DNA of 64,000 bases from Christiangramia flava JLT2011 (lineage in GTDB: Bacteria > Bacteroidota > Bacteroidia > Flavobacteriales > Flavobacteriaceae). This document shows positions 1 to 64,000 of the stretch, one piece after another; positions within the stretch are counted from its first letter, which is position 1; each line of letters starts with the position of its first letter. Under the pieces are notes generated by a model. The model was not told the DNA's origin and made no database searches. It was given only the letters and a program-made list of their open reading frames with translations. The position numbers were made by a program, and so were the translations under genes. The stretch is taken from assembly GCF_001951155.1 (NCBI RefSeq), contig NZ_CP016359.1, positions 496,001-560,000 on the forward strand. Reading direction: 5' to 3'.

Positions 1-74
1 ATTTTTTTTTAAAACAGGCCAGCTCCAATTCAATAATGCTTCAATCATAGCTTCATAATAAAATACTTACTACT

Positions 75-2315
75 ATGTCTAAGGAAAAAAAACTATGGAT
101 CGCTTTCATTTTAATTATTACAGCTTCTTTCGCCGTATTGGGCTACTACGGTTTCGAAATTTATCAGAAGGCTCCTCCAATGCCTACCAAAATAGTTACT
201 ACTGATGGGCAAACTGTTTTTGACGGGCAGGATATTAAAGACGGTCAAAATGTTTGGCAAAGCCTGGGAGGCCAGGAAGTAGGATCCATTTGGGGTCATG
301 GTGCCTATACAGCCCCAGATTGGACTGCTGACTGGCTTCATCGGGAAGCTCTTTTTATTCTTAATCATTGGTCGGAAAAAGAATTTGATGTTTCTTATGA
401 AAAACTGGGTAGTGAAGAGCAGGCGAAACTGGAGCGCAGGCTACAGATAGAACTGCGCAATAACACTTATGATCCGGGGAATAAAACGATCAGCATTTCG
501 CCCATTCGGGCAGAGGCTATAAAATATTTGAATTCCTACTATAAAGGATTGTTTATGAACGATCCTAAACTAGATGAGCTCAGGAATAATTATGCCATTC
601 CCGAAAATTCCATAAAAGACGAAACCAGAATGCGACAAATGACTGGTTTTTTCTTTTGGACTTCCTGGGCAGCAGTGACGGAAAGGCCAGGCGCAGAGGT
701 GACCTATACGCACAATTGGCCAGCAGACGATCTTGTAGGAAATAAAGCTACTGGAGATCTACTTCTTTGGACAGGTTTCAGCGTTATTCTGCTACTTTTC
801 GGGATCGGGATAATGATTTTCTACCATGCCCGGATGAAAGAAGAAGAAGGACCCGACAAACCAGTACAGGATCCGTTGATGCGACAAACTATTACTCCTT
901 CTATGAAGGCAGTTAAAAAATATATCTGGGTAGTTAGCCTTCTTATACTAATACAAGTAACCTTTGGAGTTATTACCGCCCATTATGGTGTGGAAGGGGA
1001 TGCTTTTTATGGCCTGAATCTGGCGGATATCCTCCCTTATTCAATTTCCCGGACCTGGCATGTACAGTTGGGTATACTGTGGATTGCTACGGCTTGGCTT
1101 GCCACCGGACTTTATATTGCACCCGCTGTATCAGGTAAAGACCCTAAATTTCAAAAACTAGGAGTTAATTTCCTATTTATTTGCCTCTTAATAATTGTTC
1201 TGGGATCTATGGCAGGTCAATGGATGGGAGTAATGCAAAAGCTTGATCTCACACAAAACTTCTGGTTTGGTCATCAAGGATATGAATACGTGGATTTAGG
1301 CCGCTTCTGGCAAATATTTCTGCTGGTGGGATTATTTGTATGGTTAGCCTTAATGGTAAGGCCGCTGATCCCTGTTCTAAAACGTAAAACATCCGAAAGG
1401 AATTTGCTTTTAATGTTTTTAGTCTCTTCCGCTGCCATTGCATTATTTTATGCTGCCGGATTGATGTGGGGTCGCCAAACCAATCTTGCTATTGCTGAAT
1501 ATTGGAGATGGTGGGTTGTGCATCTTTGGGTAGAAGGATTTTTTGAAGTATTTGCTACAGTAGTATCCGCATTTTTGTTTGTAAGGTTAGGGTTACTACG
1601 TACTAAAACAGCTACACTCAATATACTTTTAGCTACAATAATATTTTTATCAGGCGGAATCATTGGTACCTTTCACCATTTATACTTTAGCGGTACACCT
1701 AAAGCGGTAATGGCCTTAGGGGCTACTTTCAGCGCTCTTGAAGTGGTACCTTTAGTACTCATTGGGTACGAAGTATATGAAAATTACCGGTTGAGCAAAT
1801 CTACACAGTGGCTCAAAGACTATAAGTGGCCAATTTACTGTTTAATCGCTGTAGCATTCTGGAATTTTTTGGGTGCTGGAATTTTTGGATTTATTATAAA
1901 CCCTCCGATTGCACTGTATTATATGCAGGGACTCAATACAACTGCCGTGCATGCTCATACAGCTCTCTTTGGTGTATACGGAATGTTGGGCATTGGATTG
2001 ATGCTTTTTGTACTGCGAAGTATTTATAGGGTAAAAATATGGAACGATAAATTAATGAGTTTTAGCTTCTGGTCTATAAACATTGGTTTACTTCTTATGG
2101 TAGTACTAAGCTTACTTCCACTTGGATTATTGCAAACAGTTGCCAGTGTAAATAAAGGAATGTGGTATGCCAGGTCATCGGAATTCCTACATCAGCCCGG
2201 AATGGATACACTTAGATGGCTCAGAGTCATAGGCGATACTATTTTCGCTATCGGATTGGTAGCCTTCGTATGGTTTGTCTTTTCTTTAAATAAGAGCGAA
2301 GAAATAAACGAGTAA
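75..2315 (+). CDS. norZ: Quinol-dependent nitric oxide reductase (qNOR)
   Basis: Reduces two NO to N2O at the inner membrane, taking electrons from quinol. The 746-residue length fits the single-subunit qNOR class: an N-terminal membrane anchor, a periplasmic cytochrome-c-like domain without heme (about residues 35-220), then a roughly 12-helix NorB core. Heme and FeB ligand motifs are visible: WHVQLGI near 327, HLWVEGFFE near 481, FHHLYF near 532 and VHAHTALFG near 624. The absence of a neighbouring norC agrees with the quinol type. The ATG is preceded by an AT-rich stretch without a Shine-Dalgarno. The gene faces the stress operon at 2.6-7.0 kb, and no other denitrification gene is visible, so NO detoxification is more likely than respiration (inference). 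Confidence 0.95.
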   Translation: MSKEKKLWIAFILIITASFAVLGYYGFEIYQKAPPMPTKIVTTDGQTVFDGQDIKDGQNVWQSLGGQEVGSIWGHGAYTAPDWTADWLHREALFILNHWSEKEFDVSYEKLGSEEQAKLERRLQIELRNNTYDPGNKTISISPIRAEAIKYLNSYYKGLFMNDPKLDELRNNYAIPENSIKDETRMRQMTGFFFWTSWAAVTERPGAEVTYTHNWPADDLVGNKATGDLLLWTGFSVILLLFGIGIMIFYHARMKEEEGPDKPVQDPLMRQTITPSMKAVKKYIWVVSLLILIQVTFGVITAHYGVEGDAFYGLNLADILPYSISRTWHVQLGILWIATAWLATGLYIAPAVSGKDPKFQKLGVNFLFICLLIIVLGSMAGQWMGVMQKLDLTQNFWFGHQGYEYVDLGRFWQIFLLVGLFVWLALMVRPLIPVLKRKTSERNLLLMFLVSSAAIALFYAAGLMWGRQTNLAIAEYWRWWVVHLWVEGFFEVFATVVSAFLFVRLGLLRTKTATLNILLATIIFLSGGIIGTFHHLYFSGTPKAVMALGATFSALEVVPLVLIGYEVYENYRLSKSTQWLKDYKWPIYCLIAVAFWNFLGAGIFGFIINPPIALYYMQGLNTTAVHAHTALFGVYGMLGIGLMLFVLRSIYRVKIWNDKLMSFSFWSINIGLLLMVVLSLLPLGLLQTVASVNKGMWYARSSEFLHQPGMDTLRWLRVIGDTIFAIGLVAFVWFVFSLNKSEEINE

Positions 2316-2395
2316 TCCTTTTCATTCCATGAAGCTATAAAAAGATATTTTGTAATGATTTGAAATTCTATTGAATATATTCTTTTTGTGCAATG

Positions 2396-2440
2396 AGCCA
2401 GATGATTCATAAAAATATAATGTTTCATCTGGCTTTTTTA
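2396..2440 (+). terminator. Rho-independent terminator of norZ
   Basis: A 10-bp inverted repeat, AGCCAGATGA (2396-2405) with TCATCTGGCT (2425-2434), is followed by a T-run. It lies about 80 bp after the norZ stop. Confidence 0.75.
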
Positions 2441-2643
2441 TAATGATCACATATCACGTTATTTGTTAACACATTTATCCTCCTCTTCTTCCATATTTTC
2501 ACCATCCATGACATAAATTCGACAGTAGGATTATCTGATTTCTATTTTAGTACCTACTGCACTATTCTCATATACATTTGGGTGCATAGTAAAATAAAGT
2601 TACTGAGGACCTGAATGTTTAAACCTGGAGCTACTCCAGTTAG
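2441..2643. other. Gene-free gap between converging norZ and DoxX
   Basis: The gap between norZ and doxX is 328 bp. After the norZ terminator it contains no convincing reading frame. A short 6-bp hairpin (CTGGAG at 2625-2630 with CTCCAG at 2634-2639) lies just beyond the DoxX stop. It has no T-run, so it is only a weak candidate end signal for the minus-strand operon. Confidence 0.5.
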
Positions 2644-3057
2644 TTATATGGATTTTAGAACAAGATCAAAAGAGTATTTTCCGCTTCCCAAAATCAGCAA
2701 AGGCAAATACAGTGATAGATAAAGAAGTCCTAATTCCTTATTTATAAAGGGATCATTGCCATGAATCATAAGGACCGCAACTAACATGGTGATCATTGGT
2801 GCAATAACCGCCAACCGTGTAACCACACCAAAGAAAATAAATATGGAACAAACCACTTCTGCAAATATTGTGAGAAACAGGGAGAATCCTGGGCTAAGGC
2901 CCATCACTCCTGGAAATTGTATTTCTCCACCTGACAATAGCATTTGTAATTTTGGAATTCCGTGCGTAAGCATTAGCGCCGCTACCGCTGCTCTAAGAAC
3001 CAATAGCACAGCATCAACCTGTGAGGGTGAATAGTCCGTTTTAAAGATTTTATTCAT
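2644..3057 (-). CDS. DoxX family membrane protein
   Basis: This 137-residue protein has four hydrophobic segments and the LTHGIPKL and FAEVVCSIFIFFG signatures of the DoxX/SURF4-like family, small inner-membrane proteins often linked to quinone or thiol redox reactions. It is the last cistron of the minus-strand operon and starts 12 bp after the DODA-type gene. Family membership is clear; the substrate is unknown. In this context (two YceI, FrnE-like oxidoreductase, ring-cleaving dioxygenase homologue) a role in redox or electrophile stress is a reasonable inference. Confidence 0.85.
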   Translation of the reverse strand: MNKIFKTDYSPSQVDAVLLVLRAAVAALMLTHGIPKLQMLLSGGEIQFPGVMGLSPGFSLFLTIFAEVVCSIFIFFGVVTRLAVIAPMITMLVAVLMIHGNDPFINKELGLLYLSLYLPLLILGSGKYSFDLVLKSI

Positions 3058-3069
3058 AACTAAATATTT

Positions 3070-3900
3070 TTAACCAATTTTTACTGAAGTCATTGTTAAA
3101 GATCCTGCCACCGCCTTGTCGTTAAAAAAGGTAACCTCATCATTTTCTTTTTTGAGTCCAAGACTATACAAAAGTGGGATATAATGTTCGGGAGTGGGAA
3201 TGGCAAGTTTAGCTTCATGACCTAGATTTTCATAGTTGATTAACTTATAAAAGTCACCGGACAGAATATGCTTCTTAAATCTTTGGTTCATCTCCAGCGC
3301 CCAGTCGTAGCCGTAACCGGGTTCCTCTATTTTATTCCAGGCAACCATACGGAGATTATGCACCATATTGCCACTGCCGATAATCAATACCCCACGTTTT
3401 CTCAACTCAGCCAATTCTTTGGAAAGCTCAAAATGATATCTCGCACTTTTGGTAAGATCAATACTGAGTTGCAATACCGGAATATCGGCTTCAGGATACA
3501 TATGCCTTACCACCGTCCAGGGGCCATGGTCTAAACCCCAATCATGATCTTCTTCTATATGTGTAGATCTTACCAATTCCTTGGTTTGTCTGGCCAGGCC
3601 TGGACTCCCCGGAGCAGGATATTGCACTTCGAAAAGCTCTTTTGGAAAACCTCCAAAATCATGTATTGTCTTAGGAAAATCCATACTGGTAATACGGGTA
3701 CCATGAGATAGCCAGTGGGCCGAAATTACGAGCACTGCCCTGGGAGTGTGGATCTCTTTTGCCATTTTTGTCCACCGGCTACTAAATTCATTATCCTGTA
3801 TCCCATTCATCGGGGAACCATGGCCAATGAAAAGCACTGGCATCTGAGAATCCTGTTTTGGAAGGGAAGATGTGAAATTATTAAAGACAGAAAGTGACAT
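3070..3900 (-). CDS. ygiD: 4,5-DOPA-extradiol-dioxygenase-like protein (YgiD/DODA family)
   Basis: Class III extradiol ring-cleavage dioxygenase family, 276 residues. Family members use a divalent metal to open catechol rings; E. coli YgiD acts on L-DOPA in vitro. Candidate metal or catalytic histidines are H27 in FIGHGSPMN, H62 in ISAHW, H125 in LDHGPW and H181 in GNMVHNL. The start at 3900 is favoured because relatives carry a similar leader of about 20 residues before the MPVLFIGHG strand. It sits between the broken yceI (84 bp upstream, containing a hairpin) and doxX. The natural substrate is not evident; a catechol or quinol would fit the neighbours. Confidence 0.88.
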   Translation of the reverse strand: MSLSVFNNFTSSLPKQDSQMPVLFIGHGSPMNGIQDNEFSSRWTKMAKEIHTPRAVLVISAHWLSHGTRITSMDFPKTIHDFGGFPKELFEVQYPAPGSPGLARQTKELVRSTHIEEDHDWGLDHGPWTVVRHMYPEADIPVLQLSIDLTKSARYHFELSKELAELRKRGVLIIGSGNMVHNLRMVAWNKIEEPGYGYDWALEMNQRFKKHILSGDFYKLINYENLGHEAKLAIPTPEHYIPLLYSLGLKKENDEVTFFNDKAVAGSLTMTSVKIG

Positions 3901-3918
3901 AATTTTAATTTATAAAGG

Positions 3919-3973
3919 GAGGAAGCAGGTAGGGAGATCCAAAACCTCATAAGCTTTCGGACTCTGCTTCCTC
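3919..3973 (-). repeat. Intercistronic inverted repeat after the broken yceI
   Basis: A perfect 10-bp inverted repeat (GAGGAAGCAG at 3919-3928, CTGCTTCCTC at 3964-3973) encloses about 35 nt in the gap between yceI and the dioxygenase gene. Read on the minus strand it has no T-run directly behind it, so an mRNA-stabilising or processing stem is more likely than a strong terminator. Confidence 0.5.
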
Positions 3974-3984
3974 ATTAAAAAATC

Positions 3985-4557
3985 TTATTGTTTTTTGAAT
4001 TCGGTATCAATATCAAGCAAAACATTGTCGCTCAGGACAGCTTCCGGAAAATTGGGACCTAAATTATAATCCGACCTTTTTACATTTCCGGAAATGGCAA
4101 AGCCTGCACTCACCTGTCCGTTCTGAGGGTTTTTCACTTGCCCGCGGTACCATACATCCAAGGTCAAAGGTTTTGTTATTCCATGAAAAGTTAGATTTCC
4201 AGTAACTTTGTATTTGTCTTCTCCAACTTTTTTTGAAGACGTACTTTTAAAAGTCATTTCCGGATATTTTTCAGCATCGAAGAAATCGGGACTCCTTAAA
4301 TGATTATCTCGCATTTCTACTCCTGTATTAATGGAAGGTACCTCTATGGCCATTTCATATTGTGCGTCGCTGAAATCATCTTCCGCCGCCCCGATGGTAC
4401 CGTCAAATTTGTCGAATTTACCTTCAACTTCAGAAATACCCATGTGGATAATACCGAAAGATACCTGAGTATGAGCGGGATCGGCTTTCTAGGTGGTTTG
4501 TGCAAGAGTCGTCGCGCTTAAAAAAGCAATTGTAATTAATGATAGTAGATGTTTCAT
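3985..4557 (-). pseudogene. Secreted YceI family protein interrupted by an in-frame amber codon
   Basis: Reading from ATG 4557 gives a classic signal peptide (MKHLLSLITIAFLSATTLAQ), two threonines, then TAG at 4491-4489, and the YceI fold continues in the same frame to 3985. The stop replaces the tryptophan that opens the YceI domain: the intact paralogue at 6497-7024 reads WKIDPTHS where this gene reads stop-KADPAHT. One G-to-A change (TGG to TAG) explains it. Internal initiation at ATG 4443 would give a 152-residue protein without export signal or first strand, so function is doubtful. YceI proteins are lipocalin-like binders of isoprenoid lipids or quinones. Sequencing error or suppression remain alternatives. 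Confidence 0.85.
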
Positions 4558-4588
4558 TTTATTAAGTTTTATTTTTTATACGTTATTT

Positions 4589-5242
4589 TTAATAGGCCGC
4601 AGTAAACCGCTGGTTAATATGTGCTGCTTTCTCGGCTTCATCCACGAGAACCACCGCGGTATCCTGCACGGAAAGATCACTTTTCCCCTCCGTGTCGAAA
4701 ACAGGTTTGTCAAAGCCTTTTCTGTATTTATTTCTGCGCTCTTGAGGTTTTCCCGGCGCCATTTCAATCGCCGGACTAAAGAAGGTCCAGTTTAATTGGT
4801 CTTCCCCTTTTAGTAACTCAAGGTATTCACAAGCAGCCTTAGCTCCTGGCTTGATGGCTTCCGGGAAATTAGGATCATCTATCACTCGTGTCCTTTCATT
4901 AAGATAAAGACTGCCAGCCCCGCCTACCACAATAAGACGCTTTACCCCCGACTCTTTCACCGCCTGCTGAATGGCCTTTGCGCCTTCAAGGTAGTTCCGG
5001 TAAATATTTGGATTATTCCAGCCAGGATTGAAGGCACTTATCACTACATCATTACCTTTCAGGACTTCGACTAACTTCTCCGTTTGCTTAACGTCAATTG
5101 CCGAGGTTCTTAAAAGCGCACTATTAGCAGAAATTTTTTTTATGTTTCTTGCTACTGCTGTGACTTGATGCCCCCTGTTCAAAGCTTCTTTCAAGACTTC
5201 TGATCCTACAAATCCCGTAGCGCCTATAATTGCAATTTTCAT
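4589..5242 (-). CDS. NAD(P)H-binding oxidoreductase (atypical SDR, YwnB-like)
   Basis: A 217-residue single-domain Rossmann protein. The N-terminal GATGFVGSEV glycine-rich loop (about residues 7-16) and the basic ARN after the second strand (about 31-33) suggest NADP(H). The VVGGAGSLYL segment near residue 100 is typical of the NAD(P)H-binding (PF13460-like) family related to YwnB and flavin reductases. It starts 12 bp after the FrnE-like gene in the stress operon. The substrate is unknown; relatives reduce quinones or flavins or act as redox sensors. Confidence 0.82.
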   Translation of the reverse strand: MKIAIIGATGFVGSEVLKEALNRGHQVTAVARNIKKISANSALLRTSAIDVKQTEKLVEVLKGNDVVISAFNPGWNNPNIYRNYLEGAKAIQQAVKESGVKRLIVVGGAGSLYLNERTRVIDDPNFPEAIKPGAKAACEYLELLKGEDQLNWTFFSPAIEMAPGKPQERRNKYRKGFDKPVFDTEGKSDLSVQDTAVVLVDEAEKAAHINQRFTAAY

Positions 5243-5254
5243 TTGATAATTTTT

Positions 5255-5947
5255 TTAATTACAGTTTCTATCCCTTGAACAGGAATCACCTTCAAAAATT
5301 TTTAATTCAGGTTTTCTTTCTTCCCAAACCTTTTCTAACGTTTCTAAAAAAGCTTCAACAGGCTGAGCTCCGGAAATAGCATATTTATCATCGAAAACAA
5401 AGAAAGGAACGCCTCGCACCCCAATATTTTGTGCTTCCATTTCATCCTGCTTCACTTCGTAAGCGAAAGCATCAGATTTCAATTTTTCTCGGACTTCTTC
5501 GCCCTTCATCCCAATAGATTCACTGATCAACGCGAGAACTTCGATATCATCAATATTCCTTGCTTCTTCAAAATGAGCTCTAAATAGTGCTTCTTCGATT
5601 TCATTGCCCAACCCTTTTGTCTTTGCCAGTTGAATGAGTTGGTGCGCCCTAAATGAATTTGCGAGAATTCCCTTTTCTATATTCAGATTTATTCCTACTT
5701 CCTCAGCCATACTAATGGCTCCATGGAACATTTGCCTTGCCTGGGCTTTGGTTACCCCTTTTATCTTAACAAAATAATCCAAAGTGCTGGTATTAGGATC
5801 TGTGTGTAAGGAAGGATCAAGCTGAAAACTTTTCCAGACGATCTCCACCTGATCTCGTTGGGGAAATTTTTCGAGTGCTGCCTCCAATTTTTTCTTTCCT
5901 ATATAGCAGAAAGGACATCTAATATCTGACCAAATTTTTATTTCCAT
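5255..5947 (-). CDS. FrnE-like DsbA family thiol oxidoreductase
   Basis: A 230-residue cytoplasmic DsbA-fold protein without signal peptide. The redox motif CPFC lies at residues 11-14 directly after the first strand, and a cis-proline segment GVRGVPFFVF lies near 183-192. The extreme C terminus carries a second cysteine pair, C-x5-C (C223, C229), reminiscent of the extra cysteine motif of Deinococcus FrnE. Family knowledge points to disulfide exchange under oxidative stress. It is 6 bp from the preceding gene and 12 bp from the next, so it is tightly co-transcribed. Confidence 0.9.
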   Translation of the reverse strand: MEIKIWSDIRCPFCYIGKKKLEAALEKFPQRDQVEIVWKSFQLDPSLHTDPNTSTLDYFVKIKGVTKAQARQMFHGAISMAEEVGINLNIEKGILANSFRAHQLIQLAKTKGLGNEIEEALFRAHFEEARNIDDIEVLALISESIGMKGEEVREKLKSDAFAYEVKQDEMEAQNIGVRGVPFFVFDDKYAISGAQPVEAFLETLEKVWEERKPELKIFEGDSCSRDRNCN

Positions 5948-5953
5948 ATCTAT

Positions 5954-6430
5954 TTAATTTACTGTGTAACCCGATACTTCAAAAAGTTGACGAATTTCTT
6001 GTTTCGCTACAACTTCTTTACTGCTAAGGGATACTTCCTTTAAATTCTCTTGGATGCTAATTTCTACTACCCTTGAATTAGGAAGCTGTTGTTGTAGGTC
6101 AACCTTTCTTCCGTGACTATCAACGGGTGATATTACCCATACCGGCTTTTGAGTAGCCACCTCTTTTACCTTTTTAATCATATCTTTTGAAGGCGGTGCC
6201 TGCATAGAGATTAAAATTTTATCGGCTTCCCAGCATCCATCCTTTTCACAGCCTATAAAATCTATTTCAGCCTTTAACTTTAAAAAATTTAAGCTTTTTT
6301 GAAGGTGCTCCTTTGTCTCAGCATTTCCAACAACAAAAAGCAACCGATGGTTAGAACTGCCTAGAACCTCAAAAAATTCCGGGGCTAGCCCCTCGCTATC
6401 ACTTAAAATCGCTATTGTTTTTGTTGCCAT
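5954..6430 (-). CDS. Diverged Rossmann-like protein of the stress operon
   Basis: A 158-residue protein without a firm family assignment. Alternating strands and helices suggest a Rossmann-like domain. A central stretch (CEKDGCWEADKILIS, then KKVKEVATQKPVWVIS) resembles my recollection of flavobacterial F420-dependent NADP-oxidoreductase-like proteins, but the N-terminal glycine-rich loop is absent (SDSEGLAPEFF at the expected place), so nucleotide binding may be lost. It lies between yceI and the FrnE-like gene with a 6 bp gap to the latter. It could be a regulatory or scaffold relative of a dinucleotide-binding enzyme. Confidence 0.6.
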   Translation of the reverse strand: MATKTIAILSDSEGLAPEFFEVLGSSNHRLLFVVGNAETKEHLQKSLNFLKLKAEIDFIGCEKDGCWEADKILISMQAPPSKDMIKKVKEVATQKPVWVISPVDSHGRKVDLQQQLPNSRVVEISIQENLKEVSLSSKEVVAKQEIRQLFEVSGYTVN

Positions 6431-6448
6431 TTGTATCGATAATTTAAA

Positions 6449-6489
6449 GCAGGTATCAGGAAGGTGAGATTTTCACCTTCCGCTACTGC
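6449..6489 (-). repeat. Intercistronic stem-loop after the intact yceI
   Basis: A perfect 9-bp stem (GGAAGGTGA at 6459-6467, TCACCTTCC at 6473-6481) with a 5-nt loop is extended by an outer, once-bulged stem (6449-6455 with 6484-6489). It occupies the gap between yceI and the next cistron and has no T-run on the minus strand. A similar stem follows the other yceI at 3.9 kb. Confidence 0.6.
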
Positions 6490-6496
6490 CTTTGTT

Positions 6497-7024
6497 TTAA
6501 GCCTGTTTTATAAATTGAACATCGACGTTTAGTCTAACCTGGTCACTTACCACTACGCTACCAGCCTCGGTAACAGCATTCCATTTTAATCCGAAATCTT
6601 TTCGATTGATTTTCCCGCTTACTGTCAATCCGGCTTTCGTTTGGCCGTAGGGGTCTTCCACTACTCCCCCAAATTCAACCTCAAGCGTGACAGGCTTTGT
6701 GGTATTTCTAATAGTCAGCTCTCCATGAAGTTCTTCTGAATTCACATCAAAACTTTCGGCCTTAAAGACCAATTGTGGATGCTCCTCTGCGGCAAAAAAA
6801 TCGTCAGATTTCAAATGCTCATCACGGTCCTTATTATTGGTATCGATCGATTTTACATCCGCTTTGAATTCGATATTTTTTAATTTTTTAAAATCATCCC
6901 CCTCACTCTCAACTTCACCTTCAAAAGCTTTAAACTTTCCGGTTACCGTAGAAATCATGAGGTGTTTTACTTTAAAAGTAGCTTCACTGTGAGTTGGATC
7001 AATTTTCCATTTTGTAGTTGCCAT
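6497..7024 (-). CDS. Cytoplasmic YceI family protein
   Basis: A 175-residue YceI/lipocalin-like beta-barrel. The domain opens at residue 6 (WKIDPTHSEATFKVKHLMIS) with no signal peptide, unlike the broken paralogue at 3985-4557. Conserved internal features such as DRDEHLKSDDFF and the closing GLTVSGKINRKDFGL strand are present. Family members bind isoprenoid quinones or related lipids, and several are induced by stress. It is the first cistron of the operon, 87 bp downstream of a Crp-type operator and behind a good -7 box, and is probably the most highly expressed member. Confidence 0.92.
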   Translation of the reverse strand: MATTKWKIDPTHSEATFKVKHLMISTVTGKFKAFEGEVESEGDDFKKLKNIEFKADVKSIDTNNKDRDEHLKSDDFFAAEEHPQLVFKAESFDVNSEELHGELTIRNTTKPVTLEVEFGGVVEDPYGQTKAGLTVSGKINRKDFGLKWNAVTEAGSVVVSDQVRLNVDVQFIKQA

Positions 7025-7060
7025 AATTTTTGTTTTTAGATTAATAATTTATTTATGATA

Positions 7061-7092
7061 CAAATGTATGACCAGACACCGCTTGAGACCAA
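7061..7092 (-). promoter_or_regulatory. Predicted promoter of the yceI stress operon
   Basis: The minus strand reads TACATTTG (7068-7061), a full match to the Bacteroidota -7 consensus TAnnTTTG, with TTG at 7092-7090 spaced by 21 nt. The expected transcript start is about 30 nt before the yceI ATG. Confidence 0.6.
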
Positions 7093-7110
7093 TGACCTAT
7101 GATAAGAAAT

Positions 7111-7132
7111 AAGTGTGATCTATATCACACTT
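7111..7132. promoter_or_regulatory. Crp-type operator (TGTGA-N6-TCACA)
   Basis: A 22-bp near-perfect palindrome (10 of 11 base pairs) with core TGTGATCTATATCACA matches the E. coli CRP consensus. It is centred about 66 bp upstream of the predicted start site, close to a class I activator position. The adjacent Crp/Fnr regulator has a recognition helix with the RExxxR pattern used by CRP to read TGTGA, so it is the obvious candidate ligand. Confidence 0.8.
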
Positions 7133-7177
7133 TTTCCTTAATGACTTGTTAATAGAGGTAAGGTATCTTTCCGATTT

Positions 7178-7747
7178 TTAATGCAGTTGACTGCGCAATC
7201 GGCTTAATGTTTCTCGGGTGACCCCTATATAGGACGCAATCATGTGTTGGGGAACCCTTTGAGAGATATCGGGAAAATCATGAAGTAACTTAAGATAACG
7301 TTCTTCTGCCGTGGTACTCATGGTGTCCATGAGCCTTCGTTGTGTGGCAATTAAATTATTCTGAATAAGAATGCGAAAATACCGTTCAAAAGCAGGTATC
7401 TCCTTAAGCAGTAAGTCCCAGGAATCTTTGGTTATAAGCAGTAGTTCGCTATCCTCCATAGCTTCAATATTGTAGTCTGATGTTTCCCCGGTAAAAAAAC
7501 TGTAAAGATCTGCTGCCCACCATCCCTGCATAGAAAACTGCAAAATGTGCTCATTTCCTTTATCGTCTATGGTGAAACTTCTGAGCAGCCCCTTCTCTAC
7601 AAAAGAAGTATAAACACAGCTATCTCCATCCTCTAAAAGAAAACGCTTCTTTCTAAGTTTCTTAGGAATGAATAAGGTTTTTGCATATTCAAATTCTTCA
7701 CTAGAAAGGCTAATTGTTTCATTTAACTTTTTTAGAACTTCAAACAT
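7178..7747 (-). CDS. Crp/Fnr family transcriptional regulator
   Basis: A 189-residue regulator with an N-terminal cyclic-nucleotide-binding-like beta-roll (about residues 20-120), a long dimer helix and a C-terminal winged helix (about 150-189). The HTH segment PQHMIASYIGVTRETLSRLR carries R-E-x-x-x-R at the positions that contact TGTGA in E. coli CRP. Most cAMP-contacting residues are not recognisable, and no cysteine cluster for an Fnr iron-sulfur centre is seen, so the signal is unknown. It lies 153 bp upstream of the yceI operon, on the same strand, with the Crp-type palindrome in the gap. Confidence 0.9.
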   Translation of the reverse strand: MFEVLKKLNETISLSSEEFEYAKTLFIPKKLRKKRFLLEDGDSCVYTSFVEKGLLRSFTIDDKGNEHILQFSMQGWWAADLYSFFTGETSDYNIEAMEDSELLLITKDSWDLLLKEIPAFERYFRILIQNNLIATQRRLMDTMSTTAEERYLKLLHDFPDISQRVPQHMIASYIGVTRETLSRLRSQLH

Positions 7748-7865
7748 TTTACTTTTTGTAACTAATAACCTTAATTAACTTCTGAAAGGTCCCATAAATG
7801 TAGAAAATCATCAATGATTAGATTTTATTTATTCTAATTAATTTCCCGTATAGTATAAAACTATC

Positions 7866-9137
7866 TTACCTGAAAGAAATTGGAGGCTTCTTTCTTCGGT
7901 AGGTATATACATTATATTCACATAGATAAACAGCCACTTGTTTAGCTACGAACACTCCTAACAACACAGGTAGAAAAAGAATGAATCCCTGGGCAACGAT
8001 ATTACAAGTTAAAAATAAAGCGGTTAGAGGAGCATGAATGGCGGCGCTTAGCATTGCGGCAGCTCCTATCAGGGCAAAATTTAGCACTATAAGGTGCGTA
8101 CCGAAAAAATAATTACAAAAAAGTGCAAGCATAATCCCTAGAAAAGCGCCGGTGACAATGCTGGGTGCGAAAACTCCTCCATCACCACCTCCACCCAGGG
8201 TAATGGAGGCTGCCAAAGGTTTCAATAAAACCAGTAAAAATAAACACCCAATACTTCCCATGGAAAAATTATTGCTGAACGCAGTAATTAGTGGAACCAG
8301 GGCATGGTAACTATCACCATAAAGGGCCGGTAAAAAGAAAATGACCACTCCAAGCAATAGCGCACTGCTAAGTACCCTGAGAAGCTTATTCATGCCGGAA
8401 AATCTTTCTTTAATAAAGATGACGCTTTTGGTGAAATACACCGCGACCATCCCTGCCAGCAGGCTGAGGACGATCATAAAAGGAATCGCTTTCACTTTAT
8501 AATGAGTGACGCTGAGATCAAAAAGAGGCTGACTATCAAAAAAGAAGACGAATATCCATGCCAGGAAAGCTGATATCGCACAACTTAAGATCATAGTCTT
8601 TGTTAGTTTTCTGGAGATCACCTCCACCGCAAAAAGAAATCCGGCTATGGGACTGCCAAACAGGACGGTTATGCCTGCCGCTACCCCGGCTGAAACCAGT
8701 TCAGTTTTGTAAATATTGGCAACCGATTCTTTTCTGTATATCGAAGCTCCTAAGGCTGCCGTTGCCACCACCGTTGACACCTCTATACCCGTTGAACCTC
8801 CAAAGACTACCGTAAAAAAACCATTGATATAATGGGAAGGTACTTTGTAGAAGGGCAATTCATCCTTGCGGTATTTCAGGGTTTGAAAGATCTCTTTGAT
8901 CCCTTTGTTCTTTCTTCCGCGGAAGAGATACTTCCTAAATAAATAAATTAGGCTGATCCCTATGACCGGCGCAATAATGTAAAGAAAAGGAACATGTCGC
9001 AATTCTTCTATTAAAAATTCCTCAGAAAAAGCAGTGATTTTCTTGAGACTGTATCCCAGAAGGGTCGCTAAAATTCCCACCAGGATAGAACCCATCACAA
9101 GACTGTAATATCCCTTTTTAATAGTTTTCTTTTTCAT
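7866..9137 (-). CDS. ClC family chloride channel/transporter
   Basis: A 423-residue integral membrane protein of the ClC fold without cytoplasmic CBS domains. The gating glutamate is E119 in TGIEVSTV (the GREGP equivalent), and GGVFAP (320-325) supplies the GxFxP anion motif. In GSPIAGFLFAVEVISR the residue after E172 is valine, where exchangers such as CLC-ec1 have the internal proton glutamate E203. That suggests a channel or uncoupled transporter (inference). It is transcribed alone, followed by the Crp/Fnr gene 118 bp downstream. Confidence 0.9.
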   Translation of the reverse strand: MKKKTIKKGYYSLVMGSILVGILATLLGYSLKKITAFSEEFLIEELRHVPFLYIIAPVIGISLIYLFRKYLFRGRKNKGIKEIFQTLKYRKDELPFYKVPSHYINGFFTVVFGGSTGIEVSTVVATAALGASIYRKESVANIYKTELVSAGVAAGITVLFGSPIAGFLFAVEVISRKLTKTMILSCAISAFLAWIFVFFFDSQPLFDLSVTHYKVKAIPFMIVLSLLAGMVAVYFTKSVIFIKERFSGMNKLLRVLSSALLLGVVIFFLPALYGDSYHALVPLITAFSNNFSMGSIGCLFLLVLLKPLAASITLGGGGDGGVFAPSIVTGAFLGIMLALFCNYFFGTHLIVLNFALIGAAAMLSAAIHAPLTALFLTCNIVAQGFILFLPVLLGVFVAKQVAVYLCEYNVYTYRRKKPPISFR

Positions 9138-9332
9138 AGCTCGCGCGCGCTCAACTTGAAGACCAAAATTAAAGGTAAAACTTCAGCTAAAGAAACAGGT
9201 TCTAAAAAACATTGACCTACTTAAAGAAAAATCTGTAAAATAGGACTGACCCAACTTCTGAATTTTGTATTTTATCATGGATGAATAAATAGTTAGAGCA
9301 GAAATTTAACCACCCGATTAAAACCCAGATTA

Positions 9333-9692
9333 ATGACTAAAAATTTAAAATTGAAGACTAAACGGATTTATGAAGACCCGGCTAATAATGATGGATATAG
9401 ACTCTTGGTAGACAGGATCTGGCCACGAGGGATTTCCAAAGAAAAAGCCCAGTTGGATGAATGGAATAAAGATCTGGCTCCATCCGATGATCTTCGAAAA
9501 TGGTTTGGCCACCAGGAATGGAAATTTCAGGAATTCAAAGAACGTTACCGAAAGGAGTTGGAAAATTGCGAGGAGGAGCTTGAACGCCTTAGAGAAATGT
9601 CTAAGAAAAAAAGGATTTGCATCTTATATGGCGCTAAGGACAAAGAACATAACCAGGCGGTAGTTCTCAAAGAAGTCCTGGAATCTAAATAA
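9333..9692 (+). CDS. DUF488 family protein
   Basis: A 119-residue cytosolic protein with the DUF488 signatures YRLLVDRIWPRGISKEKA (about residues 22-39), LRKWFGH (about 54-60) and a C-terminal ICILYGAKDKEHNQA. Biochemical function is not established. The ATG at 9333 is the first in frame. It is followed 50 bp later by panE on the same strand, and both have AT-rich leaders. Confidence 0.85.
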   Translation: MTKNLKLKTKRIYEDPANNDGYRLLVDRIWPRGISKEKAQLDEWNKDLAPSDDLRKWFGHQEWKFQEFKERYRKELENCEEELERLREMSKKKRICILYGAKDKEHNQAVVLKEVLESK

Positions 9693-9742
9693 ATTTCGGT
9701 TCTGAATTTTATCTTTGAAAAAGGAATTACTTATTAAAGAGC

Positions 9743-10678
9743 ATGAATATTTTAGTTTACGGAATCGGGGGCGTGGGAGGTTATTTTGGTGCAAAACTGG
9801 CGACTACTGAACACCATATCACTTTCATTGCAAGAGGAGCGCACATGGAAGCTATTATCAGGAATGGAATAAGCGTGAATAGCATTCTGGGTGATTTTCA
9901 TTCCCATCCCAACCTGGTCACTGATGATCTTAACGAAATACAGGCTCCAGATTTGGTTATTTTTGGGGTAAAAAGCTGGCAATTGGCCGATGCCGCAAAA
10001 AATTTAAAACCGTATGTAAAACCTGATACTATTTTTCTTCCATTACAAAATGGAGTGAGAAATTCCGAGATACTAATAGAGTATTTTTCTTCGCAGCAAA
10101 TCTTAGGTGGACTTTGTAACCTTATTAGTTATATCGAGGCGCCAGGGGTAATCCAGCATACAGACTTTGTTCCAACGATAACTTTTGGTGAACTCACCAA
10201 AAAGAAAACAAAACGGCTAAAAGCCCTAAGCAAATTATTTGACCAGGCGGATATAAAAAATATAATCGCAGAGGATATCCAGCGTGAAATATGGAAAAAA
10301 TTTCTATTTATATGTACCATTAGCGGTTTGGGCGGACTTACACGTGTACCTATTGGGAAAATGAGAGATAGCCGCTATCTTTCCGAGATAATGAAAAATA
10401 CTGCGAATGAAATTTTATTTCTTGCCCAGGCTAAAGGAATAAATTTGAGTACAGATGATGTCGCTAAAGTTTTCAAGATCATTGCTGATCAGGATCCTGA
10501 AAGCACTGCCTCTACTCAACGCGACCTAATGAATGGTCGTCCTTCAGAATTAGAAACCTTTAACGGCTATGTTGTCCATGAGGCACAAAAAGAAAATATT
10601 TCAGTACCTGTGAATACATTTATATATGAATGCCTATCGCCTATGGAACGAATGGCACGAGAAAAAACACCTTCTTAA
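9743..10678 (+). CDS. panE: Ketopantoate reductase family protein (2-dehydropantoate 2-reductase)
   Basis: A 311-residue protein with the N-terminal NADPH motif YGIGGVGGYFGAKL, the PLQNGVRN segment near residue 97 and a C-terminal ApbA-type helical domain containing KKFLFICTISGLGG and the SELETFNGYVV motif. Members reduce ketopantoate to pantoate for coenzyme A synthesis, but many PanE paralogues in accessory regions reduce other 2-keto acids, so the substrate is provisional. It is the last gene before the mobile-element remnant. Confidence 0.85.
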   Translation: MNILVYGIGGVGGYFGAKLATTEHHITFIARGAHMEAIIRNGISVNSILGDFHSHPNLVTDDLNEIQAPDLVIFGVKSWQLADAAKNLKPYVKPDTIFLPLQNGVRNSEILIEYFSSQQILGGLCNLISYIEAPGVIQHTDFVPTITFGELTKKKTKRLKALSKLFDQADIKNIIAEDIQREIWKKFLFICTISGLGGLTRVPIGKMRDSRYLSEIMKNTANEILFLAQAKGINLSTDDVAKVFKIIADQDPESTASTQRDLMNGRPSELETFNGYVVHEAQKENISVPVNTFIYECLSPMERMAREKTPS

Positions 10679-11006
10679 GGTTAACCTTAAAATATACCTT
10701 ATTCAGAATTTAGGAATAAATTCTTCCATACTTATATAGTTTGCAATAATTTTTGATAACTCAGAATAAAATTTTTTCTGAATTCAATGCATAAGATTCT
10801 TATCCTTATGCTTCCTTTTACCATCCCCTTTCCTTTTTTAGAACGCAAAATACCAACATTCAGAAGTTAGCCGGGCAGCATAAACCACTCGGCTACGCGC
10901 TCCCTTTTTATATGCCCTTGAACTAATTCTGAATGTTGAATCCTATCTGCATCAAAAAAGGATAACAGTGATGGCACTACGGGAAGTAAATTCTAACATC
11001 AACATT
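10679..11006. other. Intergenic region between panE and the element genes
   Basis: There is no gene of normal size between panE (ends 10678) and ssb (starts 11155). The stretch is AT-rich and contains the long imperfect inverted repeat at 10855-10937, then a possible small reading frame at 11007. It is a plausible left junction zone of the mobile remnant, but no repeat of the tRNA-Ser 3' end was found here. Confidence 0.5.
10855..10937. repeat. Long imperfect inverted repeat with nested stem
   Basis: The left arm at 10855-10870 (AACATTCAGAAGTTAG) pairs with 10923-10937 (CTAATTCTGAATGTT) with one bulge. Inside, AGCCG pairs with CGGCT, followed by GCTACGCG, an octamer that recurs at 12228-12235 in the loop of another hairpin upstream of bfmA. 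It could be a structured RNA or a recombination or transfer site. Confidence 0.5.
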
Positions 11007-11138
11007 ATGAAATCATTTCAGCTACATATCAATTCCTTCTCTTCAATTCCAAAAAATCAAAAAAGGAAAAACGCTCCAGATACAAAAAGTAAATTTTTAA
11101 ACCTACCCGTGGGTTACAGCGGGAAAACCTTTTATTAA
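11007..11138 (+). CDS. Possible small protein upstream of ssb
   Basis: An ATG at 11007 opens a 43-codon frame (begins MKSFQLHINSF, ends VGYSGKTFY) that stops 16 bp before ssb. The composition is basic and polar, and the C terminus has a GYSGKTFY stretch. I recognise no family. Its position suggests a leader gene of ssb, but a frame of this size can arise by chance. Confidence 0.3.
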   Translation: MKSFQLHINSFSSIPKNQKRKNAPDTKSKFLNLPVGYSGKTFY

Positions 11139-11154
11139 TATTAATTCTTTTATT

Positions 11155-11502
11155 ATGAGAACTATCAGAAACAAAGTACAGCTTATCGGAAACGTGGGAA
11201 ACCCTCCTGAAATCCGAAACCTTGAAAGTGGTAAGAAAGTAGCCTCCTTTTCACTGGCCACTAATTACAACTACCGCACCTCAAGCGGAGAAAAAGTGCA
11301 GGAAACTCAATGGCACAACCTGGTAGCCTGGGGAAAAGCCGCTGAGATTATCGAAACTCATGTAGGCAAAGGCAAAGAAATTGCCGTAGAAGGAAAATTA
11401 TCTTCAAGATCCTATGAAGATCAGGAAGGAGTTAAACGCTATGTAACCGAAATAATGGTTTCGGAAATCCTCCTTTTAGGTAATAAACCCTCTGAGAATT
11501 AA
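11155..11502 (+). CDS. ssb: Single-stranded DNA-binding protein, short form
   Basis: A 115-residue OB-fold SSB with the motifs VQLIGNVGNPPEIR (residues 8-21), FSLATNYNYR and WHNLVAWGKAAEI (about 58-70), and the closing VTEIMVSEILLLG strand. It ends at NKPSEN and lacks the glycine-rich linker and acidic DDDIPF-type tail that chromosomal SSBs use to recruit partners. Tail-less SSBs are common on mobile elements, consistent with its place beside radC and bfmA. A weak terminator follows. Confidence 0.93.
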   Translation: MRTIRNKVQLIGNVGNPPEIRNLESGKKVASFSLATNYNYRTSSGEKVQETQWHNLVAWGKAAEIIETHVGKGKEIAVEGKLSSRSYEDQEGVKRYVTEIMVSEILLLGNKPSEN

Positions 11503-11510
11503 ACACAAAA

Positions 11511-11545
11511 GAGGGCCGGTCTTTCCTCAACACTGCGCCCTCTTT
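11511..11545 (+). terminator. Stem-loop after ssb
   Basis: GAGGGC (11511-11516) pairs with GCCCTC (11537-11542), followed by a short pyrimidine-rich run in the gap between ssb and radC. It is weak and may only attenuate read-through. Confidence 0.4.
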
Positions 11546-11570
11546 CTATTAACCCTTAATAGAGTAAACT

Positions 11571-12020
11571 ATGAAAACCAAAGTTAATGAAATATCGCTC
11601 AAATACCTCGGGAATTTTAAAATCGCAGAGGCTCCGAAAATTAGTTCCTCCTACGACGCGAAAGAGGTATTTTATAAAAGCTGGGACAAAGATAGGATCG
11701 GCCTACAGGAATCTTTTAAAGTAATGCTCCTTAACAATGCCAACCGAATTAAAGGCATCTTCGAAGTATCTACCGGTGGCATTACCGGGACTTTAGTAGA
11801 TCTTCGCATCGTTTTTGCAGTGGCACTAAAGTCTATGAGTACAGGCATTATCATTGCCCATAACCATCCCTCCGGCACGCTCTATCCCAGCCAGGCCGAT
11901 AAGCAGCTTACTAAAAAGATCAAAAACGCTTCGGAGTTTCTCGATGTGAAGCTTCTGGATCACCTGATCCTTACGCCTGACGGTGATTGTTTCTCCTTTG
12001 CCGATGAAGCTATTTTATAA
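11571..12020 (+). CDS. radC: RadC-like JAB domain protein
   Basis: A 149-residue protein consisting mainly of the RadC/MPN+ domain. The metalloprotease-like signature is complete: H97-N-H99-P-S-G, then S107 and D110. The N-terminal helix-hairpin-helix region of chromosomal RadC (roughly 220 residues) is missing. Despite the name, a DNA repair role is not established. Short RadC proteins are frequent on integrative elements and plasmids, where anti-restriction or transfer roles have been suggested. It follows ssb by 68 bp and is probably co-transcribed with it. Confidence 0.88.
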   Translation: MKTKVNEISLKYLGNFKIAEAPKISSSYDAKEVFYKSWDKDRIGLQESFKVMLLNNANRIKGIFEVSTGGITGTLVDLRIVFAVALKSMSTGIIIAHNHPSGTLYPSQADKQLTKKIKNASEFLDVKLLDHLILTPDGDCFSFADEAIL

Positions 12021-12042
12021 GCTTAATCCAACTTAATTTACC

Positions 12043-12072
12043 AAGGGATGTTCTGCATCCCTTTTCTTTTTT
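12043..12072 (+). terminator. Rho-independent terminator of ssb-radC
   Basis: An 8-bp stem AAGGGATG/CATCCCTT (12043-12050, 12056-12063) with a 5-nt loop is followed by a T-rich run, 22 bp after the radC stop. Confidence 0.75.
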
Positions 12073-12187
12073 ACAAAAATCCACTCTAAACCTTGAGGAA
12101 ATCGTAATTCTTAATATGACAGAATCTTAAAATCTCATAGTAATAGTCAATGGTAAATTATTGTAACTAATTTCCTGCTGCTTTGAC

Positions 12188-12374
12188 TTTTGCCCCGGCA
12201 AAAAAAGGAAAAGCAAGAGGATAACCCGCTACGCGAGGTTATGGCCAATTTTTCATTGGAAACGATTTCAAAGGTGCGGTTTTGATAGCAACAAAAATGA
12301 TGCTAACGGAAAGGGAAATGATTTTTTAGTAATAAGGCTCCGAACCTCCCGTAAAATGGCGAATTTTTTAGTAA
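12188..12374 (+). promoter_or_regulatory. Candidate transfer origin / regulatory region upstream of bfmA
   Basis: The 300-bp gene-free gap after the radC terminator holds a 7-bp palindrome TTTTGCC-CC-GGCAAAA (12188-12203), a hairpin with ATAACC/GGTTAT arms (12221-12242) whose loop contains GCTACGCG, and a 12-bp direct repeat ATTTTTTAGTAA (12321-12332 and 12363-12374), the second copy ending 3 bp before the bfmA ATG. In related elements oriT lies just upstream of the mobilization genes, so this is the natural place for one. The function is inferred from position and symmetry only. Confidence 0.4.
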
Positions 12375-12377
12375 AAA

Positions 12378-12911
12378 ATGGATACAACATTTGAAAAAGA
12401 AGGTTTTACAACCTTAAAAATTAAAGTCTCGGTAGCTCAAAAATTCAGGCAATACAGCCTGGAGATGGGAAAATCTCAATCCCTAACGTTACTCCTGATG
12501 CTGGAATTCTTTTTTTATAACAACATCTCACCTACAGAATCCCTGGGACCGCGGATGCAAACACTGGAAACCTCCATCAAAAAAAGAATTAATGCCATGA
12601 TTGCCATCATCCGCGATATCGAGCAAAATCAAACCATTCCTACCAAAGGAATGTTAGAAGCTTTATTTTCCGAACTCCCTGGGCAAAGCCAAAAGAAAGC
12701 CATCAACTCCTTTCAGGAAGCTTTTAAAAACTTAAACAGCGGTTCTGCAACACCTCCGTCGCCCCCTGAAATTGATCATAAGGACATTCGAAATATCCTC
12801 AGAAATATTGAACTCGTCCAACCCACTTTTGGCAAACCCTACCTGAAAATCAAACTATCCCCCAAAGAAGTCAATAATCTTAAATCTAAATACCATGTAT
12901 ATCACAATTAG
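12378..12911 (+). CDS. bfmA: BfmA/BtgA family mobilization protein
   Basis: A 177-residue accessory mobilization protein. The N-terminal part (EKEGFTTLKIKVSVAQKF at about residues 6-23, then LMLEFFFYNNISP) matches what I know of the BfmA/BtgA family of Bacteroides and flavobacterial mobilizable elements, which bind near oriT and assist the relaxase. The middle IRDIEQNQTIPTKGMLEALF is also typical, and the C-terminal third is variable. It overlaps the next gene, the relaxase remnant, by 17 nt, as expected for a mobilization operon. Confidence 0.75.
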   Translation: MDTTFEKEGFTTLKIKVSVAQKFRQYSLEMGKSQSLTLLLMLEFFFYNNISPTESLGPRMQTLETSIKKRINAMIAIIRDIEQNQTIPTKGMLEALFSELPGQSQKKAINSFQEAFKNLNSGSATPPSPPEIDHKDIRNILRNIELVQPTFGKPYLKIKLSPKEVNNLKSKYHVYHN

Positions 12912-13186
12912 TCCCCAAAAACTCGGCGATTCCTACTCGACCAGTGTAGCTGATTTTGTCGAATACCTGGAAAAGGAAAATAAAGAGCTTCACTCCGACC
13001 ACCAGGAACTTTTCTTTTCCCAGGATCTGGAACTTATATCTCCCAAAGAAGTGGTTCGCGAAATCGATGCAAATACCGCCAAAGTACCCTGAGATATTTT
13101 GAAGTCTCGCCAGATAATTATCTACCCGCAGAAAAGTTTGAGCAAAAATTCTTTGAAATGGATGCCAGGTCTAAAAGGAATAGAAT
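12895..13186 (+). pseudogene. Truncated MobB-type relaxase remnant (DUF5712-like N terminus)
   Basis: The frame from 12895 encodes 65 residues (MYITISPQKLGDSYSTSV... to REIDANTAKVP), a good match to my knowledge of the start of BfmA-linked relaxase-type proteins (DUF5712, several hundred residues), and stops at 13092 exactly where such proteins continue. The rest of the relaxase, including its metal-binding histidines, is absent. A different frame stays open until 13186 and reads STLRYFEVSPDN, which looks like the tyrosine-nucleophile end of a recombinase. The simplest reading is a deletion that fused two gene remnants. The second identification is tentative. Confidence 0.6.
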
Positions 13187-13360
13187 ATAGATATGGATTT
13201 TGTTTAAGTCCCGGCTACTTATCATGTTTAATCGTGGGAGTGAAGAATAAACCAACCTTTTAATATTATTTCAACAAATGTTAAATATTCCTTTTGTGGA
13301 TTGTTAGAAGTTTTTAACCGTATATTTCATATTTAAAATGTATGTATTTCCCTACAAACC

Positions 13361-13687
13361 ATGTATCCCGAATCTTCAACTAATTCATTTTTTTTCAGAA
13401 ATGGTATTAATCTGGAGGAATTAGTCCAAAAATATGACCTTCATGGGGTTCAAAAGTTAATTAGATACAACATGATCTATATCGATCCCAGGTCCCGAGT
13501 CTTTTTGACAGATAAAGGAAAGATTGCAAGAAAATTCGGTTTCGAGAAATTAATTGAATTGGAAAACCTTGAAAAGAAAATTCTAAAAAGAAATATGGTT
13601 CTGTGGACTTTGAAAAACGGTATTTTATATTTTTCCTTGATCACTTTAATCATCCTCCTGATTTTAATCACCATCCAAATAATTTAA
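13361..13687 (+). CDS. Small hypothetical protein with C-terminal membrane anchor
   Basis: A 108-residue protein of unknown family. The first two thirds are polar with a helix-turn-strand pattern that could be winged-helix-like (LEELVQKYDLHGVQKLIRYN, then DPRSRVFLTDKGKIARKFG). Residues about 86-108 form one strongly hydrophobic helix (LYFSLITLIILLILITIQII). It stands alone between the relaxase remnant and the convergent integrase. The AT-rich composition matches the mobile remnant. It may be cargo. Confidence 0.5.
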   Translation: MYPESSTNSFFFRNGINLEELVQKYDLHGVQKLIRYNMIYIDPRSRVFLTDKGKIARKFGFEKLIELENLEKKILKRNMVLWTLKNGILYFSLITLIILLILITIQII

Positions 13688-13916
13688 AAACAATATTCTC
13701 CAATAAGATTCTCACTTTTTAGATTCTTTGTTTATAATCTTAAGGGAAAAAGCATTCTGTTTTAGTATTAAAACAATAATAAAACAAGAAGAACGAATAG
13801 AACGGATCCTATTAGGTGGAAAATAGAAAGCATCTGTTTTAGAAATTGTGATTTAAAGTAATAAACAGAAATTGAATATTAGTTTACCCAAATAGAAACC
13901 CCGTTTTTTTCGGATG
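13688..13916. other. Gap between the small membrane protein and the integrase
   Basis: These 229 bp contain no reading frame, repeat or terminator I can support. The two flanking genes converge here. Confidence 0.4.
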
Positions 13917-15194
13917 CTAATTACTTTTCTTAGCTTCTCCAAGTTCATCTGTTTTTTTCGCAGATGTACTTGGATAAAATTCTACATTCTTAGTCATTCT
14001 TAACCTTAATGCCAACATATCCTGACTAACTTTCTGATCTAGTATTTTGGCATAATGCTGCGTAGTTTTCAAATTTTTGTGGCCTAACATTTTACTCACT
14101 GATTCTATTGGTACTCCATTAGAAAGAGTAATGGTAGTTGCAAAAGTATGCCTGGCCAAATGGAAGGTTAGATTCTTTTTAATTTTGCAAATATCCCCTA
14201 TCTCTTTTAAATAGGCATTCATCTTTTGGTTAGTAAGGATGGGCAAAAGTTTTGCTGAAGCATCCGGTCGATAAGAATATTTTTTTATTATTTCAAGGGC
14301 GGTGGGCAGTAGCGGAATATTAGTTCGAGAATCGGTTTTTGTCCTATTGACTTTTATCCATTTATTTCCATCAATTCCAATCACCAAATTATTTTCTGAA
14401 AGTTTTTTCACATCAGCATACGCAAGTCCTGTAAAACAGGAAAAAAGAAAGATATCTTTTACTAAATCCAGCCTATCTGTTTGAAATTTCTTTTGAATTA
14501 GTTTTTGAATCTCATCCTCTGATAAAAATTCCCGATCTACAATTTTCAGTTTGGCTTTCCAATGTAAAAATGGATCTCTATTTATCCAGTTATTTGCTAT
14601 AGCTATCCTGATTATCTTTTTAAAGTTGGTGATGTATTTTACAGCAGTATTGTGACTACATTTTCTTTTAGTTTTTAAAAAATACTCAAATCCGGTAATA
14701 AAGGAATGATCTACATTTTTTACAGGAATGTCTTTCAATCTGTATTCTTTTAAAATATACTCTTCAACATGTTTTTTAGCAGTTCGATATCTTTCAAAGG
14801 TTCCATAGGCAAAATCTTTTCCGATTAAATTCTCAACCTGGTCATTATGCTCCTGAAAAATTTCTAATAGCATCTTTCTATCTTTATTTTTTCCGGTGTA
14901 TATATCTCGAATGGTTTCAACAGTGAAATCAGCCTTTTCTTTGACCAGGTCTTCATAAATCCTATCAATTCTATTACGAATGCTGTTCAAATATCTGTTG
15001 AACTCACCAGCATCCCCGTTTTTCCCTCTCATTGACCCAGTTTTGGGATTCCAAGATTTTAAGGGAATTTTTCGTTTAATGCTCAATTCACAACGCCTGC
15101 CATTCACCGTTATTCTAAGGTAAATTGGCACGAGACCTTGTTTATTACCATTGCTATTTTTCGGGAAAAAAATTACGGAATAAGTATTATACAT
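13917..15194 (-). CDS. Tyrosine-type site-specific integrase
   Basis: A 425-residue Bacteroidota-type integrase: an N-terminal arm-binding domain (about 1-90, PIYLRITVNGRRCELS), a SAM-like core-binding domain (about 110-215) and a C-terminal catalytic domain. Visible catalytic residues are H345-x-x-R348, H372 in LGHKN and the nucleophile Y381. The usual first arginine (TGLRxSEL) is replaced in TGLAYADVKKL (255-265), a variation known from IntDOT-like enzymes. It is transcribed away from tRNA-Ser(UGA), with about 240 bp between, containing a perfect inverted repeat and the tRNA terminator. It appears intact, and tRNA-Ser is the likely target. Confidence 0.92.
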   Translation of the reverse strand: MYNTYSVIFFPKNSNGNKQGLVPIYLRITVNGRRCELSIKRKIPLKSWNPKTGSMRGKNGDAGEFNRYLNSIRNRIDRIYEDLVKEKADFTVETIRDIYTGKNKDRKMLLEIFQEHNDQVENLIGKDFAYGTFERYRTAKKHVEEYILKEYRLKDIPVKNVDHSFITGFEYFLKTKRKCSHNTAVKYITNFKKIIRIAIANNWINRDPFLHWKAKLKIVDREFLSEDEIQKLIQKKFQTDRLDLVKDIFLFSCFTGLAYADVKKLSENNLVIGIDGNKWIKVNRTKTDSRTNIPLLPTALEIIKKYSYRPDASAKLLPILTNQKMNAYLKEIGDICKIKKNLTFHLARHTFATTITLSNGVPIESVSKMLGHKNLKTTQHYAKILDQKVSQDMLALRLRMTKNVEFYPSTSAKKTDELGEAKKSN

Positions 15195-15278
15195 TTCAGA
15201 ACCTATTTTACATGCTATATTCTAAAAAAGCATGCAAGTTACACCTCTGTAAGATACCGATAATAAAGGCTTTACATG

Positions 15279-15323
15279 AAATTCGGTGCTGCTTTTTTTC
15301 AACATAAAAGCAGCACCGAATTT
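15279..15323. repeat. Perfect 18-bp inverted repeat between integrase and tRNA-Ser
   Basis: Left arm 15279-15296 and right arm 15306-15323 (core GCAGCACCGAATTT) are exact reverse complements with a 9-nt spacer. Just to the right AGCACC recurs, and ACCTATTT occurs both at 15211 and 15328. Such clustered symmetry upstream of an integrase fits arm-type or excisionase sites of an attachment region. It could also fold as a hairpin in the integrase leader. Confidence 0.6.
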
Positions 15324-15374
15324 AGCACCTATTTGATGCATTTATATGCCTTTTTTTGATATGAAATAAAATTA

Positions 15375-15409
15375 AAAAAGCCCGAAAACGCAGTGTTTTC
15401 GGGCTTTTT
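15375..15409. terminator. Bidirectional terminator downstream of tRNA-Ser
   Basis: AAAAAGCCCGAAAAC and GTTTTCGGGCTTTTT form a 15-bp stem around a 5-nt loop, with A- and T-runs on both sides. It ends tRNA-Ser transcription on the minus strand and could also act on the plus strand. Confidence 0.85.
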
Positions 15410-15432
15410 AGTAAATTCTGACTTTTAATCAG

Positions 15433-15517
15433 CGGAGAAAGAGGGATTCGAACCCCCGGAGGTGTGACCCTCAACAGTTTTCAAGACTGCCGCATTCGAC
15501 CACTCTGCCATTTCTCC
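15433..15517 (-). tRNA. tRNA-Ser (anticodon UGA)
   Basis: The minus strand folds into a class II tRNA: acceptor GGAGAAA/TTTCTCC, anticodon loop CTTGAAA giving UGA, a long variable arm (GAGGGTCACACCTC) and T-arm GGGGGTTCGAATCCC. The discriminator base is G at 15433, as for serine tRNAs; CCA is not encoded. The tRNA 3' end faces the integrase, the usual arrangement for tRNA-targeted elements. A clear promoter and terminator bracket it. Confidence 0.97.
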
Positions 15518-15528
15518 GTTAGCGGATG

Positions 15529-15560
15529 CAAATATAAGAAGCTTTTTCAATTCCCCACAA
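15529..15560 (-). promoter_or_regulatory. Promoter of tRNA-Ser
   Basis: The minus strand has TATATTTG (15536-15529), a full -7 consensus, with TTG (15560-15558) at 21 nt spacing. It starts transcription just ahead of the tRNA 5' end. Confidence 0.7.
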
Positions 15561-15648
15561 GGTTTTTTTAAAGTTTTTGAGTCGATTTTTTGGCAGTTTT
15601 CCATTCGGCTGAAATTCAGCAAATTTCAACTATCTTTCAGAAAAAAAT

Positions 15649-16350
15649 ATGAGACCATCATTCTGCCTGTTTTTTCTGCTATTCTCAACCGCTATCTTTG
15701 CCCAGAAAGAACGTGAAAAATATCCAGAGATCATGAACCAGGACTGGCCAAACCTTCAGAAATACCAGGAAGCCAACGCAGCTATCAGCGAGCCTCCGGT
15801 AGCTGTTTTTATGGGAAATTCCATTACTGAAGGCTGGGTGAACATGCATCCGCAGTTCTTTTCAGAAAATAAGTACGTGGGGCGTGGCATTAGCGGGCAA
15901 ACTACTCCGCAAATGCTCATCCGGTTTCAGCAGGACGTGATCGATCTCCAACCCGAAGTTGTCGTGATCCTGGCCGGAACCAATGACATTGCGGGAAATA
16001 CTGGCTATTCTTCAGAAAAAATGATCACTGATAATATTCGTTCCATGGTCGTTTTGGCTCAGGCAAATGATATCAAAGTGGTGCTGTCGTCGATCCTGCC
16101 TGTCTACGATTATCGCTGGCGACCCGGTTTGGAACCGGTAGTCAAGATCAAATCGATCAATTCCTGGTTAAAAGATTACGCTTCGGAAAACGGACTGGTT
16201 TACCTGGATTATTTCAGCAAAATGAAGGATGATCGCGACGGGCTGCCAATCGAATATTCCGAAGATGGCGTGCATCCTACCTCAGCCGGATATGACGTCA
16301 TGCAGCCAATGGCTCAAAAAGCGATACAGGAAGCCCTGGAAAATCAGTAA
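15649..16350 (+). CDS. Secreted SGNH/GDSL-family hydrolase
   Basis: A 233-residue esterase or acetylhydrolase-type protein with a signal peptide (cleavage after IFAQ, about residue 19). The SGNH blocks are in order: S58 in FMGNSIT, G83 in GISGQTT, N112 in AGTNDI, and D206/H209 in EDGVHP. Relatives remove acyl groups from lipids or glycans in the periplasm or outside the cell. The -7-like TATCTTTC at 15631-15638 gives a very short leader. It begins the conserved chromosome after the tRNA, and an M28 peptidase follows. Confidence 0.9.
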   Translation: MRPSFCLFFLLFSTAIFAQKEREKYPEIMNQDWPNLQKYQEANAAISEPPVAVFMGNSITEGWVNMHPQFFSENKYVGRGISGQTTPQMLIRFQQDVIDLQPEVVVILAGTNDIAGNTGYSSEKMITDNIRSMVVLAQANDIKVVLSSILPVYDYRWRPGLEPVVKIKSINSWLKDYASENGLVYLDYFSKMKDDRDGLPIEYSEDGVHPTSAGYDVMQPMAQKAIQEALENQ

Positions 16351-16415
16351 AACCGGCTGGCCATTTATCGTTTTAGTAGTATCTTTCCGAACCTTATTAA
16401 AAAATTAAAACAACA

Positions 16416-17441
16416 ATGAAAAATTTACTGGCAATTGCTTTGATGGCAATTCTTGTATCCTGCGGTGCGCGACAAAAGAATGTTGACAATGCCGACCCGA
16501 TGGCCTATGCGAACACCATCACGGCTTCAGATTTGAAAGATCACCTGTTCACCTTTGCTAGCGACGAGTTCCAGGGACGCGAAACCGGCGAGCCGGGACA
16601 AAAAATGGCTGCAGAATATTTGAAAAAGGAATATCAGAGCCTTGATCTTCCATCGCCCATGGGCAACGATGATTATTTCCAGGAAGTAGACCCTTCTTAT
16701 TTCAAAAGAGGCAATATCGAGTCTACTGAAAATGTGATGGCCTTCCTGAAAGGCTCGGAAAAACCTGATGAAATCGTAGTTATTTCTTCGCATTATGACC
16801 ATGTGGGAATGGACGAAGACGGAAACATTTTCAATGGTGCCGATGATGACGGTTCCGGAACTGTGGGAGTCCTGGAGATCGCGCAGGCGTTTCACAAAGC
16901 GGCTAAAGATGGGTATACTCCAAGACGTTCCATCCTGTTCCTGAATGTGACCGGAGAAGAAAAAGGCCTTATTGGTTCAAAATATTATACAGATAATCCT
17001 GTTTTCCCACTGGAAAATACGGTAGCCGACCTGAATATTGATATGATTGGTCGTGTAGATCCAGACCATGAAGGTAAAGCTGATTACATTTACCTTATTG
17101 GAAGTGACAAATTGAGCACCGATCTTCACAAGCTTAGTGAAAACGTGAACAAAAAATACATGAATCTGGATCTGGATTACACTTATAATGATGAAAATGA
17201 TCCAAACCGTTTTTATTACCGAAGCGATCATTACAATTTTGCCAAGCACAATGTGCCGATCATTTTTTATTTCAATGGGGTGCATGCCGATTATCATAAG
17301 GCGACCGATACGCCAGACAAGATCAACTACGACATGCTGGCCAAAAGGGCCCAACTGGTTTTCCTTACTGCCTGGGAAGTGGCTAACCGCCCTGAAAGAC
17401 TGGTGGTAGATAAACCTGTAGAAGATAAATCAGCGAAATAA
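16416..17441 (+). CDS. M28 family zinc aminopeptidase, lipoprotein
   Basis: A 341-residue peptidase with a lipobox (ILVSCG, C16), so probably membrane-anchored in the periplasm or at the surface. The two-zinc M28 site is visible: SSHYDHVG (H about 127), NGADDDGSG, TGEEKGLIGS (catalytic Glu), NIDMIGR, and SDHYNFA with a late histidine. A PA-like insert is absent. It likely releases N-terminal residues from peptides. A TATCTTTC box lies at 16380-16387, 28 bp upstream, and a strong terminator follows. Confidence 0.92.
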   Translation: MKNLLAIALMAILVSCGARQKNVDNADPMAYANTITASDLKDHLFTFASDEFQGRETGEPGQKMAAEYLKKEYQSLDLPSPMGNDDYFQEVDPSYFKRGNIESTENVMAFLKGSEKPDEIVVISSHYDHVGMDEDGNIFNGADDDGSGTVGVLEIAQAFHKAAKDGYTPRRSILFLNVTGEEKGLIGSKYYTDNPVFPLENTVADLNIDMIGRVDPDHEGKADYIYLIGSDKLSTDLHKLSENVNKKYMNLDLDYTYNDENDPNRFYYRSDHYNFAKHNVPIIFYFNGVHADYHKATDTPDKINYDMLAKRAQLVFLTAWEVANRPERLVVDKPVEDKSAK

Positions 17442-17463
17442 AACAAGCTGTTTTGATATAAAT

Positions 17464-17486
17464 TGCCCGGTTTTCCGGGCTTTTTT
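17464..17486 (+). terminator. Terminator after the M28 peptidase
   Basis: GCCCGG/CCGGGC (17465-17470, 17475-17480) with a TTTT loop is followed by six T. It also separates the peptidase from the convergent acetyltransferase gene. Confidence 0.85.
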
Positions 17487-17992
17487 CATTTCAGGTAATA
17501 GCAGAGCTCTTTTTCATCGTTCGGTAAATGGAAAAATTTCTCGAACTGAAAACCGAGTTTTTCCAGTAATTTTCTGGAAGCAACATTCTGCGGAAGAGTG
17601 ATTGCCGCCAGTTCTTCGATCTTAAAATCTTCGGAAGCTTTTTGGATCAGCTCCTGGCAGGCTTCAAAAGCATAGCCGAACCCTTCATATTTCGGAAGCA
17701 GTGCAAAGCCCAGGTCTACCAGCTGTAAACCGTCCCGGCGATACAAACCGCAAACGCCAATTTTGACCGAATCTTCGCGACGCAGCAGCGTAAAGCTGGC
17801 ATAACCATACTTTTCTCTCTGAGCCACGATCCTTTCAGCAATATACCTTTCCGCAGTTTCTACGGAATAAACCTGGCGGTCGCCAATATTGGCCAGCCAT
17901 TTGGGAGAATTCAGCAATTCGAAAAAGAATTCGGCATCCCGTTCATCGGTGGGTCGCAGCACTAAACGAGGCGTGACATAACTTGCAGCCAT
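17486..17992 (-). CDS. GNAT family N-acetyltransferase (RimJ/RimL-like)
   Basis: A 168-residue GCN5-related acetyltransferase. It begins TPRLVLRPTDERDAEFFFEL like RimJ/RimL and Acetyltransf_3 proteins, with the CoA-binding region around LLPKYEGFGYAFEACQELI and the end NVASRKLLEKLGFQFE. The target (ribosomal protein, other amine or small molecule) cannot be told. Its ATG overlaps the stop of pcm by 1 nt (TGATG), indicating translational coupling. Confidence 0.88.
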   Translation of the reverse strand: MAASYVTPRLVLRPTDERDAEFFFELLNSPKWLANIGDRQVYSVETAERYIAERIVAQREKYGYASFTLLRREDSVKIGVCGLYRRDGLQLVDLGFALLPKYEGFGYAFEACQELIQKASEDFKIEELAAITLPQNVASRKLLEKLGFQFEKFFHLPNDEKELCYYLK

Positions 17993-18633
17993 CAGTTCTT
18001 GTCTTCCAGAAGCGGCACAAACCTGAAAGCGCCAAATTCGGTCTTATCAAACTCTTTGGGTGATTTCCTAATGAAAAGCGTCATGGTTTGTACTTCGCTG
18101 CCAACGGGGATCACCAGCCTGCCTCCTACTTTTAACTGGCTGAGCAGATCTTTTGGAACAAACGGCGCTCCGGCGGTCACGATGATCTTATCAAAAGGGG
18201 CATATTCCGGCAGGCCTTTATATCCATCTCCAAAACTGAGGTATTTGGGGCGATAACCTATTTTACTAAGGAAAACCTTGGTCTTTTTGAACAATTCGCG
18301 CTGCCTTTCGATACTATACACTTTGGCTCCCAGCTCACAAAGCACGGCCGTTTGGTAACCGCTTCCGGTACCAATTTCCAGCACTTTTTCGCCACGTTTC
18401 ACTTCCAGCAACTGCGATTGAAACCCCACGGTAAAAGGCTGCGAGATCGTTTGATCTGCCGCGATGGGAAACGCCTTGTCCTGGTAGGCATGGTCTTCAA
18501 AACTGCTGTCCATAAAAAGATGTCTCGGGATCTTCCCAATGGCCGCAAGTACCCGTTCGTCACTCACGCCCTTCTTTTTCACGGTTCTAACCAGTTGCTG
18601 CCGCTTTCCCTGATGTCGGTAAGTATCTTTCAA
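17992..18633 (-). CDS. pcm: Protein-L-isoaspartate O-methyltransferase
   Basis: A 213-residue SAM-dependent methyltransferase that starts repair of L-isoaspartyl residues in aged proteins. Diagnostic parts are SQPFTVGFQSQLLE (substrate side), the SAM loop VLEIGTGSGYQTAVL (about residues 80-94), IERQ after strand 2 and IIVTAGAPFVP near residue 150. The length is normal. It forms a two-gene unit with the GNAT gene and is divergent from the Gfo/Idh/MocA oxidoreductase gene. Confidence 0.93.
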   Translation of the reverse strand: MKDTYRHQGKRQQLVRTVKKKGVSDERVLAAIGKIPRHLFMDSSFEDHAYQDKAFPIAADQTISQPFTVGFQSQLLEVKRGEKVLEIGTGSGYQTAVLCELGAKVYSIERQRELFKKTKVFLSKIGYRPKYLSFGDGYKGLPEYAPFDKIIVTAGAPFVPKDLLSQLKVGGRLVIPVGSEVQTMTLFIRKSPKEFDKTEFGAFRFVPLLEDKN

Positions 18634-18741
18634 TTCCAGATTGCTTTAAGACCTTAAAAATAGAGAATCCAAACGGAAAAATCCAACCCATTTCCGGCCG
18701 GATTCGTTCCCGGAATTATAAACTATTTACAATCAAAATGC

Positions 18742-18749
18742 TATTTTTG
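18742..18749 (+). promoter_or_regulatory. -7 promoter box of the Gfo/Idh/MocA gene
   Basis: TATTTTTG matches TAnnTTTG and ends 16 bp before the ATG, predicting a leader of about 14 nt. No clear TTG -33 element was seen. Confidence 0.45.
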
Positions 18750-18765
18750 TGAAAAATGCAAAAAT

Positions 18766-19731
18766 ATGCTGAAAGCCGGCGTTCTGGGTGCAGGACATCT
18801 TGGAAAAATCCACCTGAAACTTTTAAAGCAATCTGATAAATACGAGCTCATCGGTTTTTACGATGCTGATCATGAAAATGCGAAGAAAGTAGCCGAAGAA
18901 TTTGGGTATCGCGCTTATTCAGATCTGGATGAACTTATCGCAGATGCCGATATGATCGATGTGGTTACTCCTACCCTCTCCCATTTTGAAGTGGCCAAAA
19001 AGGTCATTTCCGCAGGGAAACATCTTTTTATTGAAAAGCCCATTACCAATACTTTTGAAGAAGCTGAAGAACTGATCGCTCTGGCTGAAAAACATGGCGT
19101 AAAAGGGCAGGTTGGTCATGTGGAGCGCTTCAACCCGGCCTTCCAGTCGGTAGCCAATCGTATTGAAAACCCCATGTTTATTGAGGCTCATCGCTTAGCT
19201 GAATTCAATCCCAGAGGAACTGATGTTCCGGTGGTGCTGGATTTGATGATCCACGATATCGACGTGATCCTAAGCGTGGTCCAATCAGAAGTAAAGAATA
19301 TGAATGCCAGCGGTGTTTCGGTAATCAGTGATACCCCAGATATTGCCAACGCAAGGATCGAATTCGAAAATGGCTGTGTGGCAAACCTCACAGCGAGCAG
19401 GATTTCGATGAAGAATATGAGAAAATCCCGTTTTTTTCAGCGAGACGCCTACATTTCAGTAGATTTCCTGGAAAAAGTCTGTGAAGTGGTCAAAATGAAA
19501 GATGCACCGGAAGACCCTGATGATTTCGCGATGATCCTTCAGAATGCGGAAGGCGTGAAAAAACAGATCTATTTCGACAATCCTTCGGTTTCTCCCAACA
19601 ATGCCATCCTGGATGAGCTGGAAACTTTTGCCGATGCAATCGTGGAAGACCAGGAACCGGTCGTGACCCTTTCACAAGGCGCCAAAGCCTTGCAAATAGC
19701 CAACCAGATCATAGCCAGTTTCAGTAAATAA
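18766..19731 (+). CDS. Gfo/Idh/MocA family oxidoreductase
   Basis: A 321-residue NAD(P)-dependent dehydrogenase with an N-terminal Rossmann motif GVLGAGHLGKIHLKLL (about residues 5-20), the family EKPITNT motif at about 93-99 and a C-terminal alpha/beta substrate domain containing LMIHDIDVIL. Substrates of this family are sugars, inositols or biliverdin-like molecules; nothing here fixes one. It is followed 39 bp later by the hydroxyacyl-CoA dehydrogenase gene, so the two may be one transcript. Confidence 0.9.
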   Translation: MLKAGVLGAGHLGKIHLKLLKQSDKYELIGFYDADHENAKKVAEEFGYRAYSDLDELIADADMIDVVTPTLSHFEVAKKVISAGKHLFIEKPITNTFEEAEELIALAEKHGVKGQVGHVERFNPAFQSVANRIENPMFIEAHRLAEFNPRGTDVPVVLDLMIHDIDVILSVVQSEVKNMNASGVSVISDTPDIANARIEFENGCVANLTASRISMKNMRKSRFFQRDAYISVDFLEKVCEVVKMKDAPEDPDDFAMILQNAEGVKKQIYFDNPSVSPNNAILDELETFADAIVEDQEPVVTLSQGAKALQIANQIIASFSK

Positions 19732-19770
19732 AAAGGAGCGAATTACTCCAAAAAACAAAACATAGAACAA

Positions 19771-20661
19771 ATGAAAAATATAGCAGTCATTGGAGCAGGA
19801 ACGATGGGGAATGGAATTGCCCATACTTTTGCCCAGTACGGATACAAGGTTCAGTTAATCGACATCAGTGAAAAAAGCCTGAAAAAGGGCATGGAAACCA
19901 TTTCCAAAAATTTAGACAGGATGGTCGCTAAAGAAAAGATCACGGAAGAAGATAAACAGGCGACACTTGACAATATCACGACCTATACCAGCATTGCCGA
20001 AGGCGTGGAATATGCCAGCGTGGTGGTGGAAGCCGCGACCGAAAATACCGAATTAAAACTGAAGATTTTCCGCGAGCTCGACGAAGCAACTTCGGAAGAT
20101 ACGATTTTGGCGTCCAACACTTCTTCCATTTCCATAACACAGATCGCCTCGGTGGTTTCTCACCCGGAAAGAGTGATCGGGATGCATTTTATGAACCCGG
20201 TGCCAGTGATGAAACTGGTGGAGATCATTCGTGGATACAACACCAGTGATGAAATTACGGAAACCGTGATGGATCTTTCCAAAAAACTGAATAAAGTGCC
20301 GGTAGAAGTGAACGATTACCCGGGATTCGTCGCCAACCGGATTCTCATGCCAATGATCAACGAAGCTATCGAAACGCTTTACAATGGCGTGGCCGGTGTT
20401 TACGAGATCGACACGGTCATGAAACTGGGAATGGCGCACCCAATGGGCCCTCTGCAACTGGCCGATTTTATTGGTCTGGACGTTTGCCACTCCATACTTG
20501 AGGTGATGTACGAAGGTTTCAAAAACCCAAAATATGCGCCATGCCCGCTATTGACCAATATGGTTCGTGCCGGAAAGATCGGGGTGAAATCTGGTGAAGG
20601 TTTCTATGATTATTCTGAAAACCGAAAAGCTGAAAAAGTTTCAGCCCAATTCAGCAGCTAA
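19771..20661 (+). CDS. 3-hydroxybutyryl-CoA dehydrogenase
   Basis: A 296-residue stand-alone 3-hydroxyacyl-CoA dehydrogenase that oxidises 3-hydroxyacyl-CoA with NAD+. The NAD loop is IGAGTMGNGIAHTFAQ (about residues 6-21), the catalytic region is SNTSSISITQIA with HFMNPVPVMKLVE, and the C-terminal dimerisation domain is complete (MGPLQLADFIGLD). It resembles PaaH/HbdA enzymes of short-chain acyl-CoA metabolism. No other beta-oxidation gene is adjacent. Confidence 0.92.
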   Translation: MKNIAVIGAGTMGNGIAHTFAQYGYKVQLIDISEKSLKKGMETISKNLDRMVAKEKITEEDKQATLDNITTYTSIAEGVEYASVVVEAATENTELKLKIFRELDEATSEDTILASNTSSISITQIASVVSHPERVIGMHFMNPVPVMKLVEIIRGYNTSDEITETVMDLSKKLNKVPVEVNDYPGFVANRILMPMINEAIETLYNGVAGVYEIDTVMKLGMAHPMGPLQLADFIGLDVCHSILEVMYEGFKNPKYAPCPLLTNMVRAGKIGVKSGEGFYDYSENRKAEKVSAQFSS

Positions 20662-20763
20662 AAAAGTTTCACTTGTTATCCTGAGCCCGTAACTCCTTCC
20701 GAAGTTTTTCAGAAAAATACCAGGAGGAAACAGGGAACAAGTTTCACTAATTTGTTATAGAAT

Positions 20764-21999
20764 TTGACGAAGATACTTCCATTTAAGGCGGTGAGACCGG
20801 CCAGACCATACGCCGGCCTGGTCGCTTCCCGGCCTTATGAAGATTACAGTGAGACCGAATTGCGCTCACAACTGGAATACAACCCGTATTCCTTCCTGCA
20901 TATCGTAAACCCGGGATATAAATTCCAGCATGACATTGGCGGTGCACGACGCTTCGAGATGGTTCGAAACCGATACCTCGAATTTCGCGAGGAAGGAACT
21001 TTCATACAGGATCCCAAGCCTTGTTTTTACGTTTATAAGATCAAAAGTCGTGGGAACAGTTGCTGCGGAATCATTGCAGCTGCCAGCGCAGAGGATTACG
21101 AACGCAACGTGATCAAAAAACACGAAGACACCATTGCCCCTCGGGAACAGATTTTTAAAGAATACCTGAAAGTTGTTGGTTTCAACACCGAACCGGTGCT
21201 CCTCACGTACCCAGACAGTGAGTTGATCAACTCCGTGCTTGCTGAAACCATGAAACAACGACCGGAATACGAATTTGCGACGGCCAACAGGGAACTACAT
21301 ACGCTCTGGAAGATTTGCGACGACGAAAATGTGAACAAGATCAGGAAAGAATTCGGTGCCATGTCCAAGATCTATATTGCAGACGGGCATCACCGCAGTG
21401 CTTCCTCGTATTTACTGGCCCAGGAAAGTAAAGATGCGAATCCAGATCACACCGGAGAGGAACCCTACAACTATTTTATGAGCTACCTCATCGCTGAGAG
21501 CAATTTGCGTATTTATGAATACAGCAGGCTGGTGACCGATCTTAATGGTTTTTCCAAAGAAGAATTTCTCATCAGGCTGGATGAATGGTTCCGGATCGAG
21601 AACCGCGGTTTTGAGATCTACAAACCCTCCAAAAAGCACCATTTTAACATGTATCTGGACGGGGAATTTTACTCGTTGTACCTGCGACATACGAATTATG
21701 AATTTTCAGATTCTCTAAGCAGGCTTGATTCATTTATCCTGTACGAAAAAATTCTCAAGCCAATTTTGGGAATCGAGGACCTAAGGCACGACAAAAGGAT
21801 CACGTATGTCCACGGTCGTAATGATTTAATCGAATTAAAAACAAGAATAGACAGCGGGGAATTTCAGGTGGGTTTTGGCATGCTACCGGCGAACATCGAA
21901 GAAATTAAACAAATTGCCGATGAAAATTTGACGATGCCGCCAAAAAGTACTTATATTGAGCCCAAATTACGTAGTGGTCTCACTATCTACGAGTTCTGA
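20764..21999 (+). CDS. DUF1015 family protein
   Basis: A 411-residue cytosolic protein of the DUF1015 family. It opens ILPFKAVRPARPYAGLVASRPYE and carries the family motif IADGHHRSASSYLL (about residues 205-218). A cysteine pair SCCGII lies near residue 98. The start is TTG at 20764; an ATG further inside would remove the conserved opening. Biochemical role is unknown; members often sit beside serine or D-3-phosphoglycerate metabolism genes, which are not visible here. The next gene is yggS. Confidence 0.88.
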   Translation: MTKILPFKAVRPARPYAGLVASRPYEDYSETELRSQLEYNPYSFLHIVNPGYKFQHDIGGARRFEMVRNRYLEFREEGTFIQDPKPCFYVYKIKSRGNSCCGIIAAASAEDYERNVIKKHEDTIAPREQIFKEYLKVVGFNTEPVLLTYPDSELINSVLAETMKQRPEYEFATANRELHTLWKICDDENVNKIRKEFGAMSKIYIADGHHRSASSYLLAQESKDANPDHTGEEPYNYFMSYLIAESNLRIYEYSRLVTDLNGFSKEEFLIRLDEWFRIENRGFEIYKPSKKHHFNMYLDGEFYSLYLRHTNYEFSDSLSRLDSFILYEKILKPILGIEDLRHDKRITYVHGRNDLIELKTRIDSGEFQVGFGMLPANIEEIKQIADENLTMPPKSTYIEPKLRSGLTIYEF

Positions 22000-22063
22000 A
22001 GACTAACCAGCCACCAATCCCTACTTCAGGTGGGTGAACCTGAGCGGAAAAGTTAATTTTAGA

Positions 22064-22723
22064 ATGACGATTTCAGAGAATATCAAAAAATACCGAAGCG
22101 AGCTTCCGGAAGGTGTAAAACTCGTGGCCATTTCAAAGACAAAACCCAACGAAGACCTGATGGAGGCCTACGAGGCCGGTCAGCGTATTTTTGGAGAAAA
22201 CAAGATCCAGGAAATGACCGATAAATGGGAGCAGCTTCCGAAGGATATCGAATGGCACATGGTAGGGCATGTTCAGCGGAACAAGGTGAAATACATGGCG
22301 CCTTATGTGAGCCTGATCCACGCCGTAGACAGCCTGAAATTACTGAAAGAGATCAATAAAAGAGCAAAGCAGAACGAAAGAACGATTCATTGCCTGTTGC
22401 AGATCAAGATCGCTGAAGAAGATTCCAAATTTGGTATATCCCGGGACGAAGCCCGAGAGATCCTGGAATCTGAAGCCTATCAGAAAATGAAACATGCACA
22501 AATCGTTGGACTGATGGGAATGGCCACTTTTACAGATGATGAGGCGCAGGTCAGGCAGGAATTTGAACGTTTACAGCACATTGCTGCGGATTTTCAGAAA
22601 GATTTCCCGGAACTTACAGAGGTTTCCATGGGCATGAGTGGCGATTACCATATCGCGCTCGAATGTGGCACGACAATGGTACGAATTGGAAGCAGCATTT
22701 TCGGGGAACGAAATTATAATTAA
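22064..22723 (+). CDS. YggS family PLP homeostasis protein
   Basis: A 219-residue single-domain PLP-binding protein (PLPBP/YggS) that keeps pyridoxal phosphate and amino-acid pools balanced. The PLP lysine is K25 in VAISKTKP. Other signatures are GENKIQEM, WHMVGHVQRNK and SMGMSGDYHIAL near the C terminus. I chose ATG 22064 because homologues begin with a short helix before this strand; an upstream GTG at 22034 adds ten non-conserved residues. It is followed after 10 bp by the exonuclease gene. Confidence 0.93.
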   Translation: MTISENIKKYRSELPEGVKLVAISKTKPNEDLMEAYEAGQRIFGENKIQEMTDKWEQLPKDIEWHMVGHVQRNKVKYMAPYVSLIHAVDSLKLLKEINKRAKQNERTIHCLLQIKIAEEDSKFGISRDEAREILESEAYQKMKHAQIVGLMGMATFTDDEAQVRQEFERLQHIAADFQKDFPELTEVSMGMSGDYHIALECGTTMVRIGSSIFGERNYN

Positions 22724-22733
22724 GGAGGAATAG

Positions 22734-24107
22734 TTGTACGCAATATTAGACATAGAAACTACCGGCGGAAAGTATAATGAAGAGGGGATCACCGAGATCG
22801 CCATCTATAAGTTTGACGGGGAAAAGGTTGTTGACCAGTTCATCAGCCTGGTGAATCCCGAACAGCCCATTCAGCCGTTCGTGGTGAATCTTACCGGCAT
22901 CAATAATGAGATGCTCCGCAATGCTCCCAAATTTTATGAGGTGGCAAAAAGGATCGTAGAGATCACCACAGACTGTGTCCTGGTGGCTCATAATGCCAAA
23001 TTTGATTACCGAATTTTGCGCACAGAATTTAGACGACTCGGTTATGAATTCGAGCGTGAAAGCCTGTGTACCGTAGAACTTTCTAAAAAACTGATTCCCG
23101 GTTTACAATCTTACAGCCTTGGAAAACTGGTTCGCGCGCTGGGAATCCCGCTGAGCGACCGGCATCGTGCTGCAGGTGATGCACAGGCAACCGTGAAGTT
23201 GTTCAAAATGCTGCTGAATAAGGATGTGGAAAAGAACATTCTTAAAACCCATATTCGGAAAGAACCGAAGCGCAGCCTGGATACCAAGCTGGTGCACATC
23301 CTGGAGGAACTGCCCAGTTCTACCGGCGTTTACTATTTCCACGACGAAAATGGTGAGATCATATATGTGGGTAAGGCCAAAAACATCAGGAAGCGCATTA
23401 ATCAGCATTTTACTAACGAGAACGCCAAGTCCCGTGAAATGCAGAAAAAAGTGGCTTCAGTTTCTTTTGAAAACACGGGTAACGAGCTGCTTGCCCTTCT
23501 GAAAGAAAACCAGGAAATCAAGGAGCTCAAACCAAAATATAACCGTGCGCTAAAAAGGGATATTTTCAGCCATGCGCTGTATCATTTCAAGGATGATAAC
23601 GGGTATATCAACCTGAAGATCGGGAAGGCCAGCAGGACCAAGAAAAGCATCACGACCTTTAGCACCCTTCGTTCTGCCAAGAATTCATTGCAAGCCTGGA
23701 TCGAGGAGTACGAACTCTGCTCCCGCCTTGGCGGCGTTCATAATGGCAGCGGCAATTGCTTCAATTACACTATTAAAAGCTGTCATGGCGCCTGTATCGA
23801 AGAGGAACCGGCAGAGGCTTATAACGAACGCGTAGAAAAGCTTATTACCCGTTATTCCTATGAAAATCAGAATATGATCCTCATCGGGCGAGGGCGCGAT
23901 ATTGATGAAAAATGTGCGATCCTCATTGAAGACGGAGAGTTTAAAGGCAGCGGTTATTTCAACCTGAATTACCAGATCAACAATCTGGATATCATTAAAT
24001 CTATCATCACTCCCATGCGCAACAATCGCGATGCGCAGCATATCATCCAGAGCTACCTCCGGAAAAAGCACCATTTTAAAATCGTTCAATTATCAGTTCA
24101 TGAATAA
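22734..24107 (+). CDS. DEDDh exonuclease fused to GIY-YIG (UvrC-like) nuclease
   Basis: A 457-residue two-nuclease protein. Residues about 1-165 are a Pol III epsilon-type 3'-5' exonuclease (LDIETTGG with D6/E8, AHNAKFDYRIL and HRAAGDAQAT). Residues about 195-275 are a GIY-YIG domain like UvrC (STGVYYFHDENGEIIYVGKAKNIRKR split across about 30 residues, and an LLKENQEIK segment). The C-terminal third includes a cysteine-containing region (CFNYTIKSCHGAC). The start is TTG with an unusually good AGGAGG at 22723-22728, rare in this window. A role in DNA repair is inferred. Confidence 0.88.
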   Translation: MYAILDIETTGGKYNEEGITEIAIYKFDGEKVVDQFISLVNPEQPIQPFVVNLTGINNEMLRNAPKFYEVAKRIVEITTDCVLVAHNAKFDYRILRTEFRRLGYEFERESLCTVELSKKLIPGLQSYSLGKLVRALGIPLSDRHRAAGDAQATVKLFKMLLNKDVEKNILKTHIRKEPKRSLDTKLVHILEELPSSTGVYYFHDENGEIIYVGKAKNIRKRINQHFTNENAKSREMQKKVASVSFENTGNELLALLKENQEIKELKPKYNRALKRDIFSHALYHFKDDNGYINLKIGKASRTKKSITTFSTLRSAKNSLQAWIEEYELCSRLGGVHNGSGNCFNYTIKSCHGACIEEEPAEAYNERVEKLITRYSYENQNMILIGRGRDIDEKCAILIEDGEFKGSGYFNLNYQINNLDIIKSIITPMRNNRDAQHIIQSYLRKKHHFKIVQLSVHE

Positions 24108-26082
24108 ACTGTTTACTACTACTCTATTATTATTTTTTTCTTTTTTATTACATTCTCAAAACTATAACGATCTAAATGCTGTCGTCACCAAAGAAGATCT
24201 TCTCAGTGATTCGTATCCGGCAGATAGCGTGGCGCACGCGCTGGTGATCTACGAAAAAGGCTTTACGGAAATTGATGATGACGAAGAATACAACCTCGTA
24301 ACCAAGTATATCATCAAGATCAAGATTCTGGATAAACAGGGAGTGGAAGATGAAGCCACGGTCAAAATCCCGCTCTCAATCGCCTATGATAATGGCGATA
24401 CTCAGGAAACCCTGAAAGACCTGGAAGCGGCGAATTACAAATGGGTGAATGGCGGTATCGTTAAAAAAAGTATTTCGAAGGAACAGGTTTACAGCAAAGA
24501 AACCGAAAACCGGATCATCAAAACTTTTACCCTGCCAGATGTGGAAGCAGGGGACGTGATCGTGTATTCCTACAAGAAGATCTCTCCTTTCATCCATTAT
24601 TTCGAAACCTGGGATTTCCAGTCTGACCTGCCTAAACTGTACAGTGAGTTTACCGCGAAGATCCCGGCTAATTACGAGTATTTTACCACGTTGGTCGGTA
24701 CTTTGAAGCTGGATACTGAAGAGACCGAAGTTCTTGAACGATGCCTGAGCATGGGAATTTCACGAAATCCGGCTGATTGTATCCAGACAAAATATGCCAT
24801 GAAGGACATTCCGGCCTTTCGCACCGAAGCTTATATGACGAGCGCATATAACTTCCAAAGCCGATTAAAATATGAAATGAATACCTTCACAAGGCCTTCG
24901 GATGGCTATGAAGTACGATTCAGCAAAAGCTGGAAAGACGTTAACAAAGAGATACGGGATCACCTGGGCATTGGTAAACAATGGGAAAAAGCTGATGTAG
25001 AAGGCGTACTTCCGGAAGCGATCAGTTCTTTACCGAACGATCTGGAAAAAGCCCGTAAAATTTACCATTTTGTACAGGATTCGTACTCCTGGAACGGCCG
25101 AATGGAAATCTACAACGATATTACCATAAAGGATCTTCTCAGTCAGGGTAGCGGCAACATCATGACGCTCAATTCCCTGTTGTTACGTTTGTACCGTGAA
25201 GAAGGTTTTAAAGCATACCCGGTCATGTCGGCTACCAGGAATTTTGGATTTATCAGCCGGCTACACCCGGTTTTGAACCAATTCAATTATTTCCTTGTAA
25301 ATCTGGAACTGCAAGATAATAAGTACCTGCTGGACGCCAGTGAAAAAACCCTGGCCTTCGGTGATCTTCCTATGCGCGCCCTGAATAATTACGCCCGGAA
25401 ATTAACTACGGAAGAAACCAGCGAATGGGTAGACCTAAATCCTACTGAATATTCCAAGATCAATTTCAGGGATTCGCTGATGGTGATGCCTGATGGCTCG
25501 ATAAAAGGTTCTTCCCAGCAGATCTTATCAGGGCATTTTGCCTATGAATTCCGAAAAGAAAATGATGAGAATTCCCTTCAGCAGGCAGCCAGGGAAACTT
25601 CCCGGCCACTAGAGAAAACGGAACTTTTGAACATTCTTGCCGCGAACCTGGACGAAAGGGATGAACCGCTGAATATTCACTATACTCTGAGCAGCAGCGC
25701 CGATAAGATCGACGATCGCATCTACCTGAATCCGTTCAGTTTTGAGCTGGCGGAAGAGAACCCGTTCCAATTGGATTTCAGGCAATATCCTATCGATTTC
25801 GGATATAAGAATGCATTTACGTATTCCGCTATAATTGAGATTCCTGAAGGTTATTCCGTAGAAAAACTGCCCGGCCAGAAAGCGATCAGGCTTCCGGGAA
25901 ATGCCGGTTCCCTGCTTTTTGTAGCCAACCAGGCTTCTGAAAAGATCCTGAACGTACAATGCCGTGTGAATCTTGCTAAAAATGTCTATGAACCAGAATA
26001 TTACGAGGGATTGAAGAAATTCTTCAATGAAATTCTCGCTGTTCAGCAGCAATCGCTCATCGTGCTAAAAGAAAATACTTAA
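24100..26082 (+). CDS. Secreted DUF3857 / transglutaminase-like protein
   Basis: A 660-residue exported protein. The ATG at 24100 gives a standard signal peptide (MNKLFTTTLLLFFSFLLHSQ); a longer upstream frame would bury it. The N-terminal half is DUF3857-like (ALVIYEKGFTEI, then IKTFTLPDVEAGDVIVYSYKK). The middle has a transglutaminase-like fold (KARKIYHFVQDSYSWNGR, LNSLLLRLYREEGFKAYPV), but the expected cysteine of the triad is replaced in GNIMTLNSLL, so peptidase activity is doubtful. The C-terminal part is beta-rich. It overlaps the preceding gene by 8 nt. Confidence 0.85.
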   Translation: MNKLFTTTLLLFFSFLLHSQNYNDLNAVVTKEDLLSDSYPADSVAHALVIYEKGFTEIDDDEEYNLVTKYIIKIKILDKQGVEDEATVKIPLSIAYDNGDTQETLKDLEAANYKWVNGGIVKKSISKEQVYSKETENRIIKTFTLPDVEAGDVIVYSYKKISPFIHYFETWDFQSDLPKLYSEFTAKIPANYEYFTTLVGTLKLDTEETEVLERCLSMGISRNPADCIQTKYAMKDIPAFRTEAYMTSAYNFQSRLKYEMNTFTRPSDGYEVRFSKSWKDVNKEIRDHLGIGKQWEKADVEGVLPEAISSLPNDLEKARKIYHFVQDSYSWNGRMEIYNDITIKDLLSQGSGNIMTLNSLLLRLYREEGFKAYPVMSATRNFGFISRLHPVLNQFNYFLVNLELQDNKYLLDASEKTLAFGDLPMRALNNYARKLTTEETSEWVDLNPTEYSKINFRDSLMVMPDGSIKGSSQQILSGHFAYEFRKENDENSLQQAARETSRPLEKTELLNILAANLDERDEPLNIHYTLSSSADKIDDRIYLNPFSFELAEENPFQLDFRQYPIDFGYKNAFTYSAIIEIPEGYSVEKLPGQKAIRLPGNAGSLLFVANQASEKILNVQCRVNLAKNVYEPEYYEGLKKFFNEILAVQQQSLIVLKENT

Positions 26083-26110
26083 ATTTGACTAAAGCCGAAA
26101 TCAGCAGCAA

Positions 26111-26938
26111 TTGAAACATCCCGAATATCCAGCCTGGAAACAGAAACTTCATGAGATCATTTATGAAGCCGATACACCTGCCGGAAAACTATTCGATATT
26201 GTCCTGCTGTTTTTTATCGTTTTCAGCGTCGTGCTGGTCATGCTGGAGAGCATCACCTCGATCAACACGAAATACGAAGACACTTTTTACATCGCTGAGT
26301 GGGTGATCACCATCATCTTTTCAATCGAATATATCCTGCGGATCATCGTGATCAAACGGCCGCGTCACTATATTTTCAGTTTTTACGGGATCGTAGACCT
26401 GCTTTCCACGCTTCCGAGCTATATCAGTTTTTTCTTCGGAGGGCAGAATTTGCTGCTCACCATCAGGGCACTGCGCCTCTTACGCGTTTTCAGGATACTT
26501 AAAGTGACACGTTATATCGGGGAATCCAATAAACTCGCATCCGCCCTTCGGAACAGCAAGGCAAAGATCCTGGTTTTTCTTTTCGCGGTGCTGATCATTT
26601 GTGTCATTGCCGGAACCCTCATGTACCTCATAGAAGGCGAAAATGGAGGTTTTGACAATATCCCGCTGAGCATTTACTGGTGTATTGTGACGCTTACTAC
26701 GGTAGGATTTGGCGACATCGCTCCTATCACACCACTGGGAAGGTTTATCGCATCACTCATCATGATCATGGGGTACGGCATCATCGCGGTTCCAACCGGC
26801 ATCGTGAGTGCGGAGTATAACCGGATGGGTGCAGACGGTCATCATGGCAACACACAGGTTTGCCCGAACTGCAACGAAGACAAGCACCTGGATACGGCTC
26901 ATTATTGTCATAAATGCGGACATTTGCTGAATGCCTAA
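26111..26938 (+). CDS. Voltage-gated ion channel with C-terminal zinc ribbon
   Basis: A 275-residue six-helix channel of the voltage-gated potassium superfamily. S4 is arginine-rich (RALRLLRVFRILKVTRY, about residues 120-136), the pore loop has the potassium filter TTVGFGD (about 196-202), and S6 follows. After S6 a four-cysteine zinc ribbon is present (CPNCNE then CHKCG, about 253-272), an unusual cytoplasmic add-on. The start is TTG at 26111. It overlaps miaA by 8 nt. Confidence 0.9.
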   Translation: MKHPEYPAWKQKLHEIIYEADTPAGKLFDIVLLFFIVFSVVLVMLESITSINTKYEDTFYIAEWVITIIFSIEYILRIIVIKRPRHYIFSFYGIVDLLSTLPSYISFFFGGQNLLLTIRALRLLRVFRILKVTRYIGESNKLASALRNSKAKILVFLFAVLIICVIAGTLMYLIEGENGGFDNIPLSIYWCIVTLTTVGFGDIAPITPLGRFIASLIMIMGYGIIAVPTGIVSAEYNRMGADGHHGNTQVCPNCNEDKHLDTAHYCHKCGHLLNA

Positions 26939-27839
26939 ATACCTTATCACCATATCGGGACCTACAGCCATTGGGAAGACCGCCCTTTCCATCGAATTGG
27001 CGCGTCATTTTCAAACAGAAATCCTTTCAGCCGACTCGCGGCAGTTTTTCCAGGAACTGAAAATAGGCACCGCCGTTCCCGAACCCGAAGAACTGGACGC
27101 CGCTCCACATCATTTCATTCAGCATATATCGATTACTGAAAATTATTCGGTTGGCGACTTTGAAAGGGATGCGATCAGGAAACTCGAAGAAATTTACCAG
27201 CAACAAGATATAGCGATCATGGTTGGCGGCAGCGGACTTTATTTAAAAGCCATTACCGAGGGACTCGATGATTTTCCTGAAGTTGACCCGGCTATTCGCC
27301 TTAAACTGAAACAGCAGCTGGAAGAAGAAGGCATCGACCGGCTTCAGAAAGAATTGTTCGTACTGGATCCCGATTATTACCGCACGGCTGACGTTCAGAA
27401 TCCACACCGTCTTATACGGGCGCTGGAAATATGCATCGGGACCGGCAAGACCTTTTCCTCCTTTCTGAATAAACCTAAAAAACCCAGAGATTTTACCGTT
27501 ATTCCGGTAGGTTTGACGGCAGAAAGAGAAGTGATCTATGAGCGTATCAACCGCCGCGTGGACCTCATGATGGAAAAAGGATTGCTTGAAGAGGCGCGGA
27601 AAGTTTATCCCCAACGGCAACTAAACGCCTTGAACACGGTGGGCTACAAAGAGCTGTTTGAATATTTCGGCGGAAAATGGGACCTGGATACAGCTGTTTC
27701 AGAAATCAAGAAAAACACCCGAAGATTTGCCAAAAGGCAACTTACCTGGTTCCGAAAAGATGAGCGCATCAACTGGTTCGATTACCAGGAAGATCCCAAA
27801 AGAATTATTGATTTTATCGAATCCCGAATTAGTTCTTAA
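26931..27839 (+). CDS. miaA: tRNA dimethylallyltransferase
   Basis: A 302-residue enzyme that adds an isopentenyl group to A37 of tRNAs reading codons that start with U, including the tRNA-Ser(UGA) in this window. The P-loop GPTAIGKT (8-15), the SADSRQFF motif, the MVGGSGLYLKAITEGL segment and the C-terminal TRRFAKRQLTWFRKD are all present. It overlaps the channel gene at its start and the convergent giant T9SS gene by 11 nt at its end. Confidence 0.95.
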   Translation: MPKYLITISGPTAIGKTALSIELARHFQTEILSADSRQFFQELKIGTAVPEPEELDAAPHHFIQHISITENYSVGDFERDAIRKLEEIYQQQDIAIMVGGSGLYLKAITEGLDDFPEVDPAIRLKLKQQLEEEGIDRLQKELFVLDPDYYRTADVQNPHRLIRALEICIGTGKTFSSFLNKPKKPRDFTVIPVGLTAEREVIYERINRRVDLMMEKGLLEEARKVYPQRQLNALNTVGYKELFEYFGGKWDLDTAVSEIKKNTRRFAKRQLTWFRKDERINWFDYQEDPKRIIDFIESRISS

Positions 27840-30800
27840 TAATGATCCGTTTCACGAGCATGCCTTTGTTCGTCATGATCTTGAGCACGTAGGCAGCTTC
27901 CTGTAAAGGACCAATATCCATGGAATATTCCATAAAATCACCTTTGTAATCCTGACCGGCGATAAAGCGTCCCCGATGGTCAAAAACTTCCATTCTGGTC
28001 ACGCTTACATCAGATGGCGTAGCCACTTTAAAGCTTCCGGAATTGGGATTTGGGTACACGAACGTGTACTCGGTCCCCGGCGGAAGCGTTCCGCAGTTGT
28101 CACCCTCTACGGTGATTATGACCGTTCCGGTCGTGGTATTTCCGTATTCATCGGTTGCCCTTACTTCCACCAGGTTTTCGCCCAGATCGTCACAGGTAAA
28201 TTCTTCCCGGCTCAGTTCATAAAGCACCGTATCGGAACAGAAATCAGAAGACCCATTATCGATATCTTCAAAACGCAGCGTGGCGATACCTTCGCTGCCA
28301 ATTTGCAGCGTCATATCACGTAATTGCAGGTCTGGAGCAGCACGATCGAGCACGGTTACGGGAATCACACAACTGCCGTTTTGAGCTCCGGAATAGGTCA
28401 GGGTGATTTCTGATTCCCCAATATCCTCACAGCCAAAAACCAACTGGCTCGCTTCCACATTGATCCCTTCGACATTGCCGGAATACAGGGTGGTGATATC
28501 CACCGTAAAATCAGCATTCTCCCGAAGAAAAATCGTAAGATCTTCGGCACAGCGAAAATAGCCCGTTTGCCCGGCCTCTACGAAAATAGTGACGGTCACG
28601 GTTCCCGAATTCAACTGCCCGTCGGTCGCATGGTAAGTGAATTGATCTTCCCCTGAAAAGCCGTTATTAGGAGTGTAGGTAAAGGAGCCATCAGCGTTCA
28701 GTTCCAGGGTACCATTAGTCACATCATCCACCAAAACAGCGAAAATCTGGTCGCCATTCGGATCATTATCATTGGCCAGGATACCATTTTCTTCGGAAAT
28801 GTTCAAGGTTGTATTGAAAGCGGTCGTGTAGCTATCGGGATTGGCAACAGGATAACCCTGGGAGTCATCCAGCACGTTGATGGTAACTGTGGCAAGACCT
28901 TCCCCTGAACCGTCGGTTGCATAATAACTGAAACGATCTACTCCTACAAAATCGGGATCTGGCGTATAGGTAAACGAACCATCTTCCAGTAATGTCACAC
29001 TTCCGTGCGTTGGGTCACTATTGAGGTACGCGAAAATTTCGTCGCCTTCCGGGTCGTAGTCATTGGCCAGCACACCGGGCGCACTGATTTCCAGGACCGT
29101 ATTGACGCTGGTGGAATATTCATCTACCAGGCTCACCGGTCGCTGATTTTCCTGCTGCAGCACGTTAATGCTTACCTCAACTGTTTCAGAATCCAGTTCA
29201 CCATCATTGATATAGTAGGTGAAATTGTCCATTCCGAAGAAGCCCTCATTCGGAATGTACCGGAAAGAACCGTCATCGTTCAAACTCAAGGATCCGTTGC
29301 TGGTTTGGTCAATCAGTACGATGTTCAGGTCATCGCCCTCGGGATCAGAATCGTTTGAAAGAATCCCCTGGCCTGCCGGAACTTCGAGCGTGGTATTCAT
29401 CAATGTTTCGTACATATCAGGATTCGCAAGCGGCGCCTGGTTTCCGGCGGTGTTCACCACTACCCTGATCGCAACGGTACATTCATCAGAATTTCCAAAA
29501 TTATCGGTAACGGTAAACCGGATATCCTGAACCCCTTCATCTGCGGAAGAAAACTGCGTCTGGCTTAGAGCGTAGGAAGCTATTCCGCAGTTATCGGCAC
29601 TTCCCCCGTCCAGATCCAGCGGATCGATCTCCACGGTCTCCCCTTCATCGAGCGTCACCTGGTATTCCTGAATGCACTGAGCGGTTGGAGCGATCTGGTC
29701 ATCCGGCAGCAAATAAATATCACAATAGTCTGACTGATCTTCGTAAGTAGCGGTCACCCGTAAATAAGGATCGCTGTTTGGGTCGAAATTCGTGCCGGCA
29801 ACCTGGTCCTGTTCAATGGTCGCCCCATCTATGTTCGTTGTAACGATCGTCGAGAAATCTGGCACAAAATAATTGCAATTAGCATCTGCCTGCAGGGTAT
29901 AATTTTGCGGACAGTTTATCTGCAGGGTCTCTTCGTTGGTCACTTCAATATTGACCGTAAAACTGCAGCTGGTGGCATTCCCGTCCTCATCGGTAACGGT
30001 CAAAGTGACTTCAGTAGTTTCAGTGACCTGTGTACCAACTTCCGGAACCTGCTGAAAACTGGCGATCGCGCAATTATCTGAAGAATCTGACTGCAGCACA
30101 TAATTTGGCAATTGAAAACTCTCTCCGGCGCCAATAGTTTCCGACTGATCTGACGGACAGGTTATGCTGGGCGCGATCGAATCTTTGGCCAGCAGTTGTA
30201 CCTCGCAGGTATCGGTCTGGTCTTCGTAGGTAGCAGTGATGGTAAGCGTGAGATCGCCATGCACCTCGAAACCTGCTTCGATATTTTGGGTAATTACGGC
30301 TTCCGGAATATTGGTTTCGATCATCGCTGCAATATCCGGAATGAGGTAAGCGCAATTCTCATCAACTTCAAAAGTTTGAGGACCGGGACAGTTCGTGATC
30401 TGCAGCTCAGGACTTTCCTCGATGACGGTCACGGTGAAGCTGCAGCTATTTTCGTTCCCGGCGGCATCGGTAACCATAATATTCACCTCTGTAGTCGTGT
30501 TTATTTCGGTTCCTTCACCCGGCGTCTGGGAATAAGACAGACTGGAATCGCAATTATCGCTGAATACTATCTCTGATTCAAAATCTGGAATACTATAGGT
30601 CTCACCCTCGGCGAGCGTGATCTCTCTTGCGCCCGCAGAACAATCAATCACCGGTTTTTCTTCATCATTTACAATAATATCGAAGCTGCAAGTAACGGGA
30701 TCATTTACACCGTCATCCGCCTGGAAGGTTATGGTAGTTGTTCCTACTGGAAATAAATCGCCAGAAGTTAGATCTGTATTTCCATCAATCCGTATAGGCG

Positions 30801-32262
30801 TAATTGTTCCGTTATCATCGTTTACCGAAGGACTTTGAAAATTAAAAACAGCCCCACATTGGCCTGTATCATTTTCTAATTCAATAATTTCTGAAGGACA
30901 ATTCTGAAAAATTGGTGGAGTATCTGCCTCTTCAACAATAACTTTTACGATCGTGCTACAGGTACTTTCATTCCCCTGCTCATCAGTCACGGTTAACGTC
31001 ACTGTATTATCCCCTTCGTCATCTGCTGTAAAATTGTCCTTATCAATAGCCAGAGTGACGTCACCGCAAACGTCGTTAGAACCATCATCAATATCTTCCG
31101 CAGTTATATTTCTTGTTTCTGTGGAATTTAAGGTGATTTCAAAATCTGAAACACAAATGGCTTCGGGTGGCGTGATATCGGCAGTTGGTGATCTGCGATA
31201 CATCTCCAAATCAAATTCCAAACGAGACGGTACGAAAACAAAAATGTTTGTTCCAAAAACTTCTGAATTATCGACAAATAATTTGTCGCAATGATCGAAA
31301 GCTAGGTCTAAAGGAAAGTCGATATGATCTACAAATGATTTTTTATATATCTGATTTCTGTCAAAAATCTTGACTACAAAATCCTCATTTCTGATACCAT
31401 TGCGAATATCCCCCGCTAAATCCAGCAAATCCCCAATTCCTAAATCTTCATAATTAATGAAATCCTGAAAATCCACGCGCCCAGCGTATTCCAGAACATG
31501 TAGAAAATCAAGATCATCAACGGTTAATCCTGCAGGAGACTGCAAATTGGAAAGTGTCTTTATTAAATTAAGATTTTCATCAAACATCAAAACTTTCCCT
31601 CCGCCTCCCGCTTGACTCAAGAAGACATTTTTTCTTGAGTCAACCGCCACTCGAAATGGTTGATCTACGTTAGAATTATTGGTTGCTATACTCCCGTCCG
31701 TTCGGTAAACCCTTAACCTACTCAGTTCATCACTTTCACAACCAGAACCACTTTCGTTATATTCTGCTACGTACAAGTTATCTTCCAGATCAAATTCGAT
31801 CCCAATTGGTCTATAAAATGAAGTATAGTGAGTTTCTACCAATTGCCCTTGTTGATTGAACTCTTTTACTTTTCCGTTGGTACTACAGCTTCCGCTTTCA
31901 TCATAGTCGGCTATATAAACGTGGTCCTGAGAATCAATAGCGATATCCAAGGGATTATTTAGCTGGTTGGAAGCTATGAATCGTGATTTAATGAGGTTTC
32001 CGTTATTATCCCTTTTATCTACACCATTCCCAAAAGATAGTGTATACACATTCCCTTGCGAGTCGATTGCGATAGCGATGGTCATATCTTCCAAATTAGT
32101 ATCTGAAACCCTTACAGTTGGAAGATCCTTATCACCAAGCCAGATGTAAGATGGCACTGTATAATTCTGCCCAAAAGAATTTTGAAACAGGAATAGCAGA
32201 AGAAAAAGCAGGAGCATCCTGCGCGAAGCGCCCTTGGAGAACCAATATCTTACTGCATGCAT
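27829..32262 (-). CDS. Giant T9SS-secreted protein: NHL propeller, HYR and cadherin-like repeats
   Basis: About 1477 residues from ATG 32262. After a signal peptide (hydrophobic run ending NSFGQ), residues about 35-340 form NHL-like propeller repeats (IAIDSQGNVY, GIEFDLEDNLYVAEY, VAVDSRKNVF). A long middle holds HYR/Ig-like repeats with paired cysteines and TVTDEQGN-type motifs. Next are three cadherin-like repeats (NDSDPEGD, GSFRYIPN; NDYDPEGD, GSFTYTPD; NDNDPNGD, GSFTYTPN), another HYR-like unit and a type A T9SS sorting domain (YPNPNSGSF ... LVKRIIIKN). It is likely a surface adhesin or matrix protein. The longer frame to 32388 is rejected because a promoter-like TATCTTTA lies inside it. 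Confidence 0.88.
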   Translation of the reverse strand: MHAVRYWFSKGASRRMLLLFLLLFLFQNSFGQNYTVPSYIWLGDKDLPTVRVSDTNLEDMTIAIAIDSQGNVYTLSFGNGVDKRDNNGNLIKSRFIASNQLNNPLDIAIDSQDHVYIADYDESGSCSTNGKVKEFNQQGQLVETHYTSFYRPIGIEFDLEDNLYVAEYNESGSGCESDELSRLRVYRTDGSIATNNSNVDQPFRVAVDSRKNVFLSQAGGGGKVLMFDENLNLIKTLSNLQSPAGLTVDDLDFLHVLEYAGRVDFQDFINYEDLGIGDLLDLAGDIRNGIRNEDFVVKIFDRNQIYKKSFVDHIDFPLDLAFDHCDKLFVDNSEVFGTNIFVFVPSRLEFDLEMYRRSPTADITPPEAICVSDFEITLNSTETRNITAEDIDDGSNDVCGDVTLAIDKDNFTADDEGDNTVTLTVTDEQGNESTCSTIVKVIVEEADTPPIFQNCPSEIIELENDTGQCGAVFNFQSPSVNDDNGTITPIRIDGNTDLTSGDLFPVGTTTITFQADDGVNDPVTCSFDIIVNDEEKPVIDCSAGAREITLAEGETYSIPDFESEIVFSDNCDSSLSYSQTPGEGTEINTTTEVNIMVTDAAGNENSCSFTVTVIEESPELQITNCPGPQTFEVDENCAYLIPDIAAMIETNIPEAVITQNIEAGFEVHGDLTLTITATYEDQTDTCEVQLLAKDSIAPSITCPSDQSETIGAGESFQLPNYVLQSDSSDNCAIASFQQVPEVGTQVTETTEVTLTVTDEDGNATSCSFTVNIEVTNEETLQINCPQNYTLQADANCNYFVPDFSTIVTTNIDGATIEQDQVAGTNFDPNSDPYLRVTATYEDQSDYCDIYLLPDDQIAPTAQCIQEYQVTLDEGETVEIDPLDLDGGSADNCGIASYALSQTQFSSADEGVQDIRFTVTDNFGNSDECTVAIRVVVNTAGNQAPLANPDMYETLMNTTLEVPAGQGILSNDSDPEGDDLNIVLIDQTSNGSLSLNDDGSFRYIPNEGFFGMDNFTYYINDGELDSETVEVSINVLQQENQRPVSLVDEYSTSVNTVLEISAPGVLANDYDPEGDEIFAYLNSDPTHGSVTLLEDGSFTYTPDPDFVGVDRFSYYATDGSGEGLATVTINVLDDSQGYPVANPDSYTTAFNTTLNISEENGILANDNDPNGDQIFAVLVDDVTNGTLELNADGSFTYTPNNGFSGEDQFTYHATDGQLNSGTVTVTIFVEAGQTGYFRCAEDLTIFLRENADFTVDITTLYSGNVEGINVEASQLVFGCEDIGESEITLTYSGAQNGSCVIPVTVLDRAAPDLQLRDMTLQIGSEGIATLRFEDIDNGSSDFCSDTVLYELSREEFTCDDLGENLVEVRATDEYGNTTTGTVIITVEGDNCGTLPPGTEYTFVYPNPNSGSFKVATPSDVSVTRMEVFDHRGRFIAGQDYKGDFMEYSMDIGPLQEAAYVLKIMTNKGMLVKRIIIKN

Positions 32263-32289
32263 CAAAACGGGGCAAATTGAGGTTTGCCG

Positions 32290-32297
32290 TAAAGATA
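32290..32297 (-). promoter_or_regulatory. -7-like box of the giant T9SS gene
   Basis: The minus strand reads TATCTTTA, seven of eight bases of TAnnTTTG, 28 bp before ATG 32262. It decides against the longer N terminus. Confidence 0.4.
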
Positions 32298-32399
32298 CGT
32301 ATTGTGTAAAAACAGTTCTTAAATTAATGCAAAGATTGCGCGAATTCTGGTAAGTAGTCTTTGATGAACTTTCTGGTAACTGGTTCATCTATAGGAAAG

Positions 32400-32442
32400 A
32401 GAAAAAATACAGTATCGCGGCACCGAGCCGCGATGCTGTATT
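32400..32442 (-). terminator. Strong terminator after the RprXY pair
   Basis: A 16-bp stem with one G-T mismatch (32406-32421 with 32427-32442, GC-rich centre GCGGC/GCCGC) is followed on the minus strand by a T-run. It insulates the giant T9SS gene from the two-component operon. Confidence 0.85.
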
Positions 32443-32465
32443 CTCCCGGAAACTGAAGGTATGAA

Positions 32466-33188
32466 TTAAGCTTCGGTCTCCTCTTTATTTTTAACAACCA
32501 AACGGAATCCTTCTCCGTGGATATTCAGGATTTCCACGTTCTCGTCCTTTTTCAGGTATTTTCTCAATTTGGCAATATATACATCCATACTTCTAGATGT
32601 AAAGTAGTTATCATCTCTCCAGATTTTGGTAAGTGCAAGTTCCCTTGGCATCAGGTCATTTTCATGAAGAGCCAGTAGACGCAACAACTCATTTTCTTTT
32701 GGAGACAGTTTTTGTGGTTCCTCATCTCTAAAGGTTAAGAAACGTAGTTTGGAATTCAGGTGGAAATCTCCAATTTCGAATTCAAACTGCTTGCTGTCGG
32801 CTACACTGTCGGTCGCCTTGCGCTGCATAATAGCTTTGATCTTCATCAGCAGCACTTCGCTATCGAACGGCTTGTTCAGGTAATCATCTGCTCCAACTTT
32901 ATAACCCTTCAACACATCTTCTTTCATGGCCTTTGCGGTTAGGAAAATAATCGGGATTTCTTCATTCTTGTCCCTGATCTCTTTTGCCAGCGTGAACCCG
33001 TCTTTGTAAGGCATCATCACATCCAGGATACATAGATCGAAGTCGTCTTTTTTGAACTTTTCGAATCCTTCCATCCCGTTCTTCGCGTGAGTCACCTCGT
33101 AATCGTTCATGGCGAGATAGTCTTTTAAAACCGTCCCGAAGTTCGGATCGTCTTCTACAAGTAGAATTTTTTTGTTTTCAGTTTCCAT
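32466..33188 (-). CDS. rprY: OmpR-type response regulator (RprY-like)
   Basis: A 240-residue response regulator with an N-terminal receiver domain (acidic pocket EDD at 12-14, phospho-acceptor D56 in LDVMMP, lysine in NKPF near 106) and a C-terminal OmpR/PhoB winged helix (LSPKENELLRLL, TSRSMDVYIAKLRKYLK). In Bacteroidota such a pair is conserved and linked to growth, envelope and oxidative stress control. It starts 4 bp after the sensor gene, so the two are co-translated. Confidence 0.93.
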   Translation of the reverse strand: METENKKILLVEDDPNFGTVLKDYLAMNDYEVTHAKNGMEGFEKFKKDDFDLCILDVMMPYKDGFTLAKEIRDKNEEIPIIFLTAKAMKEDVLKGYKVGADDYLNKPFDSEVLLMKIKAIMQRKATDSVADSKQFEFEIGDFHLNSKLRFLTFRDEEPQKLSPKENELLRLLALHENDLMPRELALTKIWRDDNYFTSRSMDVYIAKLRKYLKKDENVEILNIHGEGFRLVVKNKEETEA

Positions 33189-33192
33189 ATAT

Positions 33193-34770
33193 TTAAGATA
33201 TTAGTGGTAGTTTAATTATGAATGTACTTCCTTTTCCTTTTTCACTGATCACCGTGATTTCTCCGTGGTGGTCCTTAATGATCTGCTTGGCGTAGGCCAG
33301 ACCTAACCCATGTCCTTTTACATTATGAATATCACCGGTATGTTCCCGGTAAAATTTGTCAAAAATCTTTCGCTGTACCTGCTTGCTCATCCCGGTTCCC
33401 TGATCCCGAATCTCACAGCAGATGTAATTCTTCACATTCGAGGTATACACATCGATCTTCGGTGATTCTTCGGAATATTTGATCGCATTGTCCAAAATAT
33501 TCACCAGTACATTGGTAAAATGGTCCTGGTTAGCGAGGATGGAGGAACGTAAAGCCCCGAAATGCGTCTGAATGTATCCGCCGCGGTCTTCCACGATCAA
33601 TTCCACATGGGTGATCGCATCCTTGATCATATCGTGCAGCTGATGCCGCTCTTTCTTAAGGTCCAGTTCGTTCTTTTCCAGTTTCGAGATCCGTAGCACA
33701 TTTTCCACCTGCGCGTGCATTCGCTTATTTTCATCCCGGATCATCTGGAGGTACCTGGAAACCTTGGAACTATCGGTAAAAATTTTCGGGTTCTTGATCG
33801 CATCCAGCGCCAGGTTAATGGTCGCGATTGGCGTCTTGAACTCGTGCGTCATATTATTGATGAAATCAGTCTTAATCTGCGAGATCTGGCGCTGCCTGAT
33901 CAATTGTGACAGGGCGCTGGAATAGGCAATGACGATGATCAGTGTAAAAATGATCGAAAGGCAGGCCATTAATATTACAGATGAAAGCACTTCTTCCTTT
34001 TTATTGATAAAGTTCACCAGCAACTGATACCCGCTTCCTCCAACGCGATCGGTGAACAACGGTACCGCATACGTCGCGGGATAATCCAGTTCAAAATCGT
34101 CTGAATGCAGATTGGTCGCTATGGAATTATTGTAGACGCCAAACTCGAATTCGGTATCCAGTTCTCGTTCCTTCAGTTCCCGGGCGAGCAATCTCCTGAT
34201 CTGGTCTTCTGAAACCCTCTTATGCACAGGCAGGCGATTCACTTCTTCTGCAATGGCGGAGCGCAAAATATCCTTTTCCACCTCTTCCATTCTCGAGACT
34301 CTTTCAATTTGCTGAATGCGCTGTCTCGAACTCAGATTGTTTCCGTCCAGCGTATTGTCGGCCATGATATCGGTCACCTTCTTTTTGATCATTTTGGTGA
34401 ACTGGATACTGTCCTGCGCAAACTGCAAAAATCCGGAAGAAACCTTATAATCTTCTTCCAGAATGGTTTCAGAATTAAAATAAGTTTCGTTTCGGCTATC
34501 GTCCTTACTGGAATAAAAATACTGCGTAGCAGTGATATTGTTTAACCTGCTATTGGTGCTATCCGGATCTTTTATCTGGAAATAGTATTTTTCAAATTCC
34601 CGGTTCTGGATCTCATTGGAGACATTCAGCAACGCCTGTTTGACATTGTAAGAAAACTGCTCTTCCCTATCGTCTATCGTGCTTTTAATCCAATATCCCT
34701 GGACAAAAATGATACCTATCAGGGACAAACTCATAAGGACCACCAGAAGGACAAAAAGCTTCTTGTTCAT
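33193..34770 (-). CDS. rprX: Sensor histidine kinase (RprX-like)
   Basis: A 525-residue membrane kinase: N-terminal membrane helix (about 5-27), a periplasmic sensor region of about 230 residues, a second helix (about 262-285), HisKA with H309 in NNMTHEFKTP, and an HATPase domain with the N box (NILDNAIKYS), G1 (DQGTGM) and G2 (GHGLGLAYAK) motifs. It phosphorylates the adjacent RprY-like regulator. The pair is preceded by the coaE group only after a gap, so it probably has its own promoter near 34.8 kb. Confidence 0.93.
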   Translation of the reverse strand: MNKKLFVLLVVLMSLSLIGIIFVQGYWIKSTIDDREEQFSYNVKQALLNVSNEIQNREFEKYYFQIKDPDSTNSRLNNITATQYFYSSKDDSRNETYFNSETILEEDYKVSSGFLQFAQDSIQFTKMIKKKVTDIMADNTLDGNNLSSRQRIQQIERVSRMEEVEKDILRSAIAEEVNRLPVHKRVSEDQIRRLLARELKERELDTEFEFGVYNNSIATNLHSDDFELDYPATYAVPLFTDRVGGSGYQLLVNFINKKEEVLSSVILMACLSIIFTLIIVIAYSSALSQLIRQRQISQIKTDFINNMTHEFKTPIATINLALDAIKNPKIFTDSSKVSRYLQMIRDENKRMHAQVENVLRISKLEKNELDLKKERHQLHDMIKDAITHVELIVEDRGGYIQTHFGALRSSILANQDHFTNVLVNILDNAIKYSEESPKIDVYTSNVKNYICCEIRDQGTGMSKQVQRKIFDKFYREHTGDIHNVKGHGLGLAYAKQIIKDHHGEITVISEKGKGSTFIIKLPLIS

Positions 34771-34834
34771 GCGGTCAAAAGTAAGATTTTAACATTTAGA
34801 GATTAAAGTGTTTAACCAAATGTTAACAGAAGTA

Positions 34835-35428
34835 TTAAGAATTTTGACCTGCTTTTAAGATTTCTGTGTGGATAAGTTCAACCTGCTTTCTGGTTTCATC
34901 CAGATCGGTGTTTTCGATCACAAAATTGGCCAGCTCTCTCTTGCGTTCATCGCTCCACTGGTTATTCATCCGTGCCTGGATGGCTGCTTCGGAAGTCTGA
35001 TCTCGCTCGAGCAGCCGCTCTATGCGCTGCTCGCGAGGCGCGGTCACCAGGATGCTTTGGTCGCATTTCATGTAACCACCGGTCTCAAAAAGGATGGCGG
35101 CCTCGTATAAAACGTATGCTGATTCCTGCTCTTGCAGCCAGTTTTCAAAATCACTGGCAACGGCCGGATGAATAATGGCGTTAAGTTTCTCGAGCAGTTC
35201 TTTATCATGAAATACTTTGGAGGCTATAAAAGTTCGATTGGGCCCGGTTTCAGTATAGGCTTCTTCCCCAAAAATGGCAATCACCTGCCGCCTGATCTTT
35301 TCGGAAGTCGCCAAAAGTCGTTTTCCAGCATCATCTGCAATATATACAGGTATGCCCATTTCCTTAAAGAAACCTGCCACGGTGGTCTTGCCACTGCCTA
35401 TCCCGCCGGTTAACCCAATCACCTTCAT
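34835..35428 (-). CDS. coaE: Dephospho-CoA kinase
   Basis: A 197-residue enzyme for the last step of coenzyme A synthesis. The P-loop GLTGGIGSGKTTV spans residues 5-17, followed by the YIADDAGK segment. Further family features are IHPAVASDFENWL and the lid region RIERLLERDQTSEAAIQARM. Its start overlaps the stop of the YbbR gene by 4 nt, so coaE is translated after YbbR in the operon glycosyltransferase-YbbR-coaE. Confidence 0.95.
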   Translation of the reverse strand: MKVIGLTGGIGSGKTTVAGFFKEMGIPVYIADDAGKRLLATSEKIRRQVIAIFGEEAYTETGPNRTFIASKVFHDKELLEKLNAIIHPAVASDFENWLQEQESAYVLYEAAILFETGGYMKCDQSILVTAPREQRIERLLERDQTSEAAIQARMNNQWSDERKRELANFVIENTDLDETRKQVELIHTEILKAGQNS

Positions 35429-36369
35429 CGCTTGATCACAAATTGAATTCGGCGTTCGTTGAGTCGCAAATTGGTGATCAATTCCGGTTTTTCCACCACT
35501 TTGGCGACCATAAAATCGTCCCCTTCATTGATTTCGCTGTAATCACAAACCACACGAAAATCAGAACGGTTGATCTTGTCGAAACGCTTCAGGTTCACCT
35601 GATAATATACCACCACCGACTTAGGAAAATAGGCCAAATTAAGGCCGTTCGGGATATTGATCACCTCCACCGGGATCTCCACGCTGCCTTCCGTGAATTT
35701 TTCTACCTTCTGAAAATACCGAACACTATTCTCATAAAAACTGATCTTTCCGTAGCCACTTGTGTCGAGTTTCACTTCGCCATCCAGGTCCTGATTGACC
35801 CTGGTAAGGTCCAGCTCCCTGGTTTTAATAGATTCAATCGTGTCTACCATCTTTTCGGGACCACTGATTTTAACCGAATCTGGAGTGACCCTTACCGGTT
35901 CATCGGCATTGTATCCTGCGGCATACGAAATATCGATATGCGGAACGATCCTGATCGTCTTTTCTTTTTTAAACTGAAACGGAATACGCACCTCATCCTG
36001 GATGATCCTGGAATTTTCCAGATCGATCTGTAACTGCTCCTTAATATCGGTTACGTGATCATCGATGCGGTAAACGAGGTCTGTGCCATCCACATTAGCT
36101 TTCGAAAGGTCAATGATCAGTTCCGGGTTGAAGATCTTAAAATAGTAAATACTGAAACCGGTTTCCTGCAGTTGCAGGCTGATATTTTCCGGCCGGTCTT
36201 CAGCAATGCTTTTATCCAGCGGAACGTTAGTATAGGTCACCGGGATTTCGATGAGCTGCGTATAGGTTTTGGAAAACTGCACCAGGAACCAGACCACGGT
36301 CGAAAATACGAGAAAGAAGCTGAAGGTTTTCAGACTCGATTTCTTGATCAGTTTTTTCTTCTTTGCCAT
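35425..36369 (-). CDS. YbbR-like domain protein
   Basis: A 314-residue protein with one N-terminal membrane helix (FSFFLVFSTVVWFLVQFS, about residues 16-33) and several YbbR-type beta domains, including IPVTYTNVP, VTPDSVKISGP and VEVINIPNGLNLAYFPKSV. In Firmicutes the homologue CdaR modulates a diadenylate cyclase, but no such cyclase is adjacent here and the flavobacterial role is unknown. It lies 3 bp from the glycosyltransferase gene and overlaps coaE. Confidence 0.82.
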   Translation of the reverse strand: MAKKKKLIKKSSLKTFSFFLVFSTVVWFLVQFSKTYTQLIEIPVTYTNVPLDKSIAEDRPENISLQLQETGFSIYYFKIFNPELIIDLSKANVDGTDLVYRIDDHVTDIKEQLQIDLENSRIIQDEVRIPFQFKKEKTIRIVPHIDISYAAGYNADEPVRVTPDSVKISGPEKMVDTIESIKTRELDLTRVNQDLDGEVKLDTSGYGKISFYENSVRYFQKVEKFTEGSVEIPVEVINIPNGLNLAYFPKSVVVYYQVNLKRFDKINRSDFRVVCDYSEINEGDDFMVAKVVEKPELITNLRLNERRIQFVIKR

Positions 36370-36372
36370 AGC

Positions 36373-37377
36373 CTATTTCTTAAAAAACAGTTTCGGGAAT
36401 GTCTTTTCCGGGTCTTTATGTTGCAGGTGAATGGCGATATAAGACTTCAAAAATCCCCATCCATAACCGCTGAATTGCGTAAAAATTGCCCGCACCACCA
36501 GTAAGCCAATATAGAAACTTTTCTGTTTTATCGCAGCGTCTAGTGCCGTGACCAGAAAATAAATCGCGTATAAACCTATTAAAAAAGGATAACCCAAAAC
36601 GAACAGAAATACTGAAAATATCAGGCCAAGAATGAAAACCAGCGGAAACCAGTAAGTGATCTTTCCAGTTCCAGGGTGCCATTTATTTAAAATTGGCCGT
36701 ACCATTCCGAATTTCTGAACCTGAAGATAAAATTTTTCCCAGTCGATCCTTCTTTTATGAAAAACCCTGGCCTCCGGAATCAGACAGGTTGAAAACCCCA
36801 GTTTTTTAAGCCGAAGACTGAGATCGGGATCCTCACCCGGGTGAATACTGCCAAATCCGCCGCTTGCTTCAAAAGCTCTTCGGGCAATCCCCATATTGAA
36901 GCTTCTTGGCTGGAATTCATCCACCGCTTTTTTTCCGCCGCGAATTCCACCAGTGGTGAAAAACGAAGTCATACTATAGTCAATAGCCTTTTGAACATCG
37001 CTGAAAGACGGATGTGAAGCATCTGGCCCGCCAAAACAATCGCATTTAGTAGTTTGCAGAAAAGAGTGAACTTGCTGAAGATAATCTGGCGGAAGGATCA
37101 CATCGGAATCCAGAATGATGAAATAATCGCTTGCGGCCTGGCGCATCCCGAAATTCCTGGAATCGCCGGGACCAGAATTCTTTTTGAAAAAATAGCGGAT
37201 CTTCAGTTTTTCTGAAAATTGCTCACAGACCAGGTCAGCCTTTTCCGAAGAGCCGTCCTCAATAATGAGAATTTCATATTCCGGAGCATTTTCCAGCGAA
37301 AGCATGCTTTCCAGCAATTCCCTGACCTCCTGCGGGCGATTGTAAACCGGAATAACGAATGAATACAGGGGCTGCAT
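36373..37377 (-). CDS. GT2 family glycosyltransferase, membrane-associated
   Basis: A 334-residue GT-A enzyme. The N-terminal domain has FVIPVYNRPQEV (7-18), IIEDGSS (38-44) and the metal-binding ILDSDV (D90, D92). A GEDPDLSLRLKKLGF motif near 215 supplies the catalytic acidic residues, and the C terminus has two or three hydrophobic helices (about 245-305). It likely makes a polysaccharide or lipid-linked sugar at the inner membrane; donor and acceptor are unknown. It is the first gene of the YbbR-coaE operon. Confidence 0.88.
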   Translation of the reverse strand: MQPLYSFVIPVYNRPQEVRELLESMLSLENAPEYEILIIEDGSSEKADLVCEQFSEKLKIRYFFKKNSGPGDSRNFGMRQAASDYFIILDSDVILPPDYLQQVHSFLQTTKCDCFGGPDASHPSFSDVQKAIDYSMTSFFTTGGIRGGKKAVDEFQPRSFNMGIARRAFEASGGFGSIHPGEDPDLSLRLKKLGFSTCLIPEARVFHKRRIDWEKFYLQVQKFGMVRPILNKWHPGTGKITYWFPLVFILGLIFSVFLFVLGYPFLIGLYAIYFLVTALDAAIKQKSFYIGLLVVRAIFTQFSGYGWGFLKSYIAIHLQHKDPEKTFPKLFFKK

Positions 37378-37384
37378 GAAATTA

Positions 37385-37413
37385 TAAAAAAACCGGCTGA
37401 AGACTCAGCCGGT
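37385..37413 (-). terminator. Terminator of fabI
   Basis: A 9-bp stem ACCGGCTGA/TCAGCCGGT (37392-37400, 37405-37413) with a 4-nt loop is followed on the minus strand by seven T, just after the fabI stop. Confidence 0.9.
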
Positions 37414-37423
37414 AGTTGGTGGT

Positions 37424-38245
37424 TTATTCTGAATCTTTTGTAAAGGCTTCCATCACTTCCTGGCTCACACCGGTATTGGAGAAACCTCCATCGTGGTATA
37501 AATTCTGAAGCGTCACTTTCCTAGTAAGATCAGAGAATAAGGTAAGCGTATAATCAGCACATTCCAGCGCAGTCGCGTTTCCAAGTGGAGACATCTTTTC
37601 AGCAAAGCTGATGAATCCATCAAACCCTTTTACTCCCTGCCCGGCAGTTGTTGGGGTTGGGGACTGCGAAATTGTGTTCACACGAACCTTTTTATCTTTT
37701 CCGAAGAAGTAACCAAAACTCCTCGCGATCGATTCCAGATACGCCTTGTTATCGGCCATGTCATTATAATCCGGGAAAACGCGCTGGGCCGCCATATAAC
37801 TAAGCGCCACGATGCTTCCCCACTCGTTCATCGCGTCTTTTTTATAAAGAACCTGCATGGTTTTATGGAAAGAAACCGCTGAAACATCCCAACCTTTGGT
37901 AGTAAAATCGTAGTTCATATCGGTATAATGATTCCCTTTACGAACGTTAACCGACATCCCGATGGAGTGCAGTACAAAATCGATCTTCCCGCCCAGGATC
38001 TCCATGGCTTTTTCCACAAGATTTTCCAGATCTTCCACCTTGGTTGCATCGGCAGGGATAATTTCAGAACCGGTCTTTTCAGCCAGATTCTTGATACTTC
38101 CCATTCGCATGGCGATAGGTGCGTTGGTCAAAACAAATGTTCCTCCTTCTTCATGAACTCTTTCAGCCGTCTTCCAGGCAATGGAATTTTCATCCAGCGC
38201 CCCGAAAATAATTCCTCTTTTCCCTTTTAACAGGTTATATGACAT
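37424..38245 (-). CDS. fabI: Enoyl-[acyl-carrier-protein] reductase (NADH)
   Basis: A 273-residue FabI enzyme that completes each round of fatty acid elongation. The nucleotide loop is GALDENSIAW (15-24). The catalytic residues align with E. coli FabI: Y150 and Y160-x6-K167 in SYMAAQRVFPDYNDMADNK. The SQSPTPTTAGQGVKGF segment covers the flexible substrate loop. It is a stand-alone gene with a strong terminator, the target of triclosan-type inhibitors in other bacteria. Confidence 0.95.
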   Translation of the reverse strand: MSYNLLKGKRGIIFGALDENSIAWKTAERVHEEGGTFVLTNAPIAMRMGSIKNLAEKTGSEIIPADATKVEDLENLVEKAMEILGGKIDFVLHSIGMSVNVRKGNHYTDMNYDFTTKGWDVSAVSFHKTMQVLYKKDAMNEWGSIVALSYMAAQRVFPDYNDMADNKAYLESIARSFGYFFGKDKKVRVNTISQSPTPTTAGQGVKGFDGFISFAEKMSPLGNATALECADYTLTLFSDLTRKVTLQNLYHDGGFSNTGVSQEVMEAFTKDSE

Positions 38246-38387
38246 GTGATTTTATTTTAGGGTTGTTAGCCTGTAAAGATAGGAAAGTTGATTGAATTGC
38301 GCCGAAACTTCGGCTTTTTACAACACAGTGAATTTTCAGAATAAGAAGAAACAGTCAACAAAAGGAAAACTAGCCAATTTCGACAGC

Positions 38388-40040
38388 CTAATTCAGGAGT
38401 GCTTTCGCGTGTGCGAGGGCCGATTCGCTTTTGGTATTTCCGCCCAACATCAGCGCCAGCTCTTCCACTCGCTGATTTTCACCAAGCTTCACGATCTTCG
38501 TTTGCGTCGCATCGTCGTTATCTTCCTTATAAATTTTGAAGTGGCTTGAACCTTTCCCGGCGATCTGCGGTAGATGGGTAATGGCGATCACCTGCATGTT
38601 TGCGCCCATTTTCTGAAGAATTTCTCCCATCCTGCTGGCAATATCTCCCGAAACTCCGGTATCGATCTCATCAAAAATAATCGTTGGCAAATTGCTTTGC
38701 GCAGCCAGAATACTTTTTACCGCCAACATGATACGCGATAATTCCCCGCCCGAAGCAGCCTTTTTCATCTCTTTAAAAGTGCCGCCCTTGTTGGCCGCAA
38801 GAAACCATTCGAGCTTATCCTGCCCGTTCGTTAAAAATTCCGCTGTTTGATCCAGCTGAATTTTCAGCCTGGCGTTTGGCATGCCAAGGTCTGCCAGGAT
38901 CTTTTCAGTCTGCTCGACGAAAACCGGAATAATTTTGTCTCTTTTCGCGTGCAATTCGGAAGCGATCTTCTGCAATTCCTCTTTTTTAGCTTCGATCTCC
39001 CGCTGGATTTCCTTCAGGGAATTCTCAGCGTTTTCGGTTACTGAAACTTCTTTCCGCAGCGATTCGGTGATCGCGATCAGTTCTTCCACATTTTCAGCAT
39101 TATGCTTTTTCTGAAGATTATAGATCAGCTGAAGTTTCTGGTTGACCATTTCCAGTTCTTCCGGGTTCGCCTCGATACGATCTAAAGCAGAGGTCATTTC
39201 GGTCTCCAGGTCATCCAGCTCAATGATCACACTGTTTACACGCTCATAAAACGACTCATAAGAAGTCGAAAATTGGGAAATTTTGGACAGGCTGTTACGA
39301 ATGGATTTCAAGGTTTCCAGGCTCCCAATCTCTTCCTGTTGCAAATTATTGATCGCGGCATTCAGGTTTTCAGTGAGCTCTTCTACATTATTCAATTCTT
39401 CGTAGCGCTCTTCGAGTTCATCCTGCATGCCTTCTTTTAAATGCGCTTCTTCGAGTTCGTTAAGCAGGAAAACATTATAATCATATTCTCTTGCTGCGCG
39501 GGCCTGCTCCTCCTTTAGTTCGGCAAAACGCGCCTGAAGCGCTTTAAAATTCCGAAGTTCTTTTTTATACTGAATCAACACGGCCTCATTGCCGGCGATT
39601 GTATCGATCACATCAAACTGGTAGCCGGCGTTCCCGAGACTCAGGGTCTCATGCTGGCTGTGAATATCGATCAGGTAACTACCCAATTTCTGCAACGCGG
39701 AGATTTTTACCGGCGTATCATTGATAAAAGCTCGTGATTTGCCCGAAGGAAGGATCTCCCTTCGAATAATGCTATTGGGCTCATAATCCAGGTCTTCCTT
39801 TTCAAAGAATTTTTCCAGCTTGTAATTTACGATCCCGAAACTTCCTTCGATCACACATTTTTTTTCGGGATTCCTGATCGCGCTGAAGTCGGCACGATCT
39901 CCCAGGAGCAATCCCAATGCTCCTAAAATGATCGATTTTCCTGCACCGGTTTCTCCGGTCATGATCGTAAAACCCTTATCGAGGCTCATATTGATGTCTT
40001 CGATAAGCGCGTAATTCTTAATGGAAAGTGCTGTTAGCAA
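38388..40040 (-). CDS. recN: DNA repair protein RecN
   Basis: A 550-residue SMC-like ATPase acting on double-strand breaks. Walker A GETGAGKS lies at about 30-37, two coiled-coil arms (about 155-240 and 265-370) surround the middle, and the C-terminal head has the signature ASGGELSRIMLAVKS and Walker B TIIFDEIDTGVSG. The final ITHLPQIAGKGSSHFKIYK is family-typical. It lies directly downstream of the DUF4835 gene on the same strand (58 bp). Confidence 0.95.
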   Translation of the reverse strand: MLTALSIKNYALIEDINMSLDKGFTIMTGETGAGKSIILGALGLLLGDRADFSAIRNPEKKCVIEGSFGIVNYKLEKFFEKEDLDYEPNSIIRREILPSGKSRAFINDTPVKISALQKLGSYLIDIHSQHETLSLGNAGYQFDVIDTIAGNEAVLIQYKKELRNFKALQARFAELKEEQARAAREYDYNVFLLNELEEAHLKEGMQDELEERYEELNNVEELTENLNAAINNLQQEEIGSLETLKSIRNSLSKISQFSTSYESFYERVNSVIIELDDLETEMTSALDRIEANPEELEMVNQKLQLIYNLQKKHNAENVEELIAITESLRKEVSVTENAENSLKEIQREIEAKKEELQKIASELHAKRDKIIPVFVEQTEKILADLGMPNARLKIQLDQTAEFLTNGQDKLEWFLAANKGGTFKEMKKAASGGELSRIMLAVKSILAAQSNLPTIIFDEIDTGVSGDIASRMGEILQKMGANMQVIAITHLPQIAGKGSSHFKIYKEDNDDATQTKIVKLGENQRVEELALMLGGNTKSESALAHAKALLN

Positions 40041-40097
40041 GCCTGATTAAATTTGAGCTAAATATAAGGGAGAAAAAACTGCGAATCAACCGAAAAT

Positions 40098-40985
40098 TTA
40101 TCGGATTGTTCTCCAGTTTTTGGAATATCGTGGTGCGATATTGTTTAGGGTTTCGACCAGGTCTGGCTTCCCGATGCTTGGCCCATCAGAAAATATTTTC
40201 GCGATCTCATCAGCCTTAGCGTCAAAAAACACCCGAAGCAGCAAGGAATTATTCCGGCGACCATTCATCACCTTCAATTTGTCCATAGCCTCAGCAATTG
40301 CGGTCTTACCTCCAACAAGATCTTCATGCATCACGTCCAGCCCCAGACGGTGATAATCGTATAGTGCCTCGCGGTATTCGCCGTATGTATTCGAAAGAAG
40401 ATCTGTATTCAAACGATATCTGGAACGCTGCCCGTCACTACCTTTCCAGCCCAGGGAACCTCCCTGCTGGGCAGTGGTCACGATGCGGTTAGCCTCTTCA
40501 AAATAAGGAGTTCCGCCATCTGGTGCAAAAGTATCGGCATCCAGACCAATGATCGTATATATGTAATAGGAAATGACCGAAACCAGGTTAGAGGTATAGG
40601 TATTCTGGCTATAGTTCAGCGGTTGGTACTCGCGGTAATTGAAACCGAACTGCTCATCACTGAAATTAAAAACCGGCGTGATCAGAGAAGTTCCGTAGAC
40701 CGGCCTGGAAGATTGCACCTGGATGCTAGCATTAAAATTTTCGCCTTCAAAACTGCTGATGGTGATAAACATACTGCAGTTAATACGCTCCTGCGGCTGG
40801 AATTTCTGATCGATCCAGGAAGTGTTGTTCACAAATTCATTTAAAGATCGCTCCAGGGTTTTGAATACGGAAAGGTTCGCCTGCCCGGTTTGTTCAGCGT
40901 TGATCGTGATCTCACAATTAAGCTGTTGCGCCATTCCCAGCTGGGCGGCGATAAAAAGCAAAAAAGTAAGGATCAGCTTAGGCAT
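40098..40985 (-). CDS. DUF4835 family secreted protein
   Basis: A 295-residue protein with a signal peptide (cleavage after LGMAQ, about residue 19), belonging to the DUF4835 family that is nearly confined to Bacteroidota. Visible features are LNCEITINAEQ, FISS-like strands and YYIYTIIGLDADTFAP. Function is unknown; it consistently accompanies coaBC and recN, as here. Its ATG overlaps the coaBC stop by 8 nt. Confidence 0.85.
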   Translation of the reverse strand: MPKLILTFLLFIAAQLGMAQQLNCEITINAEQTGQANLSVFKTLERSLNEFVNNTSWIDQKFQPQERINCSMFITISSFEGENFNASIQVQSSRPVYGTSLITPVFNFSDEQFGFNYREYQPLNYSQNTYTSNLVSVISYYIYTIIGLDADTFAPDGGTPYFEEANRIVTTAQQGGSLGWKGSDGQRSRYRLNTDLLSNTYGEYREALYDYHRLGLDVMHEDLVGGKTAIAEAMDKLKVMNGRRNNSLLLRVFFDAKADEIAKIFSDGPSIGKPDLVETLNNIAPRYSKNWRTIR

Positions 40986-42186
40986 TCAACAATTCTATAA
41001 TTTCCTGAACAATATCTCTGGCAACTTCTTTTTTTGATTTCAAACCGAAATCAATCTTACGATCGGGATAAATGATACTTACTTTATTAGTGTCCCCTTT
41101 AAAGCCTGCACCTTCGTCCCGCAATGAATTTAATACAATAAAATCAAGATTCTTCTTTTCCAGCTTCTTTTTGGCATTTTCCTCTTCATTGTTAGTCTCC
41201 AGTGCAAAACCAATAAGCTTCTGATGCTTTTTCTGTGCACCCATACTAGCCAGGATATCTTCGGTCTTGGTCAGCTCAATACTTAAAGAAGCCTCCTTTT
41301 TCTTGATCTTTTCGGCAGCAACGCTCTTCGGTTTATAATCGGCAACCGCAGCGGCAGCGATAAAAACATCAGACTCAGTAAAATGCTCCTGGACTGCTTC
41401 GTACATTTCCCGGGTACTGGTTACGCGCATCATCCTGATCTTTCCTTTCGGCGCATCGAGATGCGTGGGCCCGGAAACTAAAGTCACCTCCGCGCCATTT
41501 TTGGCAGCGACGGCGGCGATCTCGTACCCCATTTTACCGCTGGAATGATTTCCTATAAAACGAACAGGATCAATCGCTTCGTATGTAGGCCCTGCTGTGA
41601 TCAGCACTTTTTTCCCTTTCAATGGAAGATCTTCAGAAAAAAAGGATTCCAAAAATTGGATAATTTCTTCCGGTTCGGCCATCCTGCCCTCGCCCTTCAA
41701 GCCACTAGCCAGTTCACCGGTACCTGCCGGAATCATGATATTTCCGTAAGATTGAAGGGTCTCAAAACTGTTCCTGGTAGAGGTATGCTGATACATATCC
41801 AGATCCATCGCGGGGGCGAAGAAAACGGGGCATTTCGCAGAGAGATACGTTGCCAGCAGCAAATTATCGCTATTCCCCGACGCCATCTTGGAAAGCGTAC
41901 TGGCTGTAGCAGGGGCTATAAGCATGAAATCGGCCCAAAGGCCGAGTTCCACGTGATTGTTCCAGGTGGCATTCTCATCTTCTTCATTCGTAAAGGAAGA
42001 ATACACCTCGTTCTTAGATAATGTTGAAAGTGTAAGCGGTGTGATAAATTCCTTGGCTGCCGGGGTCATCACCACGCGGACTTCAGCTCCAGATTTGATA
42101 AAAAGCCTTACCAGACCGGCTGTTTTGTAAGCAGCGATACCGCCGGTTACACCGAGTAAAACTTTCTTACCGCTTAGTACAGACAT
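40978..42186 (-). CDS. coaBC: Bifunctional phosphopantothenoylcysteine decarboxylase/synthetase
   Basis: A 402-residue two-domain enzyme of coenzyme A synthesis. The N-terminal flavoprotein CoaC part (about 1-180) has GVTGGIAAYKTAGLVR, the active-site NHVELGLWADFMLIAPATA and PAMDLDMYQH. The C-terminal CoaB part (about 190-402) has VLITAGPTYEAIDPVRFIGNHSSGKMG split by short gaps and AAAVADYKPK. Together with coaE and possibly panE in this window it covers much of the pathway. It lies between rpoZ and the DUF4835 gene. Confidence 0.95.
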   Translation of the reverse strand: MSVLSGKKVLLGVTGGIAAYKTAGLVRLFIKSGAEVRVVMTPAAKEFITPLTLSTLSKNEVYSSFTNEEDENATWNNHVELGLWADFMLIAPATASTLSKMASGNSDNLLLATYLSAKCPVFFAPAMDLDMYQHTSTRNSFETLQSYGNIMIPAGTGELASGLKGEGRMAEPEEIIQFLESFFSEDLPLKGKKVLITAGPTYEAIDPVRFIGNHSSGKMGYEIAAVAAKNGAEVTLVSGPTHLDAPKGKIRMMRVTSTREMYEAVQEHFTESDVFIAAAAVADYKPKSVAAEKIKKKEASLSIELTKTEDILASMGAQKKHQKLIGFALETNNEEENAKKKLEKKNLDFIVLNSLRDEGAGFKGDTNKVSIIYPDRKIDFGLKSKKEVARDIVQEIIELLNA

Positions 42187-42198
42187 AACCGAGACTTC

Positions 42199-42525
42199 TT
42201 AGTCTTCTGTGTCCTTGGTATTTCTCCAGTAAATTTTGTCTTCCAGCCACTCCTCTACGGCAAGAGCCTGAGGTTTTGGCAGTCTTTCGTAGAACTTGGA
42301 AACTTCGATCTGCTCCTTATTCTCAAAGATTTCATCAAGAGAATCATTGTAAGTAGCAAATTCATCCAGTTTTTCCAGTAATTCCTTTTTGATTTCAGAA
42401 TTGATCTGGGTTGCTCTTTTGGCAACAATAGAAATAGCTTCGTAAATGTTCCCGGTTGGGGCATCTACCTTATTCCTGTCGATTGTAGTGGTATTTACCG
42501 GTGCGTCAATCTTTTTAAAATCCAT
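42199..42525 (-). CDS. rpoZ: RNA polymerase omega subunit family protein
   Basis: A 108-residue protein. The central NIYEAISIVAKRATQINSEI (about residues 26-45) is the omega-type helix pair that wraps the C-terminal tail of beta-prime. The C-terminal half (RLPKPQALAVEEWLEDKIYWRN) is specific to Bacteroidota. The position between bamD and coaBC is the conserved flavobacterial arrangement, parallel to rpoZ-coaBC links elsewhere. Confidence 0.88.
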   Translation of the reverse strand: MDFKKIDAPVNTTTIDRNKVDAPTGNIYEAISIVAKRATQINSEIKKELLEKLDEFATYNDSLDEIFENKEQIEVSKFYERLPKPQALAVEEWLEDKIYWRNTKDTED

Positions 42526-42534
42526 AATACCTAA

Positions 42535-43347
42535 TTAAAAATTTTGTAGTCTCGAATTGATGTCTTCCAGAGAAGCGTTCATTTCTTCCATGCGCTCTCC
42601 TTCGGGATAATATTTTTTATAAGCCTCGTAATAGGTTTTCGCCTCTTTCAGGCGTTCCTCCATTAAAAAAGCCACACTGTTCGTTGCCAGTTTATATGCT
42701 GAATCGAAGCGATAATAGAAAGCTTCTTCCCTAAACGGAGTTCCTGGATAATCTGCAATGAAATTGGTAAAGGAAGCGATGGCCGCTTTATAGAATTCTG
42801 TTTTGTGATATTGCCGGGCGATCTCGAAAGCCTTCTTTTCCAGCTTACGCTGCAATTCTGCTGCCATGTCACTGGCCTGATCGGCATATTCTCCCTGCGG
42901 ATATTTATTCAGGTACTCCTGAAGTTCCTCCATGGCCTTTTTAGTATCGGTTTGATCCAGGTTGTAAGGCGGAGTCCTGTAGTAATAACTTGCCGCTTCC
43001 TTAAAGGAAGCCTCCTCGGTCTTTTCGCTATTGGCGTACAATTGCTGAAAACGCTCGAACTCAAACGGAGAGACAAAATAATCTCCCAACTGGTAATGAG
43101 CATCTGCCAACATGTATGATAAACGCTGCCCCTGTGGCTTTCCTCTGAACTGAGGCTCTATTTGCTCCAGTATGCGGATGGATTTACGAAGCTTTTTATT
43201 GCTCTTTTCCTCTTTTCCCTGTGTATACAGCTCTTCAGCAGTAGCATATTTCTTAGCGGTATCATCGCTTTTTAACAGCTTTTGATATTCACTACAGGAA
43301 GTGACGAGCATCAAGAGCCCTAAAGCTAAAATCCCTTTTTTCATCAT
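42535..43347 (-). CDS. bamD: Outer membrane assembly lipoprotein BamD
   Basis: A 270-residue lipoprotein of the BAM complex that inserts outer-membrane barrels. The lipobox is LVTSCS, and the rest is five TPR-like repeats (YTQGKEEKSNKKLRKSI, YMLADAHYQLGDYF, EEASFKEAASYYY, YADQASDMAAELQRKL, EEAFYYRFDSAYKLA). I chose ATG 43347 because a full -7 box lies at 43364-43371, inside the longer frame that begins at 43374. It is followed by rpoZ after 9 bp. Confidence 0.92.
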   Translation of the reverse strand: MMKKGILALGLLMLVTSCSEYQKLLKSDDTAKKYATAEELYTQGKEEKSNKKLRKSIRILEQIEPQFRGKPQGQRLSYMLADAHYQLGDYFVSPFEFERFQQLYANSEKTEEASFKEAASYYYRTPPYNLDQTDTKKAMEELQEYLNKYPQGEYADQASDMAAELQRKLEKKAFEIARQYHKTEFYKAAIASFTNFIADYPGTPFREEAFYYRFDSAYKLATNSVAFLMEERLKEAKTYYEAYKKYYPEGERMEEMNASLEDINSRLQNF

Positions 43348-43363
43348 ACGTAAAAACATCTGG

Positions 43364-43371
43364 CAAAAATA
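43364..43371 (-). promoter_or_regulatory. -7 promoter box of bamD-rpoZ-coaBC
   Basis: TATTTTTG on the minus strand is a full TAnnTTTG match, 16 bp before ATG 43347 and just after the dapA terminator. A T-rich stretch lies at the -33 distance. Confidence 0.6.
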
Positions 43372-43387
43372 CATTTTTTGTGAGTAT

Positions 43388-43425
43388 AAAAAAAACTTTC
43401 CTCAGTTAGACAAATAACTGAGGAA
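43388..43425 (-). terminator. Terminator of the dapA transcript
   Basis: A perfect 11-bp stem TTCCTCAGTTA/TAACTGAGGAA (43398-43408, 43415-43425) with a 6-nt loop is followed on the minus strand by a T-run. It separates dapA from bamD. Confidence 0.9.
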
Positions 43426-43482
43426 TAGCTTTATTTATTGCTGTTAGCCGAAATTTTTCCGGTACCGCCCGGGTGGGATTGT

Positions 43483-44358
43483 TTAAAAACGCTTCAAAAA
43501 ATCTCCAATTCGATCCTGCAATGCTTCAGAAGCTTCCACTAAAGGCAACCGAAGATGATTCTGGATCATGCCTTTATGGGCCAGCAGGGATTTGATCCCG
43601 GAAGGATTTCCTTCCGCGAAAATCAGTTCTATGGAAGGTGCTAGGCGATAATGCAATTTGTAAGCCTCTGAAACTTCAGCCTGAAGCCCTAAACGTACCA
43701 TTTCGCTGAATTCTTTAGGCAGCCCCTGCCCAATTACTGAAATTACGCCTTTTCCTCCTGCCAGTGTCATAGGCAGCGTGATCATGTCGTCTCCGGAAAT
43801 TACCATAAAATCTTCTGGCACCACACTGATGAGCTTCATCGCCTGCACCATATCCCCGGCAGCTTCCTTTACCCCAATGATATTATCGAGTTCCCGCGCC
43901 ATCCGGTTAATGGTTTCCGGAAGGATATTAGAGGCCGTTCTCCCGGGAACATTATAAACAATCACCGGCAGCGGCGAAGCTTCAGCCACCGCTTTAAAAT
44001 GCCTGAAAATGCCTTCCTGCGTTGGCTTATTGTAGTATGGAGAAACTGAAAGTATGGCATCAAAACCTTCCAACCTGGCACTTTTCAATTCTTCGACCAC
44101 CGCAGCAGTATTATTTCCGCCGATTCCAAGAACCATAGGCAGCCTGCCGTTATTGGCCTTTTTTACGGTTTCCTTCACCAGCTCTTTTTCCTCTGGATTC
44201 AACGAGGCGCTTTCCCCGGTTGTTCCAAGTACCACCAGGTATTCGATACCATTGGTAATCTGGTCGTTCACCAGGTTTGCCAATGCATCCATATCTATCG
44301 ATAAGTCTTCCTTAAAAGGCGTGATCAAAGCCACACCGGTTCCAACAAAGGCTTCCAT
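43483..44358 (-). CDS. dapA: 4-hydroxy-tetrahydrodipicolinate synthase
   Basis: A 291-residue TIM-barrel aldolase that condenses pyruvate with aspartate semialdehyde in the lysine/diaminopimelate pathway. The active site is visible: T46-T47 in LGTTGES, Y135 in VYNVPGR, R140 and the Schiff-base lysine K164 in IGVKEAAGD. The partner dapF is at 60.9 kb in this window. It starts directly at the stop of the DUF6913 gene (no gap) and ends at a strong terminator. Confidence 0.95.
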
Positions 44359-44853
44359 TTAATTCGTGTTTTTTAAAATTTTCAAATATTTAAAAGCTTC
44401 TTCCCAAAACTCCCGGAAATCATCGGTTTGAATGGAAATATTGAACAGGCTCAAAGCATCCCATCCGCGACCGATCTTTAGCTGAGCCTTTGCACGCGCG
44501 GTAAACAGTCCGCCAGCATAACAATTCTCTTCAAAAAAGCAGAGCAGGAAATCGTAAGGTTTTGCCAGGGATTCCAGGATCTGCTCATCTTTAAATCGAC
44601 CGCGCATGTTTACCTGCGAATCGGAAAGACTGCGATGATCTCCTTGAAATTTGGTAGGATTACACACAAAAATTTCCAAATTCTCCGGGTTAAAACCTGC
44701 GTTCTTCAATGCCGACAAAAAGACTGGGATCCGCTCTTCAAATTCTTCTGCAATCAAAAGGGCACTTCTTCCTGTAATCCCGGTTTCTTCAAACCCGGAT
44801 TGCCGCGCATATTTCCTGATCTTTTTGCGGATCAGTATTTTTTTCAGACTCAT
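44359..44853 (-). CDS. DUF6913 family protein
   Basis: A 164-residue basic protein (opens MSLKKILIRKKIRKYARQ) that I associate with the flavobacterial DUF6913 family. The middle KAGFNPENLEIFVCNPTKFQ-like region and the FEENCYAGGLFTARAKAQLKIG segment give it a compact alpha/beta look. No catalytic motif is evident. It is immediately followed by dapA, an arrangement I recall as common in flavobacteria, so a link to cell wall or lysine synthesis is possible but unproven. Confidence 0.7.
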   Translation of the reverse strand: MSLKKILIRKKIRKYARQSGFEETGITGRSALLIAEEFEERIPVFLSALKNAGFNPENLEIFVCNPTKFQGDHRSLSDSQVNMRGRFKDEQILESLAKPYDFLLCFFEENCYAGGLFTARAKAQLKIGRGWDALSLFNISIQTDDFREFWEEAFKYLKILKNTN

Positions 44854-44972
44854 TAAGCATGCTTGTTCTAAGCGGCAAAATTAGATATTTAAAAGAAATA
44901 GCCACCTATTACTGAAAATAGATTAATGAAAGCTATTGAAATTGCACAACTTTGTGATTCCTGTAAAAAGTT

Positions 44973-45668
44973 TTACACAAGATTGATGAGTCGCAGCTTC
45001 TTTTCGGAGGTCGTGAAGAATTTAAATGCCATGAATAACCCGGCCATACGCAAAATGGCCTGTATGACTTCCACGCTCGCATCGGGAAGATAAAATAATG
45101 CCATATCACGAAAGACATCAGCGAAAAGCAGGGCCAGCGTGAGCGAAATAAAATAAACCGATTTCTTTGAGTACGAATTCAGGTAATATACCAGCGCGAT
45201 CAGGGCCATCACCAGTAGATTCAGATAGTAAAATACGTAAAAGATCATCTCACCCATATCAGATATCTTTCGTTTCAATTCCTCGAGATGCCCCACCAAA
45301 AAATACACATTCAGAATGACCAATATGACAAATACGATCTTTATGTATCGGTTTGCCGCACTTCTTTCAGTAAATTTCAGCGCTTCCAGATACAGAAACA
45401 GGTAGGAAATTCCGGAAAAAACCATCATTCCGAAATGCCCTATTTTGTGTTGAAAAAAGCCGAAAATCCCTGCCAGGACCGCCGTGATTACAAAAGCCCG
45501 AAAATTAAGACGGGACTTTTTCACTTCACAGCAAAAACCATGGAGCAATGGAAAAAACAACAATAATCCGGAAAGACTGCTCAGCCAGGTTTGAGATTCC
45601 ATAACAGCGTAGATCTGCACCAGCAGAAGTGGCAGCAAGGCCAGCAACGATAATTTACTAGTTTTCAT
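44973..45668 (-). CDS. Multi-pass membrane protein of unknown function
   Basis: A 231-residue protein with seven to eight hydrophobic helices, short loops and no signal peptide. The topology and size recall YhhN/TMEM86 lysoplasmalogenase-like proteins, and the acidic pair in ALLFADVFRDMALFY near residue 185 is compatible, but I cannot confirm the family motifs. It stands alone, divergent from the 5'-nucleotidase pair. Confidence 0.6.
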   Translation of the reverse strand: MKTSKLSLLALLPLLLVQIYAVMESQTWLSSLSGLLLFFPLLHGFCCEVKKSRLNFRAFVITAVLAGIFGFFQHKIGHFGMMVFSGISYLFLYLEALKFTERSAANRYIKIVFVILVILNVYFLVGHLEELKRKISDMGEMIFYVFYYLNLLVMALIALVYYLNSYSKKSVYFISLTLALLFADVFRDMALFYLPDASVEVIQAILRMAGLFMAFKFFTTSEKKLRLINLV

Positions 45669-45826
45669 ACAGATAGATTGGGTAGTTTAAATATATCAAA
45701 GTTTTATTTTATCGTTAAGAAACCGTTAAAAATAAATACCTCAAAAGTGGTATAACACTATTTTACCAGGGACAGAACAACAAAAAATTTATAAACATCC
45801 TCCCGGAGCAATCCCTTATAAAGTCT

Positions 45827-45834
45827 TAACTTTG
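45827..45834 (+). promoter_or_regulatory. -7 promoter box of the 5'-nucleotidase pair
   Basis: TAACTTTG matches TAnnTTTG, 22 bp before ATG 45857. A -33 element is not clear. Confidence 0.45.
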
Positions 45835-45856
45835 AAGCCTAATGCCTATTTAGATC

Positions 45857-46609
45857 ATGAAGAGTTTTATTCGCCTGTTGTTGGTAATCAGCTTATTTTC
45901 AAGCTGTAAAAATAATCCTACAACAATTTCAAGTTTTGAAGGAAAAAGGATTCCCATTGATTCCCAACTTTCAGAAGATGAGGAAATCAATGACTTTATC
46001 GCTCCCTACAAACAGAACCTGGACAAAACCATGGATTCGGTTCTGGCGTACAATCCAAAATTACTTACAAAATCTGATGGGGATCTGAATACCGCTATCG
46101 GTAATTTCATGGCAGATGCCGTAATGGAGCAGGCTAATCCTGTTTTTCAGTCTCGCACAGGGAAAGAGATCGATTTCGTCCTGCTGAACAATGGTGGTAT
46201 CCGGGCGCAACTGCCTTCCGGAGGCCTGACCATGAAAAAGATCTATGAACTGATGCCCTTTGAAAACGAAATTGTGATCGTGGAACTAACCGGAAAAGAT
46301 GTAAAAGACATGCTGCAATATCTCAGCAAGGCCAAAACCGCTCATCCCGTTAGTGGGATCGAGCTCCGTGCAGACAGAAATTACAAGATCTACAAAGCAA
46401 GCATTGATGGCCAACCGATCGATGAAAACAAACATTATTTCGTGGCCACTTCAGATTACCTTCAGCAGGGCGGTGACAACATGAACTTTTTTGCAAATCC
46501 CGTGGAAGTATATTCCGTAGATTATAAGATCAGGAATGCGCTGATCGATTACCTGAAGAAAACCGATACACTCCGAGCCAGAATCGATAACCGCTATATC
46601 AGAGAATAA
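45857..46609 (+). CDS. 5'-nucleotidase C-terminal domain lipoprotein
   Basis: A 250-residue protein equal to the substrate-binding C-terminal domain of UshA-type 5'-nucleotidases. A lipobox (LFSSCK, C15) anchors it. Motifs are NTAIGNFMADAV, LLNNGGIRAQLPSGG, LMPFENEIVIVEL and FVATSDYLQQGGDN. It has no metallophosphatase part; that is encoded by the next gene, whose ATG shares one base with this stop. The two presumably form one periplasmic enzyme for nucleotides or UDP-sugars. Confidence 0.92.
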   Translation: MKSFIRLLLVISLFSSCKNNPTTISSFEGKRIPIDSQLSEDEEINDFIAPYKQNLDKTMDSVLAYNPKLLTKSDGDLNTAIGNFMADAVMEQANPVFQSRTGKEIDFVLLNNGGIRAQLPSGGLTMKKIYELMPFENEIVIVELTGKDVKDMLQYLSKAKTAHPVSGIELRADRNYKIYKASIDGQPIDENKHYFVATSDYLQQGGDNMNFFANPVEVYSVDYKIRNALIDYLKKTDTLRARIDNRYIRE

Positions 46610-47514
46610 TGAAAAGAAGAGATTTTATCCAAACGACCTCAGCAGCCGGTTTATTCATAGGACTTGGCGGACTGTCTTCCCTGTCTTTCCAATCACCAGG
46701 GAAACATCTTACCATTCTGCACACGAACGATGTGCATAGCCATATTGGACCTTTTGGACCGAACGACGGCCGAAATGCCAATATGGGCGGTGTTGCCAGA
46801 CGTGCTGCTTTGATCGAAAAAATCAGGCAGGAAAACCCTAATACGCTGTTACTCGATGCGGGTGACATTTTCCAGGGAACGCCTTATTTCAACTTCTACG
46901 GAGGTGAACTGGAATTCAAACTGATGAGCAAAATGCGCTACGATGCGGCAACCATTGGCAACCACGATTTCGACAACGGGATCGACGGTTTGTATGCCCA
47001 ATTACCGCATGCCAGTTTCGACTTCATTTGTTCGAATTATGATTTCAGCAATACTGTCATGGATGGCCACACTAAAGACCATAAGATCTTTAACAAAGAC
47101 GGAATCAAAATTGGCGTTTTTGGACTGGGTGTAGAGCTACAGGGGCTGGTAAACCAGAAACTCTATAAAGAGACTAAGTATCTTGACCCGATGGAAATCG
47201 CGACTGACATGGCTTCCAAACTTAAAAATGAAGAAAAATGCGACCTGGTGATCGCCCTTTCTCATATGGGTTATGATTATAAGAACAGTACGATTTCTGA
47301 TGTCAAACTCGCTCAGAAAACCAATAATATTGACCTGATCATTGGCGGCCATACGCACACGTTCCTGGACCGGCCAACAGTTCTGAAAAACAAATCTGGC
47401 AAAAACGTGATCGTGAACCAGGTTGGCTGTTACGGGCTCTACCTAGGAAGGCTGGATTACTATTTTGATGAGGAACAAAACCTGAAGACCAAAGGATACA
47501 GCATCCAGGTGTAA
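46609..47514 (+). CDS. 5'-nucleotidase metallophosphatase subunit, Tat-type signal
   Basis: A 301-residue calcineurin-like phosphatase domain of the UshA family. The two-metal motifs are present: HTNDVHSH, LLDAGDIFQG, TIGNHDFDNG, ALSHMG and GGHTHT. The N terminus MKRRDFIQTTSAAGLFIGLGG has a twin-arginine motif, so it is probably exported folded. It lacks the C-terminal substrate domain, which the upstream gene supplies. The end lies 6 bp from the convergent ligA stop. Confidence 0.93.
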   Translation: MKRRDFIQTTSAAGLFIGLGGLSSLSFQSPGKHLTILHTNDVHSHIGPFGPNDGRNANMGGVARRAALIEKIRQENPNTLLLDAGDIFQGTPYFNFYGGELEFKLMSKMRYDAATIGNHDFDNGIDGLYAQLPHASFDFICSNYDFSNTVMDGHTKDHKIFNKDGIKIGVFGLGVELQGLVNQKLYKETKYLDPMEIATDMASKLKNEEKCDLVIALSHMGYDYKNSTISDVKLAQKTNNIDLIIGGHTHTFLDRPTVLKNKSGKNVIVNQVGCYGLYLGRLDYYFDEEQNLKTKGYSIQV

Positions 47515-47520
47515 CCCCTG

Positions 47521-49524
<2,004 letters not shown>

Positions 49525-50196
49525 CTATTTTTCTGAAAGTTGAATGCTTGTTTTATCGTAAATTAAATTGAAGTGTTCCCCGCGATGCTGAAAATCCAGG
49601 TTTATGGAAGCCGGCTTGGCTTTATCTGAGGTCGGGAACCACTTTTTATGATGCTGGTTCACGCAGATCAGCAATCCTTCCTCATCGCCGATCGCACAAA
49701 AATTTTCCAGATCTCCATCGTACTGACGCAGCAGGCAATCTGACCGTAATTTGCGGAAAACCGGTTCCACTTCTGTTACCGAAAGCCCAATTTCTGCTAT
49801 CCCAATAATCGAATCAGCACTGAAAAGAGCCGACTTACTTTTTTGAAAATCGCGACGCGAGATGAGCTCCACAATATTATGATCTTCATCATAAAAATAA
49901 ACCGATTTTGCCTTCCAGTTACTGAAATCAATAATCTTTTCTCCATTGTCTTTCAGCACTGGACGCTCGTTTTCGATCCATTTCACGGCTTCTTCTTCGG
50001 TTTCATCGGGAATATGGAAGGCAAGATGATAAGGCGTAAAATGTTCATCGTATTCCAGGCACAATTCGGAATAACCGGCTTTCAGCAAGAAACTTTTTTC
50101 GTGGTAGCTAATCAGCTCAAATCCCAACCGGTCTTTATAAAATCGCAGTTGTTCCTTCAGCTTTTTCGTCTTTATGGTTAATCGTTCAATTTTCAC
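49525..50196 (-). CDS. VOC (glyoxalase/bleomycin-resistance fold) family protein
   Basis: A 223-residue protein with a vicinal-oxygen-chelate module in the first 120 residues (LKEQLRFYKDRLGFEL, PYHLAFHIPDETEEEAVKW, SVYFYDEDHNIVELI), providing candidate metal ligands at a histidine and a glutamate. The second half is less conserved, suggesting a degenerate second module as in CatE-like two-module proteins. The substrate is unknown. It starts 2 bp after the LOG gene. Confidence 0.82.
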   Translation of the reverse strand: MKIERLTIKTKKLKEQLRFYKDRLGFELISYHEKSFLLKAGYSELCLEYDEHFTPYHLAFHIPDETEEEAVKWIENERPVLKDNGEKIIDFSNWKAKSVYFYDEDHNIVELISRRDFQKSKSALFSADSIIGIAEIGLSVTEVEPVFRKLRSDCLLRQYDGDLENFCAIGDEEGLLICVNQHHKKWFPTSDKAKPASINLDFQHRGEHFNLIYDKTSIQLSEK

Positions 50197-50198
50197 GC

Positions 50199-50792
50199 TC
50201 AGGTCTGATTCTTATTCATCCACTTCGGAACCGGCTTTGGCTCATAGGCCTGCATTTTCTCATACAACTCGTCAAAGGTATCTGCCACAAGAAGGATTTC
50301 CAGATTTTCCTGCCGAAGCAACCCCTTTTCAGTCATTTTTCGCAACATCGCCACCAGTTCATCGTAAAAGCCACCGATATTCAGCAATCCAACCGGTTTT
50401 TGATGCAATCCCAATTGCGCCCAGGTTACAATCTCGAAAAGTTCTTCAAAAGTCCCGAAACCGCCCGGCAACGTGATAAACCCATCACTCAACTCGTTCA
50501 TGGTCAGTTTACGCTCATGCATGTCTTCAGTAGTGATCAACTGGTGAAGACCGGTGTGCACGACCTCCTTTGTTTTTAAAAAATCTGGAATAACGCCAAT
50601 GGTTTTCCCACCATTCTCGAGAACACCTTTTGCCACCTGCCCCATCAGGCCCAGTTTGCTTCCGCCGTAAACCAGTTCCAGTTTCTTGCTGGCCAGTGAT
50701 CTTCCCAGTTCATAGGCCTGTTTGTAAATGTGCTCGTCATTTCCATCACTGGAAGCACAGAAAACGGCGATCTTCCTAAGTTGTTTTGTCAT
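50199..50792 (-). CDS. LOG family protein (TIGR00730-like)
   Basis: A 197-residue Rossmann protein of the LOG/YgdH family. The nucleotide-binding signature is LPGGFGTFEELFEIVTW (about residues 106-122), with the opening IAVFCASSDGNDE and GGSKLGLMGQVAKG. Members cleave nucleoside 5'-monophosphates to base and ribose phosphate; plant and some bacterial forms release cytokinins. MiaA in this window produces isopentenyl-A tRNA, a possible indirect source of such substrates. The ATG overlaps the prmC stop by 4 nt. Confidence 0.9.
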   Translation of the reverse strand: MTKQLRKIAVFCASSDGNDEHIYKQAYELGRSLASKKLELVYGGSKLGLMGQVAKGVLENGGKTIGVIPDFLKTKEVVHTGLHQLITTEDMHERKLTMNELSDGFITLPGGFGTFEELFEIVTWAQLGLHQKPVGLLNIGGFYDELVAMLRKMTEKGLLRQENLEILLVADTFDELYEKMQAYEPKPVPKWMNKNQT

Positions 50793-51631
50793 TTGAATGT
50801 GGCTTTGATCATGCGGTCGTTTCCAAAAATATCCTTTTTCAGCTCGGTCTCAAAACCAATTTCCTGAATTAAGTTGGAAGTTTCCGGGCCCAGGTATTGA
50901 TTGATCTCAAAATATAAGGCACCGTTCTTCTTCAGGTGTTTCCTGGCCAGGATCGCGATCTTATGATAGAAAATGAGCGCGTTCGAGTCTTCCACATAGA
51001 GAGCCATTTTTGGTTCGTGTTCCAGCACATTGGGCCGCATGCTCGCTTTCTCGAGTTCGCGCACGTAAGGAGGATTGGAGACGATCACGTCAAATTCCTG
51101 TCCCAAGTCCTCAATCTCCAAAATATTGTCTTTTCTGAATTGGACGGAAACCTGGTTGTTTTCCACGTTTTTGCTTGCGACTTCCAAGGCTGCTTCAGAA
51201 AGATCGATGGCTTGGACACTCATTTTCGGAAGGTTTTTTGCCAACGCGATCGCTATACAGCCACTTCCGGTGCCAACATCCAGGATATCTCCATGAGCAT
51301 CTGCCTGGTCATCGATGATCCACTGCACGAGCTCTTCTGTTTCAGGACGCGGAATGAGCACCGCATGACTGACTTCGAAATCCATTCCGAAGAATTCAGA
51401 TTTTCCGGTTAAATATTGTACCGGTTCCGCATTTCGCAGTCGCTCTAGAGCTGTTTCCAATTGTTTTTCCTGATTTTCATCTAATTCCGCAGAAGGATCC
51501 AGAGCCAGGTCCAGCCTTTTGATTCCGAAGTAATTTTCCGTCAGAAGATAAAAAATAGAGTCGATCTCCTGTACCGCGTACTGCGATTGCAATTGCTCCC
51601 GGAAACGGTCTCTGAAACTGCTTATTTTCAC
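50789..51631 (-). CDS. prmC: Peptide chain release factor N5-glutamine methyltransferase
   Basis: A 280-residue SAM-dependent enzyme that methylates the GGQ glutamine of release factors. The N-terminal helical domain (about 1-85) precedes the SAM fold with ILDVGTGSGCIAIAL and the NPPY motif in IVSNPPYVRE. I chose the GTG at 51631 (KISSFRDRFREQL follows) because homologues start there; it overlaps the acetyltransferase stop as GTGA. An upstream ATG at 51661 would add ten non-conserved residues and a longer overlap. Confidence 0.93.
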   Translation of the reverse strand: MKISSFRDRFREQLQSQYAVQEIDSIFYLLTENYFGIKRLDLALDPSAELDENQEKQLETALERLRNAEPVQYLTGKSEFFGMDFEVSHAVLIPRPETEELVQWIIDDQADAHGDILDVGTGSGCIAIALAKNLPKMSVQAIDLSEAALEVASKNVENNQVSVQFRKDNILEIEDLGQEFDVIVSNPPYVRELEKASMRPNVLEHEPKMALYVEDSNALIFYHKIAILARKHLKKNGALYFEINQYLGPETSNLIQEIGFETELKKDIFGNDRMIKATFK

Positions 51632-52116
51632 ATCAGGTCTTTTACGAGAAATACAGTGCAATTATAATGGCCGGTGTTTCCGAGCGGCTTTTCAACCGAC
51701 TCAAACCCGGTCTTCCTGTAGAGCTTACGAGCATTCTCCATGTAAGGAAGTGTTTCGATATAGCATTTCTGAAAGCCCTGCTCCCGGGCAAAATCCAGGC
51801 AGTGCTGCATCATCGCCATCCCGATACCACGACCTCGGGCTTCGGGCAAAAAATACATTTTCTGCAATTCACAATATTCCTCTTCCAGCCCGGTGAGTGG
51901 CGCAATTCCTGCACTACCGATCACTTTTCCGTTTTCCTCTACAATAAAATAGGCCATTTTCGGCGCGTTGTAGGTCTTGGTCATGTCATCCAGTGACCGG
52001 TCTTCATAGGCCGTTCCCACTTTCGGGACACCCATTTCCACCAAAACTTCCCGGATCAGGCTTCTAACCTGCTGATTGTCTTCCGCCTGAATTTCGCGGA
52101 TTTTCCATGTGCTCAT
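51628..52116 (-). CDS. GNAT family N-acetyltransferase
   Basis: A 162-residue acetyltransferase with the acetyl-CoA loop LPEARGRGIGMAMMQHCLDFA (about residues 91-110) and the closing YMENARKLYRKTGFESVE. The first strand IREIQAEDNQQVRSLIREVL is typical. The substrate is unknown. It is the first gene of the prmC-LOG-VOC-ligA group and is divergent from ribD, with 28 bp between the starts. Confidence 0.9.
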   Translation of the reverse strand: MSTWKIREIQAEDNQQVRSLIREVLVEMGVPKVGTAYEDRSLDDMTKTYNAPKMAYFIVEENGKVIGSAGIAPLTGLEEEYCELQKMYFLPEARGRGIGMAMMQHCLDFAREQGFQKCYIETLPYMENARKLYRKTGFESVEKPLGNTGHYNCTVFLVKDLM

Positions 52117-52132
52117 TCTAGCTAATTAATTC

Positions 52133-52140
52133 TATTTTTG
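52133..52140 (+). promoter_or_regulatory. -7 promoter box of ribD with almost no leader
   Basis: TATTTTTG is a full TAnnTTTG match only 4 bp before the GTG start at 52145, predicting a leaderless or nearly leaderless transcript. No TTG is seen at the usual -33 distance. Confidence 0.5.
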
Positions 52141-52144
52141 CGAG

Positions 52145-53200
52145 GTGAAGATACACGAAAAATACATAAAACGCTGTATTGAACTGGCCCGAAACGGCCT
52201 TGGAATCACCTACCCGAATCCTATGGTTGGTAGTGTGATTGTTCATGAGGAACAGATCATTGGGGAAGGCTGGCATCACAGGGCCGGCGAAGCTCATGCC
52301 GAGGTGAATGCCATCAATTCCGTAAGTAATGAAAAGCTGTTGAAAGATGCTACTATTTATGTAAGCCTAGAACCTTGCAGCCACTACGGCAAAACTCCTC
52401 CCTGCAGCGATCTCATCATCGCCAAAGGCATTAAAAGGGTGGTGATTGGCACAATGGATCCTTTTGCAGAAGTTGCAGGACGCGGTATTAAGAAACTGAT
52501 GGAAGCCGGCTGTGAAGTGAATGTTGGCATCCTGGAAACCGAGTGCCAGGACCTGAACAAGCGTTTCTTTACCTATCACAATCAAAAACGCCCGTATATT
52601 ATCCTCAAATGGGCACAATCTCTTGATGGATATATCGCACCAGAAACAAAAATTGAGAAAAGACCTGTTTGGATCACTAACAAATATTCCGGGCAACTGG
52701 TGCATAAGTGGCGCACCGAAGAAGCAGCCATTCTGGTTGGAACTTCCACTGCCCTGGCAGACAATCCCAGGTTGAATGTTCGAAACTGGACGGGGAATAA
52801 CCCTGTTCGGATTTTGATCGACAAAGACCTGAAAGTACCTGTCGATTCAGCCATATTTTCAGGAAATCAGCGAACGATCGTACTGACGGCAACTACCGCT
52901 GAAAAAGATTATCCCGAAAATGTGGTGCTGGAGCAACTTTCTTTTTCAGAGAATATTGCCGCCGCGATCTGCGAGGTGCTTTATAAACACGAGATCCAGT
53001 CGGTCATCATCGAAGGCGGCAGCAGAACGCTTCAGCAGTTTATCGATTCCGGTTTATGGGACGAAGCGACCGTTTTCACGGGAAATCTTAGAATGCATTC
53101 AGGAATTGCAGCACCGCGTTTTTCAGGAGAGCGAATTTGCAAGACCGCCATTCAAGAGGATATTCTTGAAATATTTACGAACCAGCAAACAAAATTATAA
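52145..53200 (+). CDS. ribD: Bifunctional riboflavin deaminase/reductase RibD
   Basis: A 351-residue enzyme for steps two and three of riboflavin synthesis. The N-terminal deaminase has the zinc site H51-A-E53, C78 in EPCSH and C87 in TPPC. The C-terminal HTP reductase domain (about 150-351) starts RPYIILKWAQSLDGYIA. The GTG start is supported by the conserved IHEKYIKRCIELA opening and by the promoter position. The stop overlaps the HAD gene ATG (TAATG). No FMN riboswitch precedes it. Confidence 0.95.
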   Translation: MKIHEKYIKRCIELARNGLGITYPNPMVGSVIVHEEQIIGEGWHHRAGEAHAEVNAINSVSNEKLLKDATIYVSLEPCSHYGKTPPCSDLIIAKGIKRVVIGTMDPFAEVAGRGIKKLMEAGCEVNVGILETECQDLNKRFFTYHNQKRPYIILKWAQSLDGYIAPETKIEKRPVWITNKYSGQLVHKWRTEEAAILVGTSTALADNPRLNVRNWTGNNPVRILIDKDLKVPVDSAIFSGNQRTIVLTATTAEKDYPENVVLEQLSFSENIAAAICEVLYKHEIQSVIIEGGSRTLQQFIDSGLWDEATVFTGNLRMHSGIAAPRFSGERICKTAIQEDILEIFTNQQTKL

Positions 53201-53808
53201 TGATCAAAGCCCTAATATTCGATTTCGGAGATGTTTTTATCAATCTCGATAAAGATGCGATGAATAGCCGACTGAAAGATTTCGATATCCACGAACTTCC
53301 GGAGGCGCTGCACGCTAAAAACCGGGAATACGAACAGGGTTTTGTCACTTCCGATGAAATTTCAGAAAATTACCGAACAGAATTCCCTAATATGGCCAGC
53401 GAAGATTTTGTGGATTCGTGGAATTCGATCTTGTTAGATTTCCCGGAATATCGCCTGAAATTCCTTCAGAAACTTGCGGAAGAAAAAGATTATTTGCTGA
53501 TCCTGTTGAGCAATACCAACGAAAACCACATCAATTATATCCAGGAAAATGTGAGTTTTTATGAGGATTTTAAAAATTGCTTCGATGCGTTTTATCTTTC
53601 ACACGAGTTAGGAATGCGCAAGCCCAATCCCGAAATTTTCGAACATATCCTGGACACCCATGAGCTGGAACCCTCAGAATGCCTTTTTATAGACGATACC
53701 CGTGAAAATACGGAAGTTGCCGAAAGACTGGGTTTTCATACCTGGAACCTCGAACCAACCCGCGAAGATGTGATCGACCTGTTTACCACTAAAAAAGAAC
53801 TATTTTGA
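53200..53808 (+). CDS. HAD family hydrolase (YihX-like, subfamily IA)
   Basis: A 202-residue HAD phosphatase. Motif I is IFDFGDVFINLD (nucleophile D8), motif II LLSNTNENH, motif III the lysine in GMRKPNPEIF, and motif IV FIDDTRENTEVAERLGF. The four-helix cap follows motif I. YihX-type enzymes act on sugar phosphates; after ribD a role as the missing 5-amino-6-ribitylamino-uracil phosphatase is an attractive inference but not shown. Confidence 0.88.
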   Translation: MIKALIFDFGDVFINLDKDAMNSRLKDFDIHELPEALHAKNREYEQGFVTSDEISENYRTEFPNMASEDFVDSWNSILLDFPEYRLKFLQKLAEEKDYLLILLSNTNENHINYIQENVSFYEDFKNCFDAFYLSHELGMRKPNPEIFEHILDTHELEPSECLFIDDTRENTEVAERLGFHTWNLEPTREDVIDLFTTKKELF

Positions 53809-54677
53809 TCTACCTGCTTTTAAGCATTCTTTCATCCACGGTCATTTTCGTGATCTTCAGACTGTTTAAAAAATTTGAAATCAACACGCTGCAGGCGATC
53901 ATTTTCAACTATTTCGTTGCCTGTGCGGTGGGCCTCACCTGGTTTATCCCAAATCCAGACATTCGCGTTATTCCTCAAAAAGACTGGTTTTTAGGTGTCA
54001 TCATTCTGGGTTTTTTATTCATCGCCGTTTTCAATCTCGCGGCCATCACCACGCAAAGAAGCGGACTTTCGGTTGTGGCGGTCGCCAGCAAAATGTCGGT
54101 AGCCATCCCGGTGCTTTTCGGTATTTTCCTGTACCAGGAGAGTACGGGTTTAGGGAAAATCTTCGGAATAATCCTGGCGCTGTTTGCGGTGTACCTAAGT
54201 TCGATAAAAACCAATAAAAGCCTCAATATTCAGCCAAAAAACCTGATTTTTCCGCTGCTGGTCTTCTTCGGAAGCGGAATCATCGATACGAGCATCAAAT
54301 ACCTGGAAGCTAATTATGTAGCTAATGAAGATGTGGGACTTTTCTCTTCAGCTATTTTCGCATTTGCCGGAATCACGGGAATAAGCATTCTAACCATACA
54401 GGCATTCAGCAACAAACTGAAATTTCAGTGGAAAAATGTAATGGGCGGGATCGTTCTGGGCATTCCGAATTATTTTTCGATCTACTTCCTGGTGATGGCT
54501 CTTCGGAATCCCGATTTTGAAAGTTCCACGCTCTTTACCCTGAATAATGTAGCGATCGTTACCCTTTCAACGTTACTGGGAATCGCTCTTTTCCGGGAAA
54601 GACTGATCAAACACAACTGGATTGGTTTGGCCCTGGCAGTAATAAGTATCATCTTAGTGGCAAGAAGTGCGGTATGA
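53805..54677 (+). CDS. EamA-like (DMT superfamily) transporter
   Basis: A 290-residue membrane protein with ten predicted helices in two EamA-like repeats (first about 1-135, second about 150-290; ALRNPDFESSTLFTLNNVAIV and LFRERLIKHNWIGLALAVIS are typical of the second). It likely exports a small metabolite; the substrate is unknown. The TTG start at 53805 overlaps the HAD stop by 4 nt, and the YigZ gene overlaps its stop, so ribD, HAD, EamA and YigZ form a tight operon. Confidence 0.85.
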   Translation: MIYLLLSILSSTVIFVIFRLFKKFEINTLQAIIFNYFVACAVGLTWFIPNPDIRVIPQKDWFLGVIILGFLFIAVFNLAAITTQRSGLSVVAVASKMSVAIPVLFGIFLYQESTGLGKIFGIILALFAVYLSSIKTNKSLNIQPKNLIFPLLVFFGSGIIDTSIKYLEANYVANEDVGLFSSAIFAFAGITGISILTIQAFSNKLKFQWKNVMGGIVLGIPNYFSIYFLVMALRNPDFESSTLFTLNNVAIVTLSTLLGIALFRERLIKHNWIGLALAVISIILVARSAV

Positions 54678-55288
54678 AAGACACCTATAAAAGCATCACA
54701 AAAGCCTCTCCTGAAGTTTTATTCAAAGATCGAAATTCGAAGTTTTTTGGTTACGCCTACCCGGTAAAGACAGAAGATGAAGTAAACGAGATCCTGGAAG
54801 ACCTCAAAAAGCAACATCACAAAGCCCGACACTGGTGCTACGCCTGGCAATTTGGAAAGGAAGAAGAACAGCAGCGCTATCGTGCCAATGATGATGGCGA
54901 GCCATCCAATTCAGCAGGAATGCCTATTTACGGCCAGATCCAGTCTTTTGAAGTGACCAATATTCTAATCGTGGTAGTGAGGTATTTTGGCGGGGTCAAA
55001 CTGGGAGTTGGCGGACTCATCAATGCCTATAAAACAGCGGCACAAATGGCTTTGGAATCTTCAGAAATCATCACGCGAACGATAGATGAAATTTTCGTCA
55101 TTCAATTCGATTATCCAGAAATGAACAAGGTCATGCAGGTGATCAAGCAACAAAACCTGAATGTTATTGACCAGAAACTGGAACTGGATTGTAGGATTTT
55201 TATTTCAGTTCGAAAGAACGAAGCCGAAGAAATTTTCACCAAATTCGACAATACCTATAAAGTAAAAATTTCCCGACTGGAGAATTAA
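54674..55288 (+). CDS. YigZ/IMPACT family protein
   Basis: A 204-residue protein with the UPF0029/IMPACT N-terminal domain (KFFGYAYPVKTEDEV, HWCYAWQFG, NDDGEPSNSAGMPIYGQI, VVVRYFGGVKLGVGGL) and a C-terminal ferredoxin-like domain (DUF1949). Homologues bind nucleic acid or translation components, but the exact role is unsettled. It is the last gene of the ribD group, and its stop overlaps the convergent thioesterase stop by 4 nt. Confidence 0.9.
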   Translation: MKDTYKSITKASPEVLFKDRNSKFFGYAYPVKTEDEVNEILEDLKKQHHKARHWCYAWQFGKEEEQQRYRANDDGEPSNSAGMPIYGQIQSFEVTNILIVVVRYFGGVKLGVGGLINAYKTAAQMALESSEIITRTIDEIFVIQFDYPEMNKVMQVIKQQNLNVIDQKLELDCRIFISVRKNEAEEIFTKFDNTYKVKISRLEN

Positions 55289-55683
55289 TTTTTTAGTTTC
55301 TCCAAAATATATTCGGGACAACGAATCGGTTTTCGGGTTTTGGCGTCCATAAAAACCAAAACGGTACTTCCCGAAGTCACTTTTTCACCTTGTTCATTCC
55401 AGATAAAATAGTCAAATATTATTTTAACATTTGGCAGTTCCCGAAGGCGCGTTTCAATGCGCAGATTTTCATCGAAGTACACCGGTTTATGGTACTTAAG
55501 ATTTAACTCGAAGACCGGCAACATTACCCCTTCCCGCTCCATGCTCGCATAAGAAATCCCCAGCTCGCTCAACCACTCAATTCTCGCAATTTCAAGGTAT
55601 TGCGGATAATTCCCATGATGCACCACTCCCATCTGGTCGGTCTCGGCATAACGAACTTTAACATTTGAAACGTATGATTTCAT
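55285..55683 (-). CDS. Acyl-CoA thioesterase (YbgC/4HBT hot-dog family)
   Basis: A 132-residue single hot-dog domain. The 4HBT signature VRYAETDQMGVVHHGNYPQYLEIA begins near residue 9, with the catalytic aspartate D16 and H22. It hydrolyses short or aromatic acyl-CoA esters; YbgC homologues associate with the Tol system, which is not adjacent here. It is transcribed alone, away from dnaA. Confidence 0.9.
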   Translation of the reverse strand: MKSYVSNVKVRYAETDQMGVVHHGNYPQYLEIARIEWLSELGISYASMEREGVMLPVFELNLKYHKPVYFDENLRIETRLRELPNVKIIFDYFIWNEQGEKVTSGSTVLVFMDAKTRKPIRCPEYILEKLKN

Positions 55684-55887
55684 AGTATTTTGACTGGCTG
55701 TTTGAAGAGGTTTTTCTATCTTGAATGTCGGAAGGAAGTATGCATAAAATTTTCTTAAAATTCAACCCAAAATTCGTTTTTTTTTTACAATTTTTGTTCA
55801 CATATTTGTTCCGCTCAAGTCGGGGATCGTAATCCCTTCGGCTACCATTTTGAACTTGCTACTAACCTTAATAACGTTTAATCAATA
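55684..55887. other. Intergenic region upstream of dnaA
   Basis: The 204-bp divergent gap between the thioesterase and dnaA is AT-rich, with a poly-T run near 55787. One sequence, TTGTTCACA at 55793-55801, matches 7 of 9 bases of the DnaA box TTATCCACA. There is no cluster of boxes, so this is not a convincing oriC. Confidence 0.4.
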
Positions 55888-57315
55888 ATGTCGAAAACTG
55901 CGCAATCGGTTTGGAATAACTGTCTGTCTTTTATTCAGGATAACATTACACCCCAAGCATATAAAACATGGTTTGAACCTATCCAGGCAGTTAAACTTAC
56001 AGATTGTGCACTTAGCATCCAGGTACCTTCAAAATTTTTCTATGAGTGGCTGGAAGAACATTATGTGAAATTATTGAAAGTAGCACTCACTCGCGAGCTT
56101 GGTGAAAAAGCCAAACTGGTGTATGTGATCAAGATGGAAAACACCTACGGCAACAAACTTCCTTTTACCGAGAAGATCCCAAGTACCCAAAGATCGAATA
56201 TGCAGTCACAGGAAGTTGATGTCCCGATAAAGAATAAAAGTCCGGAACTTAAAAATCCGTTCATCATACCGGGAATTCGAAATGTAAAGATCGAGTCCCA
56301 ACTGAATCCCAATTACAATTTCGAGAATTTCCTGGAGGGAGAATCCAATCGCCTTGCCCGCTCTGCCGGTCTTGCGGTAGCCAACAAACCTGGAGGAACC
56401 TCTTTCAATCCTCTGTTGATTTTTGGCGGGGTTGGTCTCGGAAAAACCCACCTGGCACATGCCATTGGGGTGGAAATCAAGGATAAGTACCCGGAAAAGA
56501 CTGTTTTATATATTTCTGCTGAAAAATTCACGCAGCAGTATATTGAATCTGTCAAAAAGAACAACCGAAACGACTTTATCCATTTTTACCAGATCATCGA
56601 TGTGCTGATCGTGGATGATATCCAGTTACTTTCCGGAAAAGCAGGAACACAGGACGTATTTTTCCATATTTTCAACCATCTGCACCAGAATGGTAAACAG
56701 GTGATCCTTACCAGCGACAAAGCTCCGGTTGATATGCAGGATATTGAACAGCGATTGCTTTCCCGTTTTAAATGGGGACTTTCCGCAGAGCTTCAGCATC
56801 CAGATTTTGAAACGCGCGTATCGATCATCAAGAACAAGTTGTATCGTGACGGGGTGGAAATGCCTGAAGATATCGTGGAATTCCTGGCTAACAACATTAA
56901 AACTAATATCCGCGAGCTGGAAGGCGCCATCATTTCGCTGATCGCCCACTCTTCTTTTAACAGAAAAGACATTACACTGGAACTGGCGAAAAAGATCGTA
57001 GACAACTACGTGAAAAATACCAAACGCGAGGTTTCCATTGATTATATCCAGAAAGTAGTGAGCGATTATTTCCAGATGGACGTGGACACTTTGCAGTCTA
57101 AAACACGGAAACGACATATCGTTCAGGCCAGACAACTGGCCATGTTCTTTGCGAAAAAATTCACCAAGGCATCTCTTGCCAGTATTGGTTCGCAAATTGG
57201 AAGCCGCGACCACGCTACCGTTCTGCATGCCTGCAAAACTGTTGACAATCTCGCTTCTACTGATAAACAATTCAAGAAATTTGTTGAAGACCTCAACAAA
57301 AAACTGACGCTGTAA
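55888..57315 (+). CDS. dnaA: Chromosomal replication initiator protein DnaA
   Basis: A 475-residue initiator. Domain I covers about 1-85 (VWNNCLSFIQDNI). The AAA+ domain has YNFENFLEGESNRLA, Walker A GGVGLGKTHLAHAIG (about 179-193), Walker B VLIVDDIQLL and sensor 1 ILTSDK. The C-terminal domain IV holds the DnaA-box helix-turn-helix with SRDHATVLHACKTVD. The length is normal and all parts are present. It is followed 2 bp later by the phosphatase gene. Confidence 0.97.
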   Translation: MSKTAQSVWNNCLSFIQDNITPQAYKTWFEPIQAVKLTDCALSIQVPSKFFYEWLEEHYVKLLKVALTRELGEKAKLVYVIKMENTYGNKLPFTEKIPSTQRSNMQSQEVDVPIKNKSPELKNPFIIPGIRNVKIESQLNPNYNFENFLEGESNRLARSAGLAVANKPGGTSFNPLLIFGGVGLGKTHLAHAIGVEIKDKYPEKTVLYISAEKFTQQYIESVKKNNRNDFIHFYQIIDVLIVDDIQLLSGKAGTQDVFFHIFNHLHQNGKQVILTSDKAPVDMQDIEQRLLSRFKWGLSAELQHPDFETRVSIIKNKLYRDGVEMPEDIVEFLANNIKTNIRELEGAIISLIAHSSFNRKDITLELAKKIVDNYVKNTKREVSIDYIQKVVSDYFQMDVDTLQSKTRKRHIVQARQLAMFFAKKFTKASLASIGSQIGSRDHATVLHACKTVDNLASTDKQFKKFVEDLNKKLTL

Positions 57316-57317
57316 AT

Positions 57318-57797
57318 ATGAAATTTCGGGTTTTGATGGTGTGTCTTGGAAATATTTGCCGGTCACCCCTTGCCGAAGGTTTGCTGAAATCTAAAGTTGC
57401 GGCTTCGGAAATTTTTGTTGATTCAGCCGGAACCGGGAACTATCATGTTGGAGATTCGCCAGACAGGCGCTCGATTGCTATTGCCCGCCGTTACGACCTT
57501 GACATTACCGACCAGCGAGGCAGGCAGTTTTCCGTAGAAGATTTTGACAATTTCGACCTCATTTTCGCGATGGATAATTTCAACTACCGCGATATCTTGG
57601 AACTCGCCAGAAATGAAGCCGACCGAAAAAAGGTTCATCTCATTCTCAACGAGATTTTCCCGGGTGAAAATGTAGATGTGCCTGATCCATACCACGGCGG
57701 CGAGCAGGGATTTGAAAATGTTTACCAGATGCTGAATGAAGCCTGCGATAATATTGCCAAAAAACTGACAGAAGGAGCCTATGACCTCTCACGGTAA
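57318..57797 (+). CDS. Low molecular weight protein-tyrosine phosphatase
   Basis: A 159-residue phosphatase with the P-loop C9-L-G-N-I-C14-R15-S in MVCLGNICRSPLAEGLL and the general-acid loop DVPDPYHGGEQGF near residue 120. It dephosphorylates tyrosine residues or small phosphoesters in the cytosol; a kinase partner is not in the window. It lies between dnaA (2 bp) and the methylase gene, which it overlaps by 17 nt. Confidence 0.93.
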   Translation: MKFRVLMVCLGNICRSPLAEGLLKSKVAASEIFVDSAGTGNYHVGDSPDRRSIAIARRYDLDITDQRGRQFSVEDFDNFDLIFAMDNFNYRDILELARNEADRKKVHLILNEIFPGENVDVPDPYHGGEQGFENVYQMLNEACDNIAKKLTEGAYDLSR

Positions 57798-58506
57798 CAA
57801 AGGTAATTTATACCTCATCCCTGTAAGTCTTGGTGATGCCGACCCAAAACGTTCATTTCCTGAATGGAATACCCACATCATTGATTCGCTCGAACACTTT
57901 ATCGTGGAAAACGAGAAATCTGCAAGGCGCTTCATTAAGCAGTTACTTCCCGAAAAATCACAGCAGACACTCCGGTTAAAAGGCTTGAATAAGTTTACGG
58001 AACCTTCTGAAATTCCCAATTTCCTGGACGCAGCAAGAGAAGGCCACAATATGGGATTATTGAGCGAAGCCGGTTGTCCCGGCGTGGCTGATCCCGGGGC
58101 CGAAATCGTCAAACTCGCGCACCAATCCGGAATTCAGGTGATTCCATTGGTAGGCCCCTCCTCTATCCTGCTCGCCATGATGGCCAGCGGAATGAACGGG
58201 CAAAGTTTCACTTTTCATGGATATTTACCTATCGATAAAAAAGACCGGAAACAGGAACTGCGCAATCTGGAAAAAATTTCTCTGGAAAAGAATCAGGCGC
58301 AGATTTTCATTGAAACGCCATATCGAAACATGAAAATGCTGGAAGACCTGGTGAACTGCCTGCATCCGGCAACTCGAATTTGCGTAGCCTGCGACCTAAC
58401 GCTTCCTTCAGAATATATCAAAACCGCAACTGCTTCAGAATGGAAAAAAAATACGGAAGACCTTCATAAAAGGCCTGCCATTTTCATCCTTCAGAAAGAA
58501 ATTTAG
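57781..58506 (+). CDS. Tetrapyrrole-methylase-fold SAM methyltransferase (RsmI-like)
   Basis: A 241-residue protein of the RsmI/tetrapyrrole methylase fold. It has NLYLIPVSLGD at the start, LLSEAGCPGVADPGAEIV and PLVGPSSILLAMMASGMNGQSFTFHGYLP, which parallel the SAM-binding region of RsmI (16S rRNA C1402 methylation). It differs from true RsmI in the N-terminal strand, so it may be a second paralogue typical of Bacteroidota. The stop overlaps that of the convergent lysozyme-like gene by 4 nt. Confidence 0.85.
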   Translation: MTSHGNKGNLYLIPVSLGDADPKRSFPEWNTHIIDSLEHFIVENEKSARRFIKQLLPEKSQQTLRLKGLNKFTEPSEIPNFLDAAREGHNMGLLSEAGCPGVADPGAEIVKLAHQSGIQVIPLVGPSSILLAMMASGMNGQSFTFHGYLPIDKKDRKQELRNLEKISLEKNQAQIFIETPYRNMKMLEDLVNCLHPATRICVACDLTLPSEYIKTATASEWKKNTEDLHKRPAIFILQKEI

Positions 58507-59171
58507 GCTTTCAGGTTTTCTTTATCAACGCGGGCATTTTTTACGGCTTCCACGAAAGAAACATCGTAACCGCCAAAACGCTTCATGTAATTCCTGATGG
58601 TTGTTCCAAAGGCATCGCTAAAAGCCTGCGCGCCCCAGCTGCGAAGGTATTTCTTCACACTCCCGGGACCGGCAAGATGCGCAGCAGCAAGGATTCCAGA
58701 TTCGGTTACCTGCACCCCGTTAATGGTCTTTCCTACGAACCGCTTAATATCTCGCTGTAAAATCCACTTATTACGGGAAGCATTGGCATAAAATGCTGCC
58801 TCCTGCAAAGCCGGTGAATCGAGAAACGCATCCAGGTCATAAATCCCCAAAAGCTTTAAAGTACCGGCACCAAACTGGTATTTACCCAAATAACCAAATT
58901 CATTGATAGTGCGGTAATCGCTTCTGGATTCTTTAAACCCGATCGCCTCCTTGAACCCTACGTAGGTTTCACCAATGAACGGCGCCGTACGGTTCAGTTC
59001 ATAGACAGGCTGCATCTCTTCCTTGAAATCCTGGACCGTGTAATCCAGGTCGAGGTGGGTGGTAGAATAATCATCTACATTGATTTTAGCAGCGTCTTTA
59101 GTAGAAAAACTAAAAAAGATAGAGCCCGCTGCAAGAGGCAAGATTGAAAATTTTGCAATTTTCTTTCTCAT
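58503..59171 (-). CDS. Exported lysozyme-like peptidoglycan hydrolase (putative)
   Basis: A 222-residue exported protein (signal peptide about residues 1-22). The core GFKEAIGFKESRSDYRTINEFGYLGKYQF is split over about 29 residues near position 72 and resembles lytic transglycosylase folds, with a catalytic glutamate candidate in FKESRSDY and the GYLGKYQFG turn. The later AAHLAGPGSVKKYL also fits. It may cut peptidoglycan in the periplasm; the assignment rests on pattern similarity. A perfect -7 box TATATTTG lies upstream. Confidence 0.65.
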   Translation of the reverse strand: MRKKIAKFSILPLAAGSIFFSFSTKDAAKINVDDYSTTHLDLDYTVQDFKEEMQPVYELNRTAPFIGETYVGFKEAIGFKESRSDYRTINEFGYLGKYQFGAGTLKLLGIYDLDAFLDSPALQEAAFYANASRNKWILQRDIKRFVGKTINGVQVTESGILAAAHLAGPGSVKKYLRSWGAQAFSDAFGTTIRNYMKRFGGYDVSFVEAVKNARVDKENLKA

Positions 59172-59251
59172 TGCTTTTGTTTTCGAAAGGTTAACAGGGA
59201 AAGAAAATTTTATCTTAAATTTTCACACACCCCCCTTTCATATTCGCGGCG

Positions 59252-59259
59252 CAAATATA
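59252..59259 (-). promoter_or_regulatory. -7 promoter box of the lysozyme-like gene
   Basis: TATATTTG on the minus strand is a full TAnnTTTG match, giving a leader of about 75 nt that includes a C-run copied as G. No clear -33 TTG was seen. Confidence 0.5.
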
Positions 59260-59379
59260 TAACAATTTTTAAAAATCTGAACTACAGCCTGTTAAACGTT
59301 TTTTAAAATTATTATAGTCTTAACTGAAAAATAACTTATTGGCGCAGAAGTGTTTAGAAAATCCTAATAAAAAAACCGA

Positions 59380-60423
59380 TTAACGGCGTATGCCGTTCTT
59401 GTTTACCCAATTCACATATTGCTGCTTATTCCGGATATGTTGCGCGTGGGTTTTGGCAAATTTATGATAACCGAAATTTTCCACGTCGGCCACGAAATAG
59501 ATAAAATCATGCTTTTCATAATTTAAAACTGCGTCGATCGAAGATATATCTGGCATAAAAATGGGCCCCGGGGGCACACCTGCATATTTATAGGTATTGT
59601 AAGGTGAATCGATTTCCAGGTCTTTATACAGCACTCTTTTGATCACGGTGTCAAAATCCTGCTGCTGCCTTTTGATAGAATAGATCACCGTAGGATCGGC
59701 ATCTAATTTCATTCCGCGATTAATCCTGTTCATATACACTCCAGCCACACGTGGGCGCTCCTCCACCTTTGCCGTTTCCTTCTGAACGATGGAAGCCAGA
59801 GCAATTACTTCGGAAGGCTTTAACCCTATTTTTTCTGCTTTCTGAAGGCGTTCCTGGTTCCAGAAACGATTGTATTCTTTCTGCATACGATCCCGAAATT
59901 CTTCCGCAGATGTATTCCAGTATAGTTCATATTTATTGGGCACGTACATTCCCAAGGCCGATTCCCTATCAAACGAAGCATTCTTAAGGAATTCCTCATC
60001 CTGAAAGGCTTTCAGCAGGGAAAGACTGTCGGCTTCTATCTGTTCCGCAATTCTTCCTGCAAGATTTTCCAGGCGTTCCTGATTGTTAAAAACAACTGAA
60101 ACTGGCTGGTTTCCACTTCTAAGTGCATTTACCAACTCATTGTTGTTCATTCCTTTCCTGATGAGGTAGCGACCAGGACGAACATTCGTGGCATAGCCTT
60201 TCTTCTGGGCAACAATCTGGAAACTTTCCAGATCTTTCAGATAAGGTTTAAGCGAATCTGAAACGGTTGAAAAACCGGCGCCCGTTGGAATATAAACTGC
60301 ATGAGTGCTTTCCTTAAAATCAGTGTTCGCAGAAAAAATGCTGTTATAAATATAGTAGCTGAAGATCGCAAGACCTATCGCGATCAGGATGGAAACGACA
60401 AATAATATTTTTTTAATGTACAT
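59380..60423 (-). CDS. mltG: Endolytic murein transglycosylase MltG (YceG)
   Basis: A 347-residue membrane-anchored protein (one N-terminal helix, about residues 6-28) with a LysM-like subdomain followed by the YceG catalytic domain. The catalytic glutamate lies in LASIVQKETAKVEERP, and ADPTVIYSI and YNTYKYAGVPPGPI are further signatures. It cleaves nascent glycan strands and may set their length. It overlaps the GNAT gene by 11 nt, in the order dapF-GNAT-mltG. Confidence 0.94.
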   Translation of the reverse strand: MYIKKILFVVSILIAIGLAIFSYYIYNSIFSANTDFKESTHAVYIPTGAGFSTVSDSLKPYLKDLESFQIVAQKKGYATNVRPGRYLIRKGMNNNELVNALRSGNQPVSVVFNNQERLENLAGRIAEQIEADSLSLLKAFQDEEFLKNASFDRESALGMYVPNKYELYWNTSAEEFRDRMQKEYNRFWNQERLQKAEKIGLKPSEVIALASIVQKETAKVEERPRVAGVYMNRINRGMKLDADPTVIYSIKRQQQDFDTVIKRVLYKDLEIDSPYNTYKYAGVPPGPIFMPDISSIDAVLNYEKHDFIYFVADVENFGYHKFAKTHAQHIRNKQQYVNWVNKNGIRR

Positions 60424-60943
60424 CGTTGATTAATTGATACAGAAATTCATCTTTAAACTCCCCGTTAAAAAGTGACCAGTCCTTCTTCAGTCCTACTTTA
60501 CGGAAACCATTATTTTCAAAAACCCTACGGCTATCTTTGTTTTCGGCGGCAACATTCGCGTAGACCTGGTGCACGCCCAAGTGCTTGAAACAGTAATCAC
60601 AGAGCAATTTCAGACTTTCAGAGCCATAACCTTTATTCCGGTCTTTCTTTTTCGCCACCAGGATCCCAATGGCTGCCCGCCGGTCTCTAGGCTCCAGGTC
60701 AAACACATCGATGAGCCCCACGGCTCGGTGTCTTTTGGTACAGATTACCAGGCGCAGTTGTTTGATGTCATAAATATCCCGATGAGCATTTTCAAGATAC
60801 TGCCGAATTAAAAACTTAGAATAAGGCGTTTGCGTGGCACTGATCTCCCAAAAATCCTCATTATTCTCAATTTCATGAACAAAATCGAGATCTTCGGGTT
60901 CCAGCGCACGTAAATAAACCTTTTTTCCGGTAAGTGTTAGCAT
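60413..60943 (-). CDS. GNAT family N-acetyltransferase
   Basis: A 176-residue acetyltransferase resembling SpeG/RimL-type proteins. It opens KVYLRALEPEDLDFVHEIEN, has the CoA region ILVAKKKDRNKGYGSESLKLLCDY and the end AENKDSRRVFENNGFRKVG. The substrate is unknown. Overlaps with dapF (7 nt) and mltG (11 nt) place it in a cell-wall operon. Confidence 0.9.
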   Translation of the reverse strand: MLTLTGKKVYLRALEPEDLDFVHEIENNEDFWEISATQTPYSKFLIRQYLENAHRDIYDIKQLRLVICTKRHRAVGLIDVFDLEPRDRRAAIGILVAKKKDRNKGYGSESLKLLCDYCFKHLGVHQVYANVAAENKDSRRVFENNGFRKVGLKKDWSLFNGEFKDEFLYQLINDVH

Positions 60944-61725
60944 ACAATCTCCCCTTTAAAAACCTGTTCTGCAGGGCCAATGAGCCAAACATCCTCGTAA
61001 GATCCATCCTCATTTCTTCGGAATTTAACTTCCAGTTCGCCTCCCTCTACCTTCAGCTGAATATGATCTGACGTGGTAAGTCCCTTTTTCGAAGCGGCGA
61101 TCGCCACGGCAGTAACGCCGGTTCCGCAGGAAAGCGTTTCATCTTCCACCCCGCGCTCGTAGGTGCGAACGGCAAAACGATTTTCACCCAAAGCTTCGAC
61201 AAAATTGACATTGGTACCTGCCTGGCCATATCTTTCAGAATAACGAATTTCGGAACCCTCCTTTTTCACGTCCATGCCTCCGATATTTTCTGCGAATAAT
61301 ATATGATGAGGGGAACCGGTATCCAGAAAAACGAATTCATCGTTCGCGGTAATTCCAGCCACATTTTGCATTTTCAAGCTAACGATACCATCCTGTATAT
61401 GCGCCTCGTGGTGACCGTCTATAGCTGAAAAACTGGCAGAATTTTGAATGACACCCAGGAATTTGGCAAATGCCACGAGACATCTTCCGCCATTCCCGCA
61501 CATACTGCTTTCATTTCCGTCGGAATTAAAATAGACCATTTTAAAGTCTTCCCCGGCATTTTCCGGATGCTCCAGGCAAATAAGTCCGTCTGCTCCGATA
61601 CCAAACCTACGATCACATAGTTTTTCGATCAATTTGGTATTGTTTTTGGATAATTTGAGGTCGCGGTTATCGATCATGACAAAATCGTTTCCCGTGCCCT
61701 GATATTTGTAAAAAGTCAGTTTCAT
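60937..61725 (-). CDS. dapF: Diaminopimelate epimerase
   Basis: A 262-residue cofactor-free racemase that converts LL- to meso-diaminopimelate. The two catalytic cysteines are C76 in SSMCGNGGRC and the second in ETLSCGTGVTAVA. The opening FYKYQGTGNDFVMIDN is conserved. I chose ATG 61725 because the longer frame from 61746 adds seven residues not found in homologues. With dapA at 43.5 kb the window holds two lysine/peptidoglycan pathway genes. Confidence 0.95.
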   Translation of the reverse strand: MKLTFYKYQGTGNDFVMIDNRDLKLSKNNTKLIEKLCDRRFGIGADGLICLEHPENAGEDFKMVYFNSDGNESSMCGNGGRCLVAFAKFLGVIQNSASFSAIDGHHEAHIQDGIVSLKMQNVAGITANDEFVFLDTGSPHHILFAENIGGMDVKKEGSEIRYSERYGQAGTNVNFVEALGENRFAVRTYERGVEDETLSCGTGVTAVAIAASKKGLTTSDHIQLKVEGGELEVKFRRNEDGSYEDVWLIGPAEQVFKGEIVC

Positions 61726-61864
61726 ATTCTGCTGAAAAAGTGGCACAAATATACAATAATGATCGAGAAAGCCTGCCTGTTAAATGCTAGTTAAAAAGGC
61801 GCACAGGTATACTAAAGCTTGATCGCGTTCAGTTAAAAGTGTAATATTAAAACAACATCCGAAA

Positions 61865-63262
61865 ATGAAAAAAATAGCAAGTCTACTATTTGTTTCGATC
61901 CTGGGTGGAATACTTACTTTAGGTAGTTATAAAATATTCTTCGATGACGAGAATAACCCGGTAATTACTCAGGATTCAACCTCACAACATTCTTTCATAC
62001 CTGTTAGCAACGCGCCGGCCTATGGCACGAATGCCGATTTTACGGCAGCTGCGGAAAAAACTGTGCACGCGGTCGTTCACGTGAAGAACGTAGCCGTGTT
62101 TAAAGGCCCTCGGAGTATGTGGGATCTTTACAATAACGGAACTGCCGGTGGAAGAGCGGTACAGGGTGCCGGCTCCGGAGTGATCATTACGCCAGATGGC
62201 TACATTGTGACCAATAATCACGTGGTAGACGGCGCCAGTGAAATTGAAGTAACCCTGAATAATAACGAAACTTATAAGGCGGAAGTGATCGGCGCTGACC
62301 CCATTTCAGATATCGCACTGATCAAGGTGGATGCCAATGAAGACCTCGAATACATCCCTTTCGGAAATTCAGACAACGTAAAACTGGGAGAATGGGTACT
62401 GGCAGTAGGAAACCCTTTTAACCTGAAATCAACGGTAACGGCCGGGATAATTAGCGCCAAAGCTCGAAACCTCGATCCTTACGACAGGTCTCCGCAATCA
62501 TTTATCCAGACTGATGCAGCCATTAACCCTGGAAACAGTGGTGGCGCACTGGTAAATATTAACGGGGAACTCATTGGGATCAATACCGCGATCACTTCCC
62601 CGAGTGGTAGTTATATAGGATATGCCTTTGCCGTACCCTCCAATAACGCCCGAAAAATCGTGGAGGATATCATGGAATACGGAAACGTTCAGCAGGGCAT
62701 CCTGGGAATTCGAGGCGGCAGCGTAGATCCTCAAACCATGAGCGAACTCAACCTCAAAACTTCACAAGGTGTTCTGGTGGGTGACGTCACTTCAGGTAGC
62801 GGTGCGGAACAGGCCGGAATCAGGCAGAATGATGTAATTCGTCAAATTGATAATGTAAAGATCAACAAGTTCTCTGATCTTACAGGTTACATCAACACCA
62901 AGCGCCCCGGAGACCAGGTGATGGTGAAACTGGACCGGGACGGGCAGTCAAAAGAGGTTCGCGTCACCCTGTCCAAAAGAGACTCCTATCAGATCCCATC
63001 GATTGGTCTGGAAGTCGCCAACGCCACTTCCAAAGAATTGAAAAGCATCGGCACCTCTTATGGTGTGAAGATCAATAACACCCTTAATGAGAATTTACCA
63101 AAAGAAGAACTGGTTGGTACGATCATTACCGAGATCAATAACGAAAGTGTTTCGAACATTCGCGAAGTAGAAGACATTCTGGAAAAAAGAAGATCCGGCG
63201 ACCCTATTGTAATCACTTATATCGATCGCAGTGGAAGCAAACAGCGAATGATCTGGAGATAG
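61865..63262 (+). CDS. Deg/HtrA family periplasmic serine protease
   Basis: A 465-residue protease with an N-terminal signal or anchor (about 5-22). The catalytic triad is H119 in TNNHVVDG, D149 in DPISDIALIKVD and S225 in NPGNSGGAL. Two PDZ domains follow (about 265-360 and 375-465, with LVGDVTSGSGAEQAGIRQND in the first). It degrades or refolds damaged envelope proteins. It is divergent from dapF and followed by a strong terminator. Confidence 0.95.
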   Translation: MKKIASLLFVSILGGILTLGSYKIFFDDENNPVITQDSTSQHSFIPVSNAPAYGTNADFTAAAEKTVHAVVHVKNVAVFKGPRSMWDLYNNGTAGGRAVQGAGSGVIITPDGYIVTNNHVVDGASEIEVTLNNNETYKAEVIGADPISDIALIKVDANEDLEYIPFGNSDNVKLGEWVLAVGNPFNLKSTVTAGIISAKARNLDPYDRSPQSFIQTDAAINPGNSGGALVNINGELIGINTAITSPSGSYIGYAFAVPSNNARKIVEDIMEYGNVQQGILGIRGGSVDPQTMSELNLKTSQGVLVGDVTSGSGAEQAGIRQNDVIRQIDNVKINKFSDLTGYINTKRPGDQVMVKLDRDGQSKEVRVTLSKRDSYQIPSIGLEVANATSKELKSIGTSYGVKINNTLNENLPKEELVGTIITEINNESVSNIREVEDILEKRRSGDPIVITYIDRSGSKQRMIWR

Positions 63263-63280
63263 TTTCATTAGTAAACCATC

Positions 63281-63313
63281 AAAAAAAGCCCTTTCCAACG
63301 AAGGGCTTTTTTT
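63281..63313. terminator. Terminator after the Deg protease
   Basis: AAAAAAAGCCCTT and AAGGGCTTTTTTT form a 13-bp stem with a short loop, giving A- and T-runs on either side. It lies 20 bp after the stop. Confidence 0.9.
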
Positions 63314-63348
63314 ATGTAATTTATTTTTACGAAAACGTTTGAAATCGA

Positions 63349-63356
63349 TACTTTTG
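63349..63356 (+). promoter_or_regulatory. -7 promoter box of the GAPDH gene
   Basis: TACTTTTG is a full TAnnTTTG match, 31 bp before ATG 63388. A T-rich stretch stands about 20 bp upstream in place of a clean TTG. Confidence 0.55.
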
Positions 63357-63387
63357 CCGCAAAATCCAAAATAACAACACACACAAA

Positions 63388-64000
63388 ATGGACTTTAATC
63401 AAGTGTATGAAAAGGAACTTTCCTTCCAGGCTGATCGCCGGAAAGCTTCCGTTGAATTTATCAATATCGTAAGCGATCTTTGGTACGATAAATCGATCGA
63501 ACTGGTGCTTTTCCGCAATCAGCTCATCAATCGGAATGTGAGTGACATCCTCGACCTGCATGACTATGCCGGAGAATTTGTAGGCAAGCCCATTTCAATT
63601 TTTGATTCCGTAGAAATTGCCAAGGCGATCCAAGATCTCAATTTACCACCGGCCAAGCTTGATATTGGGAAGTTAACCTATGAGTATCATTTAAAGGATC
63701 AGCATCACTCCAATGCCATGGCTTTTGTGTCACACAAACTCAAAAATGCCAAAGATACCACACCGGTAACTCCTAAAGATGTGGTATTATATGGCTTCGG
63801 AAGAATTGGCAGGCTGGTAGCCAGGGAACTAATGACCCGTACCGGGAAAGGTAACCAGTTGCGATTGCGAGCCGTGGTAACCCGCGGCGAGGTGAACCGC
63901 GCGGTGCTGGAAAAAAGAGCTTCGCTTCTTAAGAGTGATTCGGTTCATGGTCCTTTCAGCGGAACGGTCAATATTGATGAAAAAAATGCTGCATTAATTA
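63388..64000 (+). CDS. gap: Glyceraldehyde-3-phosphate dehydrogenase, N-terminally extended (partial)
   Basis: An open frame from ATG 63388 runs off the window after 204 codons. The first about 130 residues form an extension not found in classical GAPDH. The NAD-binding VVLYGFGRIGRLVARELM then starts near residue 131, followed by LRAVVTRG and the LLKSDSVHGPFSGTV segment typical of GAPDH. The catalytic cysteine lies beyond the window. Bacteroidota often carry this long form next to a normal one; whether it works in glycolysis or gluconeogenesis cannot be told. The gene is cut by the window end, not broken. Confidence 0.9.
   Translation, partial: MDFNQVYEKELSFQADRRKASVEFINIVSDLWYDKSIELVLFRNQLINRNVSDILDLHDYAGEFVGKPISIFDSVEIAKAIQDLNLPPAKLDIGKLTYEYHLKDQHHSNAMAFVSHKLKNAKDTTPVTPKDVVLYGFGRIGRLVARELMTRTGKGNQLRLRAVVTRGEVNRAVLEKRASLLKSDSVHGPFSGTVNIDEKNAALI

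Follow-up and report, generated by a model that had tools for sequence, protein, structure and literature searches.

Does the Crp/Fnr-type regulator encoded beside a CRP-like palindrome bind that palindrome, and which genes would it then control in response to which signal? The question arises in the window (the whole stretch of 64,000 nucleotides analysed here), where TGTGATCTATATCACA (7114-7129) lies between the regulator gene and the YceI1 gene, both on the minus strand. To our knowledge, few regulator-operator pairs are known in Bacteroidota, and promoters in this phylum are unlike those of E. coli.

The palindrome and the genes behind it

A sequence-only reading had placed a TGTGA-N6-TCACA palindrome 87 bp before the first gene, and this proved correct: the extended palindrome has perfect arms of 9 bp each (7111-7119 and 7124-7132) around a 4-base centre, and 87 bases separate its end from the ATG at 7024. 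By itself the palindrome is not significant, because neither its exact nor its two-mismatch counts rise above chance. The genome scan for the same palindrome which that reading had proposed found one exact copy in 4.0 Mb (4,007,868 bases), that of the window, with about 3.8 expected by chance under an even composition, and matches with at most two mismatches in the window numbered 24 against 24.5 expected from shuffled sequence. The case was therefore built on comparison, namely on the place of the palindrome, its conservation and its covariation with the regulator. No Rfam family was found in 6900-7900. Read on the plus strand, the palindrome (7111-7132) followed by a T run is terminator-like, and no listed open reading frame (ORF) of at least 70 aa ends there.

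Seven ORFs run in the same direction downstream of the palindrome (Table 1). Their common direction agrees with the seven-cistron operon proposed earlier, but a stop codon in frame divides the signal peptide of the second YceI gene from its mature domain (4443-4560, minus); the copy in a genome of the same genus (G007) is free of that stop. The 158-aa protein matched no Pfam family at E 0.001, and its counterpart in locus L044, the one tested, is a Rossmann-type NAD(P) protein. Beyond the far end of the operon lies, in convergent orientation, the gene for a quinol nitric oxide reductase (qNor, 75-2315), and no hcp gene is found among the operon genes.

Table 1. Features of the regulator locus, in window coordinates
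Feature	Position	Strand	Remarks
Crp/Fnr-fold regulator, 189 aa	7178..7747	-	helix RETLSR, residues 178-183; single cysteine C44
Distal operator (site 1, predicted)	7114..7129	-	TGTGATATAGATCACA toward the operon; centre about -65.5; counterparts in relatives
Proximal element (site 2) CTTATCATAGGTCATT	7091..7106	-	degenerate, half-site-like; centre about -42.5
TTGG, place of the -33 element	7089..7092	-	about -36 to -33, at the edge of site 2
-7 promoter box TACATTTG	7061..7068	-	perfect TAnnTTTG; transcription start predicted at about 7056
YceI1, YceI family, operon gene 1	6497..7024	-	PF04264, 165 bits
158-aa protein	5954..6430	-	weak similarity (25-31%) to the positionally equivalent genes of L044-L050
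DsbA-like thioredoxin-fold protein	5255..5947	-	PF01323
NAD(P)H-binding protein (NAD_binding_10)	4589..5242	-	PF13460
YceI2, mature part of second YceI	3985..4443	-	PF04264
LigB-family 4,5-DOPA-type extradiol dioxygenase	3070..3900	-	NF007914, 309.6 bits (cut-off 233); PF02900
DoxX membrane protein, last operon gene	2644..3057	-	PF07681

The regulator and its recognition helix

The neighbouring protein has the features of the Crp/Fnr superfamily (cNMP beta-roll, dimer helix and C-terminal helix-turn-helix), with PF00027 scoring above its cut-off and PF13545 below; its AlphaFold2 model is predicted to adopt the Crp/Fnr fold, with structure matches spanning residues 1-189, and it has no C-terminal wing after the recognition helix. 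The base contacts of E. coli CRP are R180, E181 and R185, according to the accessible text of the source (PMC12531629), and they are matched by R178, E179 and R183 of the regulator, which bears out the RExxxR recognition helix noticed before. The genome encodes seven cNMP-binding proteins, one of them in a 657-residue frame; among the helices read, those of the six others, RExxxR occurs in the window regulator alone, and the other five are VETVIR, PESLIR, RAVVNR and, in two proteins, RVVVSR. The VETVIR regulator is encoded at G000:C1:493867-494130, about 2 kb before the window and upstream of qNor.

CRP binds cAMP through E72, R82 and S83, and the Fe-S cluster of E. coli FNR is held by four cysteines. 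In a profile alignment the regulator has D80, S90 and D91 at the three CRP positions, and at the position equivalent to R82 all 104 proteins used for the tree carry S, A or T. The earlier statements that the protein has neither an obvious cAMP pocket nor Fe-S cysteines both hold, as equivalents of R82 and S83 are absent and C44 is the only cysteine; cAMP is unlikely as the signal, and FNR-type Fe-S sensing was rejected on account of this single cysteine. C44 is conserved in 19 of 20 window-clade proteins and in 53 of 63 non-R proteins, and in none of 21 other RETLSR proteins, and thiol sensing through this residue is no more than a possibility.

Conservation of the site and covariation with the helix

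Near relatives with RETLSR carry TGTGACATAGATCACA, or a variant differing in one or two bases, at the same place. They include same-genus G007, Salinimicrobium, Galbibacter, an uncultured Flavobacteriaceae genome and Flavisolibacter, which we take to belong to a different order. The start of the site is 91-109 bases from the start of YceI1 in eight loci, the window counted; the long distance in L042 (the uncultured Flavobacteriaceae genome) is due to a DDE_Tnp_1 transposase gene (3210-4652) between the promoter, with its site and -7 box, and YceI1. A scan of 11 genomes with TGTGAYATAGRTCACA gave 12 places at no more than one mismatch, ten of them adjoining a regulator of this kind or its YceI operon; the other two fall inside a cinA gene and inside a 377-aa frame without Pfam match, and the operon site of G025 (L038) has two mismatches to the query. 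In G007 (loci L031, L032, L033, L035 and L118) there are three full regulator copies (98, 89 and 64% identity) plus broken or partial pieces, and a second YceI1 operon is preceded by the exact 16-base site about 7 kb from the nearest full copy. In Galbibacter, the site TGTGATGTAGATCACA separates a second RETLSR regulator from a RidA-family (Ribonuc_L-PSP) gene (L129, 1054-2461), and this locus adjoins a gene for an HxlR-type regulator.

To relate helix and site, we sought xTGA-N6-TCAy (x and y complementary) within 400 bp on either side of 186 distinct regulators among the matches listed in the genome searches, whose two class samples may contain the same genomes. Matches weaker than 1e-25, proteins shorter than 150 aa or with a stop and six identical proteins (L040, L041, L084, L160, L168 and L189) were dropped, and L001, L002, L003, L024, L036 and L117-L143 were left out because they repeated other loci or were pattern hits. 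Among the matches listed, the 41 RETLSR regulators had a G-type site (GTGA-N6-TCAC) in 26 cases, a T-type site (TTGA-N6-TCAA) in three, both in one and none in 11, the 63 regulators with (P/Q/K/H)ETxSR had a T-type site in 56, none in seven and a G-type site in no case, and the 82 with any other helix had a T-type site in three and none in 79. A later sample (27 of 108 listed places read; the first set had already covered another three) added 29 regulators, 22 with PETxSR (20 T-type, no G-type) and seven with other helices (one T-type, L270); as it contains no RETxSR regulator, only one half of the rule is put to the test. Fisher's p for the pairing is 7e-19, a value uncorrected for kinship and not readable as a probability. 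On a tree of the 104 proteins built with the helix columns excluded, R needs 4 changes against about 32 in shuffles, and the window clade (20 R proteins, SH-aLRT 89) is nested among P proteins; the association is not independent of kinship, with two to three independent pairs, a number at which a sign test is uninformative.

The PETLSR regulators of L044-L050 (Pontibacter, Cnuella, Terrimonas and Taibaiella) have TTGA-N6-TCAA sites in 7/7 cases, and their operons contain the 158-aa relative (7/7), YceI (six), DoxX (five) and LigB (five). Exceptions to the rule are found among RETLSR regulators with a symmetric T-type site (L034, L085 and L182). L034 also has a G-type site before an NAD(P)H-binding gene plus a mixed site, L182 combines a mixed GTGA...TCAA site at 53.5 bp with a T-type site at 30.5 bp, and mixed half-sites occur in L033, L170 and L217 (which shares its protein sequence with L041). 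L085, which sits on a long branch, has TTGA...TCAA alone and contradicts the rule. In view of these exceptions, R178 would favour G, mostly in the distal half, and tolerate T. The pairing adds an example to a rule already described: in 2005 HcpR was reported to follow a residue-base code that matches R180 to G3 and either Ser or Pro to T (PMC1274295, in the portion available).

The helix-site covariation supports the earlier proposal that operator and neighbouring regulator are matched by way of the recognition helix. Because the palindrome and one regulator residue covary in relatives while the distance to the promoter is fixed, the palindrome is very likely the adjacent regulator's own binding site, and an operator-regulator pair of a known kind is well supported by the comparison.

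A promoter register in steps of 23 bp

The -7 box that had been called good is a perfect TAnnTTTG (7068-7061, minus), and its first T lies 53.5 bp from the palindrome centre. Such boxes span -12 to -5 in F. johnsoniae (PMC6847099) and likewise in F. psychrophilum (PMC9723704), as far as the accessible parts of both sources go, and site centres therefore fall at -41.5/-42.5, -64.5/-65.5 and about -87.5. A symmetric site follows the regulator in 79 loci, and 42 of these have an exact TAnnTTTG box 52-55 bp from the site centre (43 if a box at 51.5 bp is counted too), against a mean of 0.1 and a maximum of 1 in 200 base-shufflings of the flanks; the box stands at 75.5-76.5 bp in six and at 29.5-30.5 bp in three, and an exact box is missing from the scanned stretch in 27.

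Across relatives the sites form a ladder of 23-bp steps locked to this box, the nearest at -41.5/-42.5, and three sites are visible in L197, L199, L200 and L202. Site 2 of the window is likewise 23 bp downstream of site 1, a register kept in relatives, and with the start predicted, site 1 is centred at -65.5 in the window and at -64.5 or -65.5 in most two-site relatives. Scored against TTGA-N6-TCAA, the 43 promoters with two sites show their peak for centres 29.5 and 30.5 bp away from the box: at least 6/8 positions match in 12 loci at 29.5 bp and in 17 at 30.5 bp, in none at both, and in 0 to 3 loci at each of the remaining registers from 15.5 to 47.5 bp (-27.5 to -59.5). A second site of this quality is present in 26/29 non-R promoters and in 3/14 R promoters; that of the window scores 5/8 against TTGA/TCAA. 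In most window-clade R members site 2 reads TTATCATAGGTCATTG, which is conserved and half-site-like, and the R-type consensus at the -33 region is TCATTGg. These steps recur in the later sample, where L249 and L257 each have two full palindromes at a spacing of 23 bp; L255, L256 and L260 carry their sites on the upstream side of the regulator, and there the closest box on the scanned strand is off the steps.

In Crp-type activation, the centre of a class I site lies at -61.5 or a whole number of helical turns beyond, and that of a class II site near -41.5 over the -35/-33 element. The class I distance of the sequence-only reading needs modification, the centre being computed at about -65.5 rather than -61.5 from the predicted start, and 'class I' is not the best label because a conserved degenerate element at -42.5 accompanies the palindrome. 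Moreover, E. coli CRP activates at class I sites through its AR1 surface, which is reported as restricted to Gammaproteobacteria in the available part of PMC12531629.

The same geometry bears on whether the regulator would activate or repress. It might bind and repress, the proximal element covering the -33 region and site 1 adding cooperativity, and both the overlap of that element with the -33 position and the precedent of the quinone regulators YodB, CatR and MhqR, described as repressors in the text accessible to us (PMC6798810), speak for this. However, activators typically show such a fixed register, here in 23-bp steps, and a class II position. Repressor sites usually allow more positions than activator sites do, and we consider repression unlikely, though the likeliest of the alternatives considered.

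Gene content and the probable signal

The Pfam scan of downstream genes covered YceI1 of the window and 53 of 73 ORFs (near copies were left out), five further loci being without a qualifying ORF. The first genes after the site in these 54 loci mostly encode NAD(P)-binding proteins, with overlapping hits to F420_oxidored (19), adh_short (18) and NmrA (12), besides YceI (10) and DJ-1/PfpI (6). In L042 and L043, MhqO-like dioxygenases and Abhydrolase_2 proteins, which we presume to resemble MhqD and call MhqD-like, are encoded behind a GTGA-type site and YceI1; the MhqO-like protein of L042 matches a solved protein that bears the name MhqO at 8.6e-87 and 2,6-dichloro-p-hydroquinone 1,2-dioxygenase at 3.2e-51. 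MhqO-like genes adjoin window-clade regulators also in L041/L217, L181 and L183, lie 2.5 kb upstream in L038, and accompany Crp/Fnr regulators of other types in L187, L180 and six Parapedobacter loci. In total they occur in 10/86 long and 5/128 short loci, most loci of the family being without a nearby copy, and a search of the window's own genome, run without positive control, found none.

In the six Parapedobacter loci (L053, L068, L073, L075, L077 and L083) regulators of a PEFLSK type are divergent from MhqO-/MhqD-like genes. A search up to 500 bp from these regulators found no TGA-N6-TCA palindrome, and for this reason they probably use a different operator.

In B. subtilis, such dioxygenases and reductases serve quinone detoxification under MarR-type repressors (accessible text of PMC6798810). 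The MhqO-/MhqD-like genes of some relatives, together with the reductases and DJ-1 proteins, favour a role in quinone or electrophile detoxification, and a quinone or similar electrophile would be the likeliest inducer. The redox/quinone theme of the sequence-only reading is in this way supported by the gene content of the window and of its relatives.

The presence of qNor at the far end of the operon could point instead to nitric oxide, to which Crp/Fnr regulators such as HcpR and DNR respond. The Desulfovibrio HcpR has the same palindrome, as stated in the portion of PMC1274295 available. Against this, qNor is convergent with the operon, a different Crp/Fnr gene (that with VETVIR) lies about 2 kb upstream of it, and among 12 loci, several of them short, qNor was seen only in same-genus L031; the link through qNor was rejected as weak on this comparison, and nitric oxide is an improbable signal.

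Other possible uses of the palindrome

The palindrome lies about 45 bases past the stop codon of the regulator gene and could be the intrinsic terminator of this gene rather than an operator. Both strands give it a terminator-like score (the kilobase examined has 3 such sites, against a shuffled mean of 0.6), and the RNA of the minus strand has a folding energy of -18.8 kcal/mol (z -3.05). Yet the T run on the minus strand is poor, and 14 window-clade sites keep the inner stem pairs in 5 and 1 cases and the outer pairs in 10 and 6, the GTGA/TCAC core pairs being present through the search rule. Moreover, PETLSR relatives carry TTGA-N6-TCAA at the same place, the distance to the regulator stop varies while that to the -7 box is fixed, and in G007 the site also stands before the second YceI operon, with about 7 kb between it and the closest full regulator copy. 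A terminator alone was rejected on the poor T run and the stem pairs not kept beyond the core, and we give it a slim chance; the palindrome may serve as both operator and terminator. That the real user is another regulator, for example cAMP-bound CRP, is very improbable: the palindrome equals the E. coli CRP consensus and the genome encodes one class III cyclase, but none of the other five helices read there is RExxxR, the single genome copy is unlike a global CRP regulon and the type of site tracks the helix of the adjacent gene, and a cAMP-CRP regulon was rejected on the missing R82 equivalent and the one exact genome site.

Proposed mechanism and its implications

From the computed sites, register, helix-site pairing and gene content we infer binding, activation rather than repression, cooperativity and the kind of signal, as follows. 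A dimer of the regulator would bind the palindrome, as its main site, through R178, E179 and R183, and a second dimer, or an extended complex, would occupy the weak element 23 bp nearer to the promoter, over the -33 region. The complex would activate the TAnnTTTG promoter of the detoxification operon from a class II position. The signal would most likely be a reactive electrophile or oxidant, for example a quinone, which the cAMP-like domain would sense in a cAMP-free manner, possibly through C44. We assign this joint reading a probability of roughly 0.7, slightly lowered because site 2 is weak in R members (5/8 in the window).

Extending the proposal to a widespread Bacteroidota family of cAMP-independent, quinone- or electrophile-sensing activators of detoxification operons, with ladders of one to three dimers in 23-bp steps tied to the -7 box and an R/P operator toggle, is tentative, and we hold it at somewhat less than even odds. 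If it is true, an R or P residue in the helix would toggle between CRP- and FNR-type operators while the kind of target gene is kept. The helix residue, the half-site and the promoter register form a readable code across dozens of genomes, with a natural change from CRP-type to FNR-type operators inside one family, and the locus offers a direct test case for class II activation on a TAnnTTTG promoter.

Comparison with known systems

In the open-access literature, which leaves subscription journals mostly outside its coverage, we found no paper on this regulator-operator system; nor did the papers searched report the family-wide tandem layout or the probable quinone/electrophile role. The protein of Cytophaga hutchinsonii in PDB 3dn7 differs in its helix, aligned as PEYLSE. 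The window regulator shares with E. coli CRP the fold, the R180/E181/R185 helix contacts and the TGTGA-N6-TCACA site; it differs in lacking equivalents of R82 and S83 and the C-terminal wing, and in having one exact genome site in place of a global regulon, and a Bacteroidota-type promoter.

The HcpR regulators of Desulfovibrio and other deltaproteobacteria resemble it in pairing wTGTGAnnnnnnTCACAw with R180, and TTGAC-type sites with Ser or Pro in its place, as far as the available text of PMC1274295 describes them. Their targets there are hcp/frdX and nitrogen-oxide genes, whereas the presumed targets of the window family are YceI, reductases and dioxygenases, and the tandem 23-bp ladder is not mentioned for HcpR in that text.

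YodB, CatR, QsrR and MhqR control ring-cleavage dioxygenases and reductases, and MhqO-/MhqD-like genes stand behind the site in some relatives of the window regulator. Those proteins are MarR-type repressors, whereas the window regulator belongs to the Crp/Fnr type; if its signal is a quinone, it would add a regulator family to quinone stress and, should the family-wide proposal hold, its family would be to the Crp/Fnr proteins what the quinone repressors of Firmicutes are to the MarR type.
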